Shown here: one piece after another, positions 1 through 64,000 of the stretch | Numbering within the stretch: position 1 is the stretch's first letter | Layout of the letters: each line of letters opens with the position of its first letter | Assembly (NCBI RefSeq): GCF_004167665.1 | Contig: NZ_SEWE01000024.1 | Coordinates: 1-64,000, forward strand | DNA: 64,000 nt | Direction of reading: 5' to 3' | Source of the DNA: Hymenobacter persicinus | GTDB lineage: Bacteria > Bacteroidota > Bacteroidia > Cytophagales > Hymenobacteraceae | The notes under the pieces: model-generated | Databases searched by the model: none | The model's input: only the letters and a program-made list of their open reading frames with translations | Told to the model about the DNA's origin: nothing | Made by a program: the position numbers and the translations under genes

Positions 1-820
1 AAAACGTTTTCTTGCCCATATGCCCCAGGTGGTCGTAGTGGGCCGTGACAACCAGGAAGGAATCGGGCTGCACGCGGCCTTGGACGTAACCAATCAGGTT
101 TTGGGCGGGGTAGTCGCGTTCCAGCTTGGCCTCGACGGCCAGCGTAGCCTGCTGACGGGGGCCGGTCCAGCGGCTGGCCAGCACCTGCAGGCGGGGCTGC
201 GGAAACTGCGCATCGGCGAGGGAGGCCGTGAGCTTGTCGGGCACCAGCGTGATGAGGGCCGCGGCTTGGTTGAGGTGCTCGGCGAAAGAATCAGGCAGGG
301 TGCGCAGCCGCTCGGCGTCGCGCTGGCGCAGGACCACAATCTGCCCGTGCAGGGACTGGGCCAAAAACCGCTGACCGGCCTCCTCGCTGGTGAAAATCAG
401 GCTGTCGAGGGGCAGCAGCGGACCACTGACGCGGCCAGCACCCGAGGCCGGCTCGGCAATGAACTCAACACCTGGCAGCAGTTCCCGGCCATCGAGGCGC
501 AGGCTGAAGTCGCCGGGAAACGTGTTGACCGTAAGGGTAAAGGGCTGGGCGTAGCGGGGAGTGAAGGTGCGTAGGCCCAGCTGCTGGAACCGGCGGCGCA
601 GGAAGGTGGCCGCGCGCTGGCTGCCTTGGCGCACGTAACCGCGGCCGTGAAAATCAGGGGAGGCCAGGGTGGTGATGGTGGCGCGCACCTGGCCCATATC
701 CTGGGCTACGGCTGGCGTCAGCGTTAGCAGGGCCGTACCCAGACTGAGCGGCGCCAAAGGTCGAAACCACGATGCGGAAAGCGGAAAAGCCATAGCGAAA
801 CCAGAAGAAGACGGCCGCAT
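1..820 (-). CDS. M28 family metallopeptidase, partial (C-terminus beyond the left edge)
   Basis: This frame is open from its start to position 1 with no stop, so only the N-terminal ~273 residues are visible. A hydrophobic signal peptide ending near AVAQD is followed by a short helical region, a PA-like insert, and then, right at the edge, TAHYDHLG, the first zinc-binding motif of M28 aminopeptidases (His and Asp ligands). The remaining ligands must lie outside the window. Two in-frame ATGs exist, at 820 and 793. The one at 793 puts the signal peptide directly at the N-terminus, while the one at 820 lies 2 nt after the VanZ stop. It probably acts in the periplasm or outside the cell on peptides. 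It is the third gene of a gcvH-vanZ-peptidase run on one strand. Confidence 0.85.
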   Translation of the reverse strand, partial: MRPSSSGFAMAFPLSASWFRPLAPLSLGTALLTLTPAVAQDMGQVRATITTLASPDFHGRGYVRQGSQRAATFLRRRFQQLGLRTFTPRYAQPFTLTVNTFPGDFSLRLDGRELLPGVEFIAEPASGAGRVSGPLLPLDSLIFTSEEAGQRFLAQSLHGQIVVLRQRDAERLRTLPDSFAEHLNQAAALITLVPDKLTASLADAQFPQPRLQVLASRWTGPRQQATLAVEAKLERDYPAQNLIGYVQGRVQPDSFLVVTAHYDHLGHMGKKTF

Positions 821-822
821 TA

Positions 823-1245
823 CTACCACCAGCGGCGGGTGACCCACATGCCCAACAGGCCCGCGGCCGTGCCGAGCGAGTCGCCGATAAGGTCCGACCA
901 TTCACCGTGCCGACCCAGGTCCATGGTCATTTGCAGCACTTCAATAAGAGCGCCAAAGGCAACGCCGGCGCCCAGCATCAGCCCGAAGGCGTGGCGGCGC
1001 AGTGCGGGAAAGCGCGTCTGCCGGCGGGCCGAAAAGTAGCTCAGCACGGCTAGCACCAAGAAGACGAAGGCATGGGCAGCCGTGTCGAAGGAAATCAGCT
1101 CCCAGGGCGGCGTGGCGGGCATGTCGGCCGCGGGAGTGAGGGTGAGCACCAATACCAGCGCCGCCCACGCCAGCGGCAGGGCCACGAGGGCACGGCGGCG
1201 GGGCGGGGGCGGCGCGGTAAGGGGCACAGAGCGGTGCTTAGGCAC
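823..1245 (-). CDS. VanZ family membrane protein
   Basis: A small integral membrane protein of about 140 residues with four hydrophobic segments. It has the VanZ-type pattern of a polar loop before a GALIEVLQ helix and a terminal segment with [14 protein letters not shown]. The family is named after a teicoplanin-resistance protein, but most members, like this one beside gcvH, have no known role. The frame stays open upstream to an ATG at 1305, but that would overlap gcvH by 68 nt. I place the start at a GTG (1245) overlapping the gcvH stop region; another GTG at 1227 is equally possible. The order sprA-gcvH-vanZ is familiar from other Bacteroidota. Its stop lies 2 nt from the first possible start of the M28 peptidase, so the three genes are probably cotranscribed. 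Confidence 0.8.
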
Positions 1246-1618
1246 CAACCAGCCCGCCGTAAGCTTCGGCCGACAGCAGGGCTTCCAGCTCCGAAGGGTT
1301 GGCAATCGACATTTTGATCATCCAGCCGTCGCCGTAGGGGTCCGAGTTCACGGTTTCGGGGCTGCCGTCGAGCTTGTCGTTGATTTCGAGCACCGTGCCC
1401 GTGATGGGGCTGAACAGGTCCGAAACCGTTTTGACGGCTTCTACCGTGCCGAACACCTCGTTCTGCGCCACCTCTTTGTCGAGCGTGTCGATGTCGACGT
1501 ACACGATGTCGCCCAGCTCTTTCTGAGCGTGGTCGGTGATGCCAATGTACGCGGCGTCGCCTTCAATGCGGATCCACTCGTGCTCTTTGGTGTACTTCAG
1601 GTTGGCGGGAAGATTCAT
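1238..1618 (-). CDS. gcvH: Glycine cleavage system H protein
   Basis: The lipoylated carrier of the glycine cleavage complex. It shuttles the aminomethyl intermediate between the P, T and L proteins. At 126 residues it has the usual length. It starts with the typical KYTKEHEWI segment, and the lipoyl-lysine is K63 in the [10 protein letters not shown] motif, followed by [11 protein letters not shown] of the lipoyl fold. No gcvP or gcvT is nearby, as is usual in Bacteroidota where gcvH is unlinked and sits next to sprA. A TACTTTTG promoter element lies ~50 nt upstream, so gcvH probably starts a new transcript separate from sprA. Confidence 0.97.
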
Positions 1619-1664
1619 GGGGATGATTTTGGGAAGAAGAAAGATGAGCCAGGGGTACTGGTTT

Positions 1665-1697
1665 CAAAAGTACGGCTTGGCGCGGTAAATGGCTAAA
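1665..1697 (-). promoter_or_regulatory. Predicted gcvH promoter (Bacteroidota type)
   Basis: Reading the minus strand, TACTTTTG (1665-1672) matches the Bacteroidota -7 consensus TAnnTTTG. It is preceded, after 21 nt, by TTTA (1694-1697), close to the -33 TTTG. It lies between the sprA-end hairpin and the gcvH start, giving a leader of about 40 nt. Confidence 0.6.
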
Positions 1698-1714
1698 CGC
1701 CCGGGCCGGCAATT

Positions 1715-1777
1715 GCCGGGACCTAACCAGAAACCGCCGGCAAAAAGTTGGCCGGCGGTTTCTGGTTAGGTCCCGGC
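1715..1777 (-). terminator. 27-bp perfect hairpin after sprA
   Basis: A 27-nt left arm (1715-1741) and its exact reverse complement (1751-1777) flank a 9-nt loop (aaaaagttg). The hairpin starts 7 nt after the sprA stop codon on the minus strand. No clear U-run follows the stem, so it may be an RNase III target or 3'-end stabiliser rather than a classical intrinsic terminator. It separates sprA from the gcvH promoter. Confidence 0.75.
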
Positions 1778-1783
1778 ACCAGG

Positions 1784-4700
1784 CTACTGCGAGAGGCTGT
1801 AGCGCAGCTGAATGCCACCTTCGGTGGCCGAGTTCTTAAACGAGTTCTGCACCCGCGGGTCGGTGACGGTGCGGGTAAAGAAGAACTGCAGGTTTAGGCG
1901 CTGGTTCAGGGTGTAGTCAATGGTGGGACGGAGCTGCATCTGGCGGGTGCCGTTGGTGGTCAGGCTGCGGGCCCGGCCAATGCTGCCCTCTGTGGTTGTA
2001 GACGGGTCCACGGAATCCTCAATGGTCCGCTGAATGGTGGAGTTGTCCCGAATCGAGAGGTCGAGGCGGGCTGTCAGTTCGTTGCGCAGGATCTTCTGCT
2101 CCCCACCGATACGGAAGGGCAGCTTGAGGCGGTTGGTGGCGTAACCGAAGCCGATAACCAGTTCCTGGGCGTGAATTTCGGTTACCTGGGCGTTGGTTGT
2201 GTTCAGGCTTACGGCCCGCTCAGTGCGCAGCTCCACCCGGCCCGTTACCTTCTGCAGGGTCTGGAAGTTGACGCCAATCAGCGGGGTGAGGCGCTCCACG
2301 ATGCTGACCTGCCCAATCACGTAATACGGAATCAGCTGGCCGGACTGTAGGTTGATAACGCTCGACAGTCCTTTGGGCTCGGCCGCGTACTGGGTGGAGG
2401 TGGTGTAGCTGGCCACGTTGTAGAGCGAGGAGTAGGCGTGGGTCAGGGAGATGGAGCGGAAGTAACGCTTCACGAAGGGTAGTTCAGCCAGGCCATTGTA
2501 GGAAATATTCCAGTTTGGAATCGGCAGCAGGGCAAACGGGTTGAAGCGCTTGGCCTTGTAGCCGTCGGAGCTCTGGCCGCGGTAGGCATCGAGGAAGGCG
2601 GGCAGCAGCACGTCCTGGGAGTTGTAGCCGTAGCCGTAGCCGCTGCCGGCCATGTTGGCATCGCGCAGCCGGTCCCGTACCGTCTGCCGGTTCTGGATGA
2701 ACCGGTTGAAGGCCTTCGAGATTTCGCCGTTGGCACTCCGGTCCCCGAAGAAAGTCTGGATGGTGATGATGGAGGTGGTAAACGAGCCGTTGCCCAGGGG
2801 CTGGCTGGCCGTCGGGATGCTGCCGATAACCGGGGCCAGCGTGGCCGTATCAACCAGGGCACGGTAAAACACCTCCCGGTTGCGGGCCAGGTTGCGGCGG
2901 GCGTCGAGCTGGATGTTGAAGTCGCGGAAGGGCTCGAGCGAGGTGCGCAGCGTGAGGGCTTCGGTGAGCAGGGAGCTGAGCGGGGTGTTGAGCAGGTCGC
3001 TGCGGTCGGTGTACCAGCCGCGGTTGTAGACCCGGTCGAAGAGGCCATTCAGGTCGGGCTGCTGGCCGAGCACGAACGGTACGCCCGGCGCGTCGAAGTT
3101 GCCGTCGAGGCCGAAGAACTTGGTGCGCGGCAGATAGCCCGGCAGCAGCGTACCCGAGCTGCGGGTGTACGTGAAGTTCAGCGCACGGGCCGTCATCAAC
3201 GACCGGAGCACGGCCTTGACAAAGCGCAGCTCGGGGCCCTTGGTCGAGTCCTTGGCTACTTCTTCCTTGGCACCCTCGGCCCGCACCTGGCCCATGGTGG
3301 GCAGCAGACCTTTGCGGTCGGAGCGGGCCCGGCTTTCCTTGCTTTCCTCGCCGGGCGGCGGGGCGTTATTGATGATGTTGAGGAAGCGCACCTTGTTGTA
3401 GAGCTTCACCAGGTCAATCTTGCCATTGGCGCTGATTTCGGCGTTGTTCTGAATCGTGTTGCCCAGGTTCACCGGAATGGTCTGGGTGCTGTCGGGTCGG
3501 TTGGGGTAGAGCGGCGCAGTCAGGGCCGTGGAGGCCGCCTGCCAGGTGTAGTTGGCCGCGTAGCGCGTGTCGGCCGACAGCCAGTCGGTGAGCGGGAACT
3601 TGTCCAGGGGCAGCCGGTAGGTGAGGGCTACGGTCTGGTTGAAGTTGGTGGTGCGGCCCCCGTTGCGGAACAGGTTTTCGCGCAGCATGGCCCGGTTGGC
3701 TTTGGCAATGGGGTCGTCGCCGCGGGTTGAGCCTTCGCCTTCGTCTACCACCGCCCGGTTGTTGGCCGTGTAGTCGAAGATCAGGCTCTTGGTCAGGTCC
3801 CACTTCAGGTCGTAGATGCGGTTGAAGTAGAACACCTTCTGGAAGATGCCCGGAATGCCGGCCGAGGTTGGCACTTCACCGGGCGTCACGGTGCGCTGCA
3901 AAAACCGCTCGTTGTAGCGCCGGTCCACGTCGGCCCGGAAGGAGAAGCGGCTGGGCAGGGGCGTGAAGTTCAGGTCCTGAATGATTTTCAGGTAGGGCGA
4001 GTCCAGGGCCTTGATCTTGGCCAGCGGGGAGTAGCTTTTCGGCGTGGTCTGGTAGAGGTAGGCCAGGGCCCCGTTGTAGGTCTTGGTGTAGTCGCTGCGG
4101 GTCCGGATGTCGGAGTGCTCCCGCTCGGTGAGCGTGTAGCTCAGCGCCAGGTTCTCAACGTCGTAGGGCTTGGGCTTCTTCTCCACGTTGGTGCGCTCCT
4201 TGCGCACGTTGAGCAGGCTGATGCTGCGGCTGGTGGTCTGGTCGATAACGGCCTTTTTGTAGGCCGACCTCGCCTCCGCCGATTTAAACTTCTCCAGCGA
4301 CTGGGTGAGCTCCGTGTCGGGGTCGAGGGGGTCGTAGCGGGGGGCGCGGCTTTCGTGGCCGGTTTGCAGCAGCACGGGCACCTTCACGCCCAGACGCTCG
4401 GGCAGCACCTTGTCAGCGGCTACGGTGGCGTTCAGGTCGCCGCGCAGCACGTTGTCGAGGGAGCGGGCGGCCAGCTTGTCCTGCAGCCCGCCGAAGCCCA
4501 CCGACACGAAGCTGCCGGTGGCGGTGATGTTGGCCAAATCGGCCAGCTTGGTGTTGAAGCGGGCCGTGGCCGCCCAGCCGTTTTCCCGGTCGAAGTCAAA
4601 CACCCGGAACTCGTCGGCCCACAGGCACAAGGACTTGTCGGCCCCGTCGTCGCCGGGGTTCAGCACCCCGATCAGCACGCCCTGCACGGCGCTGAAGTCG

Positions 4701-7700
4701 GGGTTGCCTACCACCTTGATCGTGGCCCCGTTGGGCAGGGTTTTGATGTAGGGCAGCAGGTAGTTGGGCTGGGCGGCCTTGTTGCGCTCCGACTTGGCAT
4801 CGATGAAGTCCTGGAAGGCAACCCGGATTTCGTTTTCGGCCGGCCAGATTTCAGCCTGGGTCGTGGCGCCGGGCAGGGTGAAGCGCAGCGGCAGCGCGTA
4901 CTCGTAGTAGTTCTGGGTGTAGTCGGTGCCGATGCGGATGAAGGCCTGCACCCCGTTGCGGCTGTTGGGGTCGTCACTTTCGGCGTGCAAAAACAGCCGC
5001 AGCTGCTTGTAGCGCAGCATGTTGATGTTCACGTTCTTGTAAGCGGCCTTGCCGAAGCCGTCGAGGAGCTGGTCGGCGCACAGGCGCAAGGACTGCTCGT
5101 TCTGCTGGCGGTTCACCGTGCTCGAGCCGTATTCCCGGTCGCGCTGGATGTTGGGCGGCAGCACGTAGGGAATAGCACCCTTGCCGGCCACGGCAGCCAG
5201 GCCGTTTTCCTCGATGCTCACCGTCGAAATGGTGAAGGGCGTCTGGTCGGCGCCGGGGTTCGTAATCGGGCGGCCGCCTTCGGCAATCGGGCTCAGCAGG
5301 CGGCGCCACTGGTTGGCCACAAACTGCGGCTGGGCCATGCGCAGCACCACCGGCTCCTCGAAGTGCGACAGGTACATGCGCACGAACCGAATCGACTTGA
5401 AGCCGAAGCTCTGCCCGTTGGGCGTGCCGCGCACGGCCGAAGGCTGACGAATCGGAATGCGGAACTGGTACCACGACACCTGGTCCCCGTTGATGTTGTT
5501 GGTGACCTTGTCGACAATGTTCTGCTGGCCCACGACCAGCGCCGACTCGTTGAGGGTGATTTTGTACTCGTAGTAGCGCTCCGTGTCGGAAATGACGTTG
5601 TCCCGGTTCAGGTCTTCCTTGTCGGGGAAGGCCGTGGAGCTCTGCTGGCTGTTTTCCTGGGAGTTGCCCTCCATGCCGTTGTACTGCTTGTAGCGGCCCA
5701 GGATCTTGGTGTTGGCCTGGTCGTAGCTGGCGTCGAGGTGGTGGCGGAAGTTATCGGCCGAGGGGTCGTTGATGCTGGCGTACTGGGGGTTTGTCTGGGC
5801 GAAGAAGGCTTTTTCGTCGTCGTCGTTGAGGCCGTCGAGGCCAATGTCCTGGCGGCTGCGGCCCCCGGGCGAGGCGCTGAAAGCGTCGGTCAGGAACTGC
5901 TGGCGGGTCACGTTGCCCCACACGCTCTGGCGCACGTCCTGGGCCGTGATGCTGGCTCCGTCGGGCAGGCCGTTTTCAAACTCGTGCTGGTTGCCGTCGC
6001 GCAGCACATCCTCCGAAATCGAGCCCAGGTTCAGGTACAGCTCCCCGCCGCTTTTGCGGGTGGTGTTGTCGAAGTCCGGGTTTTCGGAGTCGATGATGCG
6101 GCCGTTTGCCCCCTTGATGAACGGGTCCATCAGCCAGAACTCCATGTACTCGACGTTGGCGTTGTCGAAGTCGGTGTCGAAGGTGATTTCGCGGCTGATG
6201 CCGGCGTAGTTGTCGAAGTTGAGCACCGGGTTGCCCGGGTTCAGAAACCGCCCGTCGGCCGACACGTTCGGGTTGTAGTTGTACTGGCCCCGCTCGTTGG
6301 GGAAGTAAGCCAGGTCGAGCGTGTACTCGAAGCCATTGCCGGTGGCGCCCACGTCGCGGTTGGGGAAAATTTCGGTGCGCTTGATGCCCCGGGTGTAGTG
6401 GTTGCGCAGGTCGGCGTCGGTGATGTTGCCGGGCTTGCTCGAGCCGCCGGTGTAGTAGGTCTGGTCGACGGTGTACCAGGCCAGCTTGGCGCGGTTGTAG
6501 GCATACGACAGGTCGGTCTTGGTGCCGCCGGGCACGGTCAGCGGGGTCGAGGCCAGGCGCCACACGGTGGCCGAGCTCAGCCCGCCCAGGGAGTAAGGCG
6601 TGCGCGCATTCTCGAAGTCATCGATGTAGGATACGCCATTCTCACCCCGGCCCAGCTTCGACTTGCCCGGCACGAGCTGGGCAATTTCGCCGCTGAAGGC
6701 CACCGACGACGGTTCCTTGGTTGAAATCAAAGGCAGCAGGTCCAGGTACTTGGTCAGGGCCCGCGACTCCCGGCGCGCATTCACGTCGAAGCCGTAGATG
6801 GTGTTGTTGCCGGGCTCGTCGCCGATGTTGACGCGGTTCACGCCCGGGGCCTGGTTTTCGAGCAGGTGGAGCACCGTGGCCCCGAAGTTGACGTCCTGGT
6901 TGAGGCGGTAGTCGAAGCGGGCGCCGAGCAGCTTGCGGGGCTGCACCTGCACCAGGGCGTTCTTCTCAAACTCGATGCGCAGTTCGTTGGCCGAGTTCAG
7001 GTAGCTCGGGTTCAGGATTTTCACCTTCGACTGGTCGTAGAACACCTGGTAGTCGCGGCCTTCTTCCAGTAGGGTGCTGCCCGAGCGGACCCGCACCGAG
7101 CCCTCGGCAATGCCGATGCCGGGCAGGTTGATTTCGTCGGTGGCGGTGGCCTGGAAGCGGCCGCGCAGGAAGAACTTGTCTTTTTCCTGGCGCTGCTGGG
7201 CGTCGCTCTGGGTCTGGTTGTAGAGCTCCCGGTAGGCGTACTTGCGGGCCAGGGCCAGCTCGTTGGTGGAGGTAGCCGTGTCGAACTGAGCGGCTAGGTA
7301 GCTGCCGAAGGGCTCAATTACCGGGAAGATGATCTTGCCCAAGTCGGGGTCGATGGTGGTGCCGGGGAAGAAGTCGAAGTTGCCGTCGGGGTTCCGGTCG
7401 TTGTTGGGATTCACGTTGTCGAGGTTGAGCACCTCAATCAGCGGGCGGTTCTGGATGCGCTGCCCTTCCTTGAGCGAAATCAGGTCGACGCCGGTCTGGT
7501 CATCCTTGTAGACAATCTGGAGCTGGAAGTTGTCCCGGTTGAGCTGGTTGGCGTTGAGCGGGTACACGTTCTTCATCATCAGGTCCCAGGTCGGCAGGTT
7601 CTTGGTCTGCAGATTCGGGTTGCTCGGGTTGATGCTGGGGTCGGCCAGGCCCACGCCGGGGTTGGTGGCCTTGAGCATCTTGAGGAAGATGACTTGGTCG

Positions 7701-9271
7701 GCCGTCACGTTGTTGTAGTCGCCCTGCAGCTCCCCCACCTTGTAGGTTTTGCCGTTGTAGAGGTACTCATACGACACGCCCAGCACCTGCTCGGGCAGCA
7801 GGGGCGTGTTCAGCGACAGGTAGCCGAGCTGGGCGTTGAAGGTGAACTCGCGCGGGTCGAGCTTACGGGCCCGTACCCGCTCGTAGTCCACGCTCTTGGC
7901 CAGGCCCAGGCTGGTTTGCAGGTAGGTGTCGACCAAGGTGTTGCCGCGGGCCTGTTCGCCGCCCTGCAACACCTGGGCAAACTCGGAGTTGATGCCGTTG
8001 TCGGCGGCGGCGCGGCGCTGGTTGGCGCTGAACTGGGGCCGGTACACCCGGTTGGGCTCGGCCAGGTCCATGAGCGTCACCACGTTGCGCAGGTTTTCGG
8101 CCGAGCGGTTGTCGTTGGTCACGTACACCTCCAGGCGCCGGATTTCCACCCCCGACTGAATCGTAGGCAGGTTGCGCAGGGCCGCGTCGTACCGCTCCCG
8201 GAAGAAGTGGGAGAGGAAGAAGTGCCGGTCCCGCTCGTACTGGCTGGCCTTGAGCTCGAAGTTGCGGCTCTGGGCGCCGTTTTGCACCCGCACCTCGTCG
8301 GCGGTGCCGCGCAGGGTGCTGGCCACGGCCGTCACGGCCAGCTTGCCGAACTGCAGCTGGGTCTTGACGCCGAACAGGTTCTGCCCGCCCTGAATCAGGG
8401 AGTTGGTAATGGGCAGACTCACGTTGCCCAGCTCCACCTTGCGGATGATTTCGGTTTCGTAGCCCGTGTAGTCGAGCTTCATGTTGTTCTCGAAGTCGAA
8501 AGCCGCCTTGGTGTCGTAGTTGAACGTGAGCTTGAGCTTCTCCCCGATCTGGCCGGTGAGGTTCAGGTTCATCGTCTGGTCGTACTGGAAGTCGCCGACG
8601 CGCTGCTGACGCAGGGTGAGCGTGGGGTTCTGGTTGCGGTTGAAGCGCGCGCCCATGCGCAGCGTCACGGCCCCGTTGGGGCGAATGTCGACGTAGCTGC
8701 CCCCGAAGATCCGGTCGGCCATCGGGCCTAGGTAAATCTTGGGAATCAGGCGCTTGGCCGTCGGCGACTCCGGGTCGCCGGCCACGCCCCCGGCCGACTT
8801 GGCGCGGAAGTAGCTGCGAATGGCCTCGCGCTGCTGCCACTCCGAGTACTCCTCGAAGCTCATGCGGCTCGGGTCGCGGTAGTCAATTTCCTGTCCCACC
8901 CGCTCGCGGATGTCGAAGTACTGCAGGCTGTCGTCGGGCGTCACGTCCAGGTTCACGTTGCCCGGCAAGCCCAGAATCAGGGGCGAGCGGCGGCGCTGGG
9001 GCGAAAACGGCGTGCCCGCCCGGTCTTCAGGGGCCACTTTGGGGCGGCGGCTGGAGCGGTAGCGGCTGGTGTCGGGGCGGATGACGCGGGGCGTGTCCGG
9101 GGCCAGCGTAAAGGCCGCGGGCTGCCGGCCGGCCGGCAGCCACGACCAGAGCTGCCGCAACGCAAAGCGGTTGACTCCAGTCGGGGACGCCTGCGACCAC
9201 CAAGTCACCAGCGACGCAAATACAACTACAGAGGCAGTGAGTAACTTCTTACCAGAGTTCAAAGGCAACAA
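1784..9271 (-). CDS. sprA: SprA, outer-membrane translocon of the type IX secretion system
   Basis: At 2495 residues this is one of the largest single-chain outer-membrane barrels known. SprA forms the pore through which T9SS cargo with C-terminal sorting domains crosses the outer membrane, for surface attachment, secretion and gliding. An N-terminal hydrophobic signal segment starts shortly after MLPLNSGKK. The body is rich in alternating aromatic and polar strand sequence with many Asn/Asp-rich loops (for example LDLAYFPNERG and YMEFWLMDPF), and the chain ends in RYSLSQ, a barrel-type C-terminus. The length agrees with the family (about 2400). It lies 23 nt after ruvA and is probably cotranscribed with it. 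Several long antisense frames are GC-driven artefacts. Two likely T9SS clients are encoded at 37291 and 46312. Confidence 0.96.
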   Translation of the reverse strand: MLPLNSGKKLLTASVVVFASLVTWWSQASPTGVNRFALRQLWSWLPAGRQPAAFTLAPDTPRVIRPDTSRYRSSRRPKVAPEDRAGTPFSPQRRRSPLILGLPGNVNLDVTPDDSLQYFDIRERVGQEIDYRDPSRMSFEEYSEWQQREAIRSYFRAKSAGGVAGDPESPTAKRLIPKIYLGPMADRIFGGSYVDIRPNGAVTLRMGARFNRNQNPTLTLRQQRVGDFQYDQTMNLNLTGQIGEKLKLTFNYDTKAAFDFENNMKLDYTGYETEIIRKVELGNVSLPITNSLIQGGQNLFGVKTQLQFGKLAVTAVASTLRGTADEVRVQNGAQSRNFELKASQYERDRHFFLSHFFRERYDAALRNLPTIQSGVEIRRLEVYVTNDNRSAENLRNVVTLMDLAEPNRVYRPQFSANQRRAAADNGINSEFAQVLQGGEQARGNTLVDTYLQTSLGLAKSVDYERVRARKLDPREFTFNAQLGYLSLNTPLLPEQVLGVSYEYLYNGKTYKVGELQGDYNNVTADQVIFLKMLKATNPGVGLADPSINPSNPNLQTKNLPTWDLMMKNVYPLNANQLNRDNFQLQIVYKDDQTGVDLISLKEGQRIQNRPLIEVLNLDNVNPNNDRNPDGNFDFFPGTTIDPDLGKIIFPVIEPFGSYLAAQFDTATSTNELALARKYAYRELYNQTQSDAQQRQEKDKFFLRGRFQATATDEINLPGIGIAEGSVRVRSGSTLLEEGRDYQVFYDQSKVKILNPSYLNSANELRIEFEKNALVQVQPRKLLGARFDYRLNQDVNFGATVLHLLENQAPGVNRVNIGDEPGNNTIYGFDVNARRESRALTKYLDLLPLISTKEPSSVAFSGEIAQLVPGKSKLGRGENGVSYIDDFENARTPYSLGGLSSATVWRLASTPLTVPGGTKTDLSYAYNRAKLAWYTVDQTYYTGGSSKPGNITDADLRNHYTRGIKRTEIFPNRDVGATGNGFEYTLDLAYFPNERGQYNYNPNVSADGRFLNPGNPVLNFDNYAGISREITFDTDFDNANVEYMEFWLMDPFIKGANGRIIDSENPDFDNTTRKSGGELYLNLGSISEDVLRDGNQHEFENGLPDGASITAQDVRQSVWGNVTRQQFLTDAFSASPGGRSRQDIGLDGLNDDDEKAFFAQTNPQYASINDPSADNFRHHLDASYDQANTKILGRYKQYNGMEGNSQENSQQSSTAFPDKEDLNRDNVISDTERYYEYKITLNESALVVGQQNIVDKVTNNINGDQVSWYQFRIPIRQPSAVRGTPNGQSFGFKSIRFVRMYLSHFEEPVVLRMAQPQFVANQWRRLLSPIAEGGRPITNPGADQTPFTISTVSIEENGLAAVAGKGAIPYVLPPNIQRDREYGSSTVNRQQNEQSLRLCADQLLDGFGKAAYKNVNINMLRYKQLRLFLHAESDDPNSRNGVQAFIRIGTDYTQNYYEYALPLRFTLPGATTQAEIWPAENEIRVAFQDFIDAKSERNKAAQPNYLLPYIKTLPNGATIKVVGNPDFSAVQGVLIGVLNPGDDGADKSLCLWADEFRVFDFDRENGWAATARFNTKLADLANITATGSFVSVGFGGLQDKLAARSLDNVLRGDLNATVAADKVLPERLGVKVPVLLQTGHESRAPRYDPLDPDTELTQSLEKFKSAEARSAYKKAVIDQTTSRSISLLNVRKERTNVEKKPKPYDVENLALSYTLTEREHSDIRTRSDYTKTYNGALAYLYQTTPKSYSPLAKIKALDSPYLKIIQDLNFTPLPSRFSFRADVDRRYNERFLQRTVTPGEVPTSAGIPGIFQKVFYFNRIYDLKWDLTKSLIFDYTANNRAVVDEGEGSTRGDDPIAKANRAMLRENLFRNGGRTTNFNQTVALTYRLPLDKFPLTDWLSADTRYAANYTWQAASTALTAPLYPNRPDSTQTIPVNLGNTIQNNAEISANGKIDLVKLYNKVRFLNIINNAPPPGEESKESRARSDRKGLLPTMGQVRAEGAKEEVAKDSTKGPELRFVKAVLRSLMTARALNFTYTRSSGTLLPGYLPRTKFFGLDGNFDAPGVPFVLGQQPDLNGLFDRVYNRGWYTDRSDLLNTPLSSLLTEALTLRTSLEPFRDFNIQLDARRNLARNREVFYRALVDTATLAPVIGSIPTASQPLGNGSFTTSIITIQTFFGDRSANGEISKAFNRFIQNRQTVRDRLRDANMAGSGYGYGYNSQDVLLPAFLDAYRGQSSDGYKAKRFNPFALLPIPNWNISYNGLAELPFVKRYFRSISLTHAYSSLYNVASYTTSTQYAAEPKGLSSVINLQSGQLIPYYVIGQVSIVERLTPLIGVNFQTLQKVTGRVELRTERAVSLNTTNAQVTEIHAQELVIGFGYATNRLKLPFRIGGEQKILRNELTARLDLSIRDNSTIQRTIEDSVDPSTTTEGSIGRARSLTTNGTRQMQLRPTIDYTLNQRLNLQFFFTRTVTDPRVQNSFKNSATEGGIQLRYSLSQ

Positions 9272-9294
9272 TCAAGCGGCAGGCCGCGTAAAAT

Positions 9295-9900
9295 CTAATG
9301 AGACTTGAGAGCAAACTTGATCAGGCCTTCCACGCTGAGGTCGTTGCCGTGTTTGTTCTGGATCTGGTCCAGCGTCTTCTCGGCTGCGGCCCGAGCAAAG
9401 CCCAAGGTCACCAATGCCGCTAACGCTTCCGAGCGGTTGGTATTGTGCGCCTTGGCCATCGGCACGGTGTCCACCCCGGCCTTAGCCAGCAGCTCGTCCT
9501 TGCGCATTTTGTCGCGCAGCTCCAGAATCACGCGCTGGGCGGTTTTGGGCCCAACCCCTTTGATGCTCTGAATGGCGCGCACGTCTTCCTGCACGATGGC
9601 GTGGCGGATTTCGCCCACGCTCATGCTGCTCACCATCATAATGCCGGTGCCCGGCCCGATGCCCGACACCGAAATCAGCTGCATAAACAGCGCTTTTTCG
9701 TTCGGGTCCAGGAAGCCGTACAGGGTTTGGGCGTCTTCCTTGATGTGCTGAAACGTGAAGAGTTTGGCCTTCTCGCCCTCAGCGGGCAGCTTGGAGTAGG
9801 TGGCCAGGGAAATCTTGATTTCGTAGCCGACCCCGCTTACGTCCATGATAGCCATGGTGGGGTCTTTATGGGCCAGGGTTCCGTCTATGTAGGCAATCAT
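9295..9900 (-). CDS. ruvA: Holliday junction branch migration protein RuvA
   Basis: RuvA binds four-way DNA junctions as a tetramer and loads the RuvB motor for branch migration. The 201-residue protein shows the N-terminal OB-fold beginning MIAYIDGTLA, paired helix-hairpin-helix motifs (LISVSGIGPGTG and SIKGVGPKTAQRVILEL), and a C-terminal domain that contacts RuvB (ALVTLGFARAAAEKTLDQI). The length is normal. ruvA directly upstream of sprA is a recurrent Bacteroidota arrangement without a known functional reason. A TAGATTTG promoter element ~115 nt upstream could drive both genes. Confidence 0.97.
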   Translation of the reverse strand: MIAYIDGTLAHKDPTMAIMDVSGVGYEIKISLATYSKLPAEGEKAKLFTFQHIKEDAQTLYGFLDPNEKALFMQLISVSGIGPGTGIMMVSSMSVGEIRHAIVQEDVRAIQSIKGVGPKTAQRVILELRDKMRKDELLAKAGVDTVPMAKAHNTNRSEALAALVTLGFARAAAEKTLDQIQNKHGNDLSVEGLIKFALKSH

Positions 9901-10015
9901 ACGTGTGGTCGGGCCGACGCGGGTCGGCAGTTCGGGTCAGGGGTGGGAGCCGGGGTTGACTGGCCAAGTTTCATCGGCCGATAAGGGTCGAAAATGAAGC
10001 CAGCATGAGCCAACC

Positions 10016-10023
10016 CAAATCTA
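10016..10023 (-). promoter_or_regulatory. Predicted -7 element for ruvA-sprA
   Basis: TAGATTTG on the minus strand matches TAnnTTTG. I see no TTG at the standard 17-23 nt spacing upstream, so this rests on the -7 element alone. It lies between the maeB terminator hairpin and ruvA, where a promoter is expected. Confidence 0.45.
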
Positions 10024-10092
10024 CGGATTTTTGGCGCTGGTTTGAGATAAGCAGCAAATCGAAATAAACGGTTCCCGGCCACGCTGCCGCAG

Positions 10093-10135
10093 AAAAGAAA
10101 AAACCTGCGGAGGTCGTCCGCAGGTTTTTTCTTTT
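10093..10135 (-). terminator. Intrinsic terminator after maeB
   Basis: A 19-nt arm (10093-10111) pairs perfectly with 10117-10135 around a 5-nt loop. The stem core is CCTGCGGA, and the outer A/T-rich part gives a U-tract on either strand. It lies 46 nt beyond the maeB stop. Confidence 0.9.
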
Positions 10136-10181
10136 GCACCACCGACAGCCGACAAGCTGCTCGGTGCCGTCGCCAACGCGG

Positions 10182-12446
10182 TTACAGCGTCTGTCCGTAG
10201 GTCTGGGCATCCACGACGGCGATGGCAGTCATGTTGACGATGTCGCGCACGGTGGCGCCGAGCTGCAGAATGTGCACCGGCTTGCGCATGCCCATCAGCA
10301 CGGGCCCGATTACCTCGGCGCCCCCAATTTCCTGGAGCACTTTGTAGGCAATGTTGCCCGATACCACGTTGGGGAAAATCAGGGTGTTGGCGCCCTTTTC
10401 GGCCAATTCGCTGAACGGGTAGTGCTCCCGCAGCAGCTGGGGGCTCAGGGCCGTGTTGGCCTGCATCTCGCCGTCCAGGATCAGGTCGGGGTAGCGCTTC
10501 TTGGCCAGCTCGGTGGCCTTGCGGGCCTTGCTGGGCAACTCCCCGGCGTTGGAGCCGAAGTTGGAGTAGCTCAGCACCGCAATGCGGGGCTCGGCGTCGA
10601 AGAAGCGCACGGCCTGGGCCGTGAGGCCGATGATGTCCACCATTTCCTCGGCCGTGGGGTCGATGTTGACGGTGGTGTCGGCGAAGAAATAGGGCCCTTT
10701 CTTGTGCTGGATGATGTACATACCGGCCACCCGCTGCACGCCGTCCTTCACCCCAATCACCTGGAGCGAGGGCACGATGGATTTGCCGTAGTCCTTGGTC
10801 AGACCGGTAATAAAGGCGTCGACCTCGCCGGTTTCGAGCATCATCGAGCCGTAGTAATTTCGCTCCCGCAGCAGGCGTTTGCCTTCGTAGAGCGTGATGC
10901 CCCGGCGCTGCCGCTTTTCAAACAGCAGCTGGGCGTACTCCTCGCGCTTGGCGTCTTCCTTGAGAATGTCGATGATTTCGCAGCCTTCCAGGTCCAGGGA
11001 GTTGGCGCGGGCAATGGCGTCGATTTTCTCCCGGTTGCCCAGCAGCACGGGCGTGGCAATGCCCTCGTCGAACAGGATCTGGGCAGCCTTGAGGATTTTG
11101 TAGTTGTCGGCTTCCGGGAACACCACCCGCTTGGGGTTGGCCTTGGCGGCCGAGGTGATGCGGTTCATTAGCTTCTGGTTGACGCCCAGGCGGCTGCGCA
11201 GTTCGTCCTCGTAGGCAAACCAGTCGGTAATTACCCGGCGGGCCGAGCCGCTTTCAATGGCGGCCTTGGCCACGGCGGTGCTGACGGTGATAATCAGGCG
11301 CGGGTCGAGGGGCTTCGGAATCAGGTAGGTGCGGCCGAAAGCCAGGGTGTTGTCGCCGTAGGCTTTGTTGACCATTTCGGGCACCGGCTCCTTGGCCAGC
11401 TCGGCCAGGGCCTGCACGGCCGCCAGCTTCATGGCCTCGTTGATTTCAGTAGCCCGCACGTCCAGGGCCCCGCGGAAGATGTAGGGAAAGCCCAGCACGT
11501 TGTTGACCTGGTTGGGATGGTCGGAGCGGCCGGTGGCCATGATTAGGTCCGGGCGGGTGGCCATGGCCACGTCGTAGGCAATTTCGGGGTTGGGGTTAGC
11601 CAGGGCAAACACGATGGGGTTTTCGGCCATCAGCAGCAGCAGCTCGGCGGGCAGCACGTTGGCGGCCGAGAGGCCCAGAAACACGTCGGCGCCTTTCATG
11701 GCCTCGGCCAGGGTGGTGATGGGCGAGTCGGTGGCAAACTGCATCTGTAGCTCGGCCAGGTCGGTGCGCTGCTTATTAATGACGCCGTCTTTGTCGAAGA
11801 CGATGACGTTTTTGAGGCCCAGCTCCCGGTACAGGCGCAGGCAGCTGATGGCCGCCGCACCGGCGCCACTTACTACCAGCCGGATTTCGTCGATGCGCTT
11901 GCCCACGATTTCCAGGGCGTTGAGCAGGGCCGCCGACGAGATGATGGCCGTGCCGTGCTGGTCGTCGTGCATCAGTGGAATGTTCATCTGCTCGCGCAGG
12001 GCCTTCTCGATGACGAAGCACTCGGGGGCCTTGATGTCTTCCAGGTTGATGCCGCCAAACGTAGGTTCCAGCGACTTCACAATCTTGATAAATTCGTCGG
12101 GGTCGGTGGCGTCGATTTCGATGTCGAAGCAGTCGATGCCGGCGAACTTCTTGAACAGGACGCCCTTGCCTTCCATCACCGGCTTGGAGGCCGCGGGCCC
12201 GATGTTGCCCAAGCCCAGCACGGCCGTGCCATTGGAAATCACGCCCACCAGATTGCCCTTGGCGGTGTACTTATATACGTCGTCGGGGTCGGCGGCAATG
12301 GCCAGGCAGGGCTCGGCCACGCCGGGGGAGTAGGCCAGGGCCAGGTCGAGCTGGGTACTGACGGGCTTGGTGGGAACTACTTCAATCTTGCCGGCGGGAC
12401 TCTGGGAATGATAGTCGAGGGCTTCCTGCTTGTTGATTTTCAGCAT
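10182..12446 (-). CDS. maeB: NADP-dependent malic enzyme with C-terminal phosphotransacetylase-like domain
   Basis: A MaeB-type two-domain protein of 754 residues that decarboxylates malate to pyruvate, yielding NADPH. The malic half (about residues 1-425) shows [24 protein letters not shown], the metal-site region [10 protein letters not shown] and the Rossmann segment [11 protein letters not shown]. The second half resembles phosphate acetyltransferase ([18 protein letters not shown] and [12 protein letters not shown]). In studied MaeB proteins this half is regulatory and responds to acetyl-CoA rather than catalysing acetyl transfer. The frame runs upstream to 12491, but the ATG at 12446 ([13 protein letters not shown]) fits the family start. 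It forms its own transcription unit bounded by hairpins on both sides. Confidence 0.95.
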
Positions 12447-12557
12447 GAGGGGGGCGCAATGGATGGGTTGCTGTAAAGGGCAAGTAAGCAAGTTGGGGCC
12501 AAATCCGCCGGAATCAAAGTTTAGGCGGCATGCCTAATTAATTGCGCAAGAAATGCG

Positions 12558-12588
12558 CGAGCCCCGCGCCGGGCAGGCGCGGGGCTCG
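12558..12588 (-). terminator. GC-rich terminator hairpin after the LysM transglycosylase
   Basis: A perfect 13-bp stem (12558-12570 with 12576-12588) with loop gggca lies 24 nt after the stop of the LysM/SLT gene and before the maeB start. There is only a short T-rich tail. Confidence 0.75.
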
Positions 12589-12612
12589 ACAGGCTGGCTG
12601 AAGGACTCAGAA

Positions 12613-14586
12613 TCAGCTCTGCACAATGACCAGCTTCTGGCCGGGCTTCACCTCGTCGGATTTGAGGTGGTTGAGGCGGCGCAGCTGGTCCACGGTCACG
12701 CCCTGGTAGCGGCGGGAAATGTTGTAGAGCGTGTCGCCGGGCTGCACGAGGTGAGTTTTGGGCAGCTCGGCCTGGGGCGCAACGGCAGGAGCCGAAGCGC
12801 GGCGGGTCTTGGCCGCCGGAGTCGTGGTAGCAACGGTGGTCAAGGTGCCGGGCTCGGTTTCGGTGGGAGCGGTGAAGACCAGCTTCTGCCCGGGCACCAC
12901 GGTTTCGGAGGTCAGCTTGTTCCAGGCCACAATCTGCGCAACCAGCAGGCCCCGTTCCCGGGCAATCTTGGTCAGGTAGTCGCCGCGGCGCACAATGTAC
13001 GTGGCGGGCAGGCTGTCGTCGTCGGCGGGCGCCGGGGCGGCGGGTTCGGCGGGTTCGGCGGCGGCGGCTACTTCCCGCACGGGCCGGGCCGGACGTGCGG
13101 CTACGGTTTTAGCCGCGGGCTCTGCCTTGGCTTCCGCCGGGGCATCGGCGTCGGCAGTTTCGGTTGGTGCCACTGCTGCCACGGTCGTTTTCTCCGTTGG
13201 CAGCGGCAGCTTGGCCGGAATGCGCGGCTTGGGCGCGGCAGCTACGACCGGGGCGGTTTCCGGGGTTTCCACGGGCAGAAAGACCACCAACTGCTGCTTG
13301 GGCGTCAGCGTCTGTTTGCTGCGGGGCAGCTCGTTCCAGCGGCGCACTTGGGCCGGCGTCACGTCGTAGCGCTCCGCCACCGAGGCCACGCTTTCCCCGC
13401 GGCGCACCGTGTGGCGCACCCGCCGGAACTTGGGCTTATCGGCCACGGGCTTGTCGGCGGCGGCCACCAGCGTGCGGGTTGAGTCGGCACCATCCAGGGC
13501 CGGGGCCACGGGCGTAATCGGGGCGGGTGGGGGCAGCGTAACCTGGCAGAAATCCAGCAGGGTGTTGCGGTCCAGCGCGGCCAGCTCCACACTCACGCAG
13601 TGGGGCACGGTCAGGGCGTAGTTGCGGATGCTAGCGGGCAGGTAAGTTTTGCGAATTTCCGGGTTGTAGCGCGCCATAGCACCGGAGTCGAGGCCAAACT
13701 GGGCCGAGAACTTGCGCAAATCCAGGCTCCGCCCCGAAATCATGACCGTGTCGGTGCGCTCGGGGTAGAGGTAGTTGAGCTCGTCGGAATGCAGGTTGTG
13801 CTCGTTGGCGTACTGCATCGTGTAGAGCAGGGCCGTGAAGGTGGGCACGTAGTTGCGGGTTTCCTTGGGCAGCGACGGGTAGAGCGCCCAGAAGTTGCGG
13901 GTGCCGTTGCGCTTGATGGCCCGCTGCACGTTGCCGCTGCCCCAGTTGTAGGCCGCCAGCACCAGCTCCCAGTCGCCAAATTGCCGGTACAAATCCCGCA
14001 GGAACTTGCAGGCCGCCTCGGTCGACTTCTCCGGGTTCATCCGCTCGTCGATAAACTCGTTGCGCACCAGGCGCAGGTCGCCGGCCGTGGGGCCCATAAA
14101 CTGCCACAACCCTACGGCGCCCACCCGGGAGCGGGCCGTGGGCAGCAGCGCCGATTCCACCACGGCCAGATACTTCAGGTCCTGGGGCAGGTTATACTTG
14201 GCCAGGTACTTCTCAAACAGCGGGAAGTACAGGTTCTGCCGCTCCAGAATGCGCTGGGTGTAGGCCCGGTTGCGCACCGTGAAGTAGTTCACGAAGCTCA
14301 TCACCGTGCCGTTGAACACGTGGGGCACGTCGGTTTCAAAGCAGTTCACCCGGTCGGCCACCAGGTCCTTCAACTCAGGCGGCGTTTGCAGCCACACCAG
14401 GTGGGCAGAGTCGGGGCCGGCTTCGAGCGGCTCGGCCACGAGCGAGTCGAGCGGAACCTGAAGCTGGACGCGGGCCGTGTCGGTGGGCTGGTCAGCATTC
14501 AGCGGGCGCTGGACCTGGGCCGCCGCGGGGCGGACACCAGCTGCCAGCAGCAGCAGAAAAGCAACGCGACCCAACGACCTTTTCAT
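12613..14586 (-). CDS. Membrane-bound lytic murein transglycosylase with three LysM domains (MltD-like)
   Basis: Cleaves the glycan strand of peptidoglycan in the periplasm. 657 residues: an N-terminal signal peptide (RVAFLLLLAAG... ending near AAAQ), an SLT/GEWL catalytic domain at about 130-260, with the catalytic Glu in VVESALLP and the typical GLWQFMGPTAG and LAAYNWGSGNV segments, a long linker rich in Ala and Pro, and three LysM repeats at about residues 385-430, 530-575 and 610-655. The ATG at 14586 overlaps the gatA stop as TGATG. A GTG one codon earlier is less likely. It is translationally coupled to gatA, an unusual pairing of tRNA amidation with wall turnover that probably reflects operon history only. 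Confidence 0.92.
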   Translation of the reverse strand: MKRSLGRVAFLLLLAAGVRPAAAQVQRPLNADQPTDTARVQLQVPLDSLVAEPLEAGPDSAHLVWLQTPPELKDLVADRVNCFETDVPHVFNGTVMSFVNYFTVRNRAYTQRILERQNLYFPLFEKYLAKYNLPQDLKYLAVVESALLPTARSRVGAVGLWQFMGPTAGDLRLVRNEFIDERMNPEKSTEAACKFLRDLYRQFGDWELVLAAYNWGSGNVQRAIKRNGTRNFWALYPSLPKETRNYVPTFTALLYTMQYANEHNLHSDELNYLYPERTDTVMISGRSLDLRKFSAQFGLDSGAMARYNPEIRKTYLPASIRNYALTVPHCVSVELAALDRNTLLDFCQVTLPPPAPITPVAPALDGADSTRTLVAAADKPVADKPKFRRVRHTVRRGESVASVAERYDVTPAQVRRWNELPRSKQTLTPKQQLVVFLPVETPETAPVVAAAPKPRIPAKLPLPTEKTTVAAVAPTETADADAPAEAKAEPAAKTVAARPARPVREVAAAAEPAEPAAPAPADDDSLPATYIVRRGDYLTKIARERGLLVAQIVAWNKLTSETVVPGQKLVFTAPTETEPGTLTTVATTTPAAKTRRASAPAVAPQAELPKTHLVQPGDTLYNISRRYQGVTVDQLRRLNHLKSDEVKPGQKLVIVQS

Positions 14587-16022
14587 CACATGGCGGGCGT
14601 AAGAGTTTCCGTAACTGATTTGGCAAAGGCCAGCAGGTGCTCCTCGCGGAAGGCTCCGCTCAGCATCTGCACCCCGATGGGCAACCCGGCCGAATCGGTA
14701 CCGGCCGGCACCGAAATGGCGGGTACGCCGGCCAGCGAAGCCTGCACCGTGAAGATGTCGGCCAGGTACATGGCCAGCGGATCTTTCTGGTTTTCGCCGA
14801 TGCGGAAGGCCGTGGTGGGCGTAGTCGGCAACACCAGGAAGTCGTACTGGCGCAGCAGCTCGTCGGTTTTCTCCTTGATCAAACGCCGAACCTTCTGCGC
14901 TTTGGTATAGTAGGCGTCGTAATAATCGGCCGACAGCACGAAGGTGCCCAGCAGAATGCGGCGCTGCACCTCGGGGCCGAAGCCCTGGGCGCGGGTTTTC
15001 TTGTAGAGTGACTCCAGATCGGTGGCGTCGGGGGCGCGGTAGCCATACTTCACCCCGTCGAACCGGCTCAAGTTGGAGCTGGCCTCGGCCGTGGTCAGGA
15101 TGTAGTACGACGGCACGATGAAGTCGAGGTAGGGGAAGTCGACGGCGTCGACGACGTGGCCCTGCTCGCGCAGCGTGTCGAGTACGCCTTCCACGGCCTG
15201 CTTGATTTCCGGGTTCAAACCTGGCCGCTCCATCGTGTCGCGGATGTAGCCGATGCGGTAGTGGGGCGCGGGGGTGAGCAGCTCGCTGTAGGGCGGCACG
15301 GGCTGCTGGCTGGCGGTGCTGTCGAAGTCGTCGGCGCCGGCCATCACCTCGAGCAGCAGGGCGGCATCGTCCACCGAGCGGGTGAGGGTGCCAATCTGGT
15401 CGAAGGAAGAGGCGTAAGCAATCAAACCGTAGCGGGAGATGCGCGAGTAGGTAGGCTTAAAGCCCACAATCCCGCAGAACGCTGCCGGCTGCCGCACCGA
15501 GCCGCCGGTGTCGGAGCCAATGGAGGCCAGGCACAAGTCGGCCTGCACGGCCACGGCCGAGCCCCCGGAAGAACCGCCCGATACCCGCTCCGGATCAATT
15601 TCGTTGCGGACGGGCCCGAAGTAGGACGTCTCGTTGGAGGCGCCCATGGCAAACTCGTCGCAGTTCTGGCGCCCGATAAAAATAGCATCCTCGTCGAGCA
15701 GGCGCTGCACGGCCGAGCCGGTGTAGAGCGACTTGAAGCCGTCGAGGATGTGGCTGCTGCTTTGCAGGGCGTGGTCCTTGTAGGCCAGCACGTCCTTCAA
15801 GCCGATAACCATACCGGCCAGCTTACCGGCCGTACCGGCTGCCAGCTTGGCGTCCACGGCGTCGGCCTGGGCCAGAGCTTCGTCGGGCCAGACTTCCAGA
15901 AAGGCGTTCAGGTGACTTTTCTGCTGGATGTTATCCAGGTAATACTCCACGAGCTGACGACAGGTGGTGGTGCCTGCCGTCAGCTCGTTGCGAACTTCCG
16001 TAAGAGAATTGAACCGTCTCAA
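14586..16022 (-). CDS. gatA: Asp-tRNA(Asn)/Glu-tRNA(Gln) amidotransferase subunit A
   Basis: The amidase subunit of GatCAB. It releases ammonia from glutamine for transamidation of mischarged Glu-tRNA(Gln) or Asp-tRNA(Asn). 478 residues, normal length. The amidase-signature Ser-cisSer-Lys triad is visible: Lys in VIGLKDVLAYKDH, and the serines in the SGGSSGGSAVAV and IGSDTGGSVRQPA segments. gatB and gatC are not in the window, as is common in Bacteroidota. The reading frame starts at a TTG (MRRFNSL), 6 nt after the second tatA stop; I see no better ATG. It is last but one in a tatA-tatA-gatA-transglycosylase operon. Confidence 0.96.
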   Translation of the reverse strand: MRRFNSLTEVRNELTAGTTTCRQLVEYYLDNIQQKSHLNAFLEVWPDEALAQADAVDAKLAAGTAGKLAGMVIGLKDVLAYKDHALQSSSHILDGFKSLYTGSAVQRLLDEDAIFIGRQNCDEFAMGASNETSYFGPVRNEIDPERVSGGSSGGSAVAVQADLCLASIGSDTGGSVRQPAAFCGIVGFKPTYSRISRYGLIAYASSFDQIGTLTRSVDDAALLLEVMAGADDFDSTASQQPVPPYSELLTPAPHYRIGYIRDTMERPGLNPEIKQAVEGVLDTLREQGHVVDAVDFPYLDFIVPSYYILTTAEASSNLSRFDGVKYGYRAPDATDLESLYKKTRAQGFGPEVQRRILLGTFVLSADYYDAYYTKAQKVRRLIKEKTDELLRQYDFLVLPTTPTTAFRIGENQKDPLAMYLADIFTVQASLAGVPAISVPAGTDSAGLPIGVQMLSGAFREEHLLAFAKSVTETLTPAM

Positions 16023-16028
16023 GTGGTA

Positions 16029-16424
16029 CTATTCGTTAGTCGTTTGATCTAGTCGGGGCCGCTCGGTAACGGGCGGGGTAATTCCGCCGTCCATGGGCGG
16101 GGCAAGGGGAGTGGCGGGAACAACCTGCGCATCCGAAACTACGGAATTTTCGGCGGAAACCGGGGCTACGGGCTGCACCGGAGCCTGGTAAGCGGGCGTC
16201 GGGTTGTAAGGAGCCTGGGGTTGCTGGGGCGTGGTGCGGCCGGCATTCTCAAATTCGTTGCGGATTTCGCTCGACGCATCCTTGAACTCGCGGATGCCTT
16301 TGCCGAGGCCGCGGGCCAGCTCAGGAATCTTGTTGGCGCCAAAGAAAATCAGGATGACCACCATGATCAGCATGATTTCGCCGCCACCCAGGTCGCCCAA
16401 AAACAGAAAGAGGGGAGTTTGCAT
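16029..16424 (-). CDS. Twin-arginine translocase subunit TatA/TatB-like, second copy
   Basis: 131 residues. An N-terminal hydrophobic helix (IMLIMVVILIFFGANKIPELA) is followed by the amphipathic helix [16 protein letters not shown], the hallmark of TatA/TatB. The C-terminal ~75 residues are Pro/Gln/Ala-rich and probably disordered. Compared with the 73-residue copy just upstream it has extra N-terminal residues and a longer tail. It could take the TatB-like role, since Bacteroidota often lack a distinct TatB; this is inference. It lies 11 nt downstream of the other copy and 6 nt upstream of gatA. No tatC is in the window. Confidence 0.88.
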   Translation of the reverse strand: MQTPLFLFLGDLGGGEIMLIMVVILIFFGANKIPELARGLGKGIREFKDASSEIRNEFENAGRTTPQQPQAPYNPTPAYQAPVQPVAPVSAENSVVSDAQVVPATPLAPPMDGGITPPVTERPRLDQTTNE

Positions 16425-16435
16425 AGCTGAAGGAA

Positions 16436-16657
16436 TTACAGACGGTTGCGGTTGGGGTCGTTCGGGTTGACCGGGCGGTCCTGAAACTCGGGCTTTTCGT
16501 CCTTAGAGGCGTCTTTGAACTCACGGATGCCCTTGCCCAGGCCCTTGGCCAACTCCGGAATCCGCTTAGCACCGAACAACAGAATAATTACAAACAGGAT
16601 CAGCAAAATTTCGGTGGTACCGAACATGCCGACCAGGAGAAGTGAGGCGAGTGTCAT
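16436..16657 (-). CDS. tatA: Twin-arginine translocase subunit TatA
   Basis: A 73-residue pore-forming subunit of the Tat system, which exports folded proteins. It has a single transmembrane helix ([21 protein letters not shown]) with the [10 protein letters not shown] hinge, an amphipathic helix [13 protein letters not shown], and a short charged tail ending [10 protein letters not shown]. It is close to the minimal TatA length. First gene of the tatA-tatA-gatA run. Confidence 0.93.
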
Positions 16658-16870
16658 GAGTGGTGGCCTGGGGCCGGTTAGAAGGGGTGCAAAGCCTAGT
16701 ATACGCGGAGGCGCGTCATTCAGGATTGGTAAAGGTACCCGATAATTTTCAAAACAGTTCCGTGGCCAGGCAAACCCAACCCCGGAATCAGGCCCCCGAA
16801 GCCCCGGCCCAGCGGGGCTGCTGCCGCTCCCGGCGCCAGAGCAGAGCAGGCCCCAAACTACCGCCCCGGG

Positions 16871-18991
16871 CTACTTGCTGACTGGCTTGAAGCTCACCGC
16901 GGCCCCACCGCCGGGAGCCAGCGCAAGCGGCAGGGTTGAGCGGCTGTCCACTTTCACCCGCCGGATCTGGTAGGCCATTGGGTTGTTGTTCCAGCTGGCA
17001 TTTTTGCCGTCGGCGTAGATGGTGGCCTCGTAGCGCTGGCCGGGCGTCAGAAAATCGAGCTTAACGGACTGGCGGCGGGCATTTTCATCCGTAATGGCGC
17101 CCAGGTACCATTCCTCCTTGCCCTTGGCCTTGCGCACGGTGGTGAGGTAGTCGCCGGGCTCGGCGAGCAGGATGCGGGTGTCGTCCCAGTCGACGGGCAC
17201 GTCCTGGATAAAGCGGAAGGCGTCGAGGTGCTGCTCGTAGGCCTCGGGCAGGTCGGCGGCCATCTGCAGGGGCGAATACATCGTCACGTAGAGAGCCAGC
17301 TGCTTGGCCAGGGTGGTGTGCACCTGCTTGCCCTTGTTGCGCTCGGGGTTCCAGTCGTCGAGCTTGATCTGGAAGATGCCGGGGGTGTAGTCCATAGGGC
17401 CGCCCATAAGGCGGGTGAAGGGTAGGATGGTTTCGTGCTCGGGTGGGTTGCCGCTGCTCCAGGCGTTGAACTCGTTGCCCCGGGCCGCCTCGTTGGCCAG
17501 CCAGTTAGGGTAGGTGCGGTGCAGGCCCGTCGGCCGCACACTCTCGTGCATGTCGACCATGATGTGGTTGTCGGCCGTTTTCTGGGCCGTGCGCACGTAG
17601 TGGTTCACCATCCACTGCCCGTCGTGGTGCTCCCCGCGCGGAATGATGCGGCCCACGTAGCCGGTTTTCACCGCGTCGTAGTTGTGGCCCTGCATAAAGC
17701 GGTAAGCGGCATCCTGGCGTCGCTCGTAGTTCGTGACCGAAGAGCTGGTTTCGTGGTGCATCATCAGCTTCACGCCCTTGCTCTGAGCGTACTGCTGCAA
17801 CTCGGCCACGGCGAAGTCGGGGTAGGGCGTCACGAAGTCGAAGACTTCCTCTTTCCAGTTGTTGGCCCAGTCTTCCCAGCCCACGTTCCAGCCTTCCACC
17901 AGCACGCTCTGCAGGCCGTACTTGGCGGCAAAGTCGATGTAGCGCTTCACGTTCTGGGTGTTGGCGCCGTGGTGGCCGTTGGGCGTGAGTTTGCTCCAGT
18001 CGGTGTCGGCGAGCTTGAGGTTGCTCACGTCGGAGTAGTTCCAGCTGGCTTTGTTGACGTGCATCTCCCACCACACGCCCACAAATTTCTGGGGCCGAAT
18101 CCAGCTGGTTTCGGTGAGCTTGGTGGGCTCATTCAGATTCAGAATCAGCTTGGAGGCCAGCACGGCCGGGGCGTTGTCGGCCACCACGATGGTGCGCCAG
18201 GGCGTGTGCTCGGGAGCCTGCAGGTAGGCTTTGGCACCCAGGGCGTCGGGCACGAGGTGGCTGCGGAGGCCAAACGTGTTGGTATCCACGTCCAGCATCA
18301 TGGCCGGATAATTCACCAGCGCGGCCTCGTGGATGTTGACGTAGAGCCCATCGTCGGACTTCAGCATGAGCGGGGTCTGCACCCGCTGGGGCGCCGACTT
18401 GAGCTGGATGGCCTCAATCCCGGCGCTGTTGACCTCGCTCAAACGGGTGGTGCTGTAGGTGTACTCGTTGGAGTCGTAGTCGCCCGGAATCCAGAAGGCC
18501 TTGTGGTTGGCGGGCAGGTTAAACTCGGTCTTCTCGTCCTGGACCGTGAAGTACTGCAGCGCGGGCTGGGCGGGCAGCTCGTAGCGGAAGCCCACGCCGT
18601 CGGCAAACACCCGAAACACGAGGGTGAGCAGGCGGCCGGGTGGCGCTGACTGGCGCAGGCGGACGGTGAGCTGCTGGTAGTGGTTGCGGATGCTCTTGAC
18701 CTCGCCCCAGACCGGTTGCCAGGTTTCGTCCACGTCCTTCACGTCGCTGCCGACGAGCGTGAGCGGGCCGTCGAAGCCCTGGCCGTCGGCGAAGGCCAGC
18801 CCCAGGCGGGAGGGCAGCACCACGGGCTTTGGGCCGTAGGAAACCGCGTAACTGGGCCGGCCGTCGGGGGCCAGTGCAAAGGTGAGGCTAACCTTATCCT
18901 GGCGAGCCGTCAGCGCAGACTGCGTTTGGGCCCCGGCCCACTGGCGGGTAGTGAGCAGAAGCAGGAAAAGCAACGGAAGGGAGTTTCTCAT
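16871..18991 (-). CDS. Glycoside hydrolase family 97 protein (alpha-glucosidase-like)
   Basis: 706 residues from the ATG at 18991, which puts a signal peptide (LPLLFLLLLTTRQWAGAQ) at the N-terminus; the much longer open frame upstream is not coding. GH97 enzymes are Ca-dependent exo-alpha-glucosidases or galactosidases, best known from SusB. The N-terminal beta-sandwich (about 25-280) contains the TEFNLPANHKAFWIPGDYDS segment, and the barrel (about 290-570) contains VLVEGWNVGWEDW, MVDMHESVRPTGL and ANEAARGNEFNAW. The Glu residues in these three segments fit the inverting SusB-type subgroup, so alpha-glucosidase is my preferred activity. No SusC/D pair is linked. It stands alone, divergent from a GAF-LytTR regulator. 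Confidence 0.92.
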   Translation of the reverse strand: MRNSLPLLFLLLLTTRQWAGAQTQSALTARQDKVSLTFALAPDGRPSYAVSYGPKPVVLPSRLGLAFADGQGFDGPLTLVGSDVKDVDETWQPVWGEVKSIRNHYQQLTVRLRQSAPPGRLLTLVFRVFADGVGFRYELPAQPALQYFTVQDEKTEFNLPANHKAFWIPGDYDSNEYTYSTTRLSEVNSAGIEAIQLKSAPQRVQTPLMLKSDDGLYVNIHEAALVNYPAMMLDVDTNTFGLRSHLVPDALGAKAYLQAPEHTPWRTIVVADNAPAVLASKLILNLNEPTKLTETSWIRPQKFVGVWWEMHVNKASWNYSDVSNLKLADTDWSKLTPNGHHGANTQNVKRYIDFAAKYGLQSVLVEGWNVGWEDWANNWKEEVFDFVTPYPDFAVAELQQYAQSKGVKLMMHHETSSSVTNYERRQDAAYRFMQGHNYDAVKTGYVGRIIPRGEHHDGQWMVNHYVRTAQKTADNHIMVDMHESVRPTGLHRTYPNWLANEAARGNEFNAWSSGNPPEHETILPFTRLMGGPMDYTPGIFQIKLDDWNPERNKGKQVHTTLAKQLALYVTMYSPLQMAADLPEAYEQHLDAFRFIQDVPVDWDDTRILLAEPGDYLTTVRKAKGKEEWYLGAITDENARRQSVKLDFLTPGQRYEATIYADGKNASWNNNPMAYQIRRVKVDSRSTLPLALAPGGGAAVSFKPVSK

Positions 18992-19471
18992 GATCAGGTG
19001 CTGGTCGGAACCCGGCCCCGCCTGTGGGCGGGCTGGGAGTATGCAATACAAAAGAATTCGTCGGAGTGGCCCGGCCGGAACCAGGGTGTCTGGGTAACAA
19101 GCCAAGGGGGCAAACGGCCGCGCCACCGAGAAAGAAGCTGCCGCAAAAGTAACGCACCAGTTTGAAGCTTTGCCCGGTCGACGGCGGCAATACCCACCAG
19201 GCGATAAGCAGAACGCGCCGGGGTGGGGCGGGGCGCTTAGGCGGGTGGAAAAATTCCCGCTTCCGCTTCTGATTCGCAATCCGAAGCGACGCTTAAACGC
19301 GTATGTCAAAATTGGCTCAACGGGCGTCCACCGCCGTCGACCGGGCAATAGCAGCTTTTTACCGGGTAAAACCGGGAATTTTCCACTTGCTTATCGTACT
19401 TTGGACGTATCCTATAATGTTCCGCCACGGCTCCGGCCGTTGCTTCCTTAAGTTCTGTATTCTGCCTGCTT
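18992..19471. other. 480-nt divergent intergenic region with an 18-bp inverted repeat
   Basis: No convincing gene on either strand. It holds a predicted minus-strand -7 element for GH97 (19144-19151). Two copies of an 18-bp word lie in opposite orientation at 19170-19187 and 19331-19348, each containing GTCGAC. On the plus strand a TATAAT-like box near 19411 may serve the LytTR regulator. A small GC hairpin (19017-19032) lies in the GH97 leader. Confidence 0.55.
19144..19151 (-). promoter_or_regulatory. Predicted -7 element for GH97
   Basis: TACTTTTG on the minus strand matches TAnnTTTG, about 150 nt upstream of the GH97 start. No clear -33 TTG is seen at canonical spacing. Confidence 0.4.
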
Positions 19472-20425
19472 ATGCCTGCCAAAACGCGCTCCACCACCCG
19501 GCCTCCCCAGCCTTTTCCCGGCGTATCGTTGCGAACCGTCGACGAGACGGAGCGGCTGGAAGCGCTGCGCAACTACCAGATTCTGGATACTCCCCCGGAA
19601 ACCGTCTTCGACGACTTGGTGAAGCTGGCGGCCTACATCTGCGGCACGCCCACTTCCCTGGTGTCGATGATTGACGCCGACCGGCAGTGGTACAAGGCTT
19701 CCACGGGCTTCGAGGGCCAGGAAAGCACGCCCCGCAACGTCACCATTTGCCAGTACGCCATGTTGGCTGAGGACGTGATGGAAGTTGAGGACTTAAGCAA
19801 AAGCAGCTTCTTCGGCGACATCCCGGTGGTGGCTCAGGACCCTAAAATCCGCTTTTACGCCGGAGCGCCCCTCATTACCCCCGAAGGCTACCCCATCGGC
19901 ACGCTCTGCGCCCTGGATACGGTGCCGCACCGGCTCAGCGACGAGCAGCGGGAGGCCCTGCGGGTGCTGGCCCGGGAAGTGGTGTCGCACCTGGAGCTGC
20001 GCCGGGCCCGCGTGCAGCTGGAGCAGGAGCAGCGCAAGCTCGACGGCCTGCTGCGCATGGCCAACGACACGGCGGAATCCTTGTACATGGCCAGCCGCAC
20101 CGAGATTTTCATTAAGCAGGACCACAAGCTGGTGCGCGTCAACACGGCCGACATCCGCTACGTGGAGGCATTGGGCGACTACGTGAACATCTACGCCGGC
20201 CAGGAGCGGCACACCGTGTACAGCACCATGAAGGAGCTGGAAACCAAGCTGCCCGTGCGCGAATTTGCCCGCGTCCACCGTAAGTACATCGTGCGCCTGG
20301 ACCGGATTACGGCCATCGAGGCCGACGCCGTGGTAGTGGATACGGGCCGGGCCGGCGCCCTGATGCCGGTGCCCATCGGTAGCTCCTACAAGGCCGCGTT
20401 GCTGAGCCGGCTCAACTTAGTATAA
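19472..20425 (+). CDS. GAF domain plus LytTR DNA-binding transcriptional regulator
   Basis: 317 residues. The N-terminal GAF domain (about 25-175) opens with the motif ETERLEALRNYQILDTPPE and has the segment APLITPEGYPIGTLCALD typical of sensor GAF domains. A short coiled coil (about 180-205) leads to a C-terminal LytTR domain (about 215-315) with IRYVEALGDYVNIYAG and EFARVHRKYIVRLDRI, which binds direct-repeat DNA sites. No receiver domain or partner kinase is adjacent, so it probably senses a small ligand or redox state directly through GAF. The adjacent divergent GH97 gene is a possible target; that link is inference. Confidence 0.9.
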   Translation: MPAKTRSTTRPPQPFPGVSLRTVDETERLEALRNYQILDTPPETVFDDLVKLAAYICGTPTSLVSMIDADRQWYKASTGFEGQESTPRNVTICQYAMLAEDVMEVEDLSKSSFFGDIPVVAQDPKIRFYAGAPLITPEGYPIGTLCALDTVPHRLSDEQREALRVLAREVVSHLELRRARVQLEQEQRKLDGLLRMANDTAESLYMASRTEIFIKQDHKLVRVNTADIRYVEALGDYVNIYAGQERHTVYSTMKELETKLPVREFARVHRKYIVRLDRITAIEADAVVVDTGRAGALMPVPIGSSYKAALLSRLNLV

Positions 20426-20632
20426 GGATACTGGGCTCGGTCCGCCGCATAAGTATTGTGGAGCTTTACCGAGAAAAAACCGCCGTTCAGCGAATTTTCT
20501 GGCATTTAGATAGGGCTGCATCTATCTTTCGTCATGTTATCGGAAAGTACCAGGCCCTGGGAAAAGTACCGTCGGTAGTTGCCGGGCCGGCTGTTTTCGG
20601 ATAACTAAGTTTGTTTTCATAGCTCAGAAAGG

Positions 20633-20659
20633 CACCGTACGCTGTACGGTGTTTTTTTT
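20633..20659 (+). terminator. Intrinsic terminator with T8 tail
   Basis: An 8-bp stem (caccgtac 20633-20640, gtacggtg 20644-20651) with a 3-nt loop is followed by eight T residues on the plus strand. It is ~210 nt after the LytTR stop, leaving room for a long 3'UTR or a short independent transcript from ~20430 (possible -7 TAAGTTTG near 20605). Confidence 0.85.
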
Positions 20660-20699
20660 GCGCCATTTCTTACGGAAGCAAGCTGGGCCGTAGTTCTGG

Positions 20700-22124
20700 T
20701 TAGCGGATCCGGCTCAGCCAGTTTTCGGGGTTGAGGTTGGCACTGTTGCGCCACACCTGAAACTGCAACTCCGAAGTGCCTTCCGGGCTCGTGTACACCG
20801 TCCCGATCTGCTGGCGCATGTGCACCGTCTGGCCTTCGCTCACGCTCACGCTGCGCAGCTTAGCATACACGGTGAAGTACTCGCCATGCTGAATCATGAC
20901 GATGTTGTTCATGCCCGCAATGCTGGCCACGGTCAGCACCTTGCCGTCGAAGATGGCCCGCACGGGCTCCCCGGCGCTGGTTTGAATATCCACGCCCCGG
21001 TTTTCGACAATCACGTTTTTCAATACCGGGTGGGAGTGTCGGCCGAAGCGCTGGGAAATAAAGCCCCGCCCCACGGGCCACAGCAGGCGGCCGCGGTTGT
21101 CGGCAAAGGATGAGGACAGTACGGCCGTCTCCGGAGTCAGCGTGACGCGGTCCGTACGCTCCGCCGGGGCTTCTTCCGCCGGGGCGTCCTCGGCTGCGGC
21201 CGAACTGGTATTCGTGCGCGCCGTGGCCGGCTCCGACGAGCGGCCTGGGTTGGCGCTGGGTGCCGTACGGGCCGCCGCGGCTTTGGCCGCGCGGGCTGCG
21301 GCAGCTCGGGCGGCGGCGGCGCGGGCCACGCGGGCGGCCCGGGCAATTTCTTCCCGCACCCGCTCGGCAATCAGGTTATCGAGGCGGCTGACGGCCTGCT
21401 GACGCTCGGCCAGCTCCTGGCGCAGCCCTTCTTCCTGCTGGCTGAGCTTGGTCACGACCTGATCCTGCTGGGTTTTGAGCGTGAGCAGGTTGCGGCTTTC
21501 GGCTACTTGGGTCGTGAGCAGGGTACTTTTTTCCTGCTTCTTCTCCGTCAGGCCCGTGAGCTGGTGACTCAGGTGCTGCTGGGTACTGCTGATCTGGGCG
21601 GCCTGCTTCTGGCGCACTTCCGAGTATTGGCGGATGTAGCGCAGCCGCAGCATAAGCTGGTTGAACGAGTCGGCCGCAAACAGGAACATGATGCGGTTGT
21701 AACTGTTGGCCGTTTTCGAGGAGGCGTAAATCAGCCGGGCGTACTCAGCCTTGAGCTGGGCCAAACTTTGCTGGGTTTGCTGCACCTGCGTGGCCGTCTG
21801 CCGCACATCCGACTCGATGTACTTCAGCTCCGACGAAATCGAGCTGATAACGCTTTTCTGCACCGTCAGCTTTTCCTTCAGGGCGTTGAGCTGGCCCAGC
21901 GAAGCCTGCTTCTGCTTCTGGGTCTGCTCCAGAATGCGGCTGGTTTCGCGGATGCGGCGCAGGTTGGCCCGCCGTTCCCGCTCCAGCTGGGCCTTGCTTT
22001 TCTTGGCCGGCGCGGCTGCCGTCCGGGCGCGGGCGCGCTGCTGGGCCACGGTGGCGGCCCCCTGGGCAATCAAAACGAAAACCAGCAGCAGGGCCGCGGC
22101 GGCGTGGTTACTTTTTCCGCGCAT
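20700..22124 (-). CDS. EnvC-like murein hydrolase activator (coiled coil plus degenerate LytM domain)
   Basis: 474 residues: signal peptide ending near AQGAATVAQQ, a long coiled coil (about 40-260), an Ala/Arg-rich linker, and a C-terminal M23/LytM domain (about 350-470). The metal ligands are largely lost. The usual HxGxD motif reads NRGVDI (His replaced by Asn), the YxHL motif reads YAKL, and the HLH motif reads ELQ in SELQFQVW; only the Asp remains. That pattern is known from E. coli EnvC, which does not cleave wall itself but activates amidases at division. It is the last gene of a TPR-DUF4292-EnvC operon with overlapping reading frames (17-nt overlap with DUF4292). Confidence 0.88.
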   Translation of the reverse strand: MRGKSNHAAAALLLVFVLIAQGAATVAQQRARARTAAAPAKKSKAQLERERRANLRRIRETSRILEQTQKQKQASLGQLNALKEKLTVQKSVISSISSELKYIESDVRQTATQVQQTQQSLAQLKAEYARLIYASSKTANSYNRIMFLFAADSFNQLMLRLRYIRQYSEVRQKQAAQISSTQQHLSHQLTGLTEKKQEKSTLLTTQVAESRNLLTLKTQQDQVVTKLSQQEEGLRQELAERQQAVSRLDNLIAERVREEIARAARVARAAAARAAAARAAKAAAARTAPSANPGRSSEPATARTNTSSAAAEDAPAEEAPAERTDRVTLTPETAVLSSSFADNRGRLLWPVGRGFISQRFGRHSHPVLKNVIVENRGVDIQTSAGEPVRAIFDGKVLTVASIAGMNNIVMIQHGEYFTVYAKLRSVSVSEGQTVHMRQQIGTVYTSPEGTSELQFQVWRNSANLNPENWLSRIR

Positions 22125-22875
22125 AGCCCTTGGGTACCGAAAACGGGAAAGTCAGCCGCTCCTTGTCCACGTCCACGTCGCGGTAGTTGATGGTCAGCGT
22201 GGAGGCGGCGCCCTTAGTGGGTTGGGATTTTACCAGCGTGGCGAAGGCAAACTGGGTGGCCGAGTTGTCGAGCGGGCGGAAGTCGGAGTAGTCGGCCGAA
22301 AACTGGTTCTGGCTCTGCGCGTCCACCACCGAGAGCTGGGTGACGCGGCCCCGGGCCAGCTCAATGAGCTGAGTCACGAGCACGCTAGCCTGGTTGAACT
22401 GCACTTTCTGGCTGGCCGCATCGGTGGTGATGGTGGGCGTGGTGCCGTCGGGGGCGTTGAGGTAGTTGCCTAGCAGGGCCGCCTGCACCTGGTCGAAGGT
22501 GATGGGCACGTTGAGCCGCTTGCTGAGGTAGTCGAAGTTGCCGGAATAATACTCGCGCTGCAGGTTGTTGAGCACCTGAATGGAGTCGCGGGTGATGTAG
22601 GCGCGCACGCCCTCGATGCCCAACGACACCGACAGCCAGATCACGCTGTCCTTGCGCATGCGCAGGTTCAGGTTGGCGCTCTGCTGCACGCCGGGGGCGT
22701 CAATCTTGACTTTGCCCTTGGCTTTGAGGTAGCGGAAGTCCACGTTGGTGACTTTCACCAGCTCGGGCGCTTTGGCTGACGTTGTCTTGGCTGATTTGGT
22801 CGGCACCAGCTTGTGGCTACAGCCACCGAGTACCAGGGCCACGCACAGCAGCACCAGCAAAAAGCACTTATTCAT
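22108..22875 (-). CDS. DUF4292 domain lipoprotein
   Basis: 255 residues with a lipoprotein signal (lipobox LGGC), so probably anchored in the periplasmic face of a membrane. The body (LKAKGKVKIDAPGVQQSANL, then SVSLGIEGVRAYITRD) matches the DUF4292 family found widely in Bacteroidota. The fold resembles outer-membrane lipoprotein carriers of the LolA/LolB kind; a transport role is inference only. The ATG at 22875 overlaps the TPR gene's last codons by 8 nt, and its 3' end overlaps the EnvC start by 17 nt, which indicates translational coupling. The longer upstream frame is a shadow of the TPR gene. Confidence 0.87.
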   Translation of the reverse strand: MNKCFLLVLLCVALVLGGCSHKLVPTKSAKTTSAKAPELVKVTNVDFRYLKAKGKVKIDAPGVQQSANLNLRMRKDSVIWLSVSLGIEGVRAYITRDSIQVLNNLQREYYSGNFDYLSKRLNVPITFDQVQAALLGNYLNAPDGTTPTITTDAASQKVQFNQASVLVTQLIELARGRVTQLSVVDAQSQNQFSADYSDFRPLDNSATQFAFATLVKSQPTKGAASTLTINYRDVDVDKERLTFPFSVPKGYARKK

Positions 22876-24676
22876 AGAGTTTACTGTCTTTGATTTTGCG
22901 GTCAATCTGGTTGGAGGCTCCGCCGATTTTCTTGGCCCGCTGCCATTCCGCCAATGCCCGGTCTTTTTCGCCGAGCTGAAACAGCACGTCGCCGTAGTGC
23001 TCGATGACGGTGGCATCGTTGGTGGTTTTAAGCGCCTTTTCCAGACTCGTCCGGGCTCCGGCGTAGTCCTTGAGCTTGTAGAGCACCCAGGCATACGTGT
23101 CGAGGTAGGTGTCGTTGTCGGGAAACTGCTTGACGAGCTTGCCCGACATTTCCTTGGCCTTGTCCAGCTTTTCCCCGCGCAACGACAGGAAGTAGCTGTA
23201 GTTGTTCAGGGCCTGAGCGTTGTTGGCGTCGAAGGCCAGGGCCGCGTCGTAGGAGGCATCCGACTTGGCGTGCTCCTTCACCTCGTGGTAGGCGTCGCCG
23301 AGCTGGGTGTCAATCTGAACCAGCAGCTCGGGGTTGTCGAGGGAAAGTTTGCGGCCGTATTCCAGCGCCTTGATACCCTTGGCGGTTTGCTTGTTGAGCA
23401 TCAGCGCCACGCCGTTGTAGTACCACAGCGGGGCCTGATTCGGAAATAACTCCAGGGCCCGGTCGGTGTGGCGCAGCAGGGAGTCCACCTGGTTGAGCTC
23501 GGCATCGATAAGCACCACCTGCTGCCAGATCTGGAACTTGGAGTTGTCGAGCCGGATGGCTTTCAGGTACGAGTCCCGGGCTTCCTGCTTGTGGTCGGTC
23601 AGGGTCTGGATGTCGCCGGCAATGGAAAAGGCCTTGGCCTCGTGGGAGTGCACGCGGGTGGTAATGGCGGCCAACTCCAGCGCCGTCTGGCCCAGGGCGG
23701 GGTTGGGCAGCTGCTTGATGTAGTCGAGCAGGATGCGCACTTTCTCGTCGATGTCGAGAGCGGGGCTTTCGAAGGCCAGCTTGATCTGCTTTTCCGACTC
23801 GGCCGGCTTGGCCTGCTGCCGGTAGATGTCAGCCAGAATCATGCGGGCCTGGGGATTGTCGGGGTCCTGCTTCAGGGCCTGCTCGGCCACCCGGATGGCG
23901 TCGGGCAGGCGGTTGTTGGAGGCGTACAGCTCGGCCTGGGCAATAACGTAGCGCACCTCGTCGGGATTGGTCCGGATCAGCGTCTCGCCTTCCTGCAACG
24001 CCTTGTCGAGGTTGTTTTGCTTGAGGTAGATCTGCTGCTTTTTGAACGACACCTCGTCGAGAGGGCCAAACTGCTTTTCGGCCTGCTCAAACGTGGCCAG
24101 TGCCTCGCTAAGCTTGCCCTGGGCCATGTACAAATCGGCCAGGTTAAACAGGTAGTAACCCGACTCAGGCACGTCCCGGATCAGGCTGGTGTAGACCTTG
24201 GCGGCCTGGTCGTACTGCTTCTGGGAAGCGTAGATTTGGGCCAGCAGCAGATAGTAGTAAGCGTTTTTGGGGTCGAGCTTCACGGCCACCTGCGCAAAGT
24301 TGGTGGCGTCCTTGAGGTTGCCGCTGAGCAGGTTGGTTTCGGCAATCTTGTAGTTGATGGCCGCGTTGGTCGGGTTCAGGGCGTAGGCTTTGAGCAGGCG
24401 CTCCAGGGCTTTGTTGTAGTCCTCGAGCAGCACAAACTTGACGCCTTCCACGAAGAAAGACTCGCTCATCTCCCGGTCCTTTTCGGACAGCACCCGCACC
24501 TGCTGGCGGGCAATGTCCAGCTCGGCCCGGCGCGCCAGTTCCTTCCGCTCCCGCCGGGTGAGCTTGAGCGGCTTGGCGGGCGGGGCGGCCTCGGGCGCGG
24601 CAGGTTGCTGGGCGTAACCGGGCAAAGCCAGCAGCAGGCTCAACAGCAAGAAAAAAGGAATACGAACTCGACTCAT
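22868..24676 (-). CDS. Tetratricopeptide-repeat protein, secreted
   Basis: 602 residues from the ATG at 24676, with a signal peptide (FFLLLSLLLALPGYAQ). After a basic Pro/Ala stretch it is almost entirely TPR repeats (about residues 60-595), recognisable by periodic Ala/Gly-Tyr/Phe-Pro spacing such as ALERLLKAYALNPTN, EALATFEQAEKQFG and ALAFDANNAQALNNYSYFLS. Such proteins scaffold envelope complexes. Its place upstream of a DUF4292 lipoprotein and an EnvC-like activator, a conserved Bacteroidota order, suggests a role in wall or outer-membrane assembly, but no substrate can be named. Confidence 0.88.
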   Translation of the reverse strand: MSRVRIPFFLLLSLLLALPGYAQQPAAPEAAPPAKPLKLTRRERKELARRAELDIARQQVRVLSEKDREMSESFFVEGVKFVLLEDYNKALERLLKAYALNPTNAAINYKIAETNLLSGNLKDATNFAQVAVKLDPKNAYYYLLLAQIYASQKQYDQAAKVYTSLIRDVPESGYYLFNLADLYMAQGKLSEALATFEQAEKQFGPLDEVSFKKQQIYLKQNNLDKALQEGETLIRTNPDEVRYVIAQAELYASNNRLPDAIRVAEQALKQDPDNPQARMILADIYRQQAKPAESEKQIKLAFESPALDIDEKVRILLDYIKQLPNPALGQTALELAAITTRVHSHEAKAFSIAGDIQTLTDHKQEARDSYLKAIRLDNSKFQIWQQVVLIDAELNQVDSLLRHTDRALELFPNQAPLWYYNGVALMLNKQTAKGIKALEYGRKLSLDNPELLVQIDTQLGDAYHEVKEHAKSDASYDAALAFDANNAQALNNYSYFLSLRGEKLDKAKEMSGKLVKQFPDNDTYLDTYAWVLYKLKDYAGARTSLEKALKTTNDATVIEHYGDVLFQLGEKDRALAEWQRAKKIGGASNQIDRKIKDSKLYE

Positions 24677-24787
24677 GAACGCAGTAGCACGGACGGCCGC
24701 CCGCCGTTTGGAAAAGGAATTACCCCAAAGAAACAAATCTGCGGACAGAAGCCCGCGCTACTGAGAACAGCAAGGCCGGGAAAAATA

Positions 24788-25798
24788 TCACACGCGCAGC
24801 ATGTTATAGTCGCCCAGGCTCAAATCGTCGGGAGTGCCGGTGACGGTGGCGAAGTTGCCCACCATCGAGTTGGCCACATTGGCGTGCAGCACCGTGGCCG
24901 ACTGCTGAATAATGGAATTAGACACCACCGAGCTGCGCACGTTGCTTTGGTCGCCCAGCGACACGTGCGGGCCCACCACGGAATCCGTGATGATGGCGCC
25001 TTCGCCGATGTAGACCGGCGGAATAATCACGCTGTTGGTCACCTTGGCCGACTTAGCTACCAAGTCTTCGCCGCGCTCCTGCAGATACTCCAAGTAGCGC
25101 TGGTTCGTGAACACCGTCGCGTCCTTGTTGCCGCAGTCGAGCCACTCGGTCACGCGGCCGGGTACGAACTTGGTGCCCTTGTTTTTCATATTTTCCAGGG
25201 CGTTGGTGAGTTGGTACTCGCCTTTGTCCTTGATGTCGTGGTCGAGCAGGTACTGCAGCTCACTGCGCAGGTACTCGCCATCCTGGAAGTAGTAGATGCC
25301 GATAATGGCCAGGTCGGACACAAACTCCTGAGGCTTTTCCACGAAGTCCGTGATTTGGCCGGCCTCGTTGAGCTTCACCACGCCGAAGGGCTTGGGGTCA
25401 TCGACGCGCTGCACCCAGATGGTGGCCGCAGCCGAGCTGTCGAGGGTGAAGTCGGCCTTAAACAAAGTGTCGGCAAAGGCTACCACCAGCGGACCGCTCA
25501 GCGAGTCCTTGGCGCACATGATGGCGTGGGCCGTGCCCAGAGGCTCATCTTGGTACACGATGGTGCCCTTGGCGCCCACCGACTCAGCAATCTGGATCAG
25601 GCTCTTCTCCACGGCCTCACCGAAGCGGCCAATGATGAACGCCACTTCCTCCACCTGCTCGCCGCAGACCTTGGCAATGTCTTCCACGAGCCGCTGCACG
25701 ATGGGTTTGCCGGCAATCGGAATCAGGGGCTTGGGTACGGTAAGCGTATGAGGGCGCATGCGCTTGCCCATGCCGGCCATCGGAACGATAATCTTCAT
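24788..25798 (-). CDS. Sugar-phosphate nucleotidyltransferase
   Basis: 336 residues. The N-terminal GT-A-like domain begins MKIIVPMAGMGKRMRPHT, the nucleotide-binding signature of glucose-1-phosphate thymidylyl/guanylyl transferases. Further motifs are TVPKPLIPIAGKP, YQDEPLGTAHAI, and VAFADTLF where the usual metal-binding GD reads AD. The C-terminal third is a left-handed beta-helix (NSVIIPPVYIGEGAIITDSV). The exact sugar cannot be told from sequence. It makes an activated sugar, and the neighbouring flippase at 26477 suggests a surface polysaccharide or glycoprotein glycan. dut lies in between. Confidence 0.9.
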   Translation of the reverse strand: MKIIVPMAGMGKRMRPHTLTVPKPLIPIAGKPIVQRLVEDIAKVCGEQVEEVAFIIGRFGEAVEKSLIQIAESVGAKGTIVYQDEPLGTAHAIMCAKDSLSGPLVVAFADTLFKADFTLDSSAAATIWVQRVDDPKPFGVVKLNEAGQITDFVEKPQEFVSDLAIIGIYYFQDGEYLRSELQYLLDHDIKDKGEYQLTNALENMKNKGTKFVPGRVTEWLDCGNKDATVFTNQRYLEYLQERGEDLVAKSAKVTNSVIIPPVYIGEGAIITDSVVGPHVSLGDQSNVRSSVVSNSIIQQSATVLHANVANSMVGNFATVTGTPDDLSLGDYNMLRV

Positions 25799-25954
25799 GA
25801 AAGTAGAGGTTAGATGTTAAGAGGTTAATGCGGGGAGAAGGGCGAATACGAAAGCGGGGTAACGGCAGGCCAGAAAACAAGCGCCGAAGCGCCGCATTAG
25901 CTGGTACGAATTACGGTGCCAAGCAGCAGTCAGTCCTTCGCGTACCGCCGGTTA

Positions 25955-26386
25955 CTATACGCCGGTGCTGCCGTAACCGCCGGCGCCGCGCTGGGTTTCG
26001 GTGAGCTCGGCCACGGGCTGCCACTGCACCACCTCGTGGCGGGCCACGACGAGCTGAGCAATCCGCTCCCCGTCCTGCACCACGAACTCCGCGTCCGACA
26101 GGTTGACCAGCAGCACCTTCAGCTCCCCCCGGTAGTCGGCGTCGATGGTGCCGGGGCTGTTGACGATGCCGATGCCGTGCTTGTAGGCCAGCCCGCTGCG
26201 GGGCCGCACCTGCATCTCATAGCCCACGGGAAGTTCCAGAAACAGGCCGGTCGGAATCAGGGCGCGCTGCAAGGGCTTCAACGTAACGGGCTCCGTGAGG
26301 TTGGCCCGCACGTCGAGGCCGGCGGCGAGGGCCGTCTGGTACTCGGGCAAGGGGTGGTGGGAACGGTTGATAACGGGGATTTGCAT
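25955..26386 (-). CDS. dut: dUTP diphosphatase
   Basis: Hydrolyses dUTP to dUMP, keeping uracil out of DNA and feeding dTMP synthesis. 143 residues from the ATG at 26386 ([14 protein letters not shown]). All family motifs are visible in order: [42 protein letters not shown] and the C-terminal [11 protein letters not shown] arm that closes over the trimer active site. The longer frame upstream is not needed. It has its own TATCTTTA promoter-like box ~30 nt upstream. Confidence 0.97.
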
Positions 26387-26416
26387 CGGCAACAAAGCAG
26401 CGGGCGGTTCTGACCG

Positions 26417-26424
26417 TAAAGATA
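26417..26424 (-). promoter_or_regulatory. Possible -7 element for dut
   Basis: TATCTTTA on the minus strand differs from TAnnTTTG at the last base. It sits in the 90-nt gap between the flippase stop and dut. Confidence 0.35.
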
Positions 26425-26476
26425 GACCGCGGATGAATATGATTTTTGACACGGGAACCCGGTGTTCCCGCGCTGG

Positions 26477-27982
26477 TCAGCCGACCGAAACGGCCGCTGG
26501 GCGGGGGCGCTCCACGAGGAAAACCAGCCCGGCAAAGCCCGCGCTGAGACCCAGGTGGAAGGCGTGACGCAGCCAGTAGTCGGCCACGGGCACGTACCAG
26601 CCCACGGCTACCAAGCCAATAGCCAACAGCAGCCACAGGCCCAGGCGCTGCATGGGGTAGGGGATGGGATAGTGCTGGTTGCCCAGATACCAACAGACCA
26701 TGGCCATCATGAAGTAGCAGGCCAGGGTGGTGAGGGCGCTGCCCATGTAGCCGATGAGCGGAATCAGAAAGAAGTTGAGCAGGATGGTGAGGGCCGCGCC
26801 CCCGAAGCTGATGTAGGTGCCGAAGTAGGTTTTGTCGGTGAGCTTAAACCACACCGACAGGTTGTAGTACATGCCCAGAAACAGGTTGGCCAGCAGTAGC
26901 ACGGGCACGATGCCCAGCCCGGCGCGGTACTCGGGGCGACCGAGCAGGAACCGGGCGAAGTCTTCGGCGTTGAGGCTGATAAAGACGAAGATAAACGCGC
27001 AGCAGAGCGTGAACCACTTCAGAATCAGGGCAAACGTGGCCGGGGAGTTCTTTTCGGTGCTCTGGGAAAAGAAGAACGGCTCGGCCGCGTAGCGGAACGC
27101 CTGAATGACGAGCTGCATGAACATGGCGAACTTGTAGCAGGCCCCGTAGATGCCCACCGCCGTCATGTTGGACTGGCCCGGGTAGAAGCCCTCGGGTAGC
27201 CAGTACTTGAGCAGGGGCCGGTCCAGCGTTTCATTTACCATGCCGGCCAGGCCCATCAGCATCAGCGGGTAGGCATACTTCAGCATGGGCCGCAGCACGG
27301 CCAGGTCGAGCTTGAAGCGAAAGTCGCTGAGCTCCCGCCACAGCAGGGGCACGTAGAGGGCATTGGCGACCAGGTTGGCCAAAAACACGTAGCCCACGCC
27401 CAGCGCCGGGTTGTAGATGGCCGCTACTAACGGCCGTAGCCCGGGCAGGTACTTGCCGGCGTAGACGTCGCGGCAGAGCACGATGAAGAACAGGTTCAGG
27501 CCCACGTTCACCAGGATGTTGAGAAAGCGCACCGTGGCCACCTTGCGGGCCTTGTTTTCGAGGCGCAGGCGGGCAAATGGGATGGCCGTAACGGCATCCA
27601 CGCCCAAAATCAGAGCCAGCCAGATGATGTACTTATCCTGGCCCGGGTAGTGCAGGGCGTTGGCAATGGGCGTGGCCAGCACCACCAGCAGGCCGCTGAA
27701 GAGCGTGCTGGTAACCAGCAGCAGGCTGAACACCTTGCCGTAGAGAGCTGGCCGGTCGGCGCCGGGCTGGTGGGCAAAGCGGAAGTAAGTGGTTTCCATC
27801 CCGTAGGTAAACAGGATGTTGAAAAAGGCCACGTACGAAAACAGCTCCGTGACAATGCCGTACTCGGCGGCGGCAAACTTGCGGGTGTAGAGCGGGACCA
27901 GCAGGAAGGTCAGCACCCGGCCCAGAATACTGCTCACGCCATAGACGGCGGTCTGGCTAACCAGTTTTTTGACGATACTCAT
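26477..27982 (-). CDS. Polysaccharide biosynthesis protein, Wzx-type flippase
   Basis: 501 residues, with about 12-14 predicted transmembrane helices spread over the whole chain, beginning with KKLVSQTAVYGVSSILGRVL, the usual N-terminal pattern of oligosaccharide flippases of the MOP superfamily. These move lipid-linked glycan units from the cytoplasmic to the periplasmic leaflet. The typical ETTYFRFA and central KYAYPLMLMGLAGMVNETLDR segments are present. It lies upstream of dut and the sugar nucleotidyltransferase, in the order seen in many Bacteroidota. The native glycan is unknown. Confidence 0.92.
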   Translation of the reverse strand: MSIVKKLVSQTAVYGVSSILGRVLTFLLVPLYTRKFAAAEYGIVTELFSYVAFFNILFTYGMETTYFRFAHQPGADRPALYGKVFSLLLVTSTLFSGLLVVLATPIANALHYPGQDKYIIWLALILGVDAVTAIPFARLRLENKARKVATVRFLNILVNVGLNLFFIVLCRDVYAGKYLPGLRPLVAAIYNPALGVGYVFLANLVANALYVPLLWRELSDFRFKLDLAVLRPMLKYAYPLMLMGLAGMVNETLDRPLLKYWLPEGFYPGQSNMTAVGIYGACYKFAMFMQLVIQAFRYAAEPFFFSQSTEKNSPATFALILKWFTLCCAFIFVFISLNAEDFARFLLGRPEYRAGLGIVPVLLLANLFLGMYYNLSVWFKLTDKTYFGTYISFGGAALTILLNFFLIPLIGYMGSALTTLACYFMMAMVCWYLGNQHYPIPYPMQRLGLWLLLAIGLVAVGWYVPVADYWLRHAFHLGLSAGFAGLVFLVERPRPAAVSVG

Positions 27983-28092
27983 TCAGTCAATTAGTCCTTC
28001 GGAATCAGTAATGAAGAATGGTCCCTAGCCCGTGCTGGCACTGGTCTGGTTTCCGGCAGCTGGTCCACTTCTTAATTATCAATTACCACTTA

Positions 28093-28881
28093 TTAATTGC
28101 CTTTAAAGGCCGCCGGGCGCTTTTCCAGGAAGGCGGCCGTGCCTTCGCGGAAGTCCTCGGTGCCGAAGGCGCGGCCAAACAGGTTGGCTTCCGTCTGGAA
28201 GCCCTGGCGCTCCTTGTCGTAGTAGGCGTTGACCGAGTCGATAATCATGCCCACGGCCAGCGGGGCCTTGGTCAGGATGCGGGCCAGCAGCTGCCGGCAG
28301 AAGTCGAGCAGTTCGGCCTGGGGCACCACGTGGTTAACCAGGCCCAGGCCCAGGGCCTCATCGGCCTTGATCAGGTCGGCCGTCATCATCAGCTCCAGGG
28401 CCTTGGCTTTGCCCACGAGCTGGGTCAGGCGCTGGGTGCCGCCGTAGCCCGGAATCAGGCCCAGGTTCACCTCGGGCTGGCCGAAGCGGGCGTTGTCGGA
28501 AGCCACGCGCAGGTGGCAGGCCATGGCCAGCTCGCAGCCCCCGCCCAGGGCGAAGCCATTGACGGCCGCAATGACGGGCTTGGTGCTTTCCTCAATCATG
28601 CAGAAGGCTTCCTGCCCCCGCTCGGCCGCCCGCCGTCCGCTGATGTCGTTCAGGGCCGCCAGCTCGGAGATGTCGGCGCCGGCCACGAAGGCCTTTTCCC
28701 CGCTGCCCGTGAGGATGATGCCGCGCACCAGCCGGTCGTCGAGGGCCAGCTGCATGGCCTGCCGGATTTCCTCGATGGTGGCCGCGTTCAGGGCGTTGAG
28801 CTTGGCGGGGCGGTTCAGGGTGATGGTCAGAATGCCGGATTCGGCATCGGGGGCGTAGAGCAGGTTTTCGAAGGAGGCCAT
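28093..28881 (-). CDS. Enoyl-CoA hydratase/isomerase family protein
   Basis: 262 residues of the crotonase fold, probably hydrating 2-enoyl-CoA in fatty-acid oxidation or a related pathway. The oxyanion-hole segments ALNAATIEEI and AFVAGADISELA, plus NGFALGGGCELAMACHLRVA with the first catalytic-Glu position and PEVNLGLIPGYGGTQRL with the second, match catalytically competent hydratases. I choose the ATG at 28881 (MASFENLLY) rather than 28923, because a TATCTTTG promoter box lies between them. Confidence 0.93.
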   Translation of the reverse strand: MASFENLLYAPDAESGILTITLNRPAKLNALNAATIEEIRQAMQLALDDRLVRGIILTGSGEKAFVAGADISELAALNDISGRRAAERGQEAFCMIEESTKPVIAAVNGFALGGGCELAMACHLRVASDNARFGQPEVNLGLIPGYGGTQRLTQLVGKAKALELMMTADLIKADEALGLGLVNHVVPQAELLDFCRQLLARILTKAPLAVGMIIDSVNAYYDKERQGFQTEANLFGRAFGTEDFREGTAAFLEKRPAAFKGN

Positions 28882-28909
28882 GAGCAGCGGATGTGGAAAC
28901 GAACGGCGG

Positions 28910-28917
28910 CAAAGATA
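28910..28917 (-). promoter_or_regulatory. Predicted -7 element for the enoyl-CoA hydratase
   Basis: TATCTTTG on the minus strand, exact TAnnTTTG match, 28 nt upstream of the chosen ATG. This also argues against the longer frame start at 28923. Confidence 0.5.
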
Positions 28918-29002
28918 GAGCAAAACCGGGGCCTGGGCGGCGGCCTCCGATGAGAGCTCCTGAGCCGGCTTTTACTTTTTGCCTTGGCTCGGCCTTGGTA
29001 TT

Positions 29003-29022
29003 GGTAAATTTATATATTTACC
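29003..29022 (+). promoter_or_regulatory. AT-rich inverted repeat upstream of mscL
   Basis: ggtaaat (29003-29009) and atttacc (29016-29022) form a 7-bp inverted repeat around ttatat, 42 nt before the mscL start, in otherwise GC-rich DNA. It could be a regulator site or the promoter core (TATATT). Confidence 0.4.
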
Positions 29023-29064
29023 GCCGCAGTACTTTCTTTTTCACCCTATAACCCTTATCCGCAC

Positions 29065-29484
29065 ATGGGATTTGTCTCCGAGTTCAAAGAGTTCGTTTCC
29101 AAGGGAAACGTGCTGGATCTGGCCGTCGGCGTTATCATCGGCGCTGCCTTCGGCAAAATCGTGACTTCCCTGACGGAAGACATTCTGATGCCCATCATCG
29201 GCCTGGCCACGGGCGGACTGGACTTCAAGAACTGGTTTTACGCCCTCGACGGCCAGAGCTACGACACGATTGAGAAGGCCAAAGCCGCCGGGGCGGCCAC
29301 GCTCAACTTCGGGCTGTTCCTGAATGCCGTTATCTATTTCTTCATCATTGCTTTCTGCGTGTTCCTGATTGTCAAGTTTGCCAACCGCTTCAAGAAGCCG
29401 GCGCCGGTGGTAGTCGTAGACCCGGGCCCGACCAAGGACCAAGCCCTGCTGATGGAAATCCGCGACGCGCTACGCAGCCGCTAG
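29065..29484 (+). CDS. mscL: Large-conductance mechanosensitive channel
   Basis: 139 residues forming the pentameric membrane-tension valve that vents solutes on osmotic downshock. The N-terminal amphipathic helix and TM1 read [20 protein letters not shown] with the [11 protein letters not shown] pore-lining continuation. A periplasmic loop (about 50-75) and TM2 ([20 protein letters not shown]) follow, then a charged C-terminal bundle helix. Length and architecture are standard. It is followed by its own terminator. Confidence 0.97.
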
Positions 29485-29506
29485 TCACGCCTGCCCACTT
29501 TTCACT

Positions 29507-29550
29507 GCCGGCCCCGGCTCCCGACCGGAGTCTGGGCCGGCTTTCTTTTT
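29507..29550 (+). terminator. Terminator after mscL
   Basis: gccggccc (29507-29514) pairs with gggccggc (29534-29541), with further pairing inside, followed by the T-rich tail tttctttttc on the plus strand, 22 nt after the mscL stop. Confidence 0.8.
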
Positions 29551-29568
29551 CCCTTACCGCCTACGGCT

Positions 29569-30528
29569 ATGAAACAACTTTACTTACTTCTGCTGGCTCT
29601 GCTGATCCTGCTGATCCTGCCACTGCCGGGCCGGGCCCAAACCTCCGAAACCACCGCCGCCGCCCCCGATACCGTGCAGGGCTGGCGCCGCGGGGGCGTG
29701 GGCACGCTCAACCTGAGCCAGGTCAGCCTCACTAACTGGGCCCCGGGTGGGCAAAGCTCGGTGTCGGTGCTGGCCATCGGCAACGCCTTTGCCCACCACC
29801 GCCGCGGCGACAACACCTTCGACACGTCCCTGGATCTGCTCTACGGCACGCTCAAGTCGGGCAAGGCCCGCATGCGCAAAAACGACGACAAGCTGGAGTT
29901 CAATGCCAAGTATGGTCACCAGTTTACCAAGGTGCTCTACTACGCGGCCCAGGTCAACGTCAAAACCCAGCTCACGCCCACCAAGGCCATCAACCGGCCC
30001 GACTCCCTGCTGTCGGGCTTTTTCTCGCCGGCCTTTATTCTGGCCTCCATCGGTATCGACTACAAACCCAATGACCAGCTGTCGGTGTTTCTGTCGCCCA
30101 TCACCGGCAAGTTTACCGTCGTGGCCAACCAGGGGCTGGCCGACGCGGGGGCCTTCGGGGTGAAAGCCGCCCGCCGCGGCCCCGACGGCCGCCCGGTGGC
30201 GGGCACGGGCCAGCAGTTTCGCAAGGAGTTGGGGGCCTACCTGAACGTGAAGTACCGCAAGCCGCTCTGGGAAAACGTGGTATTCCAAACCAAGCTCGAC
30301 CTGTTCAGCAACTACCTGCACCACCCCCAGAACATCGACGTGAACTGGGAAAACCTGATTAGCTTCAAAGTCAACAAGTTCATCAGCAGCAGCATTGCCA
30401 CCACGCTGGTGTACGACGACGACGTGCTCGTGCCCCTTGATGGCAACGGCGACGGAGTGCCCGACGGCCGCGGCCGCCGTATTCAGTTCAAGGAAACCCT
30501 CGGTATCGGGCTGACCTACAAGTTCTAA
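29569..30528 (+). CDS. DUF3078 domain-containing protein, probable outer-membrane protein
   Basis: 319 residues with a signal peptide (LLLLALLILLILPLPGRAQ). The mature part begins with the family segment GGVGTLNLSQVSLTNWAPGG and continues as alternating-residue beta strands (LEFNAKYGHQFTKVLYYAAQ, then ENVVFQTKLDLFSNYLHHP), ending with an aromatic F (GIGLTYKF), as in outer-membrane barrels. DUF3078 proteins are common in Bacteroidota and of unknown function. It sits between the mscL terminator and a small secreted protein. Confidence 0.85.
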   Translation: MKQLYLLLLALLILLILPLPGRAQTSETTAAAPDTVQGWRRGGVGTLNLSQVSLTNWAPGGQSSVSVLAIGNAFAHHRRGDNTFDTSLDLLYGTLKSGKARMRKNDDKLEFNAKYGHQFTKVLYYAAQVNVKTQLTPTKAINRPDSLLSGFFSPAFILASIGIDYKPNDQLSVFLSPITGKFTVVANQGLADAGAFGVKAARRGPDGRPVAGTGQQFRKELGAYLNVKYRKPLWENVVFQTKLDLFSNYLHHPQNIDVNWENLISFKVNKFISSSIATTLVYDDDVLVPLDGNGDGVPDGRGRRIQFKETLGIGLTYKF

Positions 30529-30538
30529 GGATTTGAAC

Positions 30539-30546
30539 TATCTTTG
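30539..30546 (+). promoter_or_regulatory. Predicted -7 element for the small secreted protein
   Basis: TATCTTTG, exact TAnnTTTG match, 11 nt after the DUF3078 stop and 91 nt before the ATG at 30638. No good -33 is seen. Confidence 0.4.
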
Positions 30547-30637
30547 TCCGACCTCGGTTTTCCGGCCGACTCCCCCGGCTTGTTTACGGCCGCGCTTTTC
30601 GGAATCCCACCTTCTGCCTACACCTTCCCGTTTTCGC

Positions 30638-31072
30638 ATGAAAAAGCTGATTGCCGCTACGCTGCTGGCTGCCACCGGTTTGTTTGCCCACGCCGCGCAC
30701 GCCCAGACGGCCCTGCGCCCTGATTCTGAGCAGGCCCAGAAAGCCGCTCGCCGGTCGCGCAAGGCTTCTGGGGAGGACATTGCCCGCATGCAGCAGCGCA
30801 TGAGCATGAACCCCAACGAGGTGAAGCGCGACCAGCAGCTGGAAATCCTGGAGGCCCGCGCCGGTGGGGGCACTGCCAACACCAGCTTCGGCCGCTCAGC
30901 CGGCCCAGCCCGGCAAGTGGAAAAAGGCAGCGGCGGCTTCTCCGTTATCAAGTTCAAGGACAAGCGCGGCACGGCCCAGCAGAAGCGCGGCATGAGCCGC
31001 GCCGCCGGTGGCATCGACCCCAAGGGCAAGCCGCTGACCCACAAAAAGAAGAAGCACTTCCTGTTTTTCTAA
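30638..31072 (+). CDS. Small secreted basic protein, unknown function
   Basis: 144 residues from the ATG at 30638, where a clean signal peptide begins (MKKLIAATLLAATGLFAHA). The mature part is hydrophilic with many Lys, Arg, Gln and Gly residues. A helical stretch (SGEDIARMQQRMSMNPNEVK) is followed by a Gly-rich middle and a very basic end that finishes KKKKHFLFF. I do not recognise a domain. The first in-frame start at 30533 would destroy the signal peptide and precede the promoter element. Strong bidirectional terminator downstream. Confidence 0.7.
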   Translation: MKKLIAATLLAATGLFAHAAHAQTALRPDSEQAQKAARRSRKASGEDIARMQQRMSMNPNEVKRDQQLEILEARAGGGTANTSFGRSAGPARQVEKGSGGFSVIKFKDKRGTAQQKRGMSRAAGGIDPKGKPLTHKKKKHFLFF

Positions 31073-31091
31073 GCAGGTAGTCAGTTCCTAA

Positions 31092-31124
31092 AAAAAGCCC
31101 CGAAGCAAAACTTCGGGGCTTTTT
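31092..31124 (+). terminator. Terminator after the small secreted protein
   Basis: A perfect 14-bp stem (31092-31105 with 31111-31124), loop caaaa, with A-tract and T-tract ends. It works for the plus strand and possibly also for the convergent beta-barrel gene. Confidence 0.92.
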
Positions 31125-31223
31125 GCGTCTCCAGTACTCCAAGGCCACCGTTCGCCCTTGGCGGTACTAGAGAAGAGGGGTGCCGGCGGGTTGCAAATGG
31201 AATGCTGGCGCCGGGAATAGGGG

Positions 31224-31835
31224 CTAGAAGCGGGCCGTGAGGCCCAGCTTGAGGTAGTTCATGTCAAAGCCGATTTCGGTGAAGGCTCCGAGCTTGTCGG
31301 TGAGGAAGTAACGCGCACCCACAAACACGCCGGTGGTGAAGCGGGCTGAGCCGGCCGGGTAGTCCTTCAGCTCCGGCGCGCTATCGAAGTAGGTGTCTTG
31401 GTGGCGTTGCAGGCGCACGCCTAAGCTGGCGCCGGCGTAAGTGTCGAGGTTGGGCTGGGCCAGAATGTTATAGTGGTAGGTGCCGCGCACAGCCACCAGC
31501 GCGTTGCGCCAAGTCGACTTGTAGCTTGTGCCTGGGTACTTGTAGTAGTAGGATTTGTAGCCTACCAGCCCCCCGATGCCGATTGTGCCCGGCCCGATGC
31601 CTTCCGCTACACCCCGCTCCACCGACAAACTCAGCGCCGGGCCACTGCTCAGCGTACCGTAGAAGCTTCCGTAACCCAGCCCCGTACCAAGGCCCAGCCC
31701 CAGATTGGCCATGAGCGTGCCTTGGCGAAATAGCTCCCCACCCTCGGCCGGAGTAGGGGATGGGGAGGCCGTCTGGGCCAGGGCCGGCGTACCCGATACG
31801 GCCGCCAGCAAAACCAAAAAAACGCGCGTTTTCAT
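31224..31835 (-). CDS. Outer-membrane beta-barrel protein, unknown function
   Basis: 203 residues with a signal peptide (VFLVLLAAVSGTPALAQ). A Ser/Pro-rich stretch is followed by about eight amphipathic strands, Gly- and aromatic-rich (LMANLGLGLGTGLGYGSFYG, RNALVAVRGTYHYNIL), and the chain ends LKLGLTARF with a terminal Phe, the usual barrel-insertion signal. It resembles porin-like or OmpW-like small barrels of Bacteroidota. Own promoter predicted at 31897-31927. Confidence 0.8.
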   Translation of the reverse strand: MKTRVFLVLLAAVSGTPALAQTASPSPTPAEGGELFRQGTLMANLGLGLGTGLGYGSFYGTLSSGPALSLSVERGVAEGIGPGTIGIGGLVGYKSYYYKYPGTSYKSTWRNALVAVRGTYHYNILAQPNLDTYAGASLGVRLQRHQDTYFDSAPELKDYPAGSARFTTGVFVGARYFLTDKLGAFTEIGFDMNYLKLGLTARF

Positions 31836-31896
31836 AAGCGGTGGTGGGCAGAGCGGGCACTGTCGGCCAGGAGTTCAATTATTTCCTGAACCGATA

Positions 31897-31927
31897 CAAA
31901 AATACAGTAGCCGCGAGGTGAGGTCAA
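31897..31927 (-). promoter_or_regulatory. Predicted promoter for the beta-barrel gene
   Basis: On the minus strand TTG (31925-31927), 20 nt, then TATTTTTG (31897-31904). Both elements and spacing match the Bacteroidota primary sigma consensus. Confidence 0.6.
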
Positions 31928-31983
31928 TAGCATGATGATGTGACAACGCTGCTGCGGGCCCGTAGCGCGTGTTTCAAACGCAA

Positions 31984-32013
31984 AAAGCCCCGAACATTAC
32001 TGTTCGGGGCTTT
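31984..32013 (-). terminator. Terminator after infB
   Basis: A perfect 13-bp stem (31984-31996 with 32001-32013), loop ttac, with an A-rich flank that gives a U-tract on the minus strand, 27 nt after the infB stop. Confidence 0.92.
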
Positions 32014-32039
32014 CTGTTCACGTATGAAACTGGGGCTGC

Positions 32040-35000
32040 TTACAGCGTCCGCTTCACTTCTTTTTCTTCGAAGCCTTCGATGTTGTCGCCTTCGCGCAGC
32101 TCATTGAAGCCTTTCACCGAAATACCGCACTCATAGCCCTGGCGTACTTCCGACACGTCGTCTTTGTAACGCTTCAGGTCCTGAATTTCGCCTGAGTACA
32201 CCACGATACCGTCGCGGACAACCCGTACGCGGGTCCGGCGGGTGAACGTGCCTTCCGTCACCATACAGCCGGCAATGGTACCGACCTTGGTGATATTGAA
32301 CACCTGCCGCACCTCGGCGTTGGCTACTACAATTTCCTGCACCGTCGGGGCCAGCATGCCTTCCATGGCATCCTTCACCTCGTTGATGGCATTGTAGATA
32401 ATCGAGTAGAGGCGGATGTCGATCTGCTCCTGCTCGGCCAGCTTGCGGGCACTCTGCGAGGGCCGCACCTGGAAGCCGATGATGATGGCGTCGGAAGCCG
32501 AGGCCAGCAACACGTCGGATTCGGAGATGGCACCCACGCCCTTGGACAGGATGTTTACCTTCACTTCCGGCGTGCTCAGCTTGAGCAGGGAGTCGGAAAG
32601 AGCTTCTACCGAGCCGTCCACGTCGCCTTTCACGATGACGTTGAGCTCCTTGAACGAACCGATAGCCAGACGGCGACCAATTTCGTCCAGGGTAATGTGC
32701 TTCTTGGTGCGCATGCTCTGCTCACGCGAGAGCTGCTGACGCTGGGTGGCCAGTTCCCGGGCTTCGCGCTCGGTTTCCATCACCTGCAGCTTGTCGCCGG
32801 CCTGCGGAGCGCCGGTCAGACCCAGCACCTGTACCGGCGTGGCCGGACCAGCCTGCTTCATCTTCTTGCCGCGGTGGTCGGTCATGGCTTTCACGCGGCC
32901 GTAGTGCGGCCCTGCCAAGACCACGTCGCCCACTTTCAGCGTGCCGGTCTGCACCAGTACCGTCGTCACGTAGCCGCGGCCCTTGTCGAGCATGGCTTCG
33001 ATGACGGCGCCCACGGCGTTGCGGTTCGGGTTGGCTTTGAGCTCGAGCAGTTCGGCTTCAAGCAGCACCTTTTCGAGGAGGTCTTCCACGCCCAGACCGG
33101 ACTTGGCCGACACTTCCTGCGACTGGTACTTGCCGCCCCACTCTTCCACCAGGATGTTCATCGCCGACAGCTCCTCGCGGATCTTGTCGGAGTTGGCGCC
33201 CGGCTTATCAATCTTGTTCATCGCAATAACGATGGGCACCCCCGCCGCTTGCGCGTGGTTGATGGCTTCCCGGGTCTGCGGCATCACGGAGTCGTCGGCC
33301 GCAATGACGATGATGGCAATGTCGGTGATTTTGGCACCCCGGGCCCGCATGGCCGTAAAGGCTTCGTGACCCGGAGTATCGAGGAAGGTGACGCGCTTGT
33401 TGGAAGCCGTCATCACGTCGTAGGCCCCGATGTGCTGGGTGATACCGCCGGCTTCGCCTTTGGCCACCGTGGCATTACGGATGTAGTCCAGGAGCGAGGT
33501 TTTGCCGTGGTCGACGTGACCCATGATGGTCACAATCGGAGCGCGGGGCTCCAGGTCTTCCTCGTTCTCCTCCACCACTACGTCGCTTTCCTCTTCCTCC
33601 GCCGACAGGAACTCCACGTCGTAGCCGAATTCATCAGCAACAACGGTAATGGCTTCCGCGTCGAGGCGCTGGTTGATGGAAACGAACATGCCCATGTTCA
33701 GACACACCTTGATGACCTCGTTCACCGACACGTCCATCAGCGAGGCCAGGTCGTTGGCCGAGATGAACTCGGTTACCTTGAGGGTCTTGGCATCCAGCTC
33801 GTTTTGAGCACGCTGGGCTTCGCGGTCTTCCGCCCCACCGGCGCGCTTGTCGCGGCGGTACTTGGCGCGGTTGTTCTGGTTGCCACCACGGCCGCCGCTG
33901 AGTTTAGCCAGCGTAGCCTTGATCTGCTCCTGAATCTGCTTGTCGTTCTGCTCGGGCGTGTTGGCGCCGGGCGAGCCGGGACCAATCGTGGGCCGGAGCG
34001 TGGACGGGGGGCGCTGGCCGGGAGCCCCGGTGCGCGGACCCTGGCCGGGACCACCCGGGCGTTGGCCGGGACCACCGGGACGGTTGCCCTGGTAGCCACC
34101 CTGACCCTGCTGGGTGCCCGTGCCACCCTGGCCGGGCGTCGTGGGCGTGCCAGCGGCGCCGGGAATGCGCTGCCGTTTCTTCTTATCAGGACCCAGACCG
34201 CTCTTGCGCACATCGGACGAGGCTACCGGGCGGGCACCCCGACCCCCGCGGCGCGAGGAATCCAGGGGCAGCTCGATTTTGCCGAGTACCGTGAGGCCTT
34301 TGAGCTGATCAGCTTTGGCAATAATGGTGCTGGTATCTTCTGCACCGGCCTCACCCGCTGGAGCTGCCGAAGCGTCTGCAGCGGGAGCATCAGCGGCGGG
34401 CGTGGCCGGAGCCGCTGCCACTGGCTCAGCAGCGGGAGCTGGAGTCGGAGCGGGAGCAGCGGGCTGAGCGGCTGCGGCGGGAGCCGCAGGGGCCGGAGTA
34501 GGCTCGGGAGCCGGAGCCGCTGGCTTCACTTCCGCTACTGGAGCAGGAGTTGGAGCTGGCGCGGCCGGCTTGGCTTCCACGGCGGGAGTCGGGGCCGGAG
34601 CTGGTTTCTCTTCGGGAGCCGGGGCGGCCACCGGAGTCGGCGCTGCGGCCGCCGGGGCGAGAGCGGGCTTGGGCGGCACTGGGCGACCCTTGGCGTCCAG
34701 CTCGATTTTGCCCAGCACTTTCAGGCCCGGTACTTTGGGCGCTTCCTCGGCGGCAGCCGGAGCTGGGGCGGGCGCCGCCGGCTGGGCGGCGACGGGAGCC
34801 GGAGCGGCCGGCGGCGGCGCGGGAGCCGCTTTGGGCTCTTCCACGGGCTTGGGAGCCGGCGCGGGCGCAGCGGCGGCTGGCTTGGACGCTACCGGCTCGA
34901 CACGGGGAGCCGGGGCCGCTTCCTGCTCGGTCAGGCGCTTGGCCTGGGTGAGCTTGGTAGCTTCCATCTTGTCCTGTGCCGAGGAGGCAAACTCCTTCTC

Positions 35001-35150
35001 CAGCATGCCCACCTGTTCGGCAGTCAGCTTCGTGGTAGGTTTATTTTCTACCTGATGTCCTTTCTTAGCCAAGGTTTCAACAACCGTAGCCATTCCAATA
35101 TTCAGGTCTTTGGCTGCCTGCTGGAGCCGTTTAGGTGCTGCTTCCGCCAT
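32040..35150 (-). CDS. infB: Translation initiation factor IF-2
   Basis: 1036 residues from the ATG at 35150 ([19 protein letters not shown], the usual IF-2 N-terminus). IF-2 is the GTPase that places initiator tRNA on the 30S subunit and promotes subunit joining. The N-terminal helical domain is followed by a ~350-residue linker very rich in Ala, Pro and Glu, then Gly/Arg-rich (about 300-400). Next come the G domain with [23 protein letters not shown] and NKIDKP, and domains II to IV ending [11 protein letters not shown]. The low-complexity linker explains the very long antisense frames over this gene. Third gene of rimP-nusA-infB; 122 nt separate it from nusA. Confidence 0.97.
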
Positions 35151-35272
35151 TCTATGCTCGCGAACGATACTCTTATCCAGATGCAAAGGTACTACATTAA
35201 ATCTTGCCAGCCGGGGCTAAATCACGCCGGTTAGCATGATTCAGCGCCCTTGCCGTACCGGCCGCCGCGCAT

Positions 35273-36568
35273 TCATTGCGCGTCGCCGGAGTTTGGTGCT
35301 TCTTCTTCAGTTTCAGCCTCGGAGTCGGACTCGTCGAATTCGTTGCGGATGATGCGGAACACGTCTTCAACCGTGACGTCTTCGAGCTCCGTCCGGCGCA
35401 CGATATCTTCCTTGCTCACGGCCAATACGGCGCGGCCGGTGTCAAGGCCGATTTTCTTGAGCTCATCGAGAACCCAGGGTTCGATTTCGTCCTGGAATTC
35501 GTCGAGGGCAATGTCCTCGTCGTAGTCGCCGGCTTCGCGGAACACGTCGATTTCCATGCCCACAAGGCGGGAGGCCAGCTTAATGTTGGCGCCGCCGCGG
35601 CCGATGGCCAGGCTTACCTGGTCGGGTTTCAAGAACACCGAAACCCGCCCGGTTTGTTCATTAATGCGCATCGAGCCGATTTTGGCCGGCGACAAGGCGC
35701 GCTGGATGTAGAGCTCGAGGTTGTCGGTGTAGTTGATGACGTCGATGTTCTCGTTTTCGAGCTCCCGCACCACGGCGTGAATCCGCGAGCCTTTCATGCC
35801 CACGCAGGCACCCACGGGGTCAATCCGGTCGTCGTAGCTTTCCACGGCCACCTTGGCCCGCTCGCCCGGCTCGCGCACGATGTTCTTGATGGTGATCAGG
35901 CCATCGTAGATTTCGGGCACTTCCAGCTCGAACAGCCGCTCCAGGAAAGCCGGCGCAGCGCGCGAGAGGATGATTTTGGGCGTGCCGTTGATGATTTCGA
36001 CCCGGTGCACCACGGCGCGCACGGTGTCGCCCTTACGGTAACGGTCCTTCGGAATCTGCTCACCTTTCGGCAACACCAGCTCGTTTTCTTCTTTGTCCAG
36101 AATCAGGGCTTCGCGGCTCCACACCTGATACACTTCCCCGGTCACGATTTCGCCGACCTGGTCTTTGTACTGCTGGTAGAGGTTGTCGCGCTCCAGGTCC
36201 TTCACGCGCTGAATCAGCGTCTGGCGGGCCATGAGCACGGCGCGGCGGCCGAAATCCTCGAGCTTCACTTCCTCGGCCACCTGCTCGCCTACTTCAAAGT
36301 CGGCTTCGATCTTCTGGGCTTCGGCCAGCGGAATCTTGTCGAAATCCCAGATGTCCTCGGAGTCGTCGTCCACGATTTCGCGGTTGCGCCAGATTTCCAG
36401 GTCGCCTTTGTCCACGTTGAGGATGACGTCAAAGTTCTCATCCGTCGTGTACTTCTTCCGGATCATCGTACGAAACACGTCCTCCAGGATGCTCATCATC
36501 GTGGGGCGGTCGATGTTCTTGGATCGGGCGAACTCGGCGAACGATTCGATTAAGACGTTGCTGTTCAT
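35273..36568 (-). CDS. nusA: Transcription termination/antitermination factor NusA
   Basis: 431 residues. The N-terminal RNA-polymerase-binding domain starts MNSNVLIESFAEFARSKNID. The S1 domain (about 140-205) includes EIVTGEVYQVWSREALILDK. KH1 and KH2 follow, with VGACVGMKGSRIHAVVREL and LAIGRGGANIKLASRLVGM. The C-terminus ends in a Glu/Asp-rich tail without the acidic repeats of enterobacterial NusA. NusA modulates pausing and intrinsic termination, so the terminator-like hairpin in this operon's leader (37198-37222) is a possible target of feedback. Confidence 0.97.
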   Translation of the reverse strand: MNSNVLIESFAEFARSKNIDRPTMMSILEDVFRTMIRKKYTTDENFDVILNVDKGDLEIWRNREIVDDDSEDIWDFDKIPLAEAQKIEADFEVGEQVAEEVKLEDFGRRAVLMARQTLIQRVKDLERDNLYQQYKDQVGEIVTGEVYQVWSREALILDKEENELVLPKGEQIPKDRYRKGDTVRAVVHRVEIINGTPKIILSRAAPAFLERLFELEVPEIYDGLITIKNIVREPGERAKVAVESYDDRIDPVGACVGMKGSRIHAVVRELENENIDVINYTDNLELYIQRALSPAKIGSMRINEQTGRVSVFLKPDQVSLAIGRGGANIKLASRLVGMEIDVFREAGDYDEDIALDEFQDEIEPWVLDELKKIGLDTGRAVLAVSKEDIVRRTELEDVTVEDVFRIIRNEFDESDSEAETEEEAPNSGDAQ

Positions 36569-36697
36569 AGTAGTTAAGCTGTTAGCTGCGGTTCAGTGGT
36601 CGGTGGCTTAACGTTAGCCAGACCATCGGCGCCGCCGCCGGGGAGGTAGATTGAATTTCAAACGAAGGCCAGCGGCGAAAAGCTGCCGGCTGGCACT

Positions 36698-37171
36698 TTA
36701 CTTAAAGGAAATAACCACCCGGGCTTCCTTGATGCTTGCAAATGGCACTAGGACGGCGGGCAGGATACTTTTCTTGGTTTTGACCTTCACTTCTTCGGCC
36801 AGCTGAATGCCCTCAGCTTCCACGGCTTCCATGACGCCGGTTTTCTCGGTGCCGTCGGTCAGGTTCAGCTTGAGCGTGCGGCCCACGTGGCGGGTGTACT
36901 GCCGCGGGTCGCTCAGGGGCTGGTCGGCGCCGGGGGAAGTCACTTCCAGGGTGTAGCTGGCGTCCTCGCCGTAGGCCTCGTCGATGCGGTGGGCCAGCCG
37001 GCGGCTGACTTTCACGCACAGATCAATGCCCAGGCCTTCCTCGCCGTCCAGAATAGCCGTGACTTTGGGCCGTACGGCGGAATCGGAGATGGTGAGGTCG
37101 ATGACGAACACGTTCAGGTCAGAGATACTGTCCTGAAGCATTTCGGCAAGGCGGGAATGGTCGAATTTCAT
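36698..37171 (-). CDS. rimP: Ribosome maturation factor RimP
   Basis: 157 residues, needed for 30S subunit maturation. It shows the N-terminal alpha/beta domain with GLGIDLCVKVSRRLAHRIDE and the SYTLEVTSPGADQPL motif, followed by an SH3-like C-terminal domain (VGRTLKLNLTDGTEKTGVM). The ATG at 37171 is preferred; the frame is open much further upstream only as an antiparallel shadow of the neighbouring gene's end. First gene of rimP-nusA-infB. Confidence 0.95.
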   Translation of the reverse strand: MKFDHSRLAEMLQDSISDLNVFVIDLTISDSAVRPKVTAILDGEEGLGIDLCVKVSRRLAHRIDEAYGEDASYTLEVTSPGADQPLSDPRQYTRHVGRTLKLNLTDGTEKTGVMEAVEAEGIQLAEEVKVKTKKSILPAVLVPFASIKEARVVISFK

Positions 37172-37197
37172 TCGGAGTTGAACCGGGTGATAAAAGA

Positions 37198-37222
37198 AAG
37201 AGGGGACGCTACGTCCCCTCTT
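37198..37222 (-). terminator. Terminator-like hairpin in the rimP leader
   Basis: A perfect 11-bp stem (37198-37208 with 37212-37222) and a 3-nt loop, followed on the minus strand by the U-rich TCTTTTATC. It lies between the predicted rimP promoter and the rimP ATG, so besides ending the upstream surface-protein transcript it would also be transcribed in the rimP leader. Confidence 0.8.
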
Positions 37223-37240
37223 CACAATCAGATTACTGCG

Positions 37241-37271
37241 CAAATATACGGCAGGAAATTGCCGAATGCAA
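37241..37271 (-). promoter_or_regulatory. Predicted promoter of the rimP-nusA-infB operon
   Basis: On the minus strand TTG (37269-37271), 20 nt, then TATATTTG (37241-37248): a full consensus match. A start near 37237 would give a ~65-nt leader that includes the 37198-37222 hairpin. Confidence 0.65.
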
Positions 37272-37290
37272 GCCCGGCCCGGCCGGGGGC

Positions 37291-40200
37291 CTACCGTTTC
37301 ACCTCCACCCAGCCCCGGGCCTTGCGGCCGTCGGCGTCGAGTAGGTAGTAGTAATAGGTGCCGTCGGGCAGGTTCTCGCCCCGCCAGGTGTTGTGGTAGT
37401 CGGCCGTCTCGAAGACCTTGGTGCCCCAGCGGTTGAAGACCTGCAGCTTGGCGGGCCGGCAGCTGAAGCGGGGCTGGAAGGCCTCGTTGAGCTCGTCGCC
37501 GTTGGGCGTGATGATGTTGGGGACGAAAACCTCTCCCACCAGCACCGGGGCAAACTGGGTCACGACCTCGCAGTTGGCGTAGCGGGCCGTCAGGCGCACC
37601 TGATAGACGCCAGGGTCGGCGTAGGTGTGGGTGGGGCCGGCCTCGGTACTGGTGCCGCCGTCGCCGAAGGTCCACAGGTATGTGCCGCCCGCCAGCACCG
37701 GCTCGAAGGTGCAGGTAAAGGGTGCCAGGCCCGTGTACTGGGGCGCCGACTGGCATTCGGGCACGTTCAGCAGCACGTTGGCCAGCGAGGACGGGGCCAG
37801 CGTGATGCGCCGCACGGCGGAGTTGGTGCAGCCATTGGCCACGATGGTGTAGCGCAGGCTTAGGTTGGCCCCCTTATTATTGGTGTTGGGGGGCGTGAAT
37901 AGTCCGTCGGGCGTGACGCCGGGGCCGCTCCAGACGCCGCCCGCTGGTAAGCCACGCAGCTGGAAGGCCCGCAGCTGGTCGGCGCAGAGCGTGGAGTCGG
38001 GGCCGGCCGCCACGTCGGGCAGCTTCTTGACGACGATAGTCTGGGTGGCCGCGGCGCAGCTCACGGTATCGGCAAGGGCGTAGCGCAGTGTGAAGGTGCC
38101 CACGCCGGCCACGGTCGGATTGAAGCTGTTGCCCACCACGCCCGGGCCGCTGAAGGTGCCGCCCGGCGGCGTGGCCGCCAGCGTAACCGGCGTGCCATCG
38201 ACGCAGACCGCGGGCAGGCTGGTGAAAGTGGCTACCACGTCCGGCGTCACGGTCATGCGCAGGCTGCGGCTGCTGAGGCAGGTGCCGGTGGAAGCCACGG
38301 TGTAAGTCAGCAGGTTGACGCCCACCAGGGCCGGCGAGGGAGTAAACTGGTATCCTCCGCCGGGCAGCACCGTCACGCCGGGGCCGCTCCAGGTGCCGCC
38401 GGCCGGCGTGCCGCCCAGCACGATGGGCGCAGCTGAGGGGCACACAAAGCGGTTGGGGCCGGGGTCGGCGTAGGTTTTGCCGAAGTCAATCTTGAAGGCG
38501 GCGTTGTTGCAGTTCGAGCTGTTGTTGGCCGTGGAGAAGGTATTGGCGCCGGGTGGTACCGGGAAGCGGGAACTGCCCCCGCAACCCCCGCACACGGCCT
38601 GGTAGACCACGCCCCGCTTGTCGAAGCGGGAGGTGCCGCCGTCGACGTGCTCCCCGGCCTGGCCCCCGTTTTCGCCGAAGAAGGTGGCGTATTCCAGGCC
38701 CAGCATGCCCGGGGTGAACTGGGCCAGGTAAAAGTCGGAGCCGTCGGAGGTGCGTTGCAGGGCGTTGGCCGTCACGGGGAAAGTGGCCATGCTGAGCTTG
38801 TCGTAGTTGGTTCGGCCGCCCCAGCCGCCCACGTAGATCCGCTCACAGTCGTCGACCAGAAAAGCTGTGGGCGAAATGTGCGGGGTGCCGGTGCCGGTGG
38901 GCGGGGCCCCAAACGTGGTGGAATACAGGCTGCTCGACAGCGTACCGTTGAGCTTATGAATAAACTGCTGGGCCCCGCGCACGTTGTAGAGCCCGGTCGT
39001 GACGGGGTAATTGGCGCTGGTAGTTTGCCCGAGCAGATACACGTTGCTGCCCGCGTCGAGCTGAACGAAGTAGGCCTGGTCGTTGGCGCCGGTGCCCACG
39101 TAGGAGGCCTGCAGCAGTTTGGTACCATCGGCGCTCAGGTGGGCCACGAAGCCATCGAGGCCGCCGCTGGCCGTGGGCTGGTAGCTGCCCGCCGTAGCCG
39201 GGAAGTTGTTGCCCTCCGTGCCCCCGCTCACGTACACCGTCCGGGCCGCATCCACCTGAATCGAGTAGGCTGCGTCGGCGCTGCTGCTGCCCAAAAACGT
39301 GCTCCAGAGCAAGCTGCTCAGGTTGGCCGAAAGCTTACATACTACCCCGTCGGTGCCGCCACCCCGAAACGTGCTCTGAAAGCCGTTGGGCACCGGAAAG
39401 TTGGCGCTGCCCGAGGAGGAAGCCAGGTAGATGTCGCCGCTGCCGTCGGTGGTGATGTCGCCCCGAAACTGGTCGCCGTAGTTCTGCACCAGTCCGCGCG
39501 GGGTGGCTTCGTTGCCTTGGAGCAGGCCGTCGTTGCCGCTGCCGCCCAGAAAGGTGGAGGCCACCAGCCGGCTGCCGTCGGCGCTGAGCTTGGAAATCAC
39601 CAGGTCGCTGCCATTATCGTAGTTGGTGCCACCAGAAACGCCGGTGGGCAAAAACCGGGTGCCGCCGTTGAAGCTCCGGTCGTAGGCGGCGGCCGTCACG
39701 GGGTAGAGCGGGGAGCTGGTGGAGCCCAGCACTACCAGCTCCCCCTGGGTGTTGACGACCATGCTGTGGGGGGCGTCGGCGTCGGGGCCGCCGAGGTAGG
39801 TGGCGTACAGCCGGGCCGCGGGGCCGCTGACGCTGGTGTTATACTTGATGATGGCCATGTCGCACATGCCGTTGTAGCTCGCGTCGAAGGCACCCGTGGT
39901 GGCCGGGTAGCCGGGCGCGAAGGCAATGCCGCCCGAGTACAGGTTGCCCTGCTGGTCGTAAGTGGCCGTGAAGCCCCAGTTGTCGGCCGTGGAGCCGGTG
40001 AAGGACGAGAAAATTACCGTCGGATCAATCACCAACGGCTGACGGTGGTTGTAGCGGCCCAGCCGAAACGAGACGGTATTGCCCTGAAGCTCGAAGGCGC
40101 AGGCCACCGGTACCCGCTCGGTGCCGCGCTGCTGCCAGGCCCGGGGCGCCTGCTCGGTCACGAACCCCACCGAGGTATGCACGAGCAGGTTGCCGTTTTG

Positions 40201-40758
40201 CAGCTCCAGCCGGTCGGCGCCGGAGTAGCGCAGCCGGATCCGGCCGGGTTGGGCGCCGGGCGCCACCAAAAAGTCGTATTCCAGCTCCTGGCTGGCGTTT
40301 TCGTAGAGCTGAGCCCCGATGCCGGGGTAAATATCGGCGTAGCGGAGCTGGCGGAAGCCGCGCACATTGCTGGCCCAATGCTCGGGGTCGTTGCCCAGAA
40401 AGTAGTTGCGCTTTTCGGCCGTGGGCTCGACGGCGCTCAGGCCGGGGCGGGCATTGGCGCCCTCAAAAGTCACGGAGTAGGCGTGGCCGGTGAGCTTGGC
40501 GGCCCCGGCTTGGTGGTCGTGGGTGGCCCGCAGTGCCGCAGGGTTCACGAAGGAATAGGTGAAGCCGCCGGGTGCCACAAACAGCCGGCCGGCGGGCAGC
40601 GCCGCCGCGTAGCGGGCCCGGGCGTCCCACTGGCCCTTGTTTTCGACAAACTCCAGGCTGCGCTCGGCGGAATGGCCGTAGCCGGTCTGGGCGGCCGCGG
40701 CTTGGGCCGCGAGCGTCAGGAGGAGCAGTAAGTAAGGGCGAATTGCAGCGAAAATCAT
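37291..40758 (-). CDS. Large secreted surface protein with beta-propeller-like repeats, PKD domain and T9SS type B sorting domain
   Basis: 1155 residues. Signal peptide (LLLLLTLAAQAAAAQ), then a conserved N-terminal segment (SLEFVENKGQWDARARY) found before SBBP-repeat proteins. SBBP-type repeats follow (about 270-640), with recurring ATYLGG / ASTFLGGSGNDG / TFLGSSSADAAYSIQVD units. Then come Gly/Pro-rich Ig-like repeats (PPGGTFSGPGV and similar, about 770-990), a PKD domain (TYLWTFGDGGTSTEAGPTHTY) and the C-terminal CHU_C/gliding-type sorting domain (VPNIITPNGDELNEAF, FNRWGTKVFE, DGTYYYYLLDADG). It is a predicted SprA client displayed on or released from the cell surface, perhaps adhesive. 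Confidence 0.93.
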   Translation of the reverse strand: MIFAAIRPYLLLLLTLAAQAAAAQTGYGHSAERSLEFVENKGQWDARARYAAALPAGRLFVAPGGFTYSFVNPAALRATHDHQAGAAKLTGHAYSVTFEGANARPGLSAVEPTAEKRNYFLGNDPEHWASNVRGFRQLRYADIYPGIGAQLYENASQELEYDFLVAPGAQPGRIRLRYSGADRLELQNGNLLVHTSVGFVTEQAPRAWQQRGTERVPVACAFELQGNTVSFRLGRYNHRQPLVIDPTVIFSSFTGSTADNWGFTATYDQQGNLYSGGIAFAPGYPATTGAFDASYNGMCDMAIIKYNTSVSGPAARLYATYLGGPDADAPHSMVVNTQGELVVLGSTSSPLYPVTAAAYDRSFNGGTRFLPTGVSGGTNYDNGSDLVISKLSADGSRLVASTFLGGSGNDGLLQGNEATPRGLVQNYGDQFRGDITTDGSGDIYLASSSGSANFPVPNGFQSTFRGGGTDGVVCKLSANLSSLLWSTFLGSSSADAAYSIQVDAARTVYVSGGTEGNNFPATAGSYQPTASGGLDGFVAHLSADGTKLLQASYVGTGANDQAYFVQLDAGSNVYLLGQTTSANYPVTTGLYNVRGAQQFIHKLNGTLSSSLYSTTFGAPPTGTGTPHISPTAFLVDDCERIYVGGWGGRTNYDKLSMATFPVTANALQRTSDGSDFYLAQFTPGMLGLEYATFFGENGGQAGEHVDGGTSRFDKRGVVYQAVCGGCGGSSRFPVPPGANTFSTANNSSNCNNAAFKIDFGKTYADPGPNRFVCPSAAPIVLGGTPAGGTWSGPGVTVLPGGGYQFTPSPALVGVNLLTYTVASTGTCLSSRSLRMTVTPDVVATFTSLPAVCVDGTPVTLAATPPGGTFSGPGVVGNSFNPTVAGVGTFTLRYALADTVSCAAATQTIVVKKLPDVAAGPDSTLCADQLRAFQLRGLPAGGVWSGPGVTPDGLFTPPNTNNKGANLSLRYTIVANGCTNSAVRRITLAPSSLANVLLNVPECQSAPQYTGLAPFTCTFEPVLAGGTYLWTFGDGGTSTEAGPTHTYADPGVYQVRLTARYANCEVVTQFAPVLVGEVFVPNIITPNGDELNEAFQPRFSCRPAKLQVFNRWGTKVFETADYHNTWRGENLPDGTYYYYLLDADGRKARGWVEVKR

Positions 40759-40861
40759 TCGGATAAAATAAGGTAGCGGGAGGGCAGGAAAGATACGAGG
40801 AAAAGCCGGGCGTTTCGTCGTCTTTCCGGACTCGTGCGCGGGCCATTCCGGCCGTAAAGGC

Positions 40862-40869
40862 TACCTTTG
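40862..40869 (+). promoter_or_regulatory. Predicted -7 element for the EEP-family gene
   Basis: TACCTTTG, exact TAnnTTTG match, 26 nt before the GTG start at 40896. No clear -33. Confidence 0.5.
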
Positions 40870-40895
40870 CGCCCTTCCCAACCGGCTTTTTCGCT

Positions 40896-42008
40896 GTGCG
40901 TCGCTCCTTTGCCTTTAAGTGTACCCTGCTCGTCATCGGGTGGCTGCTGGTGGCCATTGCCGCCGTGCAGATTCCGGCGCGCACGTTCTGGCCCGCGGCC
41001 TTTGTGGCCCTGACGCTGCCCGTGGCCCTGGGGCTGAACCTGGCCGCCGCCCTGTACTGGCTGCTGCGCAACTGGCGGGTGGCTGCGTTGCCCGCGCTGG
41101 TGGCCGTGCTCACCTGGCCCCACTTTCAGCGCGGCCTGGCCGTGCACCCGCTGCACCTGGCCGGGGCCGCCCCCAAGGCGACGGCCGGGCAGCGGGTGCG
41201 GGTGCTGAGCGCCAACGTGCGCATCTTCAACGTGTATCCGCAGCTGCGCGAAAAAGACCCGGCCTCGCCCGACAAGATGATCCGGTGGGTGGCCTCGAAC
41301 CCGGCCGACGTGATTTGCCTGCAGGAGTTCTATAACGAGCCCCGCCCTTCCCGCCACGACGGCCGCCTGTTTCAGAGCGTGGACCGCATCGGGGAGCAGA
41401 CCGGCCGGCAGGTGTTCTTGTCCCGGACGCTGACCAACTCCATTGGCGCTGAGTTCGGCATGGCTATTTTCTCGCGCTTTCCCATCGTGCGGCGGGGCAC
41501 CATCACCTTCGACAAGCTCACCCAGAACCACGCCATGTTCGCCGACCTGCGCCTGCCCTCCGGCGACACAATTCGGGTCTTCAACTTCCACTTGCAGAGC
41601 ATGAGCATGGACGAGAAGGATATCGTGGACAGCTACTCCAGCAAGGCCGGGCTCAAGGCCAAGGGGCTCGGGCTGCTGCGGCGCTTCAAGCGCGGCATGG
41701 TGGCCCGCAGCGTGCAGATGGACACGCTGATGCGCCGCTTCGAAAAGTCGCCCTACCCGCTGCTGCTCTGCGCCGACCTCAACGACCTGCCCTACAGCTA
41801 CAGCTACGACCAGCTGGCCGACCACTTTCAGAACGCCTGGGCCACCGTGGGCACCGGCGTGGGCAGCACCTACAACGGGGCCCTGCCCTTCGTGCGCATC
41901 GACAACCAGTTTGTGGGCCCACAGTGGGTGGTCGACGACTTTCGGGTGCACTACGAAGTTCCCTACTCCGACCACTTCCCGACCACGGCCGAGTACCGGC
42001 TGAAATAG
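40896..42008 (+). CDS. Endonuclease/exonuclease/phosphatase family membrane protein
   Basis: 370 residues starting at a GTG. Three N-terminal hydrophobic helices (about 1-80) precede an EEP hydrolase domain (about 100-370). Catalytic landmarks are VLSANVRIFN, ICLQEFYNEPR (metal-binding Glu), FNFHLQS, ADLNDLPYSYSY (Asp/Asn) and the final SDHFPTTAEY (Asp-His). Such proteins are common in Bacteroidota and may act on phosphodiesters or inositol-type phosphates at the outer face of the inner membrane; the substrate is unknown. Divergent from the surface-protein gene, with its own promoter box. Confidence 0.9.
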   Translation: MRRSFAFKCTLLVIGWLLVAIAAVQIPARTFWPAAFVALTLPVALGLNLAAALYWLLRNWRVAALPALVAVLTWPHFQRGLAVHPLHLAGAAPKATAGQRVRVLSANVRIFNVYPQLREKDPASPDKMIRWVASNPADVICLQEFYNEPRPSRHDGRLFQSVDRIGEQTGRQVFLSRTLTNSIGAEFGMAIFSRFPIVRRGTITFDKLTQNHAMFADLRLPSGDTIRVFNFHLQSMSMDEKDIVDSYSSKAGLKAKGLGLLRRFKRGMVARSVQMDTLMRRFEKSPYPLLLCADLNDLPYSYSYDQLADHFQNAWATVGTGVGSTYNGALPFVRIDNQFVGPQWVVDDFRVHYEVPYSDHFPTTAEYRLK

Positions 42009-42288
42009 CAGTTGTGCTCAGAGTGGAGAAAATATTCGGCTGCGTCAGCCAGTTGCGCGAGGCGTTATCGAGTAAAGCCGCGGCGGGGTGTACTGGCAAA
42101 TGAACTTTTTATACTGGCCAAAAGAGTTTTTGTACTCTCAGAATGCCGTCTTTGACTGAATTCGGGCCGGCTGGCGCTATATAGGAGCGGCGGTCAGCGC
42201 TCAGCGGGAGTATATAGTGCCGAAAACGATCAGGCTACTGCCTGGTTTTTGCATGCCGCCGCCCGCCAAATCTTGCTACTTTTGCTCC
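42009..42288 (+). other. 280-nt intergenic region before cysS with operator-like repeats
   Basis: No gene of useful size. It holds a direct repeat of TACTGGC at 42091-42097 and 42112-42118 (21-bp period, extended copies tgtactggc and tatactggcca), an imperfect inverted repeat built on ctatata/tatatag around 42175-42220, and the cysS -7 element at its end. I see no terminator hairpin for the upstream gene. Confidence 0.5.
42277..42284 (+). promoter_or_regulatory. Predicted cysS -7 element, 4 nt from the start codon
   Basis: TACTTTTG matches TAnnTTTG and is followed by only CTCC before the ATG at 42289. The expected transcription start falls on or next to the A of the ATG, so the mRNA would be leaderless or nearly so. 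A TTTG lies 25 nt upstream, slightly beyond usual spacing. Confidence 0.55.
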
Positions 42289-43791
42289 ATGCAGCACCCG
42301 CTTTCGCTTTACAATACCCTTACCCGCAAAAAAGAGCTTTTCACGCCCGTCCACGCGCCGTTTGCCGGCGTGTACCTGTGCGGCCCGACCGTCTACAGTG
42401 AGGCTCACATCGGCAACGCCCGCGGGCCGGTAGTGTTCGACGTGCTGACGCGCTACCTGCGCCACCTCGGCTACACCGTGCGCTACGTGCGCAACATCAC
42501 CGACGTGGGCCACTTAGAAAGCGACGCCGACGAGGGCGAGGACAAGATGGCCAAGGCCGCCCGGGCCCGCCACATCGAGCCCATGCAGATTGCCGAGCAG
42601 TACGCCAACCTCTACCAGCGCCACATTGAGGTGCTGGGCTGCTTACCGCCCGACATTCAGCCCCGGGCCACCGGCCACATCACCGAGCAGATTCAGCTGA
42701 TTGAGGAAATCCTGGCCAACGGCTTCGCTTACGAAGTCAATGGCTCGGTGTACTTCGATGTGCCCGCCTACAACGCCGCCGGCCGCGCCTACGGCAAGCT
42801 CTCCAACCGCGTGGTGGAGGAGCTGCTGGCCGGCTCCCGCGACAACCTCGCCGGGCAGGACGAGAAACGCTCCGCCGCAGACTTTGCGCTCTGGAAAAAG
42901 GCCGCGCCCGAACACCTGATGCACTGGCCTTCGCCCTGGGGCGAGGGATTCCCGGGCTGGCACCTGGAGTGCTCGGCCATGAGCCGCAAGTACCTGGGCC
43001 AGCTCTCCGACATCCACGGCGGCGGGCTGGATCTGATGTTCCCCCACCACGAGTGCGAAATAGCCCAGAGCCAGGGCAGCCACTCCCACTCCGACGAGGC
43101 CCGGATCTGGATGCACCACAACATGATTACGGTGAACGGAACCAAGATGAGCAAGTCGGCGGGCAACTTCGTGACCATCTCCGAGCTGTTTGAGGGCACC
43201 AACAACACCCTGTCGCAGGCGTACTCGCCGATGGTGGCGCGCTTCTTCCTGCTCCAGGCTCACTACCGCAGCCCCGTTGACATTTCCGACGACGCACTGC
43301 AGGCCTCGCGTAAGGGCTACCGCAAGCTCATGAACGGCCTGCGCCTGCTCGACAAGCTCCAACTACCCGAGGGCGTTGCGCCCGACGCCGATACTGAAAA
43401 AGGCGACGCCGAGCTGCGCAAGCTCGTGGCCGATGTGTTCGTAGGCCTCAACGACGACCTGAACACGGCCAAGGCCTTGGCCAACTTGTTTAACTTGGTG
43501 CGCAAGTTCAACGGCTTCTTCGCCAACCTCGCCACGCTGGCCGCGGTGAGCAAGGCTGCCTTGGACGAGGCTACTACGGCTTACCGCACGCTGGTTGTCG
43601 ACGTGCTAGGCCTCGTGGATGAGCCCCGGGCCAACGCCGAGGATCTGCTGGCTCTCACGCTCGGGTTTTACCAGGAAGCCAAAACCAGCAAGGACTACGG
43701 CAAGGTCGACCAGATTCGGGCCGCCCTGAAAGGCCAGGGCATTATTATCAAAGACCTCAAAACCGGCATCGACTGGGCATATGAAGAATAA
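42289..43791 (+). CDS. cysS: Cysteinyl-tRNA synthetase
   Basis: 500 residues from the ATG at 42289 (MQHPLSLYNTLTRKKELF). Charges tRNA(Cys). Class I signatures are intact: the HIGH-type motif in VYSEAHIGNARG after CGPTV (zinc Cys), further zinc ligands in WHLECSAMS and HGGGLDLMFPHHE, and the KMSKS loop in NGTKMSKSAGN. The C-terminal DALR-type helical region ends KTGIDWAYEE. The frame begins at 42217, but those 24 residues precede the promoter element and are not family-like. It overlaps the next gene by 11 nt. Confidence 0.97.
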   Translation: MQHPLSLYNTLTRKKELFTPVHAPFAGVYLCGPTVYSEAHIGNARGPVVFDVLTRYLRHLGYTVRYVRNITDVGHLESDADEGEDKMAKAARARHIEPMQIAEQYANLYQRHIEVLGCLPPDIQPRATGHITEQIQLIEEILANGFAYEVNGSVYFDVPAYNAAGRAYGKLSNRVVEELLAGSRDNLAGQDEKRSAADFALWKKAAPEHLMHWPSPWGEGFPGWHLECSAMSRKYLGQLSDIHGGGLDLMFPHHECEIAQSQGSHSHSDEARIWMHHNMITVNGTKMSKSAGNFVTISELFEGTNNTLSQAYSPMVARFFLLQAHYRSPVDISDDALQASRKGYRKLMNGLRLLDKLQLPEGVAPDADTEKGDAELRKLVADVFVGLNDDLNTAKALANLFNLVRKFNGFFANLATLAAVSKAALDEATTAYRTLVVDVLGLVDEPRANAEDLLALTLGFYQEAKTSKDYGKVDQIRAALKGQGIIIKDLKTGIDWAYEE

Positions 43792-44812
43792 CCGGATCTG
43801 GCTGGCCCCCGCGCTGGCAGCCCTGCTGCTGGCCACCGGCTGCGGCGACGACAAACCCAAAAACGCCGATACGCCCGCCGATACCACTGCCGCGGATGAG
43901 CCCAAGCTGCCCGCAGCCCCGGCCTTCAACGCCGACTCGGCCTACGCCTACACCGCCAAGCAGGTGGCGTTTGGTCCCCGCGTGCCCAACACCAAAGCCC
44001 ACGTGGCCACCGGCGACTGGGTGGTGCAGAAATTCAAGAGCTTCGGGCTGAGCGTACGGGAACAGCCTTTCGAGGCCATGGCTTTCGACGGTAAGATGCT
44101 GCGCTCCCGCAACATCGTGGCCCAGTTTGCGCCCACCGCGGCCCGCCGCATTGCCATCTTCACCCACTGGGATACCCGGCCGTTTGGCGACAAAGACCCC
44201 GTGAAAAAGAACGCGCCCATCGACGGGGCCTGCGACGGGGCCAGCGGCGTGGGTATTGCCCTGGAAATGGCCCGCCTGCTGGCTGCCCAGCCCGACAGCC
44301 TCCAGCCCAGCGTCGGCGTCGACTTCATCTTGTTTGATTCCGAGGACTACGGCTACGATTCCTCCACCCAGGGCGAGCTGAAAAACCAGCTTGAGGCCCA
44401 GGGCAAAGAAAGCTGGTGCCTGGGCTCCCAATACTGGGGCCAGCACATGCTGCCCGCCAATTACAAGCCCAGCTACGGCATTTTGCTCGACATGGTCGGC
44501 GCCAAGGGCGGCCGGTTTAGCCGCGAAGGCCAGTCGCGCGAAAGTGCCCGCGACATCGTGGACAAAGTCTGGAACACGGCTTCCCAGATCGGCTACTCCG
44601 ACTACTTCCTGTTTCAGGACAGCCCCGGCATCGACGACGACCACGTGTACACCAACCGGGCCGGCGTGCGCACCATCGACATCATCGACTTTTCGCCGGC
44701 CGGCGAGTTTCCCGCCTACCACCATACCACCCAGGACAACATGAGCATCATCGACAAGCGCACGCTCAAGGCGGTGGGCCAGACGGTGATTCAAACCCTG
44801 TACGGCGAGTAG
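43781..44812 (+). CDS. M28-family lipoprotein, glutaminyl-peptide cyclotransferase-like
   Basis: 343 residues with a lipoprotein signal (lipobox LATGC), so membrane-anchored in the envelope. The M28 fold has zinc-site motifs FTHWDTRPF (first ligand), CDGASGVGIALEM (bridging Asp) and FDSEDYG (Glu), plus WCLGSQYWGQHM, which is typical of the Bacteroidota glutaminyl-cyclase-like branch rather than classic aminopeptidases. These form N-terminal pyroglutamate on exported proteins, which often begin with Gln after signal cleavage in this phylum; that many mature proteins in this window start with Q fits. The start overlaps cysS by 11 nt (same strand, coupled). Confidence 0.88.
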   Translation: MKNNRIWLAPALAALLLATGCGDDKPKNADTPADTTAADEPKLPAAPAFNADSAYAYTAKQVAFGPRVPNTKAHVATGDWVVQKFKSFGLSVREQPFEAMAFDGKMLRSRNIVAQFAPTAARRIAIFTHWDTRPFGDKDPVKKNAPIDGACDGASGVGIALEMARLLAAQPDSLQPSVGVDFILFDSEDYGYDSSTQGELKNQLEAQGKESWCLGSQYWGQHMLPANYKPSYGILLDMVGAKGGRFSREGQSRESARDIVDKVWNTASQIGYSDYFLFQDSPGIDDDHVYTNRAGVRTIDIIDFSPAGEFPAYHHTTQDNMSIIDKRTLKAVGQTVIQTLYGE

Positions 44813-44823
44813 AGCGGCGGCAG

Positions 44824-45306
44824 TTGGCAGAAAACCAGGTCGTGCTGCGCTGGATCGACGTGCTCCGGTTTGCCAAATACGGCAACCCCGAACCCTCCCG
44901 GCGGGTGGAGCGCCCGGCCGCGGCGTGGGCCGCCCAGCTTACCCCGGCCCAGCTGGCGGTGCTGCGACACAAGGGCACGGAGTCGCCGTACCGCAACGCA
45001 TACTGCCGCACCTACGCGCCGGGGCACTATCACTGCGTGGGGTGCGGCAGCTTGCTGTTTGCGGCCACGGAGAAGTACCACGCCATTTCGGGCTGGCCCA
45101 GCTTCACCCAGCCGGCCACCAAAAACGCGGTGCGCTACGCCTTCGACGACAGCCTGAACATGGAGCGAATCGAAGTGCTCTGCAACGTCTGCGACGGGCA
45201 CCTGGGTCACGTTTTTCCCGACGGGCCAGCGCCGGCTGGCCTGCGCTACTGCCTGAATTCGGTGAGCCTGGAGCACCGGCCGGCTCAGCCGGCGCCGCCG
45301 GGCTAG
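44824..45306 (+). CDS. msrB: Peptide-methionine (R)-S-oxide reductase
   Basis: 160 residues. It reduces the R-epimer of methionine sulfoxide in proteins. Zinc-binding CxxC pairs are present (YHCVGCGSLLF and CNVCDGHLGHVF), with SGWPSFTQP of the active site and the catalytic Cys in RYCLNSVSLEH. The first ~40 residues are an extension before LTPAQLAVLRHKGTE. The open frame begins at a TTG (44824), and the true start is uncertain. 11 nt after the M28 gene. Its stop TAG shares the palindrome CTAG with the stop of the convergent LD-carboxypeptidase. Confidence 0.92.
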   Translation: MAENQVVLRWIDVLRFAKYGNPEPSRRVERPAAAWAAQLTPAQLAVLRHKGTESPYRNAYCRTYAPGHYHCVGCGSLLFAATEKYHAISGWPSFTQPATKNAVRYAFDDSLNMERIEVLCNVCDGHLGHVFPDGPAPAGLRYCLNSVSLEHRPAQPAPPG

Positions 45307-46208
45307 TCGGCGTACTCCAGCCGCGTGCCTTGCGCCCCCACCACCAGCCGGGCCCGGCGCCCGCAGATCAGGGCCATGTTCTGGGGCTCGTGGCCGACGG
45401 GAAAGCTATAGGCCACCGGGAAGTTGTACTTGCGGGCGTAGGTGTCGATGATTTCGTAGGCGGTCTGGCCGAAGGGAATGGCGTTGTCCTGCGGGTCGGT
45501 GAAGTGGCCCACCAGCAGGCCGGCCAGGTCGCGGAGCTTGCCGGTGCGGTCGAGGTGCACCAGCATGCGGTCCACGTTCATCAGGTACTCGGCAATGTCT
45601 TCCAAGAACAGAATGCGGCCGGCCGTGGGGCAGTCGGAGGCGGTGCCGGTCAGGTTCTGGAGCAAGCTCAGGTTGCCGCCCACCAGCTCACCGACGGCCG
45701 TGCCAAAGCGGTTCAGCGGGTGGGCCGGGGCGGAATAGGACACCGACTCCCCAAACAGGGCCCGGCGCAGGCTTTCCAATGATTCGTCCCCGCCGGTCTG
45801 GTTGAAGATAAAGGCCATGACCCCGTGGATGCTTTCGTAGCCCAACCGTAGCAGGTGGCAGTTTAGGGCCGTGATGTCGCTGAAGCCGGCAATCCATTTC
45901 GGGTGGCGGGCAAAGCCCGAAAAGTCGAGCTGGTCGATGATGCGGGTGGTGCCGTAGCCCCCGCGGGCGCAGATAACGGCCCGGATGTCGGGGTTGTCGA
46001 GCTGTTGCTGCAAGTCGCGGGCCCGGAGCTCGTCGGGGCCGGCAAACTGGTGGTGCTCGGCTGTGATGGACTCGCCCAGCACCACGCGCAGGCCCCAGCC
46101 GGTCAGGATTTCCACGGCCGCGGCCATTTCCTCAAACGAAACTTTGCGGGCGGTGCCGACGATGGCGACCTGGTCGCCGGGGCGGAGAGCGGGAGGGGTG
46201 ATGGGCAT
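45303..46208 (-). CDS. S66-family LD-carboxypeptidase (LdcA-like)
   Basis: 301 residues. Muramoyltetrapeptide carboxypeptidases remove the terminal D-Ala from tetrapeptides in wall recycling in the cytoplasm. Landmarks: start PPALRPGDQVAIVGTARKV, the nucleophile region AVICARGGYGTTRIIDQLDF, VGGNLSLLQNLTGT, LFLEDIAEYLMNVDRML (Glu region) and FPVGHEPQNMALICGRRA with the catalytic His. Next to GGYG a Thr stands where I would expect the nucleophile Ser in characterised members; I am not sure of the alignment, so activity needs care. A TACCTTTG promoter element sits 4 nt from its ATG. Confidence 0.88.
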   Translation of the reverse strand: MPITPPALRPGDQVAIVGTARKVSFEEMAAAVEILTGWGLRVVLGESITAEHHQFAGPDELRARDLQQQLDNPDIRAVICARGGYGTTRIIDQLDFSGFARHPKWIAGFSDITALNCHLLRLGYESIHGVMAFIFNQTGGDESLESLRRALFGESVSYSAPAHPLNRFGTAVGELVGGNLSLLQNLTGTASDCPTAGRILFLEDIAEYLMNVDRMLVHLDRTGKLRDLAGLLVGHFTDPQDNAIPFGQTAYEIIDTYARKYNFPVAYSFPVGHEPQNMALICGRRARLVVGAQGTRLEYAD

Positions 46209-46212
46209 GCGA

Positions 46213-46220
46213 CAAAGGTA
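46213..46220 (-). promoter_or_regulatory. Predicted LD-carboxypeptidase -7 element, 4 nt from the start codon
   Basis: On the minus strand TACCTTTG is followed by TCGC and then the ATG at 46208. This is the same TAnnTTTG-N4-ATG geometry as at cysS and implies a leaderless transcript. Confidence 0.55.
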
Positions 46221-46311
46221 GAAGCTCCGAACTTACGCACCGGCTGCAAATCGGCCGAACCTAACCCGCCCGCTACTCGTCCTGACAGGTAGACCTTTTC
46301 CGTTGCCCGCT

Positions 46312-47550
46312 ATGAAACACCTTTCCGCTTTTCTGACCCTGCTGGCCCTGCTGCTGGCCACCCGGGCCTCGGCCCAGATTGACACCACCGGCGGCCGCTA
46401 TTACAAGCCGCTCTTTGCCAACGTGACCGTCACCCAGAACGTGGTTTTCGGCTCGGCCGTGACCTTGCAGGGCGCCACCCAGACGCTGCGCATGGATATT
46501 TACCAGCCCACCGGCGACACGAATCCGCAGCGGCCGGTGCTGATTTTTGCCCACGAGGGTGCGTTTGTCACGGGCTCCAAGAGCGACCAGCCCATGACCG
46601 AAATCTGCACCCGCTTTGCCCGGCTCGGCTACGTGACGGCCAGCATCGACTATCGCCTCATCAGCCCGCTGCAGCTGCTCACCCCCGCTGACACCATCAC
46701 CCTGGGCCGCGAGGCCATTGTGGCCACCCAGGACATGCGGGCTGCGGTGCGCTTTTTCCGCCAGGATGCGGCTACCGCCCGGCAGTACCGGGTGCACTCG
46801 GGCTACATTTTCGCCGGTGGTTCCTCGGCCGGGGCCTTCGTGGCCTTACAAACCGCCTACCTTGATAAGGACAGCGAAGTGCCCGCCTACTACAACATTT
46901 CCCAGCTCGGCGGGCTGGAAGGCAACAGCGGCAACCCGGGCTACGTGAGTGCCGTGCGCGGCTGCATCAACCTGTGCGGGGCCCTGGGCCGGCGGGAGTG
47001 GCTGGAGGCAGGCAGCGTGCCGCTGGTAAGCCTGCACGGCACTGCCGACGCCACCGTGCCCTATGGCGTGGGTACGCCCGGCCTGGGTCTGCCGCCCCAG
47101 CGTCTCTACGGCAGCGGTGCCATCAAGCCCCGGGCCGACGCGGTGGGCGTGTCTAACACGCTTAAGCCTTTCAAAGGAGCCGGCCACGTGCCCTATAATG
47201 GTACCAGCGCCACCGGCGTGGCCTACATGGACACCACGTTCCGCGTCTTGCGCGACTTTCTGCGGCCCATCCTGCGGGAGCCGGGCACCGTTACGGCCCG
47301 CCGGGCCCCGGTCAGCCTGAGCCTGATGCAGGTGTATCCGGTGCCGGCTACTGAGGCCGTGCGCCTCGTTGCCGCCGCGGGCATGGTTTTCCGGCCCCAG
47401 CCGCTGGAGTTGTTGGATGCTACGGGCCGGGTGGTGCGGCGCTTCCGCTGGGAGCAGCCCGAGCAGGTGGTGTCCCGCGGGGCGCTACGGGCCGGGCTGT
47501 ACCTGCTGCGCGGGGAAACCGGCGTTGAGCAGCGAATTGTATTTGAATAA
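46312..47550 (+). CDS. Secreted alpha/beta-hydrolase (esterase) with T9SS type A sorting domain
   Basis: 412 residues from the ATG at 46312, with a signal peptide (FLTLLALLLATRASAQ). The alpha/beta-hydrolase domain (about 40-330) shows VLIFAHEGAFVTGSK (oxyanion region), IDYRLISPL, the nucleophile elbow FAGGSSAGAFVALQ, HGTADATVPYG (acid) and a His in FKGAGHVPYN. It resembles carboxylesterase/feruloyl-esterase-like lipases. The C-terminal ~75 residues (SLMQVYPVPATEAVRL ... LELLDATGRVVRRF ... LRAGLYLLRG) form a T9SS type A sorting domain, so it is a second predicted SprA client. A TTG start at 46303 is also open but less likely. Confidence 0.9.
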   Translation: MKHLSAFLTLLALLLATRASAQIDTTGGRYYKPLFANVTVTQNVVFGSAVTLQGATQTLRMDIYQPTGDTNPQRPVLIFAHEGAFVTGSKSDQPMTEICTRFARLGYVTASIDYRLISPLQLLTPADTITLGREAIVATQDMRAAVRFFRQDAATARQYRVHSGYIFAGGSSAGAFVALQTAYLDKDSEVPAYYNISQLGGLEGNSGNPGYVSAVRGCINLCGALGRREWLEAGSVPLVSLHGTADATVPYGVGTPGLGLPPQRLYGSGAIKPRADAVGVSNTLKPFKGAGHVPYNGTSATGVAYMDTTFRVLRDFLRPILREPGTVTARRAPVSLSLMQVYPVPATEAVRLVAAAGMVFRPQPLELLDATGRVVRRFRWEQPEQVVSRGALRAGLYLLRGETGVEQRIVFE

Positions 47551-47596
47551 ACCGGCCGATAAGCGCGCGGCCTGCTTGACCGACGCCACCAGCTTG

Positions 47597-49018
47597 CTAC
47601 CCGGCTTTGTCGGCCAGCGGGCCGGTGGCGTCGGCCTCGCTTTGAAGCGGGTCGGCCAACTCGGGGCGGTGCCAGCCGCCGCGCCAAAACCACAGGCCCG
47701 CTAGTATGGCCATTACCACGTTGGCCACCACAAACGACCACCACAGCCCCCGGAAGCCCAAGCTGGTGTGGCTCGATAGGTACCAGGCCACCGGAAATTG
47801 CAGCACCCAGGCCCCGATGATGGTCAGCAGCATGGCCGCCAGCGTGTTGCCGGCCCCGCGCAGCGCCCCCGACACCGACTGCTGTACCCCCGTGAAGCAC
47901 AGGCTAAAGGAAGTGATGCGCACAAACTCCACCGCGTCGCGGGTTACGGCCTCGTCGCCGGATAGAAAAAAGCGCACCAGCGGGTCCGCTGCCGCGTACA
48001 CGGCCGCGCCCACCACTAAGAGCAAGGTAAAGCTCAGCCCGATGGCGTAATAAGCCGTGCGCAGGGCCCGGTCGGGGTTGCGGGCCCCGAGGTTCTGGGC
48101 TACCAATGTGGAGCAGGCCAGACTCACGCCCAGGGCCGGAATAATGCCCAGGGCCAAAATGCGGGAGCCAATGCCGTAGGTTGCCAGTACCGTGGTGCCG
48201 AAACCCGTAGCCAGCACCGTCATCATGGACATGCCCAAGGCCCGGGCCGACAGGTCGATGGACGACGGCACGCCCAGGGTGAAGGCGCGCTTCATCAGGG
48301 CAAAGTCGGGGCGGAAGCCGCGGAAGCTGAGCGCAATGCCCGACTTGCCCCGCAGCAGCACCACCATCCCCACCAGCACCGACAGAATCTGGGTGCTCAC
48401 GGTGGCCAGAGCCGCCCCCGCCACGCCCATTGCCGGCACCGGCCCCCAGCCGTAGATAAAGAGCGGGTCGAGCAGGAAATTCAGCCCCAGCGTCACGATG
48501 TTGATGTAGAGCGGAATCCGCACCTCGCCCACGCCCCGCATCAGGGCCTGAAACATCAGAAAGCCGAAGTTGAAGACCAGCCCCAGAAACAGCACCCGCT
48601 GGAAGGCGTTGGCCTCGGCGAAGATGTCGGGTCCCACGCCAATCAGGTGCAGAATGGCCGGGGAGCCGAAGTAAGCGCCCACGGTCAGCAGTAGCGCCAG
48701 ACTCAGAATCAGGACCAGGGACTGGGCCGCAATGTGGTTGACCAGCGCCAAGTTGCGGGCCCCGAAATTTTGGGCTACCAGCACCGAGCCGGCCACCGAA
48801 AAGCCCGAACCCAGGGCAATGAGCAGAAAATTGACCGGGAAGCTCACGGCCACGGCCGCCACGGCGTCGGCACCCAGGCGGCCCACCCAGAAGGCGTCGA
48901 CGAGCTGGTAGCCGGTTTGCAGCAGGTTGCCCAGCACAATGGGGCCGGCCAGGGTCAGCAGGGCTTTGAGTATGGAGCCCTGGGTGAGGCTGGGGCGGAG
49001 CGTGGTAGGAGCGGGCAT
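47597..49018 (-). CDS. MATE-family efflux transporter
   Basis: 473 residues, twelve predicted transmembrane helices in two homologous halves. The start (ATG at 49018) leads into GSILKALLTLAGPIVLGNLL and QLVDAFWVGRLGADAVAAVA, the typical MATE N-terminus, and the second half repeats the pattern (GVPSSIDLSARALGMSMMTV). MATE proteins export cationic drugs, dyes or metabolites using Na+ or H+ gradients; the substrate is unknown. The longer frame to 49135 overlaps a terminator and is not coding. Confidence 0.93.
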   Translation of the reverse strand: MPAPTTLRPSLTQGSILKALLTLAGPIVLGNLLQTGYQLVDAFWVGRLGADAVAAVAVSFPVNFLLIALGSGFSVAGSVLVAQNFGARNLALVNHIAAQSLVLILSLALLLTVGAYFGSPAILHLIGVGPDIFAEANAFQRVLFLGLVFNFGFLMFQALMRGVGEVRIPLYINIVTLGLNFLLDPLFIYGWGPVPAMGVAGAALATVSTQILSVLVGMVVLLRGKSGIALSFRGFRPDFALMKRAFTLGVPSSIDLSARALGMSMMTVLATGFGTTVLATYGIGSRILALGIIPALGVSLACSTLVAQNLGARNPDRALRTAYYAIGLSFTLLLVVGAAVYAAADPLVRFFLSGDEAVTRDAVEFVRITSFSLCFTGVQQSVSGALRGAGNTLAAMLLTIIGAWVLQFPVAWYLSSHTSLGFRGLWWSFVVANVVMAILAGLWFWRGGWHRPELADPLQSEADATGPLADKAG

Positions 49019-49101
49019 AGACTTCGCATACGCGCCCAGGCCCGGAAAGTCGGAATGGGCACTGAGGAAGCCACCACTTAGTCTGCGGGGGTAATACGCC
49101 A

Positions 49102-49132
49102 AACGCCTTTCTCCGAGCCGGAGAAAGGCGTT
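49102..49132 (-). terminator. Terminator after hom
   Basis: A perfect 14-bp stem (49102-49115 with 49119-49132) with a 3-nt loop, 23 nt beyond the hom stop. It ends the metY-metX-hom unit before the MATE gene. Confidence 0.85.
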
Positions 49133-49154
49133 CAACGGGGCTTCCTGCCAGCGG

Positions 49155-50444
49155 CTAGCAGCTTACTTCTTCCAGCGCCGGATTTTCCTCGGAGTGCACT
49201 GTGCCGGGGCGTACGTTGCCGGTGCGGGCCACGAAGGCGCCGGCTTTGCGCAGCGCGTCGCGGTGCTGGAGCAGGGCATCGAGCGGCACGTAACCCACCA
49301 CGTAGCCGTCCTCGTCGGCTTCCTCGCTGATGTCGGTGAAACCCAGCTGGTCGAGCAGCACCTCGTGGTCGGTGCGGAGGTAGATTTTCAGCTCCAGGTC
49401 GGTGGTGTAAGACAAGGGCGCGCCGAGCTTGGCGTAGGCGTAGCGGAAGTCGCCGCGCAGGGCGGCCAAGTCGGCCAGCACGGCCGAGCCGGTGGGGTGC
49501 CCGCCCGCGCCCCGCCCGCGCAGAAACTGCGAACCGGCAAACTCAGCTTCGATAACCACCCCGTTGAATTCTTCATCCACGGCGTACAGTGGGGAGTCAG
49601 AACTCACGAATTGGGGCGTCACGAGCACCGTGAGCTGGCCGTCGGGCAGTAGGTAGAGGCCGGCCACAACTTTCACTTTCTGGTCTGCCAGCCCGGCGTA
49701 GGCAATGTCGGTGGCGCTGATGTTTTCGATGCCCAGGTTGAGCACCTGCGCCGGACTCAGCAGCACTCCGTAGGCGTGGGCCGCCAGAATTACGGCCTTG
49801 GCCCGCGGATCGAAGGCGGCCATGTCGAGGGTGGGGTCGGTTTCGGCAAAGCCTTTGGCCTGGGCTTCGGCCAGGGCCGGGGCGTAGTCGGCCCCGTCGA
49901 GGCCCATGCGGGTCAGCACGTAGTTCGAGGAGCCGTTGACAATGCCGCTCACGCTGCGCAAAGGCTCCTGTCCGAAGTAGGCGTCCAGGGTGCGGATAAC
50001 CGGGATGCTGCCGCAAACTGCCGCCTCGTAGAGCAGCGTGCCGCCGTGGGTTTGCTGCAACGCCACTAGTTCGGCCAAGTGCTCGGCCACCATGGCCTTG
50101 TTGGCCGTCACGACGCGCCGCCCGTGGCGCAGGGCCGTGCTCACCAGCCGAAAGGCCTCTGCTGCGTCGTCGATAACCTCCACCAGTACGTCCAGGTCAG
50201 GGTCGGCGAGCAGTTCATCGGCGTGATAAGTGAAGCTTTCAGCGGGCAGGGAACGGACCTTGTCGGGGTTCTTAACGGCAATGCGCCGCACCTCGGCCCC
50301 GGCGTTGGGCTGCCGCCGCAGAATGTCGTACACTCCCTGCCCCACGCAGCCAAACCCGATCAACCCCACGCGCAGCGGGGCCGCCGGCGAAGGGGCCGGG
50401 CTGGGTTGGGCAAAACGGGAGCTATTAGGCGAAAGACTGGACAT
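49155..50444 (-). CDS. hom: Homoserine dehydrogenase
   Basis: 429 residues from the ATG at 50444. It reduces aspartate semialdehyde to homoserine, the substrate of MetX encoded just upstream. The NAD(P)-binding motif is VGLIGFGCVGQGVYDIL. Catalytic-domain landmarks are VTANKAMVAEHLAEL, GIVNGSSNYVLTRM and AEAQAKGFAETDPTLD, then the conserved segment FDPRAKAVILA. The C-terminal ~80 residues resemble an ACT-type regulatory region. It overlaps metX by 20 nt; the alternative ATG at 50483 would overlap by 59 nt. It is a stand-alone enzyme, not fused to aspartokinase. Confidence 0.95.
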   Translation of the reverse strand: MSSLSPNSSRFAQPSPAPSPAAPLRVGLIGFGCVGQGVYDILRRQPNAGAEVRRIAVKNPDKVRSLPAESFTYHADELLADPDLDVLVEVIDDAAEAFRLVSTALRHGRRVVTANKAMVAEHLAELVALQQTHGGTLLYEAAVCGSIPVIRTLDAYFGQEPLRSVSGIVNGSSNYVLTRMGLDGADYAPALAEAQAKGFAETDPTLDMAAFDPRAKAVILAAHAYGVLLSPAQVLNLGIENISATDIAYAGLADQKVKVVAGLYLLPDGQLTVLVTPQFVSSDSPLYAVDEEFNGVVIEAEFAGSQFLRGRGAGGHPTGSAVLADLAALRGDFRYAYAKLGAPLSYTTDLELKIYLRTDHEVLLDQLGFTDISEEADEDGYVVGYVPLDALLQHRDALRKAGAFVARTGNVRPGTVHSEENPALEEVSC

Positions 50445-51453
50445 AGAATCGTTCGAGAAGGTGAGTGATGGGGGCGGTTTCAATCAAAAAACCGTCGTGA
50501 CCGTAGTCGGAAGCCATTTCGGCGTAGTGGGCCCCGGGGATGTGGCGGACCAGCAGCAGCTGCTCTTCGGGCGGAAACAGCACGTCGGAGCTGATGCCGA
50601 TAACCAGGACGCGGGCCCGGATCTGGGATAGAGCGGCCGGCACGCCACCCCGGCCCCGGCCCAGGTGGTGGGAGTCCATGGCCCGGCTCAGCACCACGTA
50701 GCTGTAGGCGTCGAAGCGGGCCCCGAGCTTGGCGCCCTGATAGCGCTGGTAGGAGCTGGCCCGGTAGTCGGTGAGCTTGGCGTCGTCGGTTTCGGCCTGG
50801 CTGAGCCCGTAGGCTGCGTAGCTGCGGTAGCTGAGCAAAGCCACGGCCCGGGCCGCCTGCAAACCGGCCTGCCCGCCCTGGGGCGTAGCGGCGTGGTAGG
50901 TGGGGTCGGCGAAAATGGCCAGGCGCTGGGCCTCGTTGAAAGCCACCCCCCAAGGTGAGTGCTGGGCGTTGGTAGCCAATACCACTAGGTGCTCAAACAC
51001 GGCCGGCCGCTGCACGGCCCATTCCAGAGCCTGCTGCCCGCCCAAGGAGCCGCCAATCAGGGTGTGAATCCGATGCAGGCCCAGGTGGTGGCGCAACTGC
51101 TCGTGGGCCACCACCATGTCGCGCACCGTCACGAGCGGAAACTCCTGGTACAGGGGCGCCGCGCCGGCGGCAACCGGCGTCAGCGGACCAGTGCTGCCGT
51201 AGCAGGAACCCAGCACGTTGGCGCAGACGATAAACCAGTCGGCCGGGTCGAAGTGGCAGCCGGGCCCGAACAGGCCGGGCCACCAGCTCAGCACGTCGGC
51301 ATTGGCCGTCAGGGCGTGGCACACCCAGACGACGTTGGCGCCGTCGGGCCGGAGCGTGCCCACCGTGCGGTAGGCCACCCGCACCTGGGGCAGCACGGCG
51401 CCGCTTTCCAGGGACAGCGGCGCGGGCAGCGTAAATACCTCGTCGTGGGTCAT
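50425..51453 (-). CDS. metX: Homoserine O-acetyltransferase
   Basis: 342 residues, alpha/beta-hydrolase fold. It transfers acetyl from acetyl-CoA to homoserine to make O-acetylhomoserine for MetY. Landmarks: VVWVCHALTANADVLSWWPG, WFIVCANVLGSCYGSTGP, nucleophile elbow IGGSLGGQQALEWA (Ser), GISSDVLFPPEEQ (Asp) and YGHDGFL (His). It belongs to the MetX group rather than MetA. It lies between metY and hom on one strand, so substrate, activated substrate and sulfhydrylation are encoded together. Confidence 0.95.
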   Translation of the reverse strand: MTHDEVFTLPAPLSLESGAVLPQVRVAYRTVGTLRPDGANVVWVCHALTANADVLSWWPGLFGPGCHFDPADWFIVCANVLGSCYGSTGPLTPVAAGAAPLYQEFPLVTVRDMVVAHEQLRHHLGLHRIHTLIGGSLGGQQALEWAVQRPAVFEHLVVLATNAQHSPWGVAFNEAQRLAIFADPTYHAATPQGGQAGLQAARAVALLSYRSYAAYGLSQAETDDAKLTDYRASSYQRYQGAKLGARFDAYSYVVLSRAMDSHHLGRGRGGVPAALSQIRARVLVIGISSDVLFPPEEQLLLVRHIPGAHYAEMASDYGHDGFLIETAPITHLLERFYVQSFA

Positions 51454-51594
51454 AAGTGCAATCCATTCTGGCTGCCGCGCGCGGCGGCAGCAAATTCGAG
51501 CAATAGCGCGCGGGCCGAGCCGGGCGCGCAGCGAGTTGTTCTCCCACCCATGGAATAGTTTTCTCGCCGCGGCCGACTCAGCCCGGGCTATTGC

Positions 51595-51648
51595 GGGGCC
51601 GGGGGAAGGTCGTTTCCTCTCTCACAACGAAACGACCCGCCCGGCCCC
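51595..51648 (-). other. Two-storey hairpin in the metY-metX spacer
   Basis: An outer stem ggggccggg (51595-51603) with cccggcccc (51640-51648) and an inner stem ggtcgtttc (51608-51616) with gaaacgacc (51629-51637) stack on each other. A smaller hairpin lies at 51693-51708. No U-run follows on the minus strand. Probably an mRNA processing or stabilising element that sets MetY versus MetX/Hom levels, or a partial terminator. Confidence 0.6.
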
Positions 51649-51714
51649 AAACTGCTCCGGCTGGATAAGCGACGGTTCTCATTCCCTCAAACGAACCGCC
51701 GCCGGTTCCTCTCT

Positions 51715-53301
<1,587 letters not shown>

Positions 53302-53460
53302 CTAGCAACAGCACACGCAACAACAGCACATTCGCTCGGCCTCACGGGCCGAAGCCGGCCGCAGGGAAGCCACAACGCGAAAACCCATCAGCAAGCCGGC
53401 GTGCAGGGAGGCAGCCAGGGCGGATGGGGATAGGAAGGCGGAGAAAAGGGAGTTTTTCAT
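53302..53460 (-). CDS. 52-residue leader ORF ending in a poly-cysteine run
   Basis: ATG at 53460, stop TAG at 53302. The start reads MKNSLFSAFLSPSALAAS, the middle is Ala/Arg-rich, and the last nine codons encode Met-Cys-Cys-Cys-Cys-Val-Cys-Cys-Cys, immediately before the stop. Internal ATGs at 53388 and 53331 would give 28 and 9 residues and keep the Cys run. The ATG is 9 nt after the closing stem of the SAM riboswitch; metY starts 207 nt after the stop. A 7-bp hairpin (53335-53353) lies just before the Cys codons. Seven Cys codons in eight cannot plausibly serve a folded function here; the likely role is ribosome stalling when charged Cys-tRNA is scarce. I recognise no family. Confidence 0.75.
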   Translation of the reverse strand: MKNSLFSAFLSPSALAASLHAGLLMGFRVVASLRPASAREAERMCCCCVCCC

Positions 53461-53468
53461 GGTACTCA

Positions 53469-53580
53469 ACTTATCTGTCCCGCCGGCAGATGCCGAAACG
53501 GGCAGGAATTGGCACCTTTCGTACTACCGATGGTTGCCAGTGGGTCACGGAGCCTGTTCTCTCGCCACTTCTGTATAAAT
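53469..53580 (-). promoter_or_regulatory. SAM-I-type riboswitch upstream of the poly-Cys ORF and metY
   Basis: On the minus strand the SAM-I core is seen in order. P1 5' arm is UUUAU (53575-53579). P2 is AGUGG/CCACU (53565-53569 with 53539-53543). The invariant GGCAACC lies at 53532-53538 and pairs in P3 with GGUGCC of GGUGCCAAUUCC (53505-53516). A GC-rich P4 (about 53481-53503) is followed by the P1 3' arm ACAGAUAAG ending near 53470. SAM-I aptamers close P1 when SAM is bound. Here P1 ends 9 nt before the ATG of the small ORF, with no obvious terminator in between, so translational control is more likely than classical termination. Confidence 0.87.
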
Positions 53581-53629
53581 TCTTGAAAACTGCCCCACCG
53601 CTAGCGGGGGAGTACCGGATTGGTAGGTG

Positions 53630-53660
53630 CAAATGTACACCCGGAATTGAGAAGCGCAAA
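53630..53660 (-). promoter_or_regulatory. Promoter of the SAM-riboswitch/metY-metX-hom unit
   Basis: On the minus strand TTTG (53657-53660), exactly 19 nt, then TACATTTG (53630-53637): the full Bacteroidota consensus with ideal spacing. Transcription would start near 53626, ~45 nt ahead of the aptamer. A small hairpin built on ccgctagcgg lies between promoter and aptamer. Confidence 0.8.
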
Positions 53661-53698
53661 TCCGCGGAAAAGTTTCTGCGAATATTTTGGCGCCACAA

Positions 53699-53731
53699 AA
53701 AAACGCTGCTCCGGGTGGGAGCAGCGTTTTT
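53699..53731 (-). terminator. Terminator after the LysM gene
   Basis: A perfect 14-bp stem (53699-53712 with 53718-53731), loop gggtg, A/T tracts at both ends. It insulates the methionine promoter from the LysM gene upstream. Confidence 0.9.
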
Positions 53732-53758
53732 CAAACAAAGCGCAAAGGCAAAATAGCC

Positions 53759-54049
53759 TTACAGCGTGGGCAGGTTCAGCACCTGACCAACTTCGATGTG
53801 GTCGGGGTTGGAGCCGATAATGCCCTTGTTGGCGTCGTAAATCTGGTGCCACTTGGCGGCGTCGCCGTAGTGGTGCTTGGCAATTTTCGACAGGGAATCC
53901 CCGCTCACTACGGTGTAAGAAGTGCCAGTGCCCGCGGGAGCAGCGGCGTCTTTGTTGCCAAAAAAGTCGGTGTTGCCGGTGGTGCCGGGCTTAGGGGCCT
54001 CAACTGGTTTTTCTTCGCCTTTATTATTGAGGAAATCGAACAGTCCCAT
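53759..54049 (-). CDS. Small LysM domain protein
   Basis: 96 residues with no signal peptide. Residues 1-40 are hydrophilic (MGLFDFLNNKGEEKPVEAPK and a Gly/Thr linker). The C-terminal half is one LysM domain (SYTVVSGDSLSKIAKHHYGD to EVGQVLNLPTL), which normally binds GlcNAc-containing glycans such as peptidoglycan. The layout resembles the widespread potassium- or stress-linked short LysM proteins related to YgaU/Kbp, though without the BON domain. Cytoplasmic or released location cannot be decided from sequence. Confidence 0.88.
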   Translation of the reverse strand: MGLFDFLNNKGEEKPVEAPKPGTTGNTDFFGNKDAAAPAGTGTSYTVVSGDSLSKIAKHHYGDAAKWHQIYDANKGIIGSNPDHIEVGQVLNLPTL

Positions 54050-54272
54050 GGTTGTGTGTCGGTTAGGGTGAAAGGAGAGAAGTTTCGTAGTGGCCTAAGC
54101 CTCACGGTTTCAGGCGTTCTTACGCCGCCTTACTGATTAGGTTGCCCATTGGCGAAAGAGAATATAGGAGCTTAACTCTTTTAATCCCTTGCCGTAAGAA
54201 ACGCCGACCCAGGGTTGTGCTCTGGGTCGATTTAGTTGTGTTCTCTCTCTTTTCAACCCTTACACCACTTCC

Positions 54273-54686
54273 ATGAAACGCGTAAGCACTCCCCTGCATT
54301 ACCTGGCCAGCCTGCTGATGTTCGTTGCCCTGTTTGTCTCCAGCTGCAGCCAGCCCGACAAAGTCGGCGAAACCAACATGCTCTACGGCACCGACAGCAA
54401 GGTGTGGAAGACCGATAAGGAAACCACCGCCAGCGGCGACAAAGTGGCCCAGACCAGCGCCGACAAGGACACCGAGCTGCGCTTCTTCGCCAACGGTACC
54501 TTCAACATGACCTCGCCCAACCAGACCATGCAGGGCAAGTACAGCTTCGACCAGCCCGGCAAGAAAATCACCCTGACTCCCGACGGCGGTACCACCAGCA
54601 TGGCCTTCGACGTGACGAACCTGACCGAGAAGAAAATGACCCTCAAAGGCACCGACGGCTCGAGCATGATGCTGGAGGCCGACTAA
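54273..54686 (+). CDS. Small lipoprotein, lipocalin-like, unknown function
   Basis: 137 residues with a lipoprotein signal (lipobox VSSC), followed by a Ser/Pro linker and a single beta-rich domain (WKTDKETTASGDKVAQ, LRFFANGTFNMTSPNQTMQG, KITLTPDGGTTSMAFDV) that resembles the lipocalin-like domains frequent in Bacteroidota lipoproteins. No catalytic residues are evident. Preceded by a 7-bp hairpin (54206-54228) and followed by a strong bidirectional terminator. Confidence 0.8.
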   Translation: MKRVSTPLHYLASLLMFVALFVSSCSQPDKVGETNMLYGTDSKVWKTDKETTASGDKVAQTSADKDTELRFFANGTFNMTSPNQTMQGKYSFDQPGKKITLTPDGGTTSMAFDVTNLTEKKMTLKGTDGSSMMLEAD

Positions 54687-54712
54687 GCAGCCGCTGATTC
54701 GACTAACTCCAT

Positions 54713-54750
54713 AAAAAAGCCCCGCTGAATGACTTCAGCGGGGCTTTTTT
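54713..54750. terminator. Bidirectional terminator
   Basis: A perfect 17-bp stem (54713-54729 with 54734-54750), loop tgac, with A6 and T7 ends. Shared by the lipoprotein gene and the convergent membrane-protein gene. Confidence 0.93.
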
Positions 54751-54775
54751 TGCGTTGTGCACTGGCTCAGCCTGA

Positions 54776-55858
54776 CTAAGCAGGCTGGGATGCCGCCGGC
54801 TCGGGGTGCCCGAAAATCCGGGTAATCCAGCGGGGCAGAAAGATGGCGCCCAGCACCAGGTAGAGGTAGTACGTGACGATGCGGTAGAGCAACACGATGA
54901 AGTTGGTCATGGTGGGCGTACCGATAAACTTGCCGAAAAAAGTGGGGAAGGCGCCCTCGGCAATGCCGGCCCCGCCCGGGGTAATGGCAATGAGCAGAAT
55001 GACCTTGTAGGTGAGGTTGCGGCCGAAAATGAGGGCAAACTCGCCAGCACTGACGTCGATAAAGGCCGCAATGATGCAGCCGATAACCGCGTAGCGGGCC
55101 GTCCAGACGAAGGCCGTGGACAGGGCAGCGCGCAGCCAGTACCGGGCGCCGTTGCCGCGCAGCTGGGCCGAGGCCCACACCATCTCGTTGCCGTGCTGGT
55201 AGGCCTTGGCCCGCCACCGGCGCAGGCCGCGCAGCGAAAACAGCCGCACCAGCAGCCGCTTCACCGCCAGCGGGTTGATAAACAGCGCGTACAGCATCAG
55301 GCCGGCATAGACGGTCACGGAAATGTAGCTGAACACGAAGGCCACGCGCAGGGTCGTAATCAGGCCGCCCTGCAATACCTCGTGGGGGTACAGCGCGTTG
55401 CCGGCCAGCAACACCACCAGCGGCACCGTGATGACGTAGTAGAGGTTGTCGAGCAGGGCCGTGACCATCACGTAGGCCAACGACTTGCCCAGGCTGATGC
55501 CTTCCTTGTTAAGAATAAACGGCGCCACCGACGTACCGCCGGCGGCCGAGGGCAGCACGCAGGAAGCAAATTCCCAGAGCATAATCACGTCGAGGCTGGC
55601 CCGCCAGGTCAGCTCCCGCTCGGCAATGTGGCGGATGCGGTACACGTAGCCCGCGTCGCGGGCCACCAGCACGGCCAGCATCAGCAGCAGCCAGTGCAGC
55701 TTGGCGTGGGCCAGCGGGGCCAGGTCGCCGGGCTGATAGCTACGCCAGAACATGAAGCCCACCACACTCAGGCCCAGCAGCACCGGCAGCACGATGCGCG
55801 AGGGCCGCAGCTTGTGCAGCAGCTGCTTTTCCTGGTTGTTCTGCTGGGTGAGCGGCAT
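54776..55858 (-). CDS. Lysylphosphatidylglycerol synthase TM-region-like membrane protein (UPF0104)
   Basis: 360 residues, about eight transmembrane helices. It has the family segments WEFASCVLPSAAGGTSVAPF and, near the C-terminus, VILLIAITPGGAGIAEGAFP. The domain is the flippase half of MprF without the aminoacyl-transferase half, so it may move a lipid across the inner membrane, but the substrate is unknown. The ATG at 55858 fits best; a second ATG at 55885 would overlap the predicted TACTTTTG promoter element (55883-55890). Confidence 0.87.
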   Translation of the reverse strand: MPLTQQNNQEKQLLHKLRPSRIVLPVLLGLSVVGFMFWRSYQPGDLAPLAHAKLHWLLLMLAVLVARDAGYVYRIRHIAERELTWRASLDVIMLWEFASCVLPSAAGGTSVAPFILNKEGISLGKSLAYVMVTALLDNLYYVITVPLVVLLAGNALYPHEVLQGGLITTLRVAFVFSYISVTVYAGLMLYALFINPLAVKRLLVRLFSLRGLRRWRAKAYQHGNEMVWASAQLRGNGARYWLRAALSTAFVWTARYAVIGCIIAAFIDVSAGEFALIFGRNLTYKVILLIAITPGGAGIAEGAFPTFFGKFIGTPTMTNFIVLLYRIVTYYLYLVLGAIFLPRWITRIFGHPEPAASQPA

Positions 55859-55882
55859 GGGCAGGCGAAAAGTGGAAGGACG

Positions 55883-55890
55883 CAAAAGTA
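55883..55890 (-). promoter_or_regulatory. Predicted -7 element for the UPF0104 gene
   Basis: TACTTTTG on the minus strand, 24 nt upstream of the ATG at 55858. Confidence 0.5.
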
Positions 55891-56059
55891 GGCAATATTC
55901 CCCCCGGCCGCGTTAAAACCGAGTTAAGCACAAGAATAGCAGGCCGGTTCGGTACCCGGGAGGCCGGGGAGGCAGCGCGGTGCAGCGGGGCAAAACCAGG
56001 ACCGCCAGTGCCGCTGCCCAGTGGGGCCGGGGGCCACAACCGACGGCGCGGAAAAATCG

Positions 56060-56067
56060 TAACTTTG
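56060..56067 (+). promoter_or_regulatory. Predicted -7 element for dxs
   Basis: TAACTTTG, exact TAnnTTTG match, 88 nt before the dxs ATG. No canonical -33 TTG upstream. Confidence 0.45.
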
Positions 56068-56155
56068 CCAGCCTCGCGCGCCAGCCTGAATCGGACTAAC
56101 CTTTTGAGCTACCCGCTTGTTGCCTGCTAAAATCCCCTCCTTGTCCCATTCGAAG

Positions 56156-58090
56156 ATGATTGTTGAACCCGGTGAACTGCTGGCGGCCATTGACTCGCCC
56201 GACGACCTCAAGAAGCTCAGCCCGGAGCAGTTGGTGCAGCTAAGCCAGGAGCTGCGCCAGTTCATCATCGACTCCGTGTCCATCTACGGGGGACACTTCG
56301 GGGCTTCGCTGGGCGTGGTCGAGCTGTCGGTGGCGCTGCACTACGTGTTCAACACGCCCTACGACCAGCTCGTGTGGGATGTGGGCCACCAAGCGTACGG
56401 CCACAAAATCCTGACCGGCCGCCGGGACCGGTTTCCGACCAACCGCCGTTACGGGGGCATGTCGGGCTTCCCCAAGCGCAAGGAAAGCGAGTACGATGCC
56501 TTCGGCGTGGGCCACAGCTCCACCAGCATCGGCGCGGCCCTGGGCATGGCCGTGGCTTCCGACTATAAAGGCGAATTCGACCGCCAGCACATTGCCGTTA
56601 TCGGCGACGGAGCCATGACGGCCGGCATGGCCTTCGAGGCCCTGAACCACGCCGGCGTGACCAACTCCAACCTGCTGGTCATTCTCAACGACAACTGCAT
56701 GAGCATCGACCCCAACGTGGGCGCGCTCAAGGAATACCTCACCGACATCACCACCTCCCGCACCTACAACAAGGTGCGCGACGAGCTCTGGAACGTGCTG
56801 GGCAAGCTCAGCAAGTTTGGTCCCAACCCCCAGCAGGTGGCCCGCAAGGTGGAAGCGGCCATGAAGGCCACGCTGATGAAGCAGAGCAATCTGTTTGAGG
56901 CCCTCAAGTTCCGCTATTTCGGCCCCGTGGATGGGCACGACGTGCAGCACCTGGTGACCATCCTGAACGACCTGAAAAGCATTCCGGGCCCCAAGATCCT
57001 GCATTGCGTGACGGTGAAGGGCAAAGGCTACGCCCTGGCTGAGAAAGACCAGACCCTGTGGCACGCCCCGGGCTTGTTCGACAAAATCACCGGCGAGATT
57101 TACAAAAAGCACCACGACACCCCGCAGGCGCCCAAGTACCAGGACGTATTCGGGCACACGATGGTGGAGTTGGCCGAGCAGAACAGCAAGGTGATGGGCG
57201 TCACGCCGGCCATGCCGTCGGGCTCCTCGCTCAACATCATGATGGACGCCATGCCCGACCGCGCCTTCGACGTGGGCATTGCCGAGCAGCACGCCGTTGT
57301 GTTTTCCGCCGGCATGGCTACGCAAGGGCTGGTACCGTTTTGCAATATCTACTCGTCCTTCATGCAGCGGGCCTACGACCAGGTCCTGCACGACGTGGCG
57401 CTGCAAAATCTGAACGTGGTATTCTGCCTCGACCGAGCCGGTTTTGCCGGCGCCGACGGCCCCACCCACCACGGCTGCTACGACCTGGCCTACATGCGCT
57501 GCATTCCCAATATGGTGGTGTCGGCGCCGATGAACGAGGAAGAGCTGCGCAACCTGATGTACACGGCCCAGCTGCCCGACATGGGGCCGTTCACCATCCG
57601 CTACCCCCGCGGGGAAGGCGTGATGCCGGAGTGGCGCCTGCCGTTCAAGAAGATTGCTGTGGGCACCGGCCGGGTGGTGCGCGAGGGCGACGACGTGGCC
57701 ATCCTCAGCATCGGCCACATCGGCAACTACGCCGTGAAGGCCACGACCCAGCTGGCCGCCGAGGGTATCAGCGCCGGCCACTACGATATGCGCTTCTGCA
57801 AGCCCCTGGATGAGGAAATGCTGGCCGCCGTATGCAGCCGCTACAAGGCCATTGTGACCGTGGAAGACGGCTGCCTGCCCGGCGGTTTCGGCGCCGCGGT
57901 GCTGGAGTTTATGGCCGACCACGGCTACCACCTGCCCGTCACCCGCCTGGGCATCCCGGACCGGGTGGTGGAGCACGGCACCCAGGACGAGCTCTACAAG
58001 GAGTGCGGCTTCGACGCCGCCGGTATTGCCGCCGCCGTGCGCACCCTCAACGACAAAGTAGCCGCCAGCGCCACCAAGGTGTTATTCTAG
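56156..58090 (+). CDS. dxs: 1-deoxy-D-xylulose-5-phosphate synthase
   Basis: First enzyme of the MEP isoprenoid pathway. It condenses pyruvate and glyceraldehyde-3-phosphate using thiamine diphosphate. 644 residues from the ATG at 56156 (MIVEPGELLAAIDSP). Landmarks: YGGHFGASLGVVELSVALHY, WDVGHQAYGHKILTGRRDRF, the ThDP site VIGDGAMTAGMAFEALNHAG with ILNDNCMSI, HCVTVKGKGYALAEKD, the transketolase-type central domain DVGIAEQHAVVFSAGMA, RAGFAGADGPTHHG and a C-terminal domain. The in-frame TTG at 56117 is less likely. Confidence 0.97.
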   Translation: MIVEPGELLAAIDSPDDLKKLSPEQLVQLSQELRQFIIDSVSIYGGHFGASLGVVELSVALHYVFNTPYDQLVWDVGHQAYGHKILTGRRDRFPTNRRYGGMSGFPKRKESEYDAFGVGHSSTSIGAALGMAVASDYKGEFDRQHIAVIGDGAMTAGMAFEALNHAGVTNSNLLVILNDNCMSIDPNVGALKEYLTDITTSRTYNKVRDELWNVLGKLSKFGPNPQQVARKVEAAMKATLMKQSNLFEALKFRYFGPVDGHDVQHLVTILNDLKSIPGPKILHCVTVKGKGYALAEKDQTLWHAPGLFDKITGEIYKKHHDTPQAPKYQDVFGHTMVELAEQNSKVMGVTPAMPSGSSLNIMMDAMPDRAFDVGIAEQHAVVFSAGMATQGLVPFCNIYSSFMQRAYDQVLHDVALQNLNVVFCLDRAGFAGADGPTHHGCYDLAYMRCIPNMVVSAPMNEEELRNLMYTAQLPDMGPFTIRYPRGEGVMPEWRLPFKKIAVGTGRVVREGDDVAILSIGHIGNYAVKATTQLAAEGISAGHYDMRFCKPLDEEMLAAVCSRYKAIVTVEDGCLPGGFGAAVLEFMADHGYHLPVTRLGIPDRVVEHGTQDELYKECGFDAAGIAAAVRTLNDKVAASATKVLF

Positions 58091-58108
58091 CCCTACCGAC
58101 CGTAAACT

Positions 58109-58145
58109 AAAAAGCCGAAGCATCCCCGGGGTGCTTCGGCTTTTT
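58109..58145. terminator. Bidirectional terminator between dxs and the hybrid kinase
   Basis: A 14-bp stem (58109-58122 with 58132-58145) extended by cccc/gggg with one bulged T, with A5 and T5 ends. Serves the convergent dxs and kinase genes. Confidence 0.9.
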
Positions 58146-58162
58146 GACTTCTCAGCAGGGAC

Positions 58163-61100
58163 CTAGGCTGACCCCAGCTCTAGCTGCAGCTGGTGCAGTT
58201 CCTGGGTGAGTTGCGTGATGAGCTGGCGGAGCAAACGGACCGTCTGCTCGACCAGAGGCGGCAGCACGGCCTCATCGAAGGGCATTTGCCAGGAGTCCAG
58301 CTCCACCACGCCGGGCAGGATGCGGTAGACCTGCAGGTGGTCGAGGCTGGGCTTAAGCTTGTGGGTGGCGGCGCGCAGCAGCTGCACATCCTGCTGGGCT
58401 ACGGCCGCCGACATTTCCTGAATGGCTTCCTCGCTGCTTTCAATGAAGGATTCCAGCATAAGCACGGTAAAGGCCGGGTCGTTTTGCCCAATCTGCCGCA
58501 CCAGGTCGAGGTTGTAGAAAGGAGCAGCGGCGGCCGGCGAGTCCAGGGCAATAAGGGGCTCCTGCACCACCGATTCGGTGGCCACCTCGCCCAGAGTCCA
58601 GCGGCTGAGCATCTTCAGCAGATCCTCTTCCTGAAAGGGCTTGGAGAGGTAATCGTTCATGCCGGCCTGCAGACATTTCTCCCGCTCCCCTTTAATGGCG
58701 TTGGCGGTCAGGGCAATGATGGGCGTGCCCAGCCCGAGCTGCTCGCGCAGGTAGGCCGTAGCTTCCAGGCCGTTCATCACCGGCATCTGCACGTCCATCA
58801 GAATGGTGTCGAAGACGTGGTGACGCGCCAGCTCCACGGCCAGCGCCCCGTTTTCGGCTTCCTCCACCAGCAGGCCGGCATTGTGGAGAAATCCTTTGGC
58901 AATCTGACGGTTGAAGTAGTTGTCTTCAACCAACAGCACGCGCTGGCCCCGCAGCCGTTCCCGGGCGCTGGCCGTCACCACGGTTTTCTGGGGCAGGTCG
59001 GTGGGCTGACCGATGGGTAGGTGCAGCCGGAAGTGAATGCAGGTGCCGCGGTGCTTCTGGCTGTCAATTTGGATTTCGCCGCCCATGAGTTGCACCAATT
59101 GGCGGCTGATGCTGAGCCCCAGCCCGGTGCCCCCAAACTTGCGCGTGACGGAGGAGTCTTCTTGGCTGAACTCGTTGAAGATATCCGCCAGAAACTCCGC
59201 GTCGATGCCGATGCCGGTGTCCTCGACCTGGAAGTGCAGCTCGACCTGGGAGTCCGTGGCGGCTACCAGTTCGCAGGCAACCTGCACGGAGCCGCGCTCC
59301 GTGAACTTGAGGGCGTTGCCGGCCAGATTCAGCAGCACCTGCGTAATGCGGTAAGGGTCGCCGAGCAGGACGGCGGGCAGCCGCTCATCGGCCACCACGC
59401 GGAATAGCAGGCCTTTTTCCTCGGCTTTAAAGTGCAGGCTCTTGTCGATCTGGCGCAGCAGGCCGGGCACGCTGAACCCAATTCGCTCGAGCTGGAGCTG
59501 GTTGGCCCCGATTTTCGACAGATCCAGAATGTCGTTCAGAATGACCAGCAGGTTTTCCCCGGAAGTGGCAATGGCGTGCAGGTAGGTTTGCTGAGTGTGG
59601 GTGAGCTGGGTCTTAGCCAGCAGCTGCCCCATCCCCAGAATGGCATTCATGGGCGTGCGAATCTCGTGGCTCATGTTGGCCAGAAACAGCTCCTTAGCCC
59701 GCACCGACTCCTCGGCCTGCTCCTTGGCCGCCCGCAAATGGTTTTCCAGCTGCTTCTGGTGGGTGATGTCGAGGGCAATGACGATGGTGCCGTGCACCTC
59801 GTGGTGGTCGTTGTAGAGCGGCGCGGCGCTGATCAGCAGCCATTTCGGCTCGTTGTTTTTGCTGGTAATGGCCAGCTCGTACGTCTCTGAGTCGCCGAGC
59901 TGGCGGCGGCTTTCCTTGGCCTGGAGCAGCCCGTAGTCCTGGGGGCTGACCAGCCGGCTCATCACCAGGCCATTAATAAAGTCTTCCCGCGAGAAGCCCG
60001 TGATGTCGCAAATGGCCTGGTTGACGTAGGTGACCTGCCACGCCAGATCCATCTCCAGCAGGCCCAGGTTCATGTTTTCGATGATGGCGCGGTACTTCTC
60101 TTCGCTTTGGCGCAGGGCATCCTCGCTGTTTTTGCGCTCCGTGATGTCCACGAATTTCCACAGGTGACCAATGTAGCGGTCCTCCACGAAGATGGGTACG
60201 AAGTCGGCCTGCAGCGTCCGGCCGTCGTTGAGCACAAACAGCTCCCCGGTCACCAGCTGCTGCTGCTGGACAATGGCATTGTAGCGCTGCAAAAACTCCT
60301 CGGGGTGCTGAAGCAGGCCCTTGATGTCGCGGCCCAGGGAAGTGGTGTCGTAGCCAATCAGCTCCTGGGGAGTGGTGGGGAGGTGGAAGATGCGGCACAC
60401 GGCTTCGTTGGCCAGCACCACCCGGTGGTTTTCATCCTCCAGCAGCACGCCCTCCTGAAAGTTGGAAATGGTGGTAGACAGGCGCAGGGAGCTGGCTTCG
60501 AGCGCCGCATTGGCCTGGATGACGGCCGAAATATCCGTGTGCACCCCCGTCATAATCAACGGTTGGCCGTGTTCGTCGCGCTGCGTAATCATGCCGCGGG
60601 TGAGCACCCACTTGTAGCTACCGTCGTGGCAGCGCAGGCGGCGCTCCACCGAGTACATGGGTGCCTCCCCCCGCAGGTAGGCTGCGGAGGCATCCTGGCT
60701 CTTGGCCAGGTCGTCAGGGTGCACGTGCTGCAGCCAGGTGCCAGGCATGGCGTCGGGGCCGGTGGCGGGGTAGCCCAGCATCACGCGGTAGGCCTCCGAG
60801 AAAAACTCCTCGCCGGTTTGGTAATTGAATTCCCAGGCCCCGTCGCCAAACCGCTCAATGGCCTGCCGCCAGCGTTGGGCGTAGGCCTGCACGGTTTCTT
60901 CGGCTTGTTTGAGGGCCGTAATGTCTTCCAAAAGCCCGATGAAAGGGGCGGGGTGGGGCTGGGGCTGGAGTTTGAGGCGCACCCACACGGTGCGACTATC
61001 AGCGCGCCGCAACCGCAAATCGAAGCGCAGGGGCTGGGCTGCCGCCAGTTGGCGCCGGAATTCATCGGGGGACACGCCCGCTTCGGCCAGGGCGTGCAGT

Positions 61101-61270
61101 AGCAGTTCCGGCAGGGGTGAGGCGTAGCCCGTGAGTTGCTCCAGGCCCGGGTTGGCCCACGTCAGGCGCCCGTCGCGGCCGACCAGCACCACGGCGGCAA
61201 ACACATCTTCCAGCAAGGCGAAGCTTGGATTGCCGGTGTCAGGAACGGGGCTGGCAGTGGAAAGATGCAC
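58163..61270 (-). CDS. Hybrid sensor histidine kinase with PAS domains, receiver and Hpt
   Basis: 1035 residues, no clear signal peptide or membrane helix, so probably cytoplasmic. Four PAS/PAC units fill about residues 15-520 (for example GRDGRLTWANPGLEQLTGY and NHRVVLANEAVCRIFHL). The HisKA phospho-acceptor is H535 in NMSHEIRTPMN. The ATPase domain includes LNLAGNALKFTERG, IEDTGIGIDAE-like VEDTGIGI, and FGGTGLGLSISRQL. The receiver (about 775-895) starts RVLLVEDN with D826 in LMDVQMP. A C-terminal Hpt-like bundle has H970 in RAATHKLKPS. All phosphorelay residues are present, but no response regulator with an output domain is adjacent; the GAF-LytTR protein lacks a receiver. The signal is unknown. 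Confidence 0.93.
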   Translation of the reverse strand: MHLSTASPVPDTGNPSFALLEDVFAAVVLVGRDGRLTWANPGLEQLTGYASPLPELLLHALAEAGVSPDEFRRQLAAAQPLRFDLRLRRADSRTVWVRLKLQPQPHPAPFIGLLEDITALKQAEETVQAYAQRWRQAIERFGDGAWEFNYQTGEEFFSEAYRVMLGYPATGPDAMPGTWLQHVHPDDLAKSQDASAAYLRGEAPMYSVERRLRCHDGSYKWVLTRGMITQRDEHGQPLIMTGVHTDISAVIQANAALEASSLRLSTTISNFQEGVLLEDENHRVVLANEAVCRIFHLPTTPQELIGYDTTSLGRDIKGLLQHPEEFLQRYNAIVQQQQLVTGELFVLNDGRTLQADFVPIFVEDRYIGHLWKFVDITERKNSEDALRQSEEKYRAIIENMNLGLLEMDLAWQVTYVNQAICDITGFSREDFINGLVMSRLVSPQDYGLLQAKESRRQLGDSETYELAITSKNNEPKWLLISAAPLYNDHHEVHGTIVIALDITHQKQLENHLRAAKEQAEESVRAKELFLANMSHEIRTPMNAILGMGQLLAKTQLTHTQQTYLHAIATSGENLLVILNDILDLSKIGANQLQLERIGFSVPGLLRQIDKSLHFKAEEKGLLFRVVADERLPAVLLGDPYRITQVLLNLAGNALKFTERGSVQVACELVAATDSQVELHFQVEDTGIGIDAEFLADIFNEFSQEDSSVTRKFGGTGLGLSISRQLVQLMGGEIQIDSQKHRGTCIHFRLHLPIGQPTDLPQKTVVTASARERLRGQRVLLVEDNYFNRQIAKGFLHNAGLLVEEAENGALAVELARHHVFDTILMDVQMPVMNGLEATAYLREQLGLGTPIIALTANAIKGEREKCLQAGMNDYLSKPFQEEDLLKMLSRWTLGEVATESVVQEPLIALDSPAAAAPFYNLDLVRQIGQNDPAFTVLMLESFIESSEEAIQEMSAAVAQQDVQLLRAATHKLKPSLDHLQVYRILPGVVELDSWQMPFDEAVLPPLVEQTVRLLRQLITQLTQELHQLQLELGSA

Positions 61271-61438
61271 GACAGGAAACAGGTTAGGTGAGCCGGAGCC
61301 AAGAACGGCGGGCAGTACGATTTCCGCTACCCAATTGTGGAACGGCGTTTTTCTGGGGTAGTCGGGGCAGGGTAATCGTTTGAAAATATAATGATTATTG
61401 TATGGGGTTTGAATTTAAAGAGGCAAAATTTATCCGAG

Positions 61439-61478
61439 CGAACTAATGTATGTACAATGATGTATGTACATTAGTTCG
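61439..61478 (+). promoter_or_regulatory. Palindromic operator upstream of yceI
   Basis: cgaactaatgta (61439-61450) and its exact complement tacattagttcg (61467-61478) form a 12-bp inverted repeat. Inside, tgtatgtaca occurs as a direct repeat, so several half-sites are nested. It abuts the -7 element at 61479, the place where a repressor would block RNA polymerase. MarR or TetR type regulators bind sites of this kind; none is encoded nearby. Confidence 0.65.
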
Positions 61479-61486
61479 TATGTTTG
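61479..61486 (+). promoter_or_regulatory. Predicted yceI -7 element
   Basis: TATGTTTG, exact TAnnTTTG match, immediately after the palindrome. The -33 region is covered by the palindrome and lacks TTG at normal spacing. Leader ~80 nt. Confidence 0.55.
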
Positions 61487-61572
61487 CAACGCCGGAGCAG
61501 CTAAGTAAGTAAGCTGGCTACAACCGGACTCACCCTGAAAATTAACTTTTCACTTTCAACTTTTCCTTCATC

Positions 61573-62106
61573 ATGGCTACGACCAAATGGGCGCTTGACC
61601 CAACCCACTCCGAAGTTCAGTTCAAAGTAAAGCACCTCGTTATTTCGACCGTTACGGGCTCGTTCAAAAAGTTCGAGGGCGAAGCCGAAACCGAGGGCGA
61701 CTCGTTTGAAAACGCCAAAGTGCGCTTCTCGGCCGACATCAACAGCATTGACACGAACCAGGAGCAGCGCGACGAGCACCTGAAGGGCGCCGACTTCTTC
61801 GACGCGGCCACGTATCCTCAGCTGACCTTCGTGTCGACTTCCTTCACGAAAGTGAGCGGCTCAGACTACAAGCTGACCGGCGACCTGACCATTCACGGCG
61901 TCACCAACCCCGTGACCTTCGACGTGGAGTACGGCGGCGCCGCCGGCGACTTCTACGGCAACACCAAAGCTGGTTTCGACGTGACGGGCAAAATCAACCG
62001 CAAAGACTTCGGCCTGACCTGGAGCGGCGTAACCGAAGCGGGTTCCATCGTGGTAAGCGAGGACGTGAAGCTCTCGGCCAGCGTGCAGTTCACCAAGCAA
62101 GCCTAA
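61573..62106 (+). CDS. YceI family protein
   Basis: 177 residues, lipocalin-like beta barrel that in characterised members binds polyisoprenoids. The family pattern is complete: start TKWALDPTHSEVQFKVKHL, VTGSFKKFEGE, FSADINSIDTNQEQRDEHLKG (cut here to its core), GDLTIHGVTNPVTFDVEYGG and FDVTGKINRKDFGLTWSG. No signal peptide is present, so it is probably cytoplasmic, unlike E. coli YceI. Strong palindromic operator and promoter upstream suggest inducible expression. Confidence 0.94.
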   Translation: MATTKWALDPTHSEVQFKVKHLVISTVTGSFKKFEGEAETEGDSFENAKVRFSADINSIDTNQEQRDEHLKGADFFDAATYPQLTFVSTSFTKVSGSDYKLTGDLTIHGVTNPVTFDVEYGGAAGDFYGNTKAGFDVTGKINRKDFGLTWSGVTEAGSIVVSEDVKLSASVQFTKQA

Positions 62107-62166
62107 TTGTTGGTCGCTCAGGCCCGCGGATCTGCCCCACGGGCTCCGGGCGGCCTTCCTGCTTAA

Positions 62167-62198
62167 GAAGCCGAAGTAGCGCCTGCTGCTTCGGCTTC
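62167..62198 (+). terminator. Terminator after yceI
   Basis: A 14-bp stem with one G-U pair (62167-62180 with 62185-62198), loop gcct, and a short T-rich tail, ~60 nt after the yceI stop. Confidence 0.75.
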
Positions 62199-62264
62199 TT
62201 CGTGTTTAAACCGCCGCCGGGACGCATATTTGCGTCTCCACACCTCTATCTGCCAACTGTCCGT

Positions 62265-63020
62265 ATGCCTGCCTCTCAACCTACCCTCGTTTTTCTCCAC
62301 GGCTTTGCCGAAAGCCGCGAAATCTGGTCGGAGTTGCTGCCGGGACTGCCGGAGCACTACCGGGTGCTGAACCTGAACCTGCTCGGTCACGGCACCAACA
62401 TCCACGACGTGCGCGACTACAGCATGGAGGCCCAAGCCCGCTACGTGGCCGACAAGCTTCAGGCCGCCGGCGTCGGCAAGGCGCTTCTGGTGGGCCACAG
62501 CATGGGTGGCTACGTGGCCCTGGCCTTTGCCGAGCGGTGGCCCGAGCGGGTGGCCGGCCTGGCCCTGATTAATTCCTCGGCCTACGCCGACTCGGAGGAA
62601 AAAAAGGCCAACCGCGAGAAAAACGTGGCCTTCGTGGAGCGCCACGGGGTGGAGAAGTTCATGGAATCATTTATCCGGCCCCTGTTTGCGCCCGCCCACC
62701 GGGAGTCGATGGGCCGGCAGCGGGAGTTTCTGGAGGAAATCGGCAAGGCCACGCCCGCCGAAACCATCATCGGCGGCATGCGGGCCATGGCCGCCCGCCC
62801 TGACCGTACCAACGTGCTGCGCACGGCCAAGTTTCCGGTGCTGCTGGTGGCGGGCAAGGACGATGTGGCCGTGCCCCTGGAGCAGTCGGTAGCCCAGGCC
62901 CCGCTGGCGCCCGTGGCCCACGCCCTGTTCCTGGCCGACGTCGGGCACCTGGCCTATTTTGAGGAGCCCGAGCTAACGCGCCGGGCTATTCTGCAACTAG
63001 CGGAAGAAATAGCCGGATAA
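62265..63020 (+). CDS. Alpha/beta-fold hydrolase
   Basis: 251 residues from the ATG at 62265 (MPASQPTLVFLHGFAESREI). Oxyanion-hole motif FLHGFAES, nucleophile elbow LLVGHSMGGYVALAFAE with Ser, acid in LLVAGKDDVAVPLE, and His in ADVGHLAYFEEPE. The size and pattern resemble small esterases such as BioH/MenH relatives, but no biosynthetic neighbour fixes the substrate. No signal peptide, so cytoplasmic. Confidence 0.9.
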   Translation: MPASQPTLVFLHGFAESREIWSELLPGLPEHYRVLNLNLLGHGTNIHDVRDYSMEAQARYVADKLQAAGVGKALLVGHSMGGYVALAFAERWPERVAGLALINSSAYADSEEKKANREKNVAFVERHGVEKFMESFIRPLFAPAHRESMGRQREFLEEIGKATPAETIIGGMRAMAARPDRTNVLRTAKFPVLLVAGKDDVAVPLEQSVAQAPLAPVAHALFLADVGHLAYFEEPELTRRAILQLAEEIAG

Positions 63021-63034
63021 GAAGGCCATCTGTT

Positions 63035-63058
63035 TATACTGGCCAGGGCAGTACACCC
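63035..63058. other. TACTGGC-type operator-like site between convergent genes
   Basis: tatactggcca (63035-63045) followed by cagtacaccc (63049-63058), giving TACTG-N7-CAGTA. The first word is identical to 42110-42120, and the complement of the second occurs at 42088-42096 as gggtgtactg. It ends inside the stop codon of the TonB-domain gene. Confidence 0.4.
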
Positions 63059-63870
63059 TATTTCTTAGCCGGCGTGATGGGAGCCGCGTAGTTTGGATAT
63101 ACCGTCACAACTGCCTGGTAGGTGACGGGTACTTTGCGGCCCTGCTGCCGGGCCGGCTCCCAGCGGAGCCGGTACACGGTTTCTTCCACCCGCTGTTGTA
63201 TGCGCTGAGTAATCCCCGGACCCGACCGGGGCTTCACCTGCGACACCAAGCCAGTGGTGTCAATGACAAACTGGACCGGCACGGTGATGGGAGCGTGGCC
63301 GTCGGGCAGCCCGGCGGAGTTGGCGCGCAGCTGGTTTTCCAGGGTCAACTCTACCCCGTTTGACTGCTTGACCACGATAAAGCGAGGCGGCTGACTGACT
63401 TTATCGGCCGGCAGTGCGGGTACTTCGGCCGCCACGGGGGTGGGCGGCACCGTAAAGGACTGGGTGTAGCTGACGGCCACTGCCTCGCCATTTTGGTAGC
63501 CCGGATACCAGTTGGGCATCGAGGCTACTACCCGTAGGGCTTCGGCTTCCAGGGCGTCACCGGTTCCCTTCTGAACCTGAGCATTGCAAATGTGCCCGTC
63601 CGCTGCAATAACGAAGTTAATAAACACGCGCCGCGGGCCGGCTCCAGAGGCCGGACCGACCGCCGGCACCCGGAAGGCCTGGGCAAAGTAGCGGCTGAGG
63701 GCCGCCTGCTGCCCCGGAAACTGCGGCATCTGTTCGGTGTATTCGTAGACGCGCTGGCCAGGCTTAAGACACGGAACGGGCTTGGCTTGCTTCGGATTCT
63801 GAGCAAATGCGGCAGTGACCGGCAGAGACAGTAGGCCGAGCAGCAAGCCGGCAACAGTAGGGAAGCGCAT
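63058..63870 (-). CDS. Secreted protein with two TonB C-terminal-like domains
   Basis: 270 residues. The N-terminus is a cleavable signal peptide (VAGLLLGLLSLPVTAAFAQ) rather than the membrane anchor plus Pro-rich spanner of a true TonB. Two TonB_C-like units follow, about 60-145 (VFINFVIAADGHICNAQVQK) and 175-265 (VPVQFVIDTTGLVSQVKPRS, RLRWEPARQQGRKVPVTYQ). Single-domain secreted relatives are common in Bacteroidota and their role is unknown; it is often annotated simply as energy transducer TonB. Without an anchor it is unlikely to energise transporters itself. Confidence 0.85.
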   Translation of the reverse strand: MRFPTVAGLLLGLLSLPVTAAFAQNPKQAKPVPCLKPGQRVYEYTEQMPQFPGQQAALSRYFAQAFRVPAVGPASGAGPRRVFINFVIAADGHICNAQVQKGTGDALEAEALRVVASMPNWYPGYQNGEAVAVSYTQSFTVPPTPVAAEVPALPADKVSQPPRFIVVKQSNGVELTLENQLRANSAGLPDGHAPITVPVQFVIDTTGLVSQVKPRSGPGITQRIQQRVEETVYRLRWEPARQQGRKVPVTYQAVVTVYPNYAAPITPAKK

Positions 63871-64000
63871 GGTAAGACGGTGGTGAAACAGAGGAAGAGT
63901 AGGCCTTCAGCAAGCCCAGTTCAATCATGCGCTCGGCAATCTGCCCGGCGCTGGTAGCGCGTAGGATACGATACGCCTCAGCGCGTGCTAGTGCTATCGG
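63766..64000 (-). CDS. Possible C-terminal fragment of a gene beyond the right edge
   Basis: Reading leftwards from 64000 one minus-strand frame is open to a TAA at 63766-63768. The first ~35 residues look protein-like (LARAEAYRILRATSAGQIAE, then RMIELGLLKAY). The rest overlaps the TonB-domain gene by 105 nt, which is unusual. The other two frames close at once. It may be a real C-terminus or chance. Confidence 0.25.

Follow-up and report, generated by a model that had tools for sequence, protein, structure and literature searches.

A cysteine- and methionine-codon leader adjoining a SAM-I aptamer upstream of metY in Hymenobacter and other Bacteroidota: a putative two-layer sulfur sensor

In our study, the metY gene of Hymenobacter persicinus was found to be preceded by a SAM-I riboswitch aptamer and, directly after it, a short leader ORF whose tail consists almost entirely of cysteine codons. 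We consider it quite likely that this leader is a regulatory ORF, reading cysteine and methionine, to which the aptamer acts as a gate; no expression, ribosome-profiling or termination data stand behind this reading. If it holds, a single 5' UTR would contain a two-layer sulfur sensor. The locus was analysed within the window, that is, the whole stretch of 64,000 nucleotides of contig NZ_SEWE01000024.1, and the coordinates of its features are given in Table 1.

Leader ORF and genomic context

The leader ORF (MKNSLFSAFLSPSALAASLHAGLLMGFRVVASLRPASAREAERMCCCCVCCC) was found on the minus strand, with the ATG at 53460-53458 and the TAG stop codon at 53304-53302. Its C-terminus was MCCCCVCCC-stop, and the last eight codons (CCCCVCCC) comprised seven cysteine codons and one valine codon, exactly as an earlier sequence-only reading had described. 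The same reading had placed the ORF between a SAM riboswitch and metY, which was borne out by the RF00162 and TIGR01326 matches; the start codon lies 7 nt 3' of the aptamer end. At gathering thresholds Rfam gave no match in the window other than the SAM aptamer, and no T-box was found beside it. When both strands of the 64 kb window were scanned, the pattern (TGY)3, up to three bases, (TGY)3, stop occurred only once. The leader peptide matched no NCBIfam family at E up to 1.

Table 1. Features of the metY leader and operon in the window
Feature	Coordinates	Strand	Basis
Promoter-like site, Bacteroidota-type, TTTG-N19-TAcaTTTG	53630..53660	-	only match listed, 53001-54000, minus strand
SAM-I riboswitch aptamer (RF00162)	53468..53581	-	69.9 bits against a gathering score of 44.4; full-length, model 1-108
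Leader ORF, 52 codons	53302..53460	-	ORF reading; similar leaders in relatives
Putative regulatory codons, Met-Cys4-Val-Cys3	53305..53331	-	Cys run 53328-53305; Met codon 53331-53329 directly before
Stop-codon hairpin (GCTAGCC TGATTCC GGCTTAGC, one bulge)	53285..53306	-	pairing by eye
C/U-rich tract, candidate Rho-loading region	53265..53285	-	composition only; function inferred
metY, O-acetylhomoserine sulfhydrylase, regulated gene	51715..53094	-	TIGR01326, 671.9 bits, cut-off 495.1
metX-like homoserine O-acetyltransferase, next gene	50425..51453	-	TIGR01392, 342.3 bits, below equivalog cut-off of 500
Homoserine dehydrogenase, third gene	49155..50444	-	NF004976, 304.3 bits, cut-off 205

The consensus TTTG-N19-TAnnTTTG, which we take to be a Bacteroidota-type promoter, was also found at related loci. 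In 46 of 47 loci of the genus such a site, its first box being TTTG or TTG, ended 164-181 nt 5' of the leader start, against 1/47 in the reversed-sequence control. The leader ORF and the aptamer are probably carried on one transcript, a judgement that rests on a consensus match and not on a mapped start. The locus has the make-up expected of a leader attenuator, namely a short 5' UTR ORF with a run of Cys codons, the promoter-like site being 5' of the aptamer.

Conservation of the leader

The best named matches to the MetY of the window were Hymenobacter species, and the genus sampled is accordingly of Hymenobacter type. The metY gene was present in all 61 Hymenobacter-type genomes searched, and the aptamer was found 5' of it in every one of them, in 54 within the upstream stretches first taken and in the other seven after longer upstream DNA was taken. 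At least three Cys among the last 12 residues were found in 58/61 leaders (48 near metY and 10 distant), while the leaders of the remaining three genomes (G025, G059, G060) ended in RMRMCWGC(W/R)M with only two Cys. The last 14 residues of the 47 full leaders of the genus contained 288 Cys and 86 Met among 658 residues, against 17 Cys and 15 Met among 1727 in the rest of the same leaders. The frequent leader end, judged by eye, was RMRMxCCxxCCCCC, with many variants. The distance from the leader stop to the metY start was 207 nt in the window and about 105-620 nt at the other loci listed; in 10/61 genomes (L306-L312, L047, L052, L060; L172) the leader lay roughly 1 kb from metY. L172, the sole distant locus that was read for genes, contained a peroxiredoxin-like gene (by eye, FYRGNWCPYC motif) between the leader and metY, as if it had joined the regulon. 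The metY of genome G005 (G005:C1:4244576-4245955) was 66% identical to that of the window and contained three stop codons in the aligned stretch; its aptamer and leader were kept despite these stop codons.

Outside the genus, the order was sampled with 128 genomes. A close MetY was present in 81 of them, 72 of these outside the genus, and 40 upstream stretches were taken. The aptamer was found in 35/40 stretches, and a Cys tail (at least three Cys in the last 10 residues) in 26 of these 35 loci, the other nine having none; FSCCCCCCC, MCCCCCCC and SICCCMCCCC are examples of leader ends. Among the best 80 named loci the aptamer was present in 68, and 47/68 had at least three Cys in the last 12 residues. 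The named loci with the tail include Mucilaginibacter, Pedobacter, Pontibacter, Chryseolinea, Thermonema, Haliscomenobacter and Lewinella, genera which belong to several orders. Spirosoma, all four Algoriphagus, five of the six cultured Sphingobacterium isolates and Cyclobacterium were among the 21/68 loci without it. The genus, order and named sets share a few genomes. The sequence-only reading had expected that, were the ORF a sensor, related leaders would keep the Cys run while the remainder drifted; this expectation was clearly met by the counts in all three sets, and the table of residue positions showed a drifting peptide body with the regulatory codons kept.

Five loci without a Cys run before metY, namely L112, L118, L120, L135 (family f11) and L194 (Spirosoma arboris), contained a peptide of 13-18 residues that starts 9-10 nt after the aptamer and carries a CM motif (such as MLYxQQCMP). 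It may represent a leader of a different type.

A de-duplicated set of 93 diverse aptamer-to-metY leaders, with named Hymenobacter left out, was used for the statistics. In 53/93 leaders an ATG ORF began no more than 24 nt from the aptamer and carried at least four Cys among its last 12 residues, compared with 0.08% of dinucleotide shuffles. Of 37 runs of (TGY)4 or longer, 36 were in the first-ATG frame, and the Cys codon usage was mixed (TGT 206, TGC 101), so that the amino acid and not merely the bases is conserved. The last 16 positions of the 53 leaders held 529 non-Cys residues, 67 of them Met, against 5 Met of 1148 elsewhere; with the genus leaders taken into account, the Met enrichment of the tail is 15- to 30-fold. 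Met is thus frequent next to the Cys run and scarce in the leader body. This result is not built in, because the 53 leaders were chosen by their Cys count and not by Met. The simplest reading is that the Met codons are selected as a second signal, and it is not excluded that some of the AUGs are internal starts.

The start of the leader was found at a near-fixed distance from the aptamer. An ATG was present 3-15 nt 3' of the aptamer end in 32 of the 35 order loci, the background for windows of the same size being 0.15, and the P1 closing helix ends mostly 7-10 nt before the leader start codon. In translation-acting SAM-I switches the ribosome-binding site belongs to the 3' side of P1, according to the portion of the source available (PMC2258182). 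By this analogy the leader start is the site where such a switch would act, SAM binding and the effect on expression being inferred. Because the distance hardly varies, the aptamer appears to act on entry into the leader and not merely to lie beside it. Two elements are thus added to the sequence-only reading, which did not contain them: the apparent riboswitch action on leader entry and the Met codons of the tail, which, being concentrated there as well, are probably read besides the Cys codons.

RNA folding and termination signals

Folding of the leaders was compared with that of shuffled sequences. In 48 leaders of the genus the window over the stop codon had a mean z of -1.52, the lowest of nine windows, and the next window was unstructured (z 0.34). 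In 23 leaders of the order the mean z was -1.22 over the stop codon, -1.44 at 30-72 nt and -1.13 in the region preceding the stop; since the stop window was not the lowest here, its signal stands out less in the order than in the genus. The region 22-52 nt after the stop in the 48 genus leaders contained C 0.37, T 0.37, G 0.18 and A 0.08. Composition and folding together fit a C-rich, G-poor, unpaired stretch in the genus, in the absence of termination data.

No intrinsic-terminator-like site was found between the leader stop and metY in any of the 48 genus or 23 order leaders, shuffled sequences giving 0-3 of 48 and 0-1 of 23, respectively. Such a site was also absent from the minus strand between 52950 and 53800 of the window. 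Its absence between the leader stop and metY leaves room for Rho. Pairing of the Cys tail with the downstream RNA was no better than that of a control stretch (z -0.68 vs. -1.36 in the genus and -0.06 vs. 0.06 in the order), so that no general antiterminator is visible. Consensus folding of 46 leaders of the genus yielded no structure. In one Hymenobacter subgroup, 7 of 9 leaders contained GCCCGTGYTG over the Cys run, complementary to CARCACGGGC located 108-111 nt after the stop, and one genome was changed on both sides of this long-range helix. The control stretch itself, 36-72 nt before the stop, was found to pair downstream better than shuffles in the genus, which remains unexplained; among the 48 related genus loci, 42% reached p <=0.05 for this stretch, compared to 12% for the Cys tail.

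Other SAM riboswitches and other cysteine leaders

A total of 34 SAM switches of the genus were read, four of this genome and the 30 best-scoring ones, a choice that is biased toward high scores. A script assigned an intrinsic terminator to 23 of them, a Cys leader to six, both to none and neither to five. This terminator test covers only the first 110 nt after the aptamer and is therefore silent on the stretch beyond a leader. The gene types were assigned by eye. Three of the five switches with neither element were found before metH-like genes; among the five, L009 showed a terminator element by eye and L030 carried Cys/Met codons further inside its ORF.

The aptamer was present before cysH in all 30 genus loci read, of 42 found, and was followed by a GTG-start ORF containing Cys and Met, with a leader end such as QHGCCAMMGMACCC. 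At least three Cys were found in the last 11 residues of 20/30 cysH leaders; when the richest ORF was picked, which is a lenient choice, a Cys/Met-containing ORF followed the aptamer in 28/30. In this genome, an amino-acid permease gene was found with a SAM aptamer and a leader ending in GCCCCC, and the cysH leader was weak, with three Cys.

In a search of 395 genomes of the phylum, five Cys codons followed by a stop were found at 40 places in 33 genomes. The reversed control gave 28 places, not far below, and so the poly-Cys pattern alone means little. Thirty of the 40 places were read; 12 of them were short leader ORFs before a co-directed gene, and the other 18, without a sensible leader, were judged to be chance. 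The 12 leaders precede cysS (two), cysH, metY, a RimK-like ligase gene, PhyH-family genes (four), cobA/cysG, a sulfate-binding protein gene and cysE; apart from metY, each gene family was checked on one example only. A SAM aptamer was found only at the cysH, metY and RimK-like leaders, the cysS, cysE, cobA/cysG and sulfate-binding protein leaders having none. No Cys leader was found before cysS in the 30 loci of the class that were read (the best-scoring of 99 genomes), so the two cysS leaders of the phylum search are not general; the cysS of the window (42301-43779, plus strand) likewise showed no Cys leader in its upstream stretch.

Leaders L147-L150 (family f26, around 1500) ended in MRM followed by six to nine Cys and lacked a SAM aptamer. 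They were located 51-53 nt before a PhyH-family dioxygenase gene (Pfam tested on L147 only), and the link of this gene to sulfur is unexplained. A RimK-like ATP-grasp ligase gene follows a SAM aptamer and a leader in the Hymenobacter-type loci L145 and L033, where the leader has five or four Cys at its end. Genome G550 contained the identical poly-Cys pattern four times, on four contigs, perhaps in a repeated element.

An attenuator leader is expected to stand before genes for the metabolism of the amino acid that it reads, which was found to be the case, with the PhyH-family and RimK-like genes unexplained. Leaders before metY, cysH, cysS, cysE, cobA/cysG and a sulfate-binding protein gene fit the sensing of Cys-tRNA. 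The proposal of the sequence-only reading, that the ORF senses cysteine or Cys-tRNA and couples it to methionine synthesis, is thus supported by conservation and by the sulfur-gene context, and the sensing itself remains unproven.

Proposed mechanism and alternative explanations

The arrangement suggests that the cell checks SAM first and then the supply of cysteine and methionine. When SAM is bound, P1 would be closed and the ribosome would be excluded from the leader. When SAM is low, a ribosome would translate the leader and meet the Cys and Met codons just before the stop. Scarcity of Cys-tRNA or Met-tRNA would cause it to stall in the tail, where it would open the stop-codon hairpin and shield the start of the C/U-rich tract, so that transcription would continue into metY. 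With both amino acids plentiful, the ribosome would finish and leave, the stretch would be exposed and transcription would end early, most likely through Rho. Expression of metY would then require two shortages at once, of SAM and of charged Cys- or Met-tRNA, because the codons can be read only by a ribosome that is able to initiate next to the aptamer. The sensing, the sign, the Rho step and the AND logic are all inferences, and stalling on starvation likewise has no data behind it; the Rho step taken alone is held only tentatively and is more doubtful than the gate itself. The metY product incorporates sulfide directly into homocysteine, and cysH has its role in the reduction of sulfate. When cysteine is unable to serve as the sulfur donor both genes are needed, and the proposed gate would suit both for this reason.

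The folding signal at the stop codon and the subgroup helix over the Cys run would be expected of a classical attenuator, in which stalling on the Cys codons affects which of two hairpins, antiterminator or intrinsic terminator, prevails upstream of metY. Duplex energies, terminator scans and consensus folds were all against it, the helix being confined to 7/9 leaders of one subgroup; with no terminator-like site in either leader set or around the window's leader, and no general pairing of the Cys tail, we rejected this candidate as quite unlikely. Control of translation without any change in transcription, in which ribosomes terminating on the leader impede or promote translation of the next ORF and stalling alters this, has a precedent in mycobacteria, whose poly-Cys short ORFs are called cysteine-responsive attenuators in a title cited in PMC9094748. 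The long distances between leader and metY noted above (roughly 1 kb in 10/61 genomes), and the gene lying between them at L172, make direct coupling poorly suited, and this explanation is regarded as unlikely.

The gate described above could also have the opposite sign, stalling lowering metY expression, or either signal alone could suffice for the on-state, since the sequence fixes no sign. Starvation for Cys, however, demands sulfur assimilation and the leaders sit before genes of this kind, and a leader readable only by a ribosome that starts beside the aptamer speaks against the other logic; we hold these variants to be rather unlikely. Cys-rich peptides are well known to bind metals, and the peptide itself might be functional, either as a small metal- or thiol-binding peptide or through a metal-dependent arrest. 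The peptide is, however, conserved little beyond its tail, its neighbours are mostly sulfur genes, and its Cys residues are at the extreme C-terminus, so that at the end of translation they would not yet have left the ribosome, lying in its centre or tunnel; a functional peptide is very unlikely. That the run is due to chance, or is a (UGY)n repeat at the RNA level not read as Cys, is barely credible. Such repeats are not rare, as the reversed-pattern control shows, but for the metY set this explanation is refuted by the kept frame (36/37) and by the shuffle null, far below the 53/93 leaders observed. The gated Cys/Met-reading leader remains the preferred reading.

Relation to known systems

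Tandem SAM-I/T-box(Met) leaders before metX and metY have been predicted to be on when SAM is low and the tRNA is uncharged (PMC9481103). As far as the available part of that source goes, they share with the present leader the aptamer class, the kind of gene and the predicted logic, and differ in that their second sensor is an RNA binding uncharged tRNA. Here the second sensor would be a leader ORF with Cys and Met codons in its tail, starting directly after the aptamer.

Leader peptides with Cys runs in Actinobacteria had no conserved terminator, and Rho was proposed by the authors in 2005, according to the accessible text (PMC1262725). The poly-Cys short ORFs of mycobacteria (Canestrari 2020, cited in PMC9094748) are, from the title, leaderless; the sequence-only reading had invoked them as established attenuators. 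These systems resemble ours in that sulfur genes are preceded by a short ORF whose Cys codons form a run close to its stop, so far as their sources could be consulted. No riboswitch is mentioned in the parts consulted, the phylum is a different one, and the Met codons are an addition here. In contrast to leaderless ORFs, the present leaders start well downstream of the promoter-like site. The uORFC-8-2 motif before cysS of Rhodobacterales, for which ribosome-mediated attenuation was proposed (PMC8632094), is also a uORF with Cys codons; in the excerpt available, it differs by two tandem Cys codons inside a stem and an intrinsic terminator, and no riboswitch is mentioned there.

Riboswitches acting on small upstream ORFs are known from the Mbox/rv1805A of M. 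tuberculosis, where the riboswitch controls a uORF and Rho was invoked (PMC12810186), and from B12 riboswitches with uORFs, for which Rho was considered, the authors arguing against it for ppe2 (PMC11260477); both statements rest on partial views of the papers. These resemble our leader in that the riboswitch acts on the translation of a small upstream ORF and Rho was considered. Within the same partial views, their uORFs are not described as reading amino acids, and the ligand and phylum are others. In the tnaC of E. coli, free tryptophan arrests the ribosome via the nascent peptide, and the ribosome stalled by the stop codon shields a Rho site. A stalled ribosome beside the stop shielding a Rho site is likewise proposed here, whereas a run of hungry codons would take the place of the arrest on free tryptophan.

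The leader is therefore not assigned to the classical terminator attenuators, the leaderless ORFs of mycobacteria or the T-box tandems, as it lacks a defining feature of each. The sequence-only reading knew of no described equivalent, and none was found: among the matches listed in the open-licence literature, no entry described a Cys leader joined to a SAM riboswitch, which does not prove that no description exists. The two halves are known separately; their combination, the added Met codons and the distribution over Bacteroidota did not appear among those matches.

On balance, we lean toward a hierarchical gate of Bacteroidota, in which the SAM aptamer would admit the ribosome and the codons would report Met and Cys, which would be a ribosome-read counterpart of the SAM-I/T-box tandem, would extend over several orders and would belong to a larger group of Cys leaders in the phylum that has not been described (cysS, cysE, cysH, cobA/cysG, sulfate-binding protein, RimK-like ligase and PhyH-family enzyme). 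If this is true, one short RNA would bring together an aptamer for a metabolite and a ribosome that reads codons, the end product and its precursors would be checked in order, and Bacteroidota would gain leader-peptide control of sulfur metabolism. The leaders would then be short, conserved and easily mutated test cases for how a riboswitch, a ribosome and probably Rho act together on a single transcript. The uncharacterised genes behind such leaders (PhyH-family and RimK-like) would become candidates for roles in sulfur metabolism.
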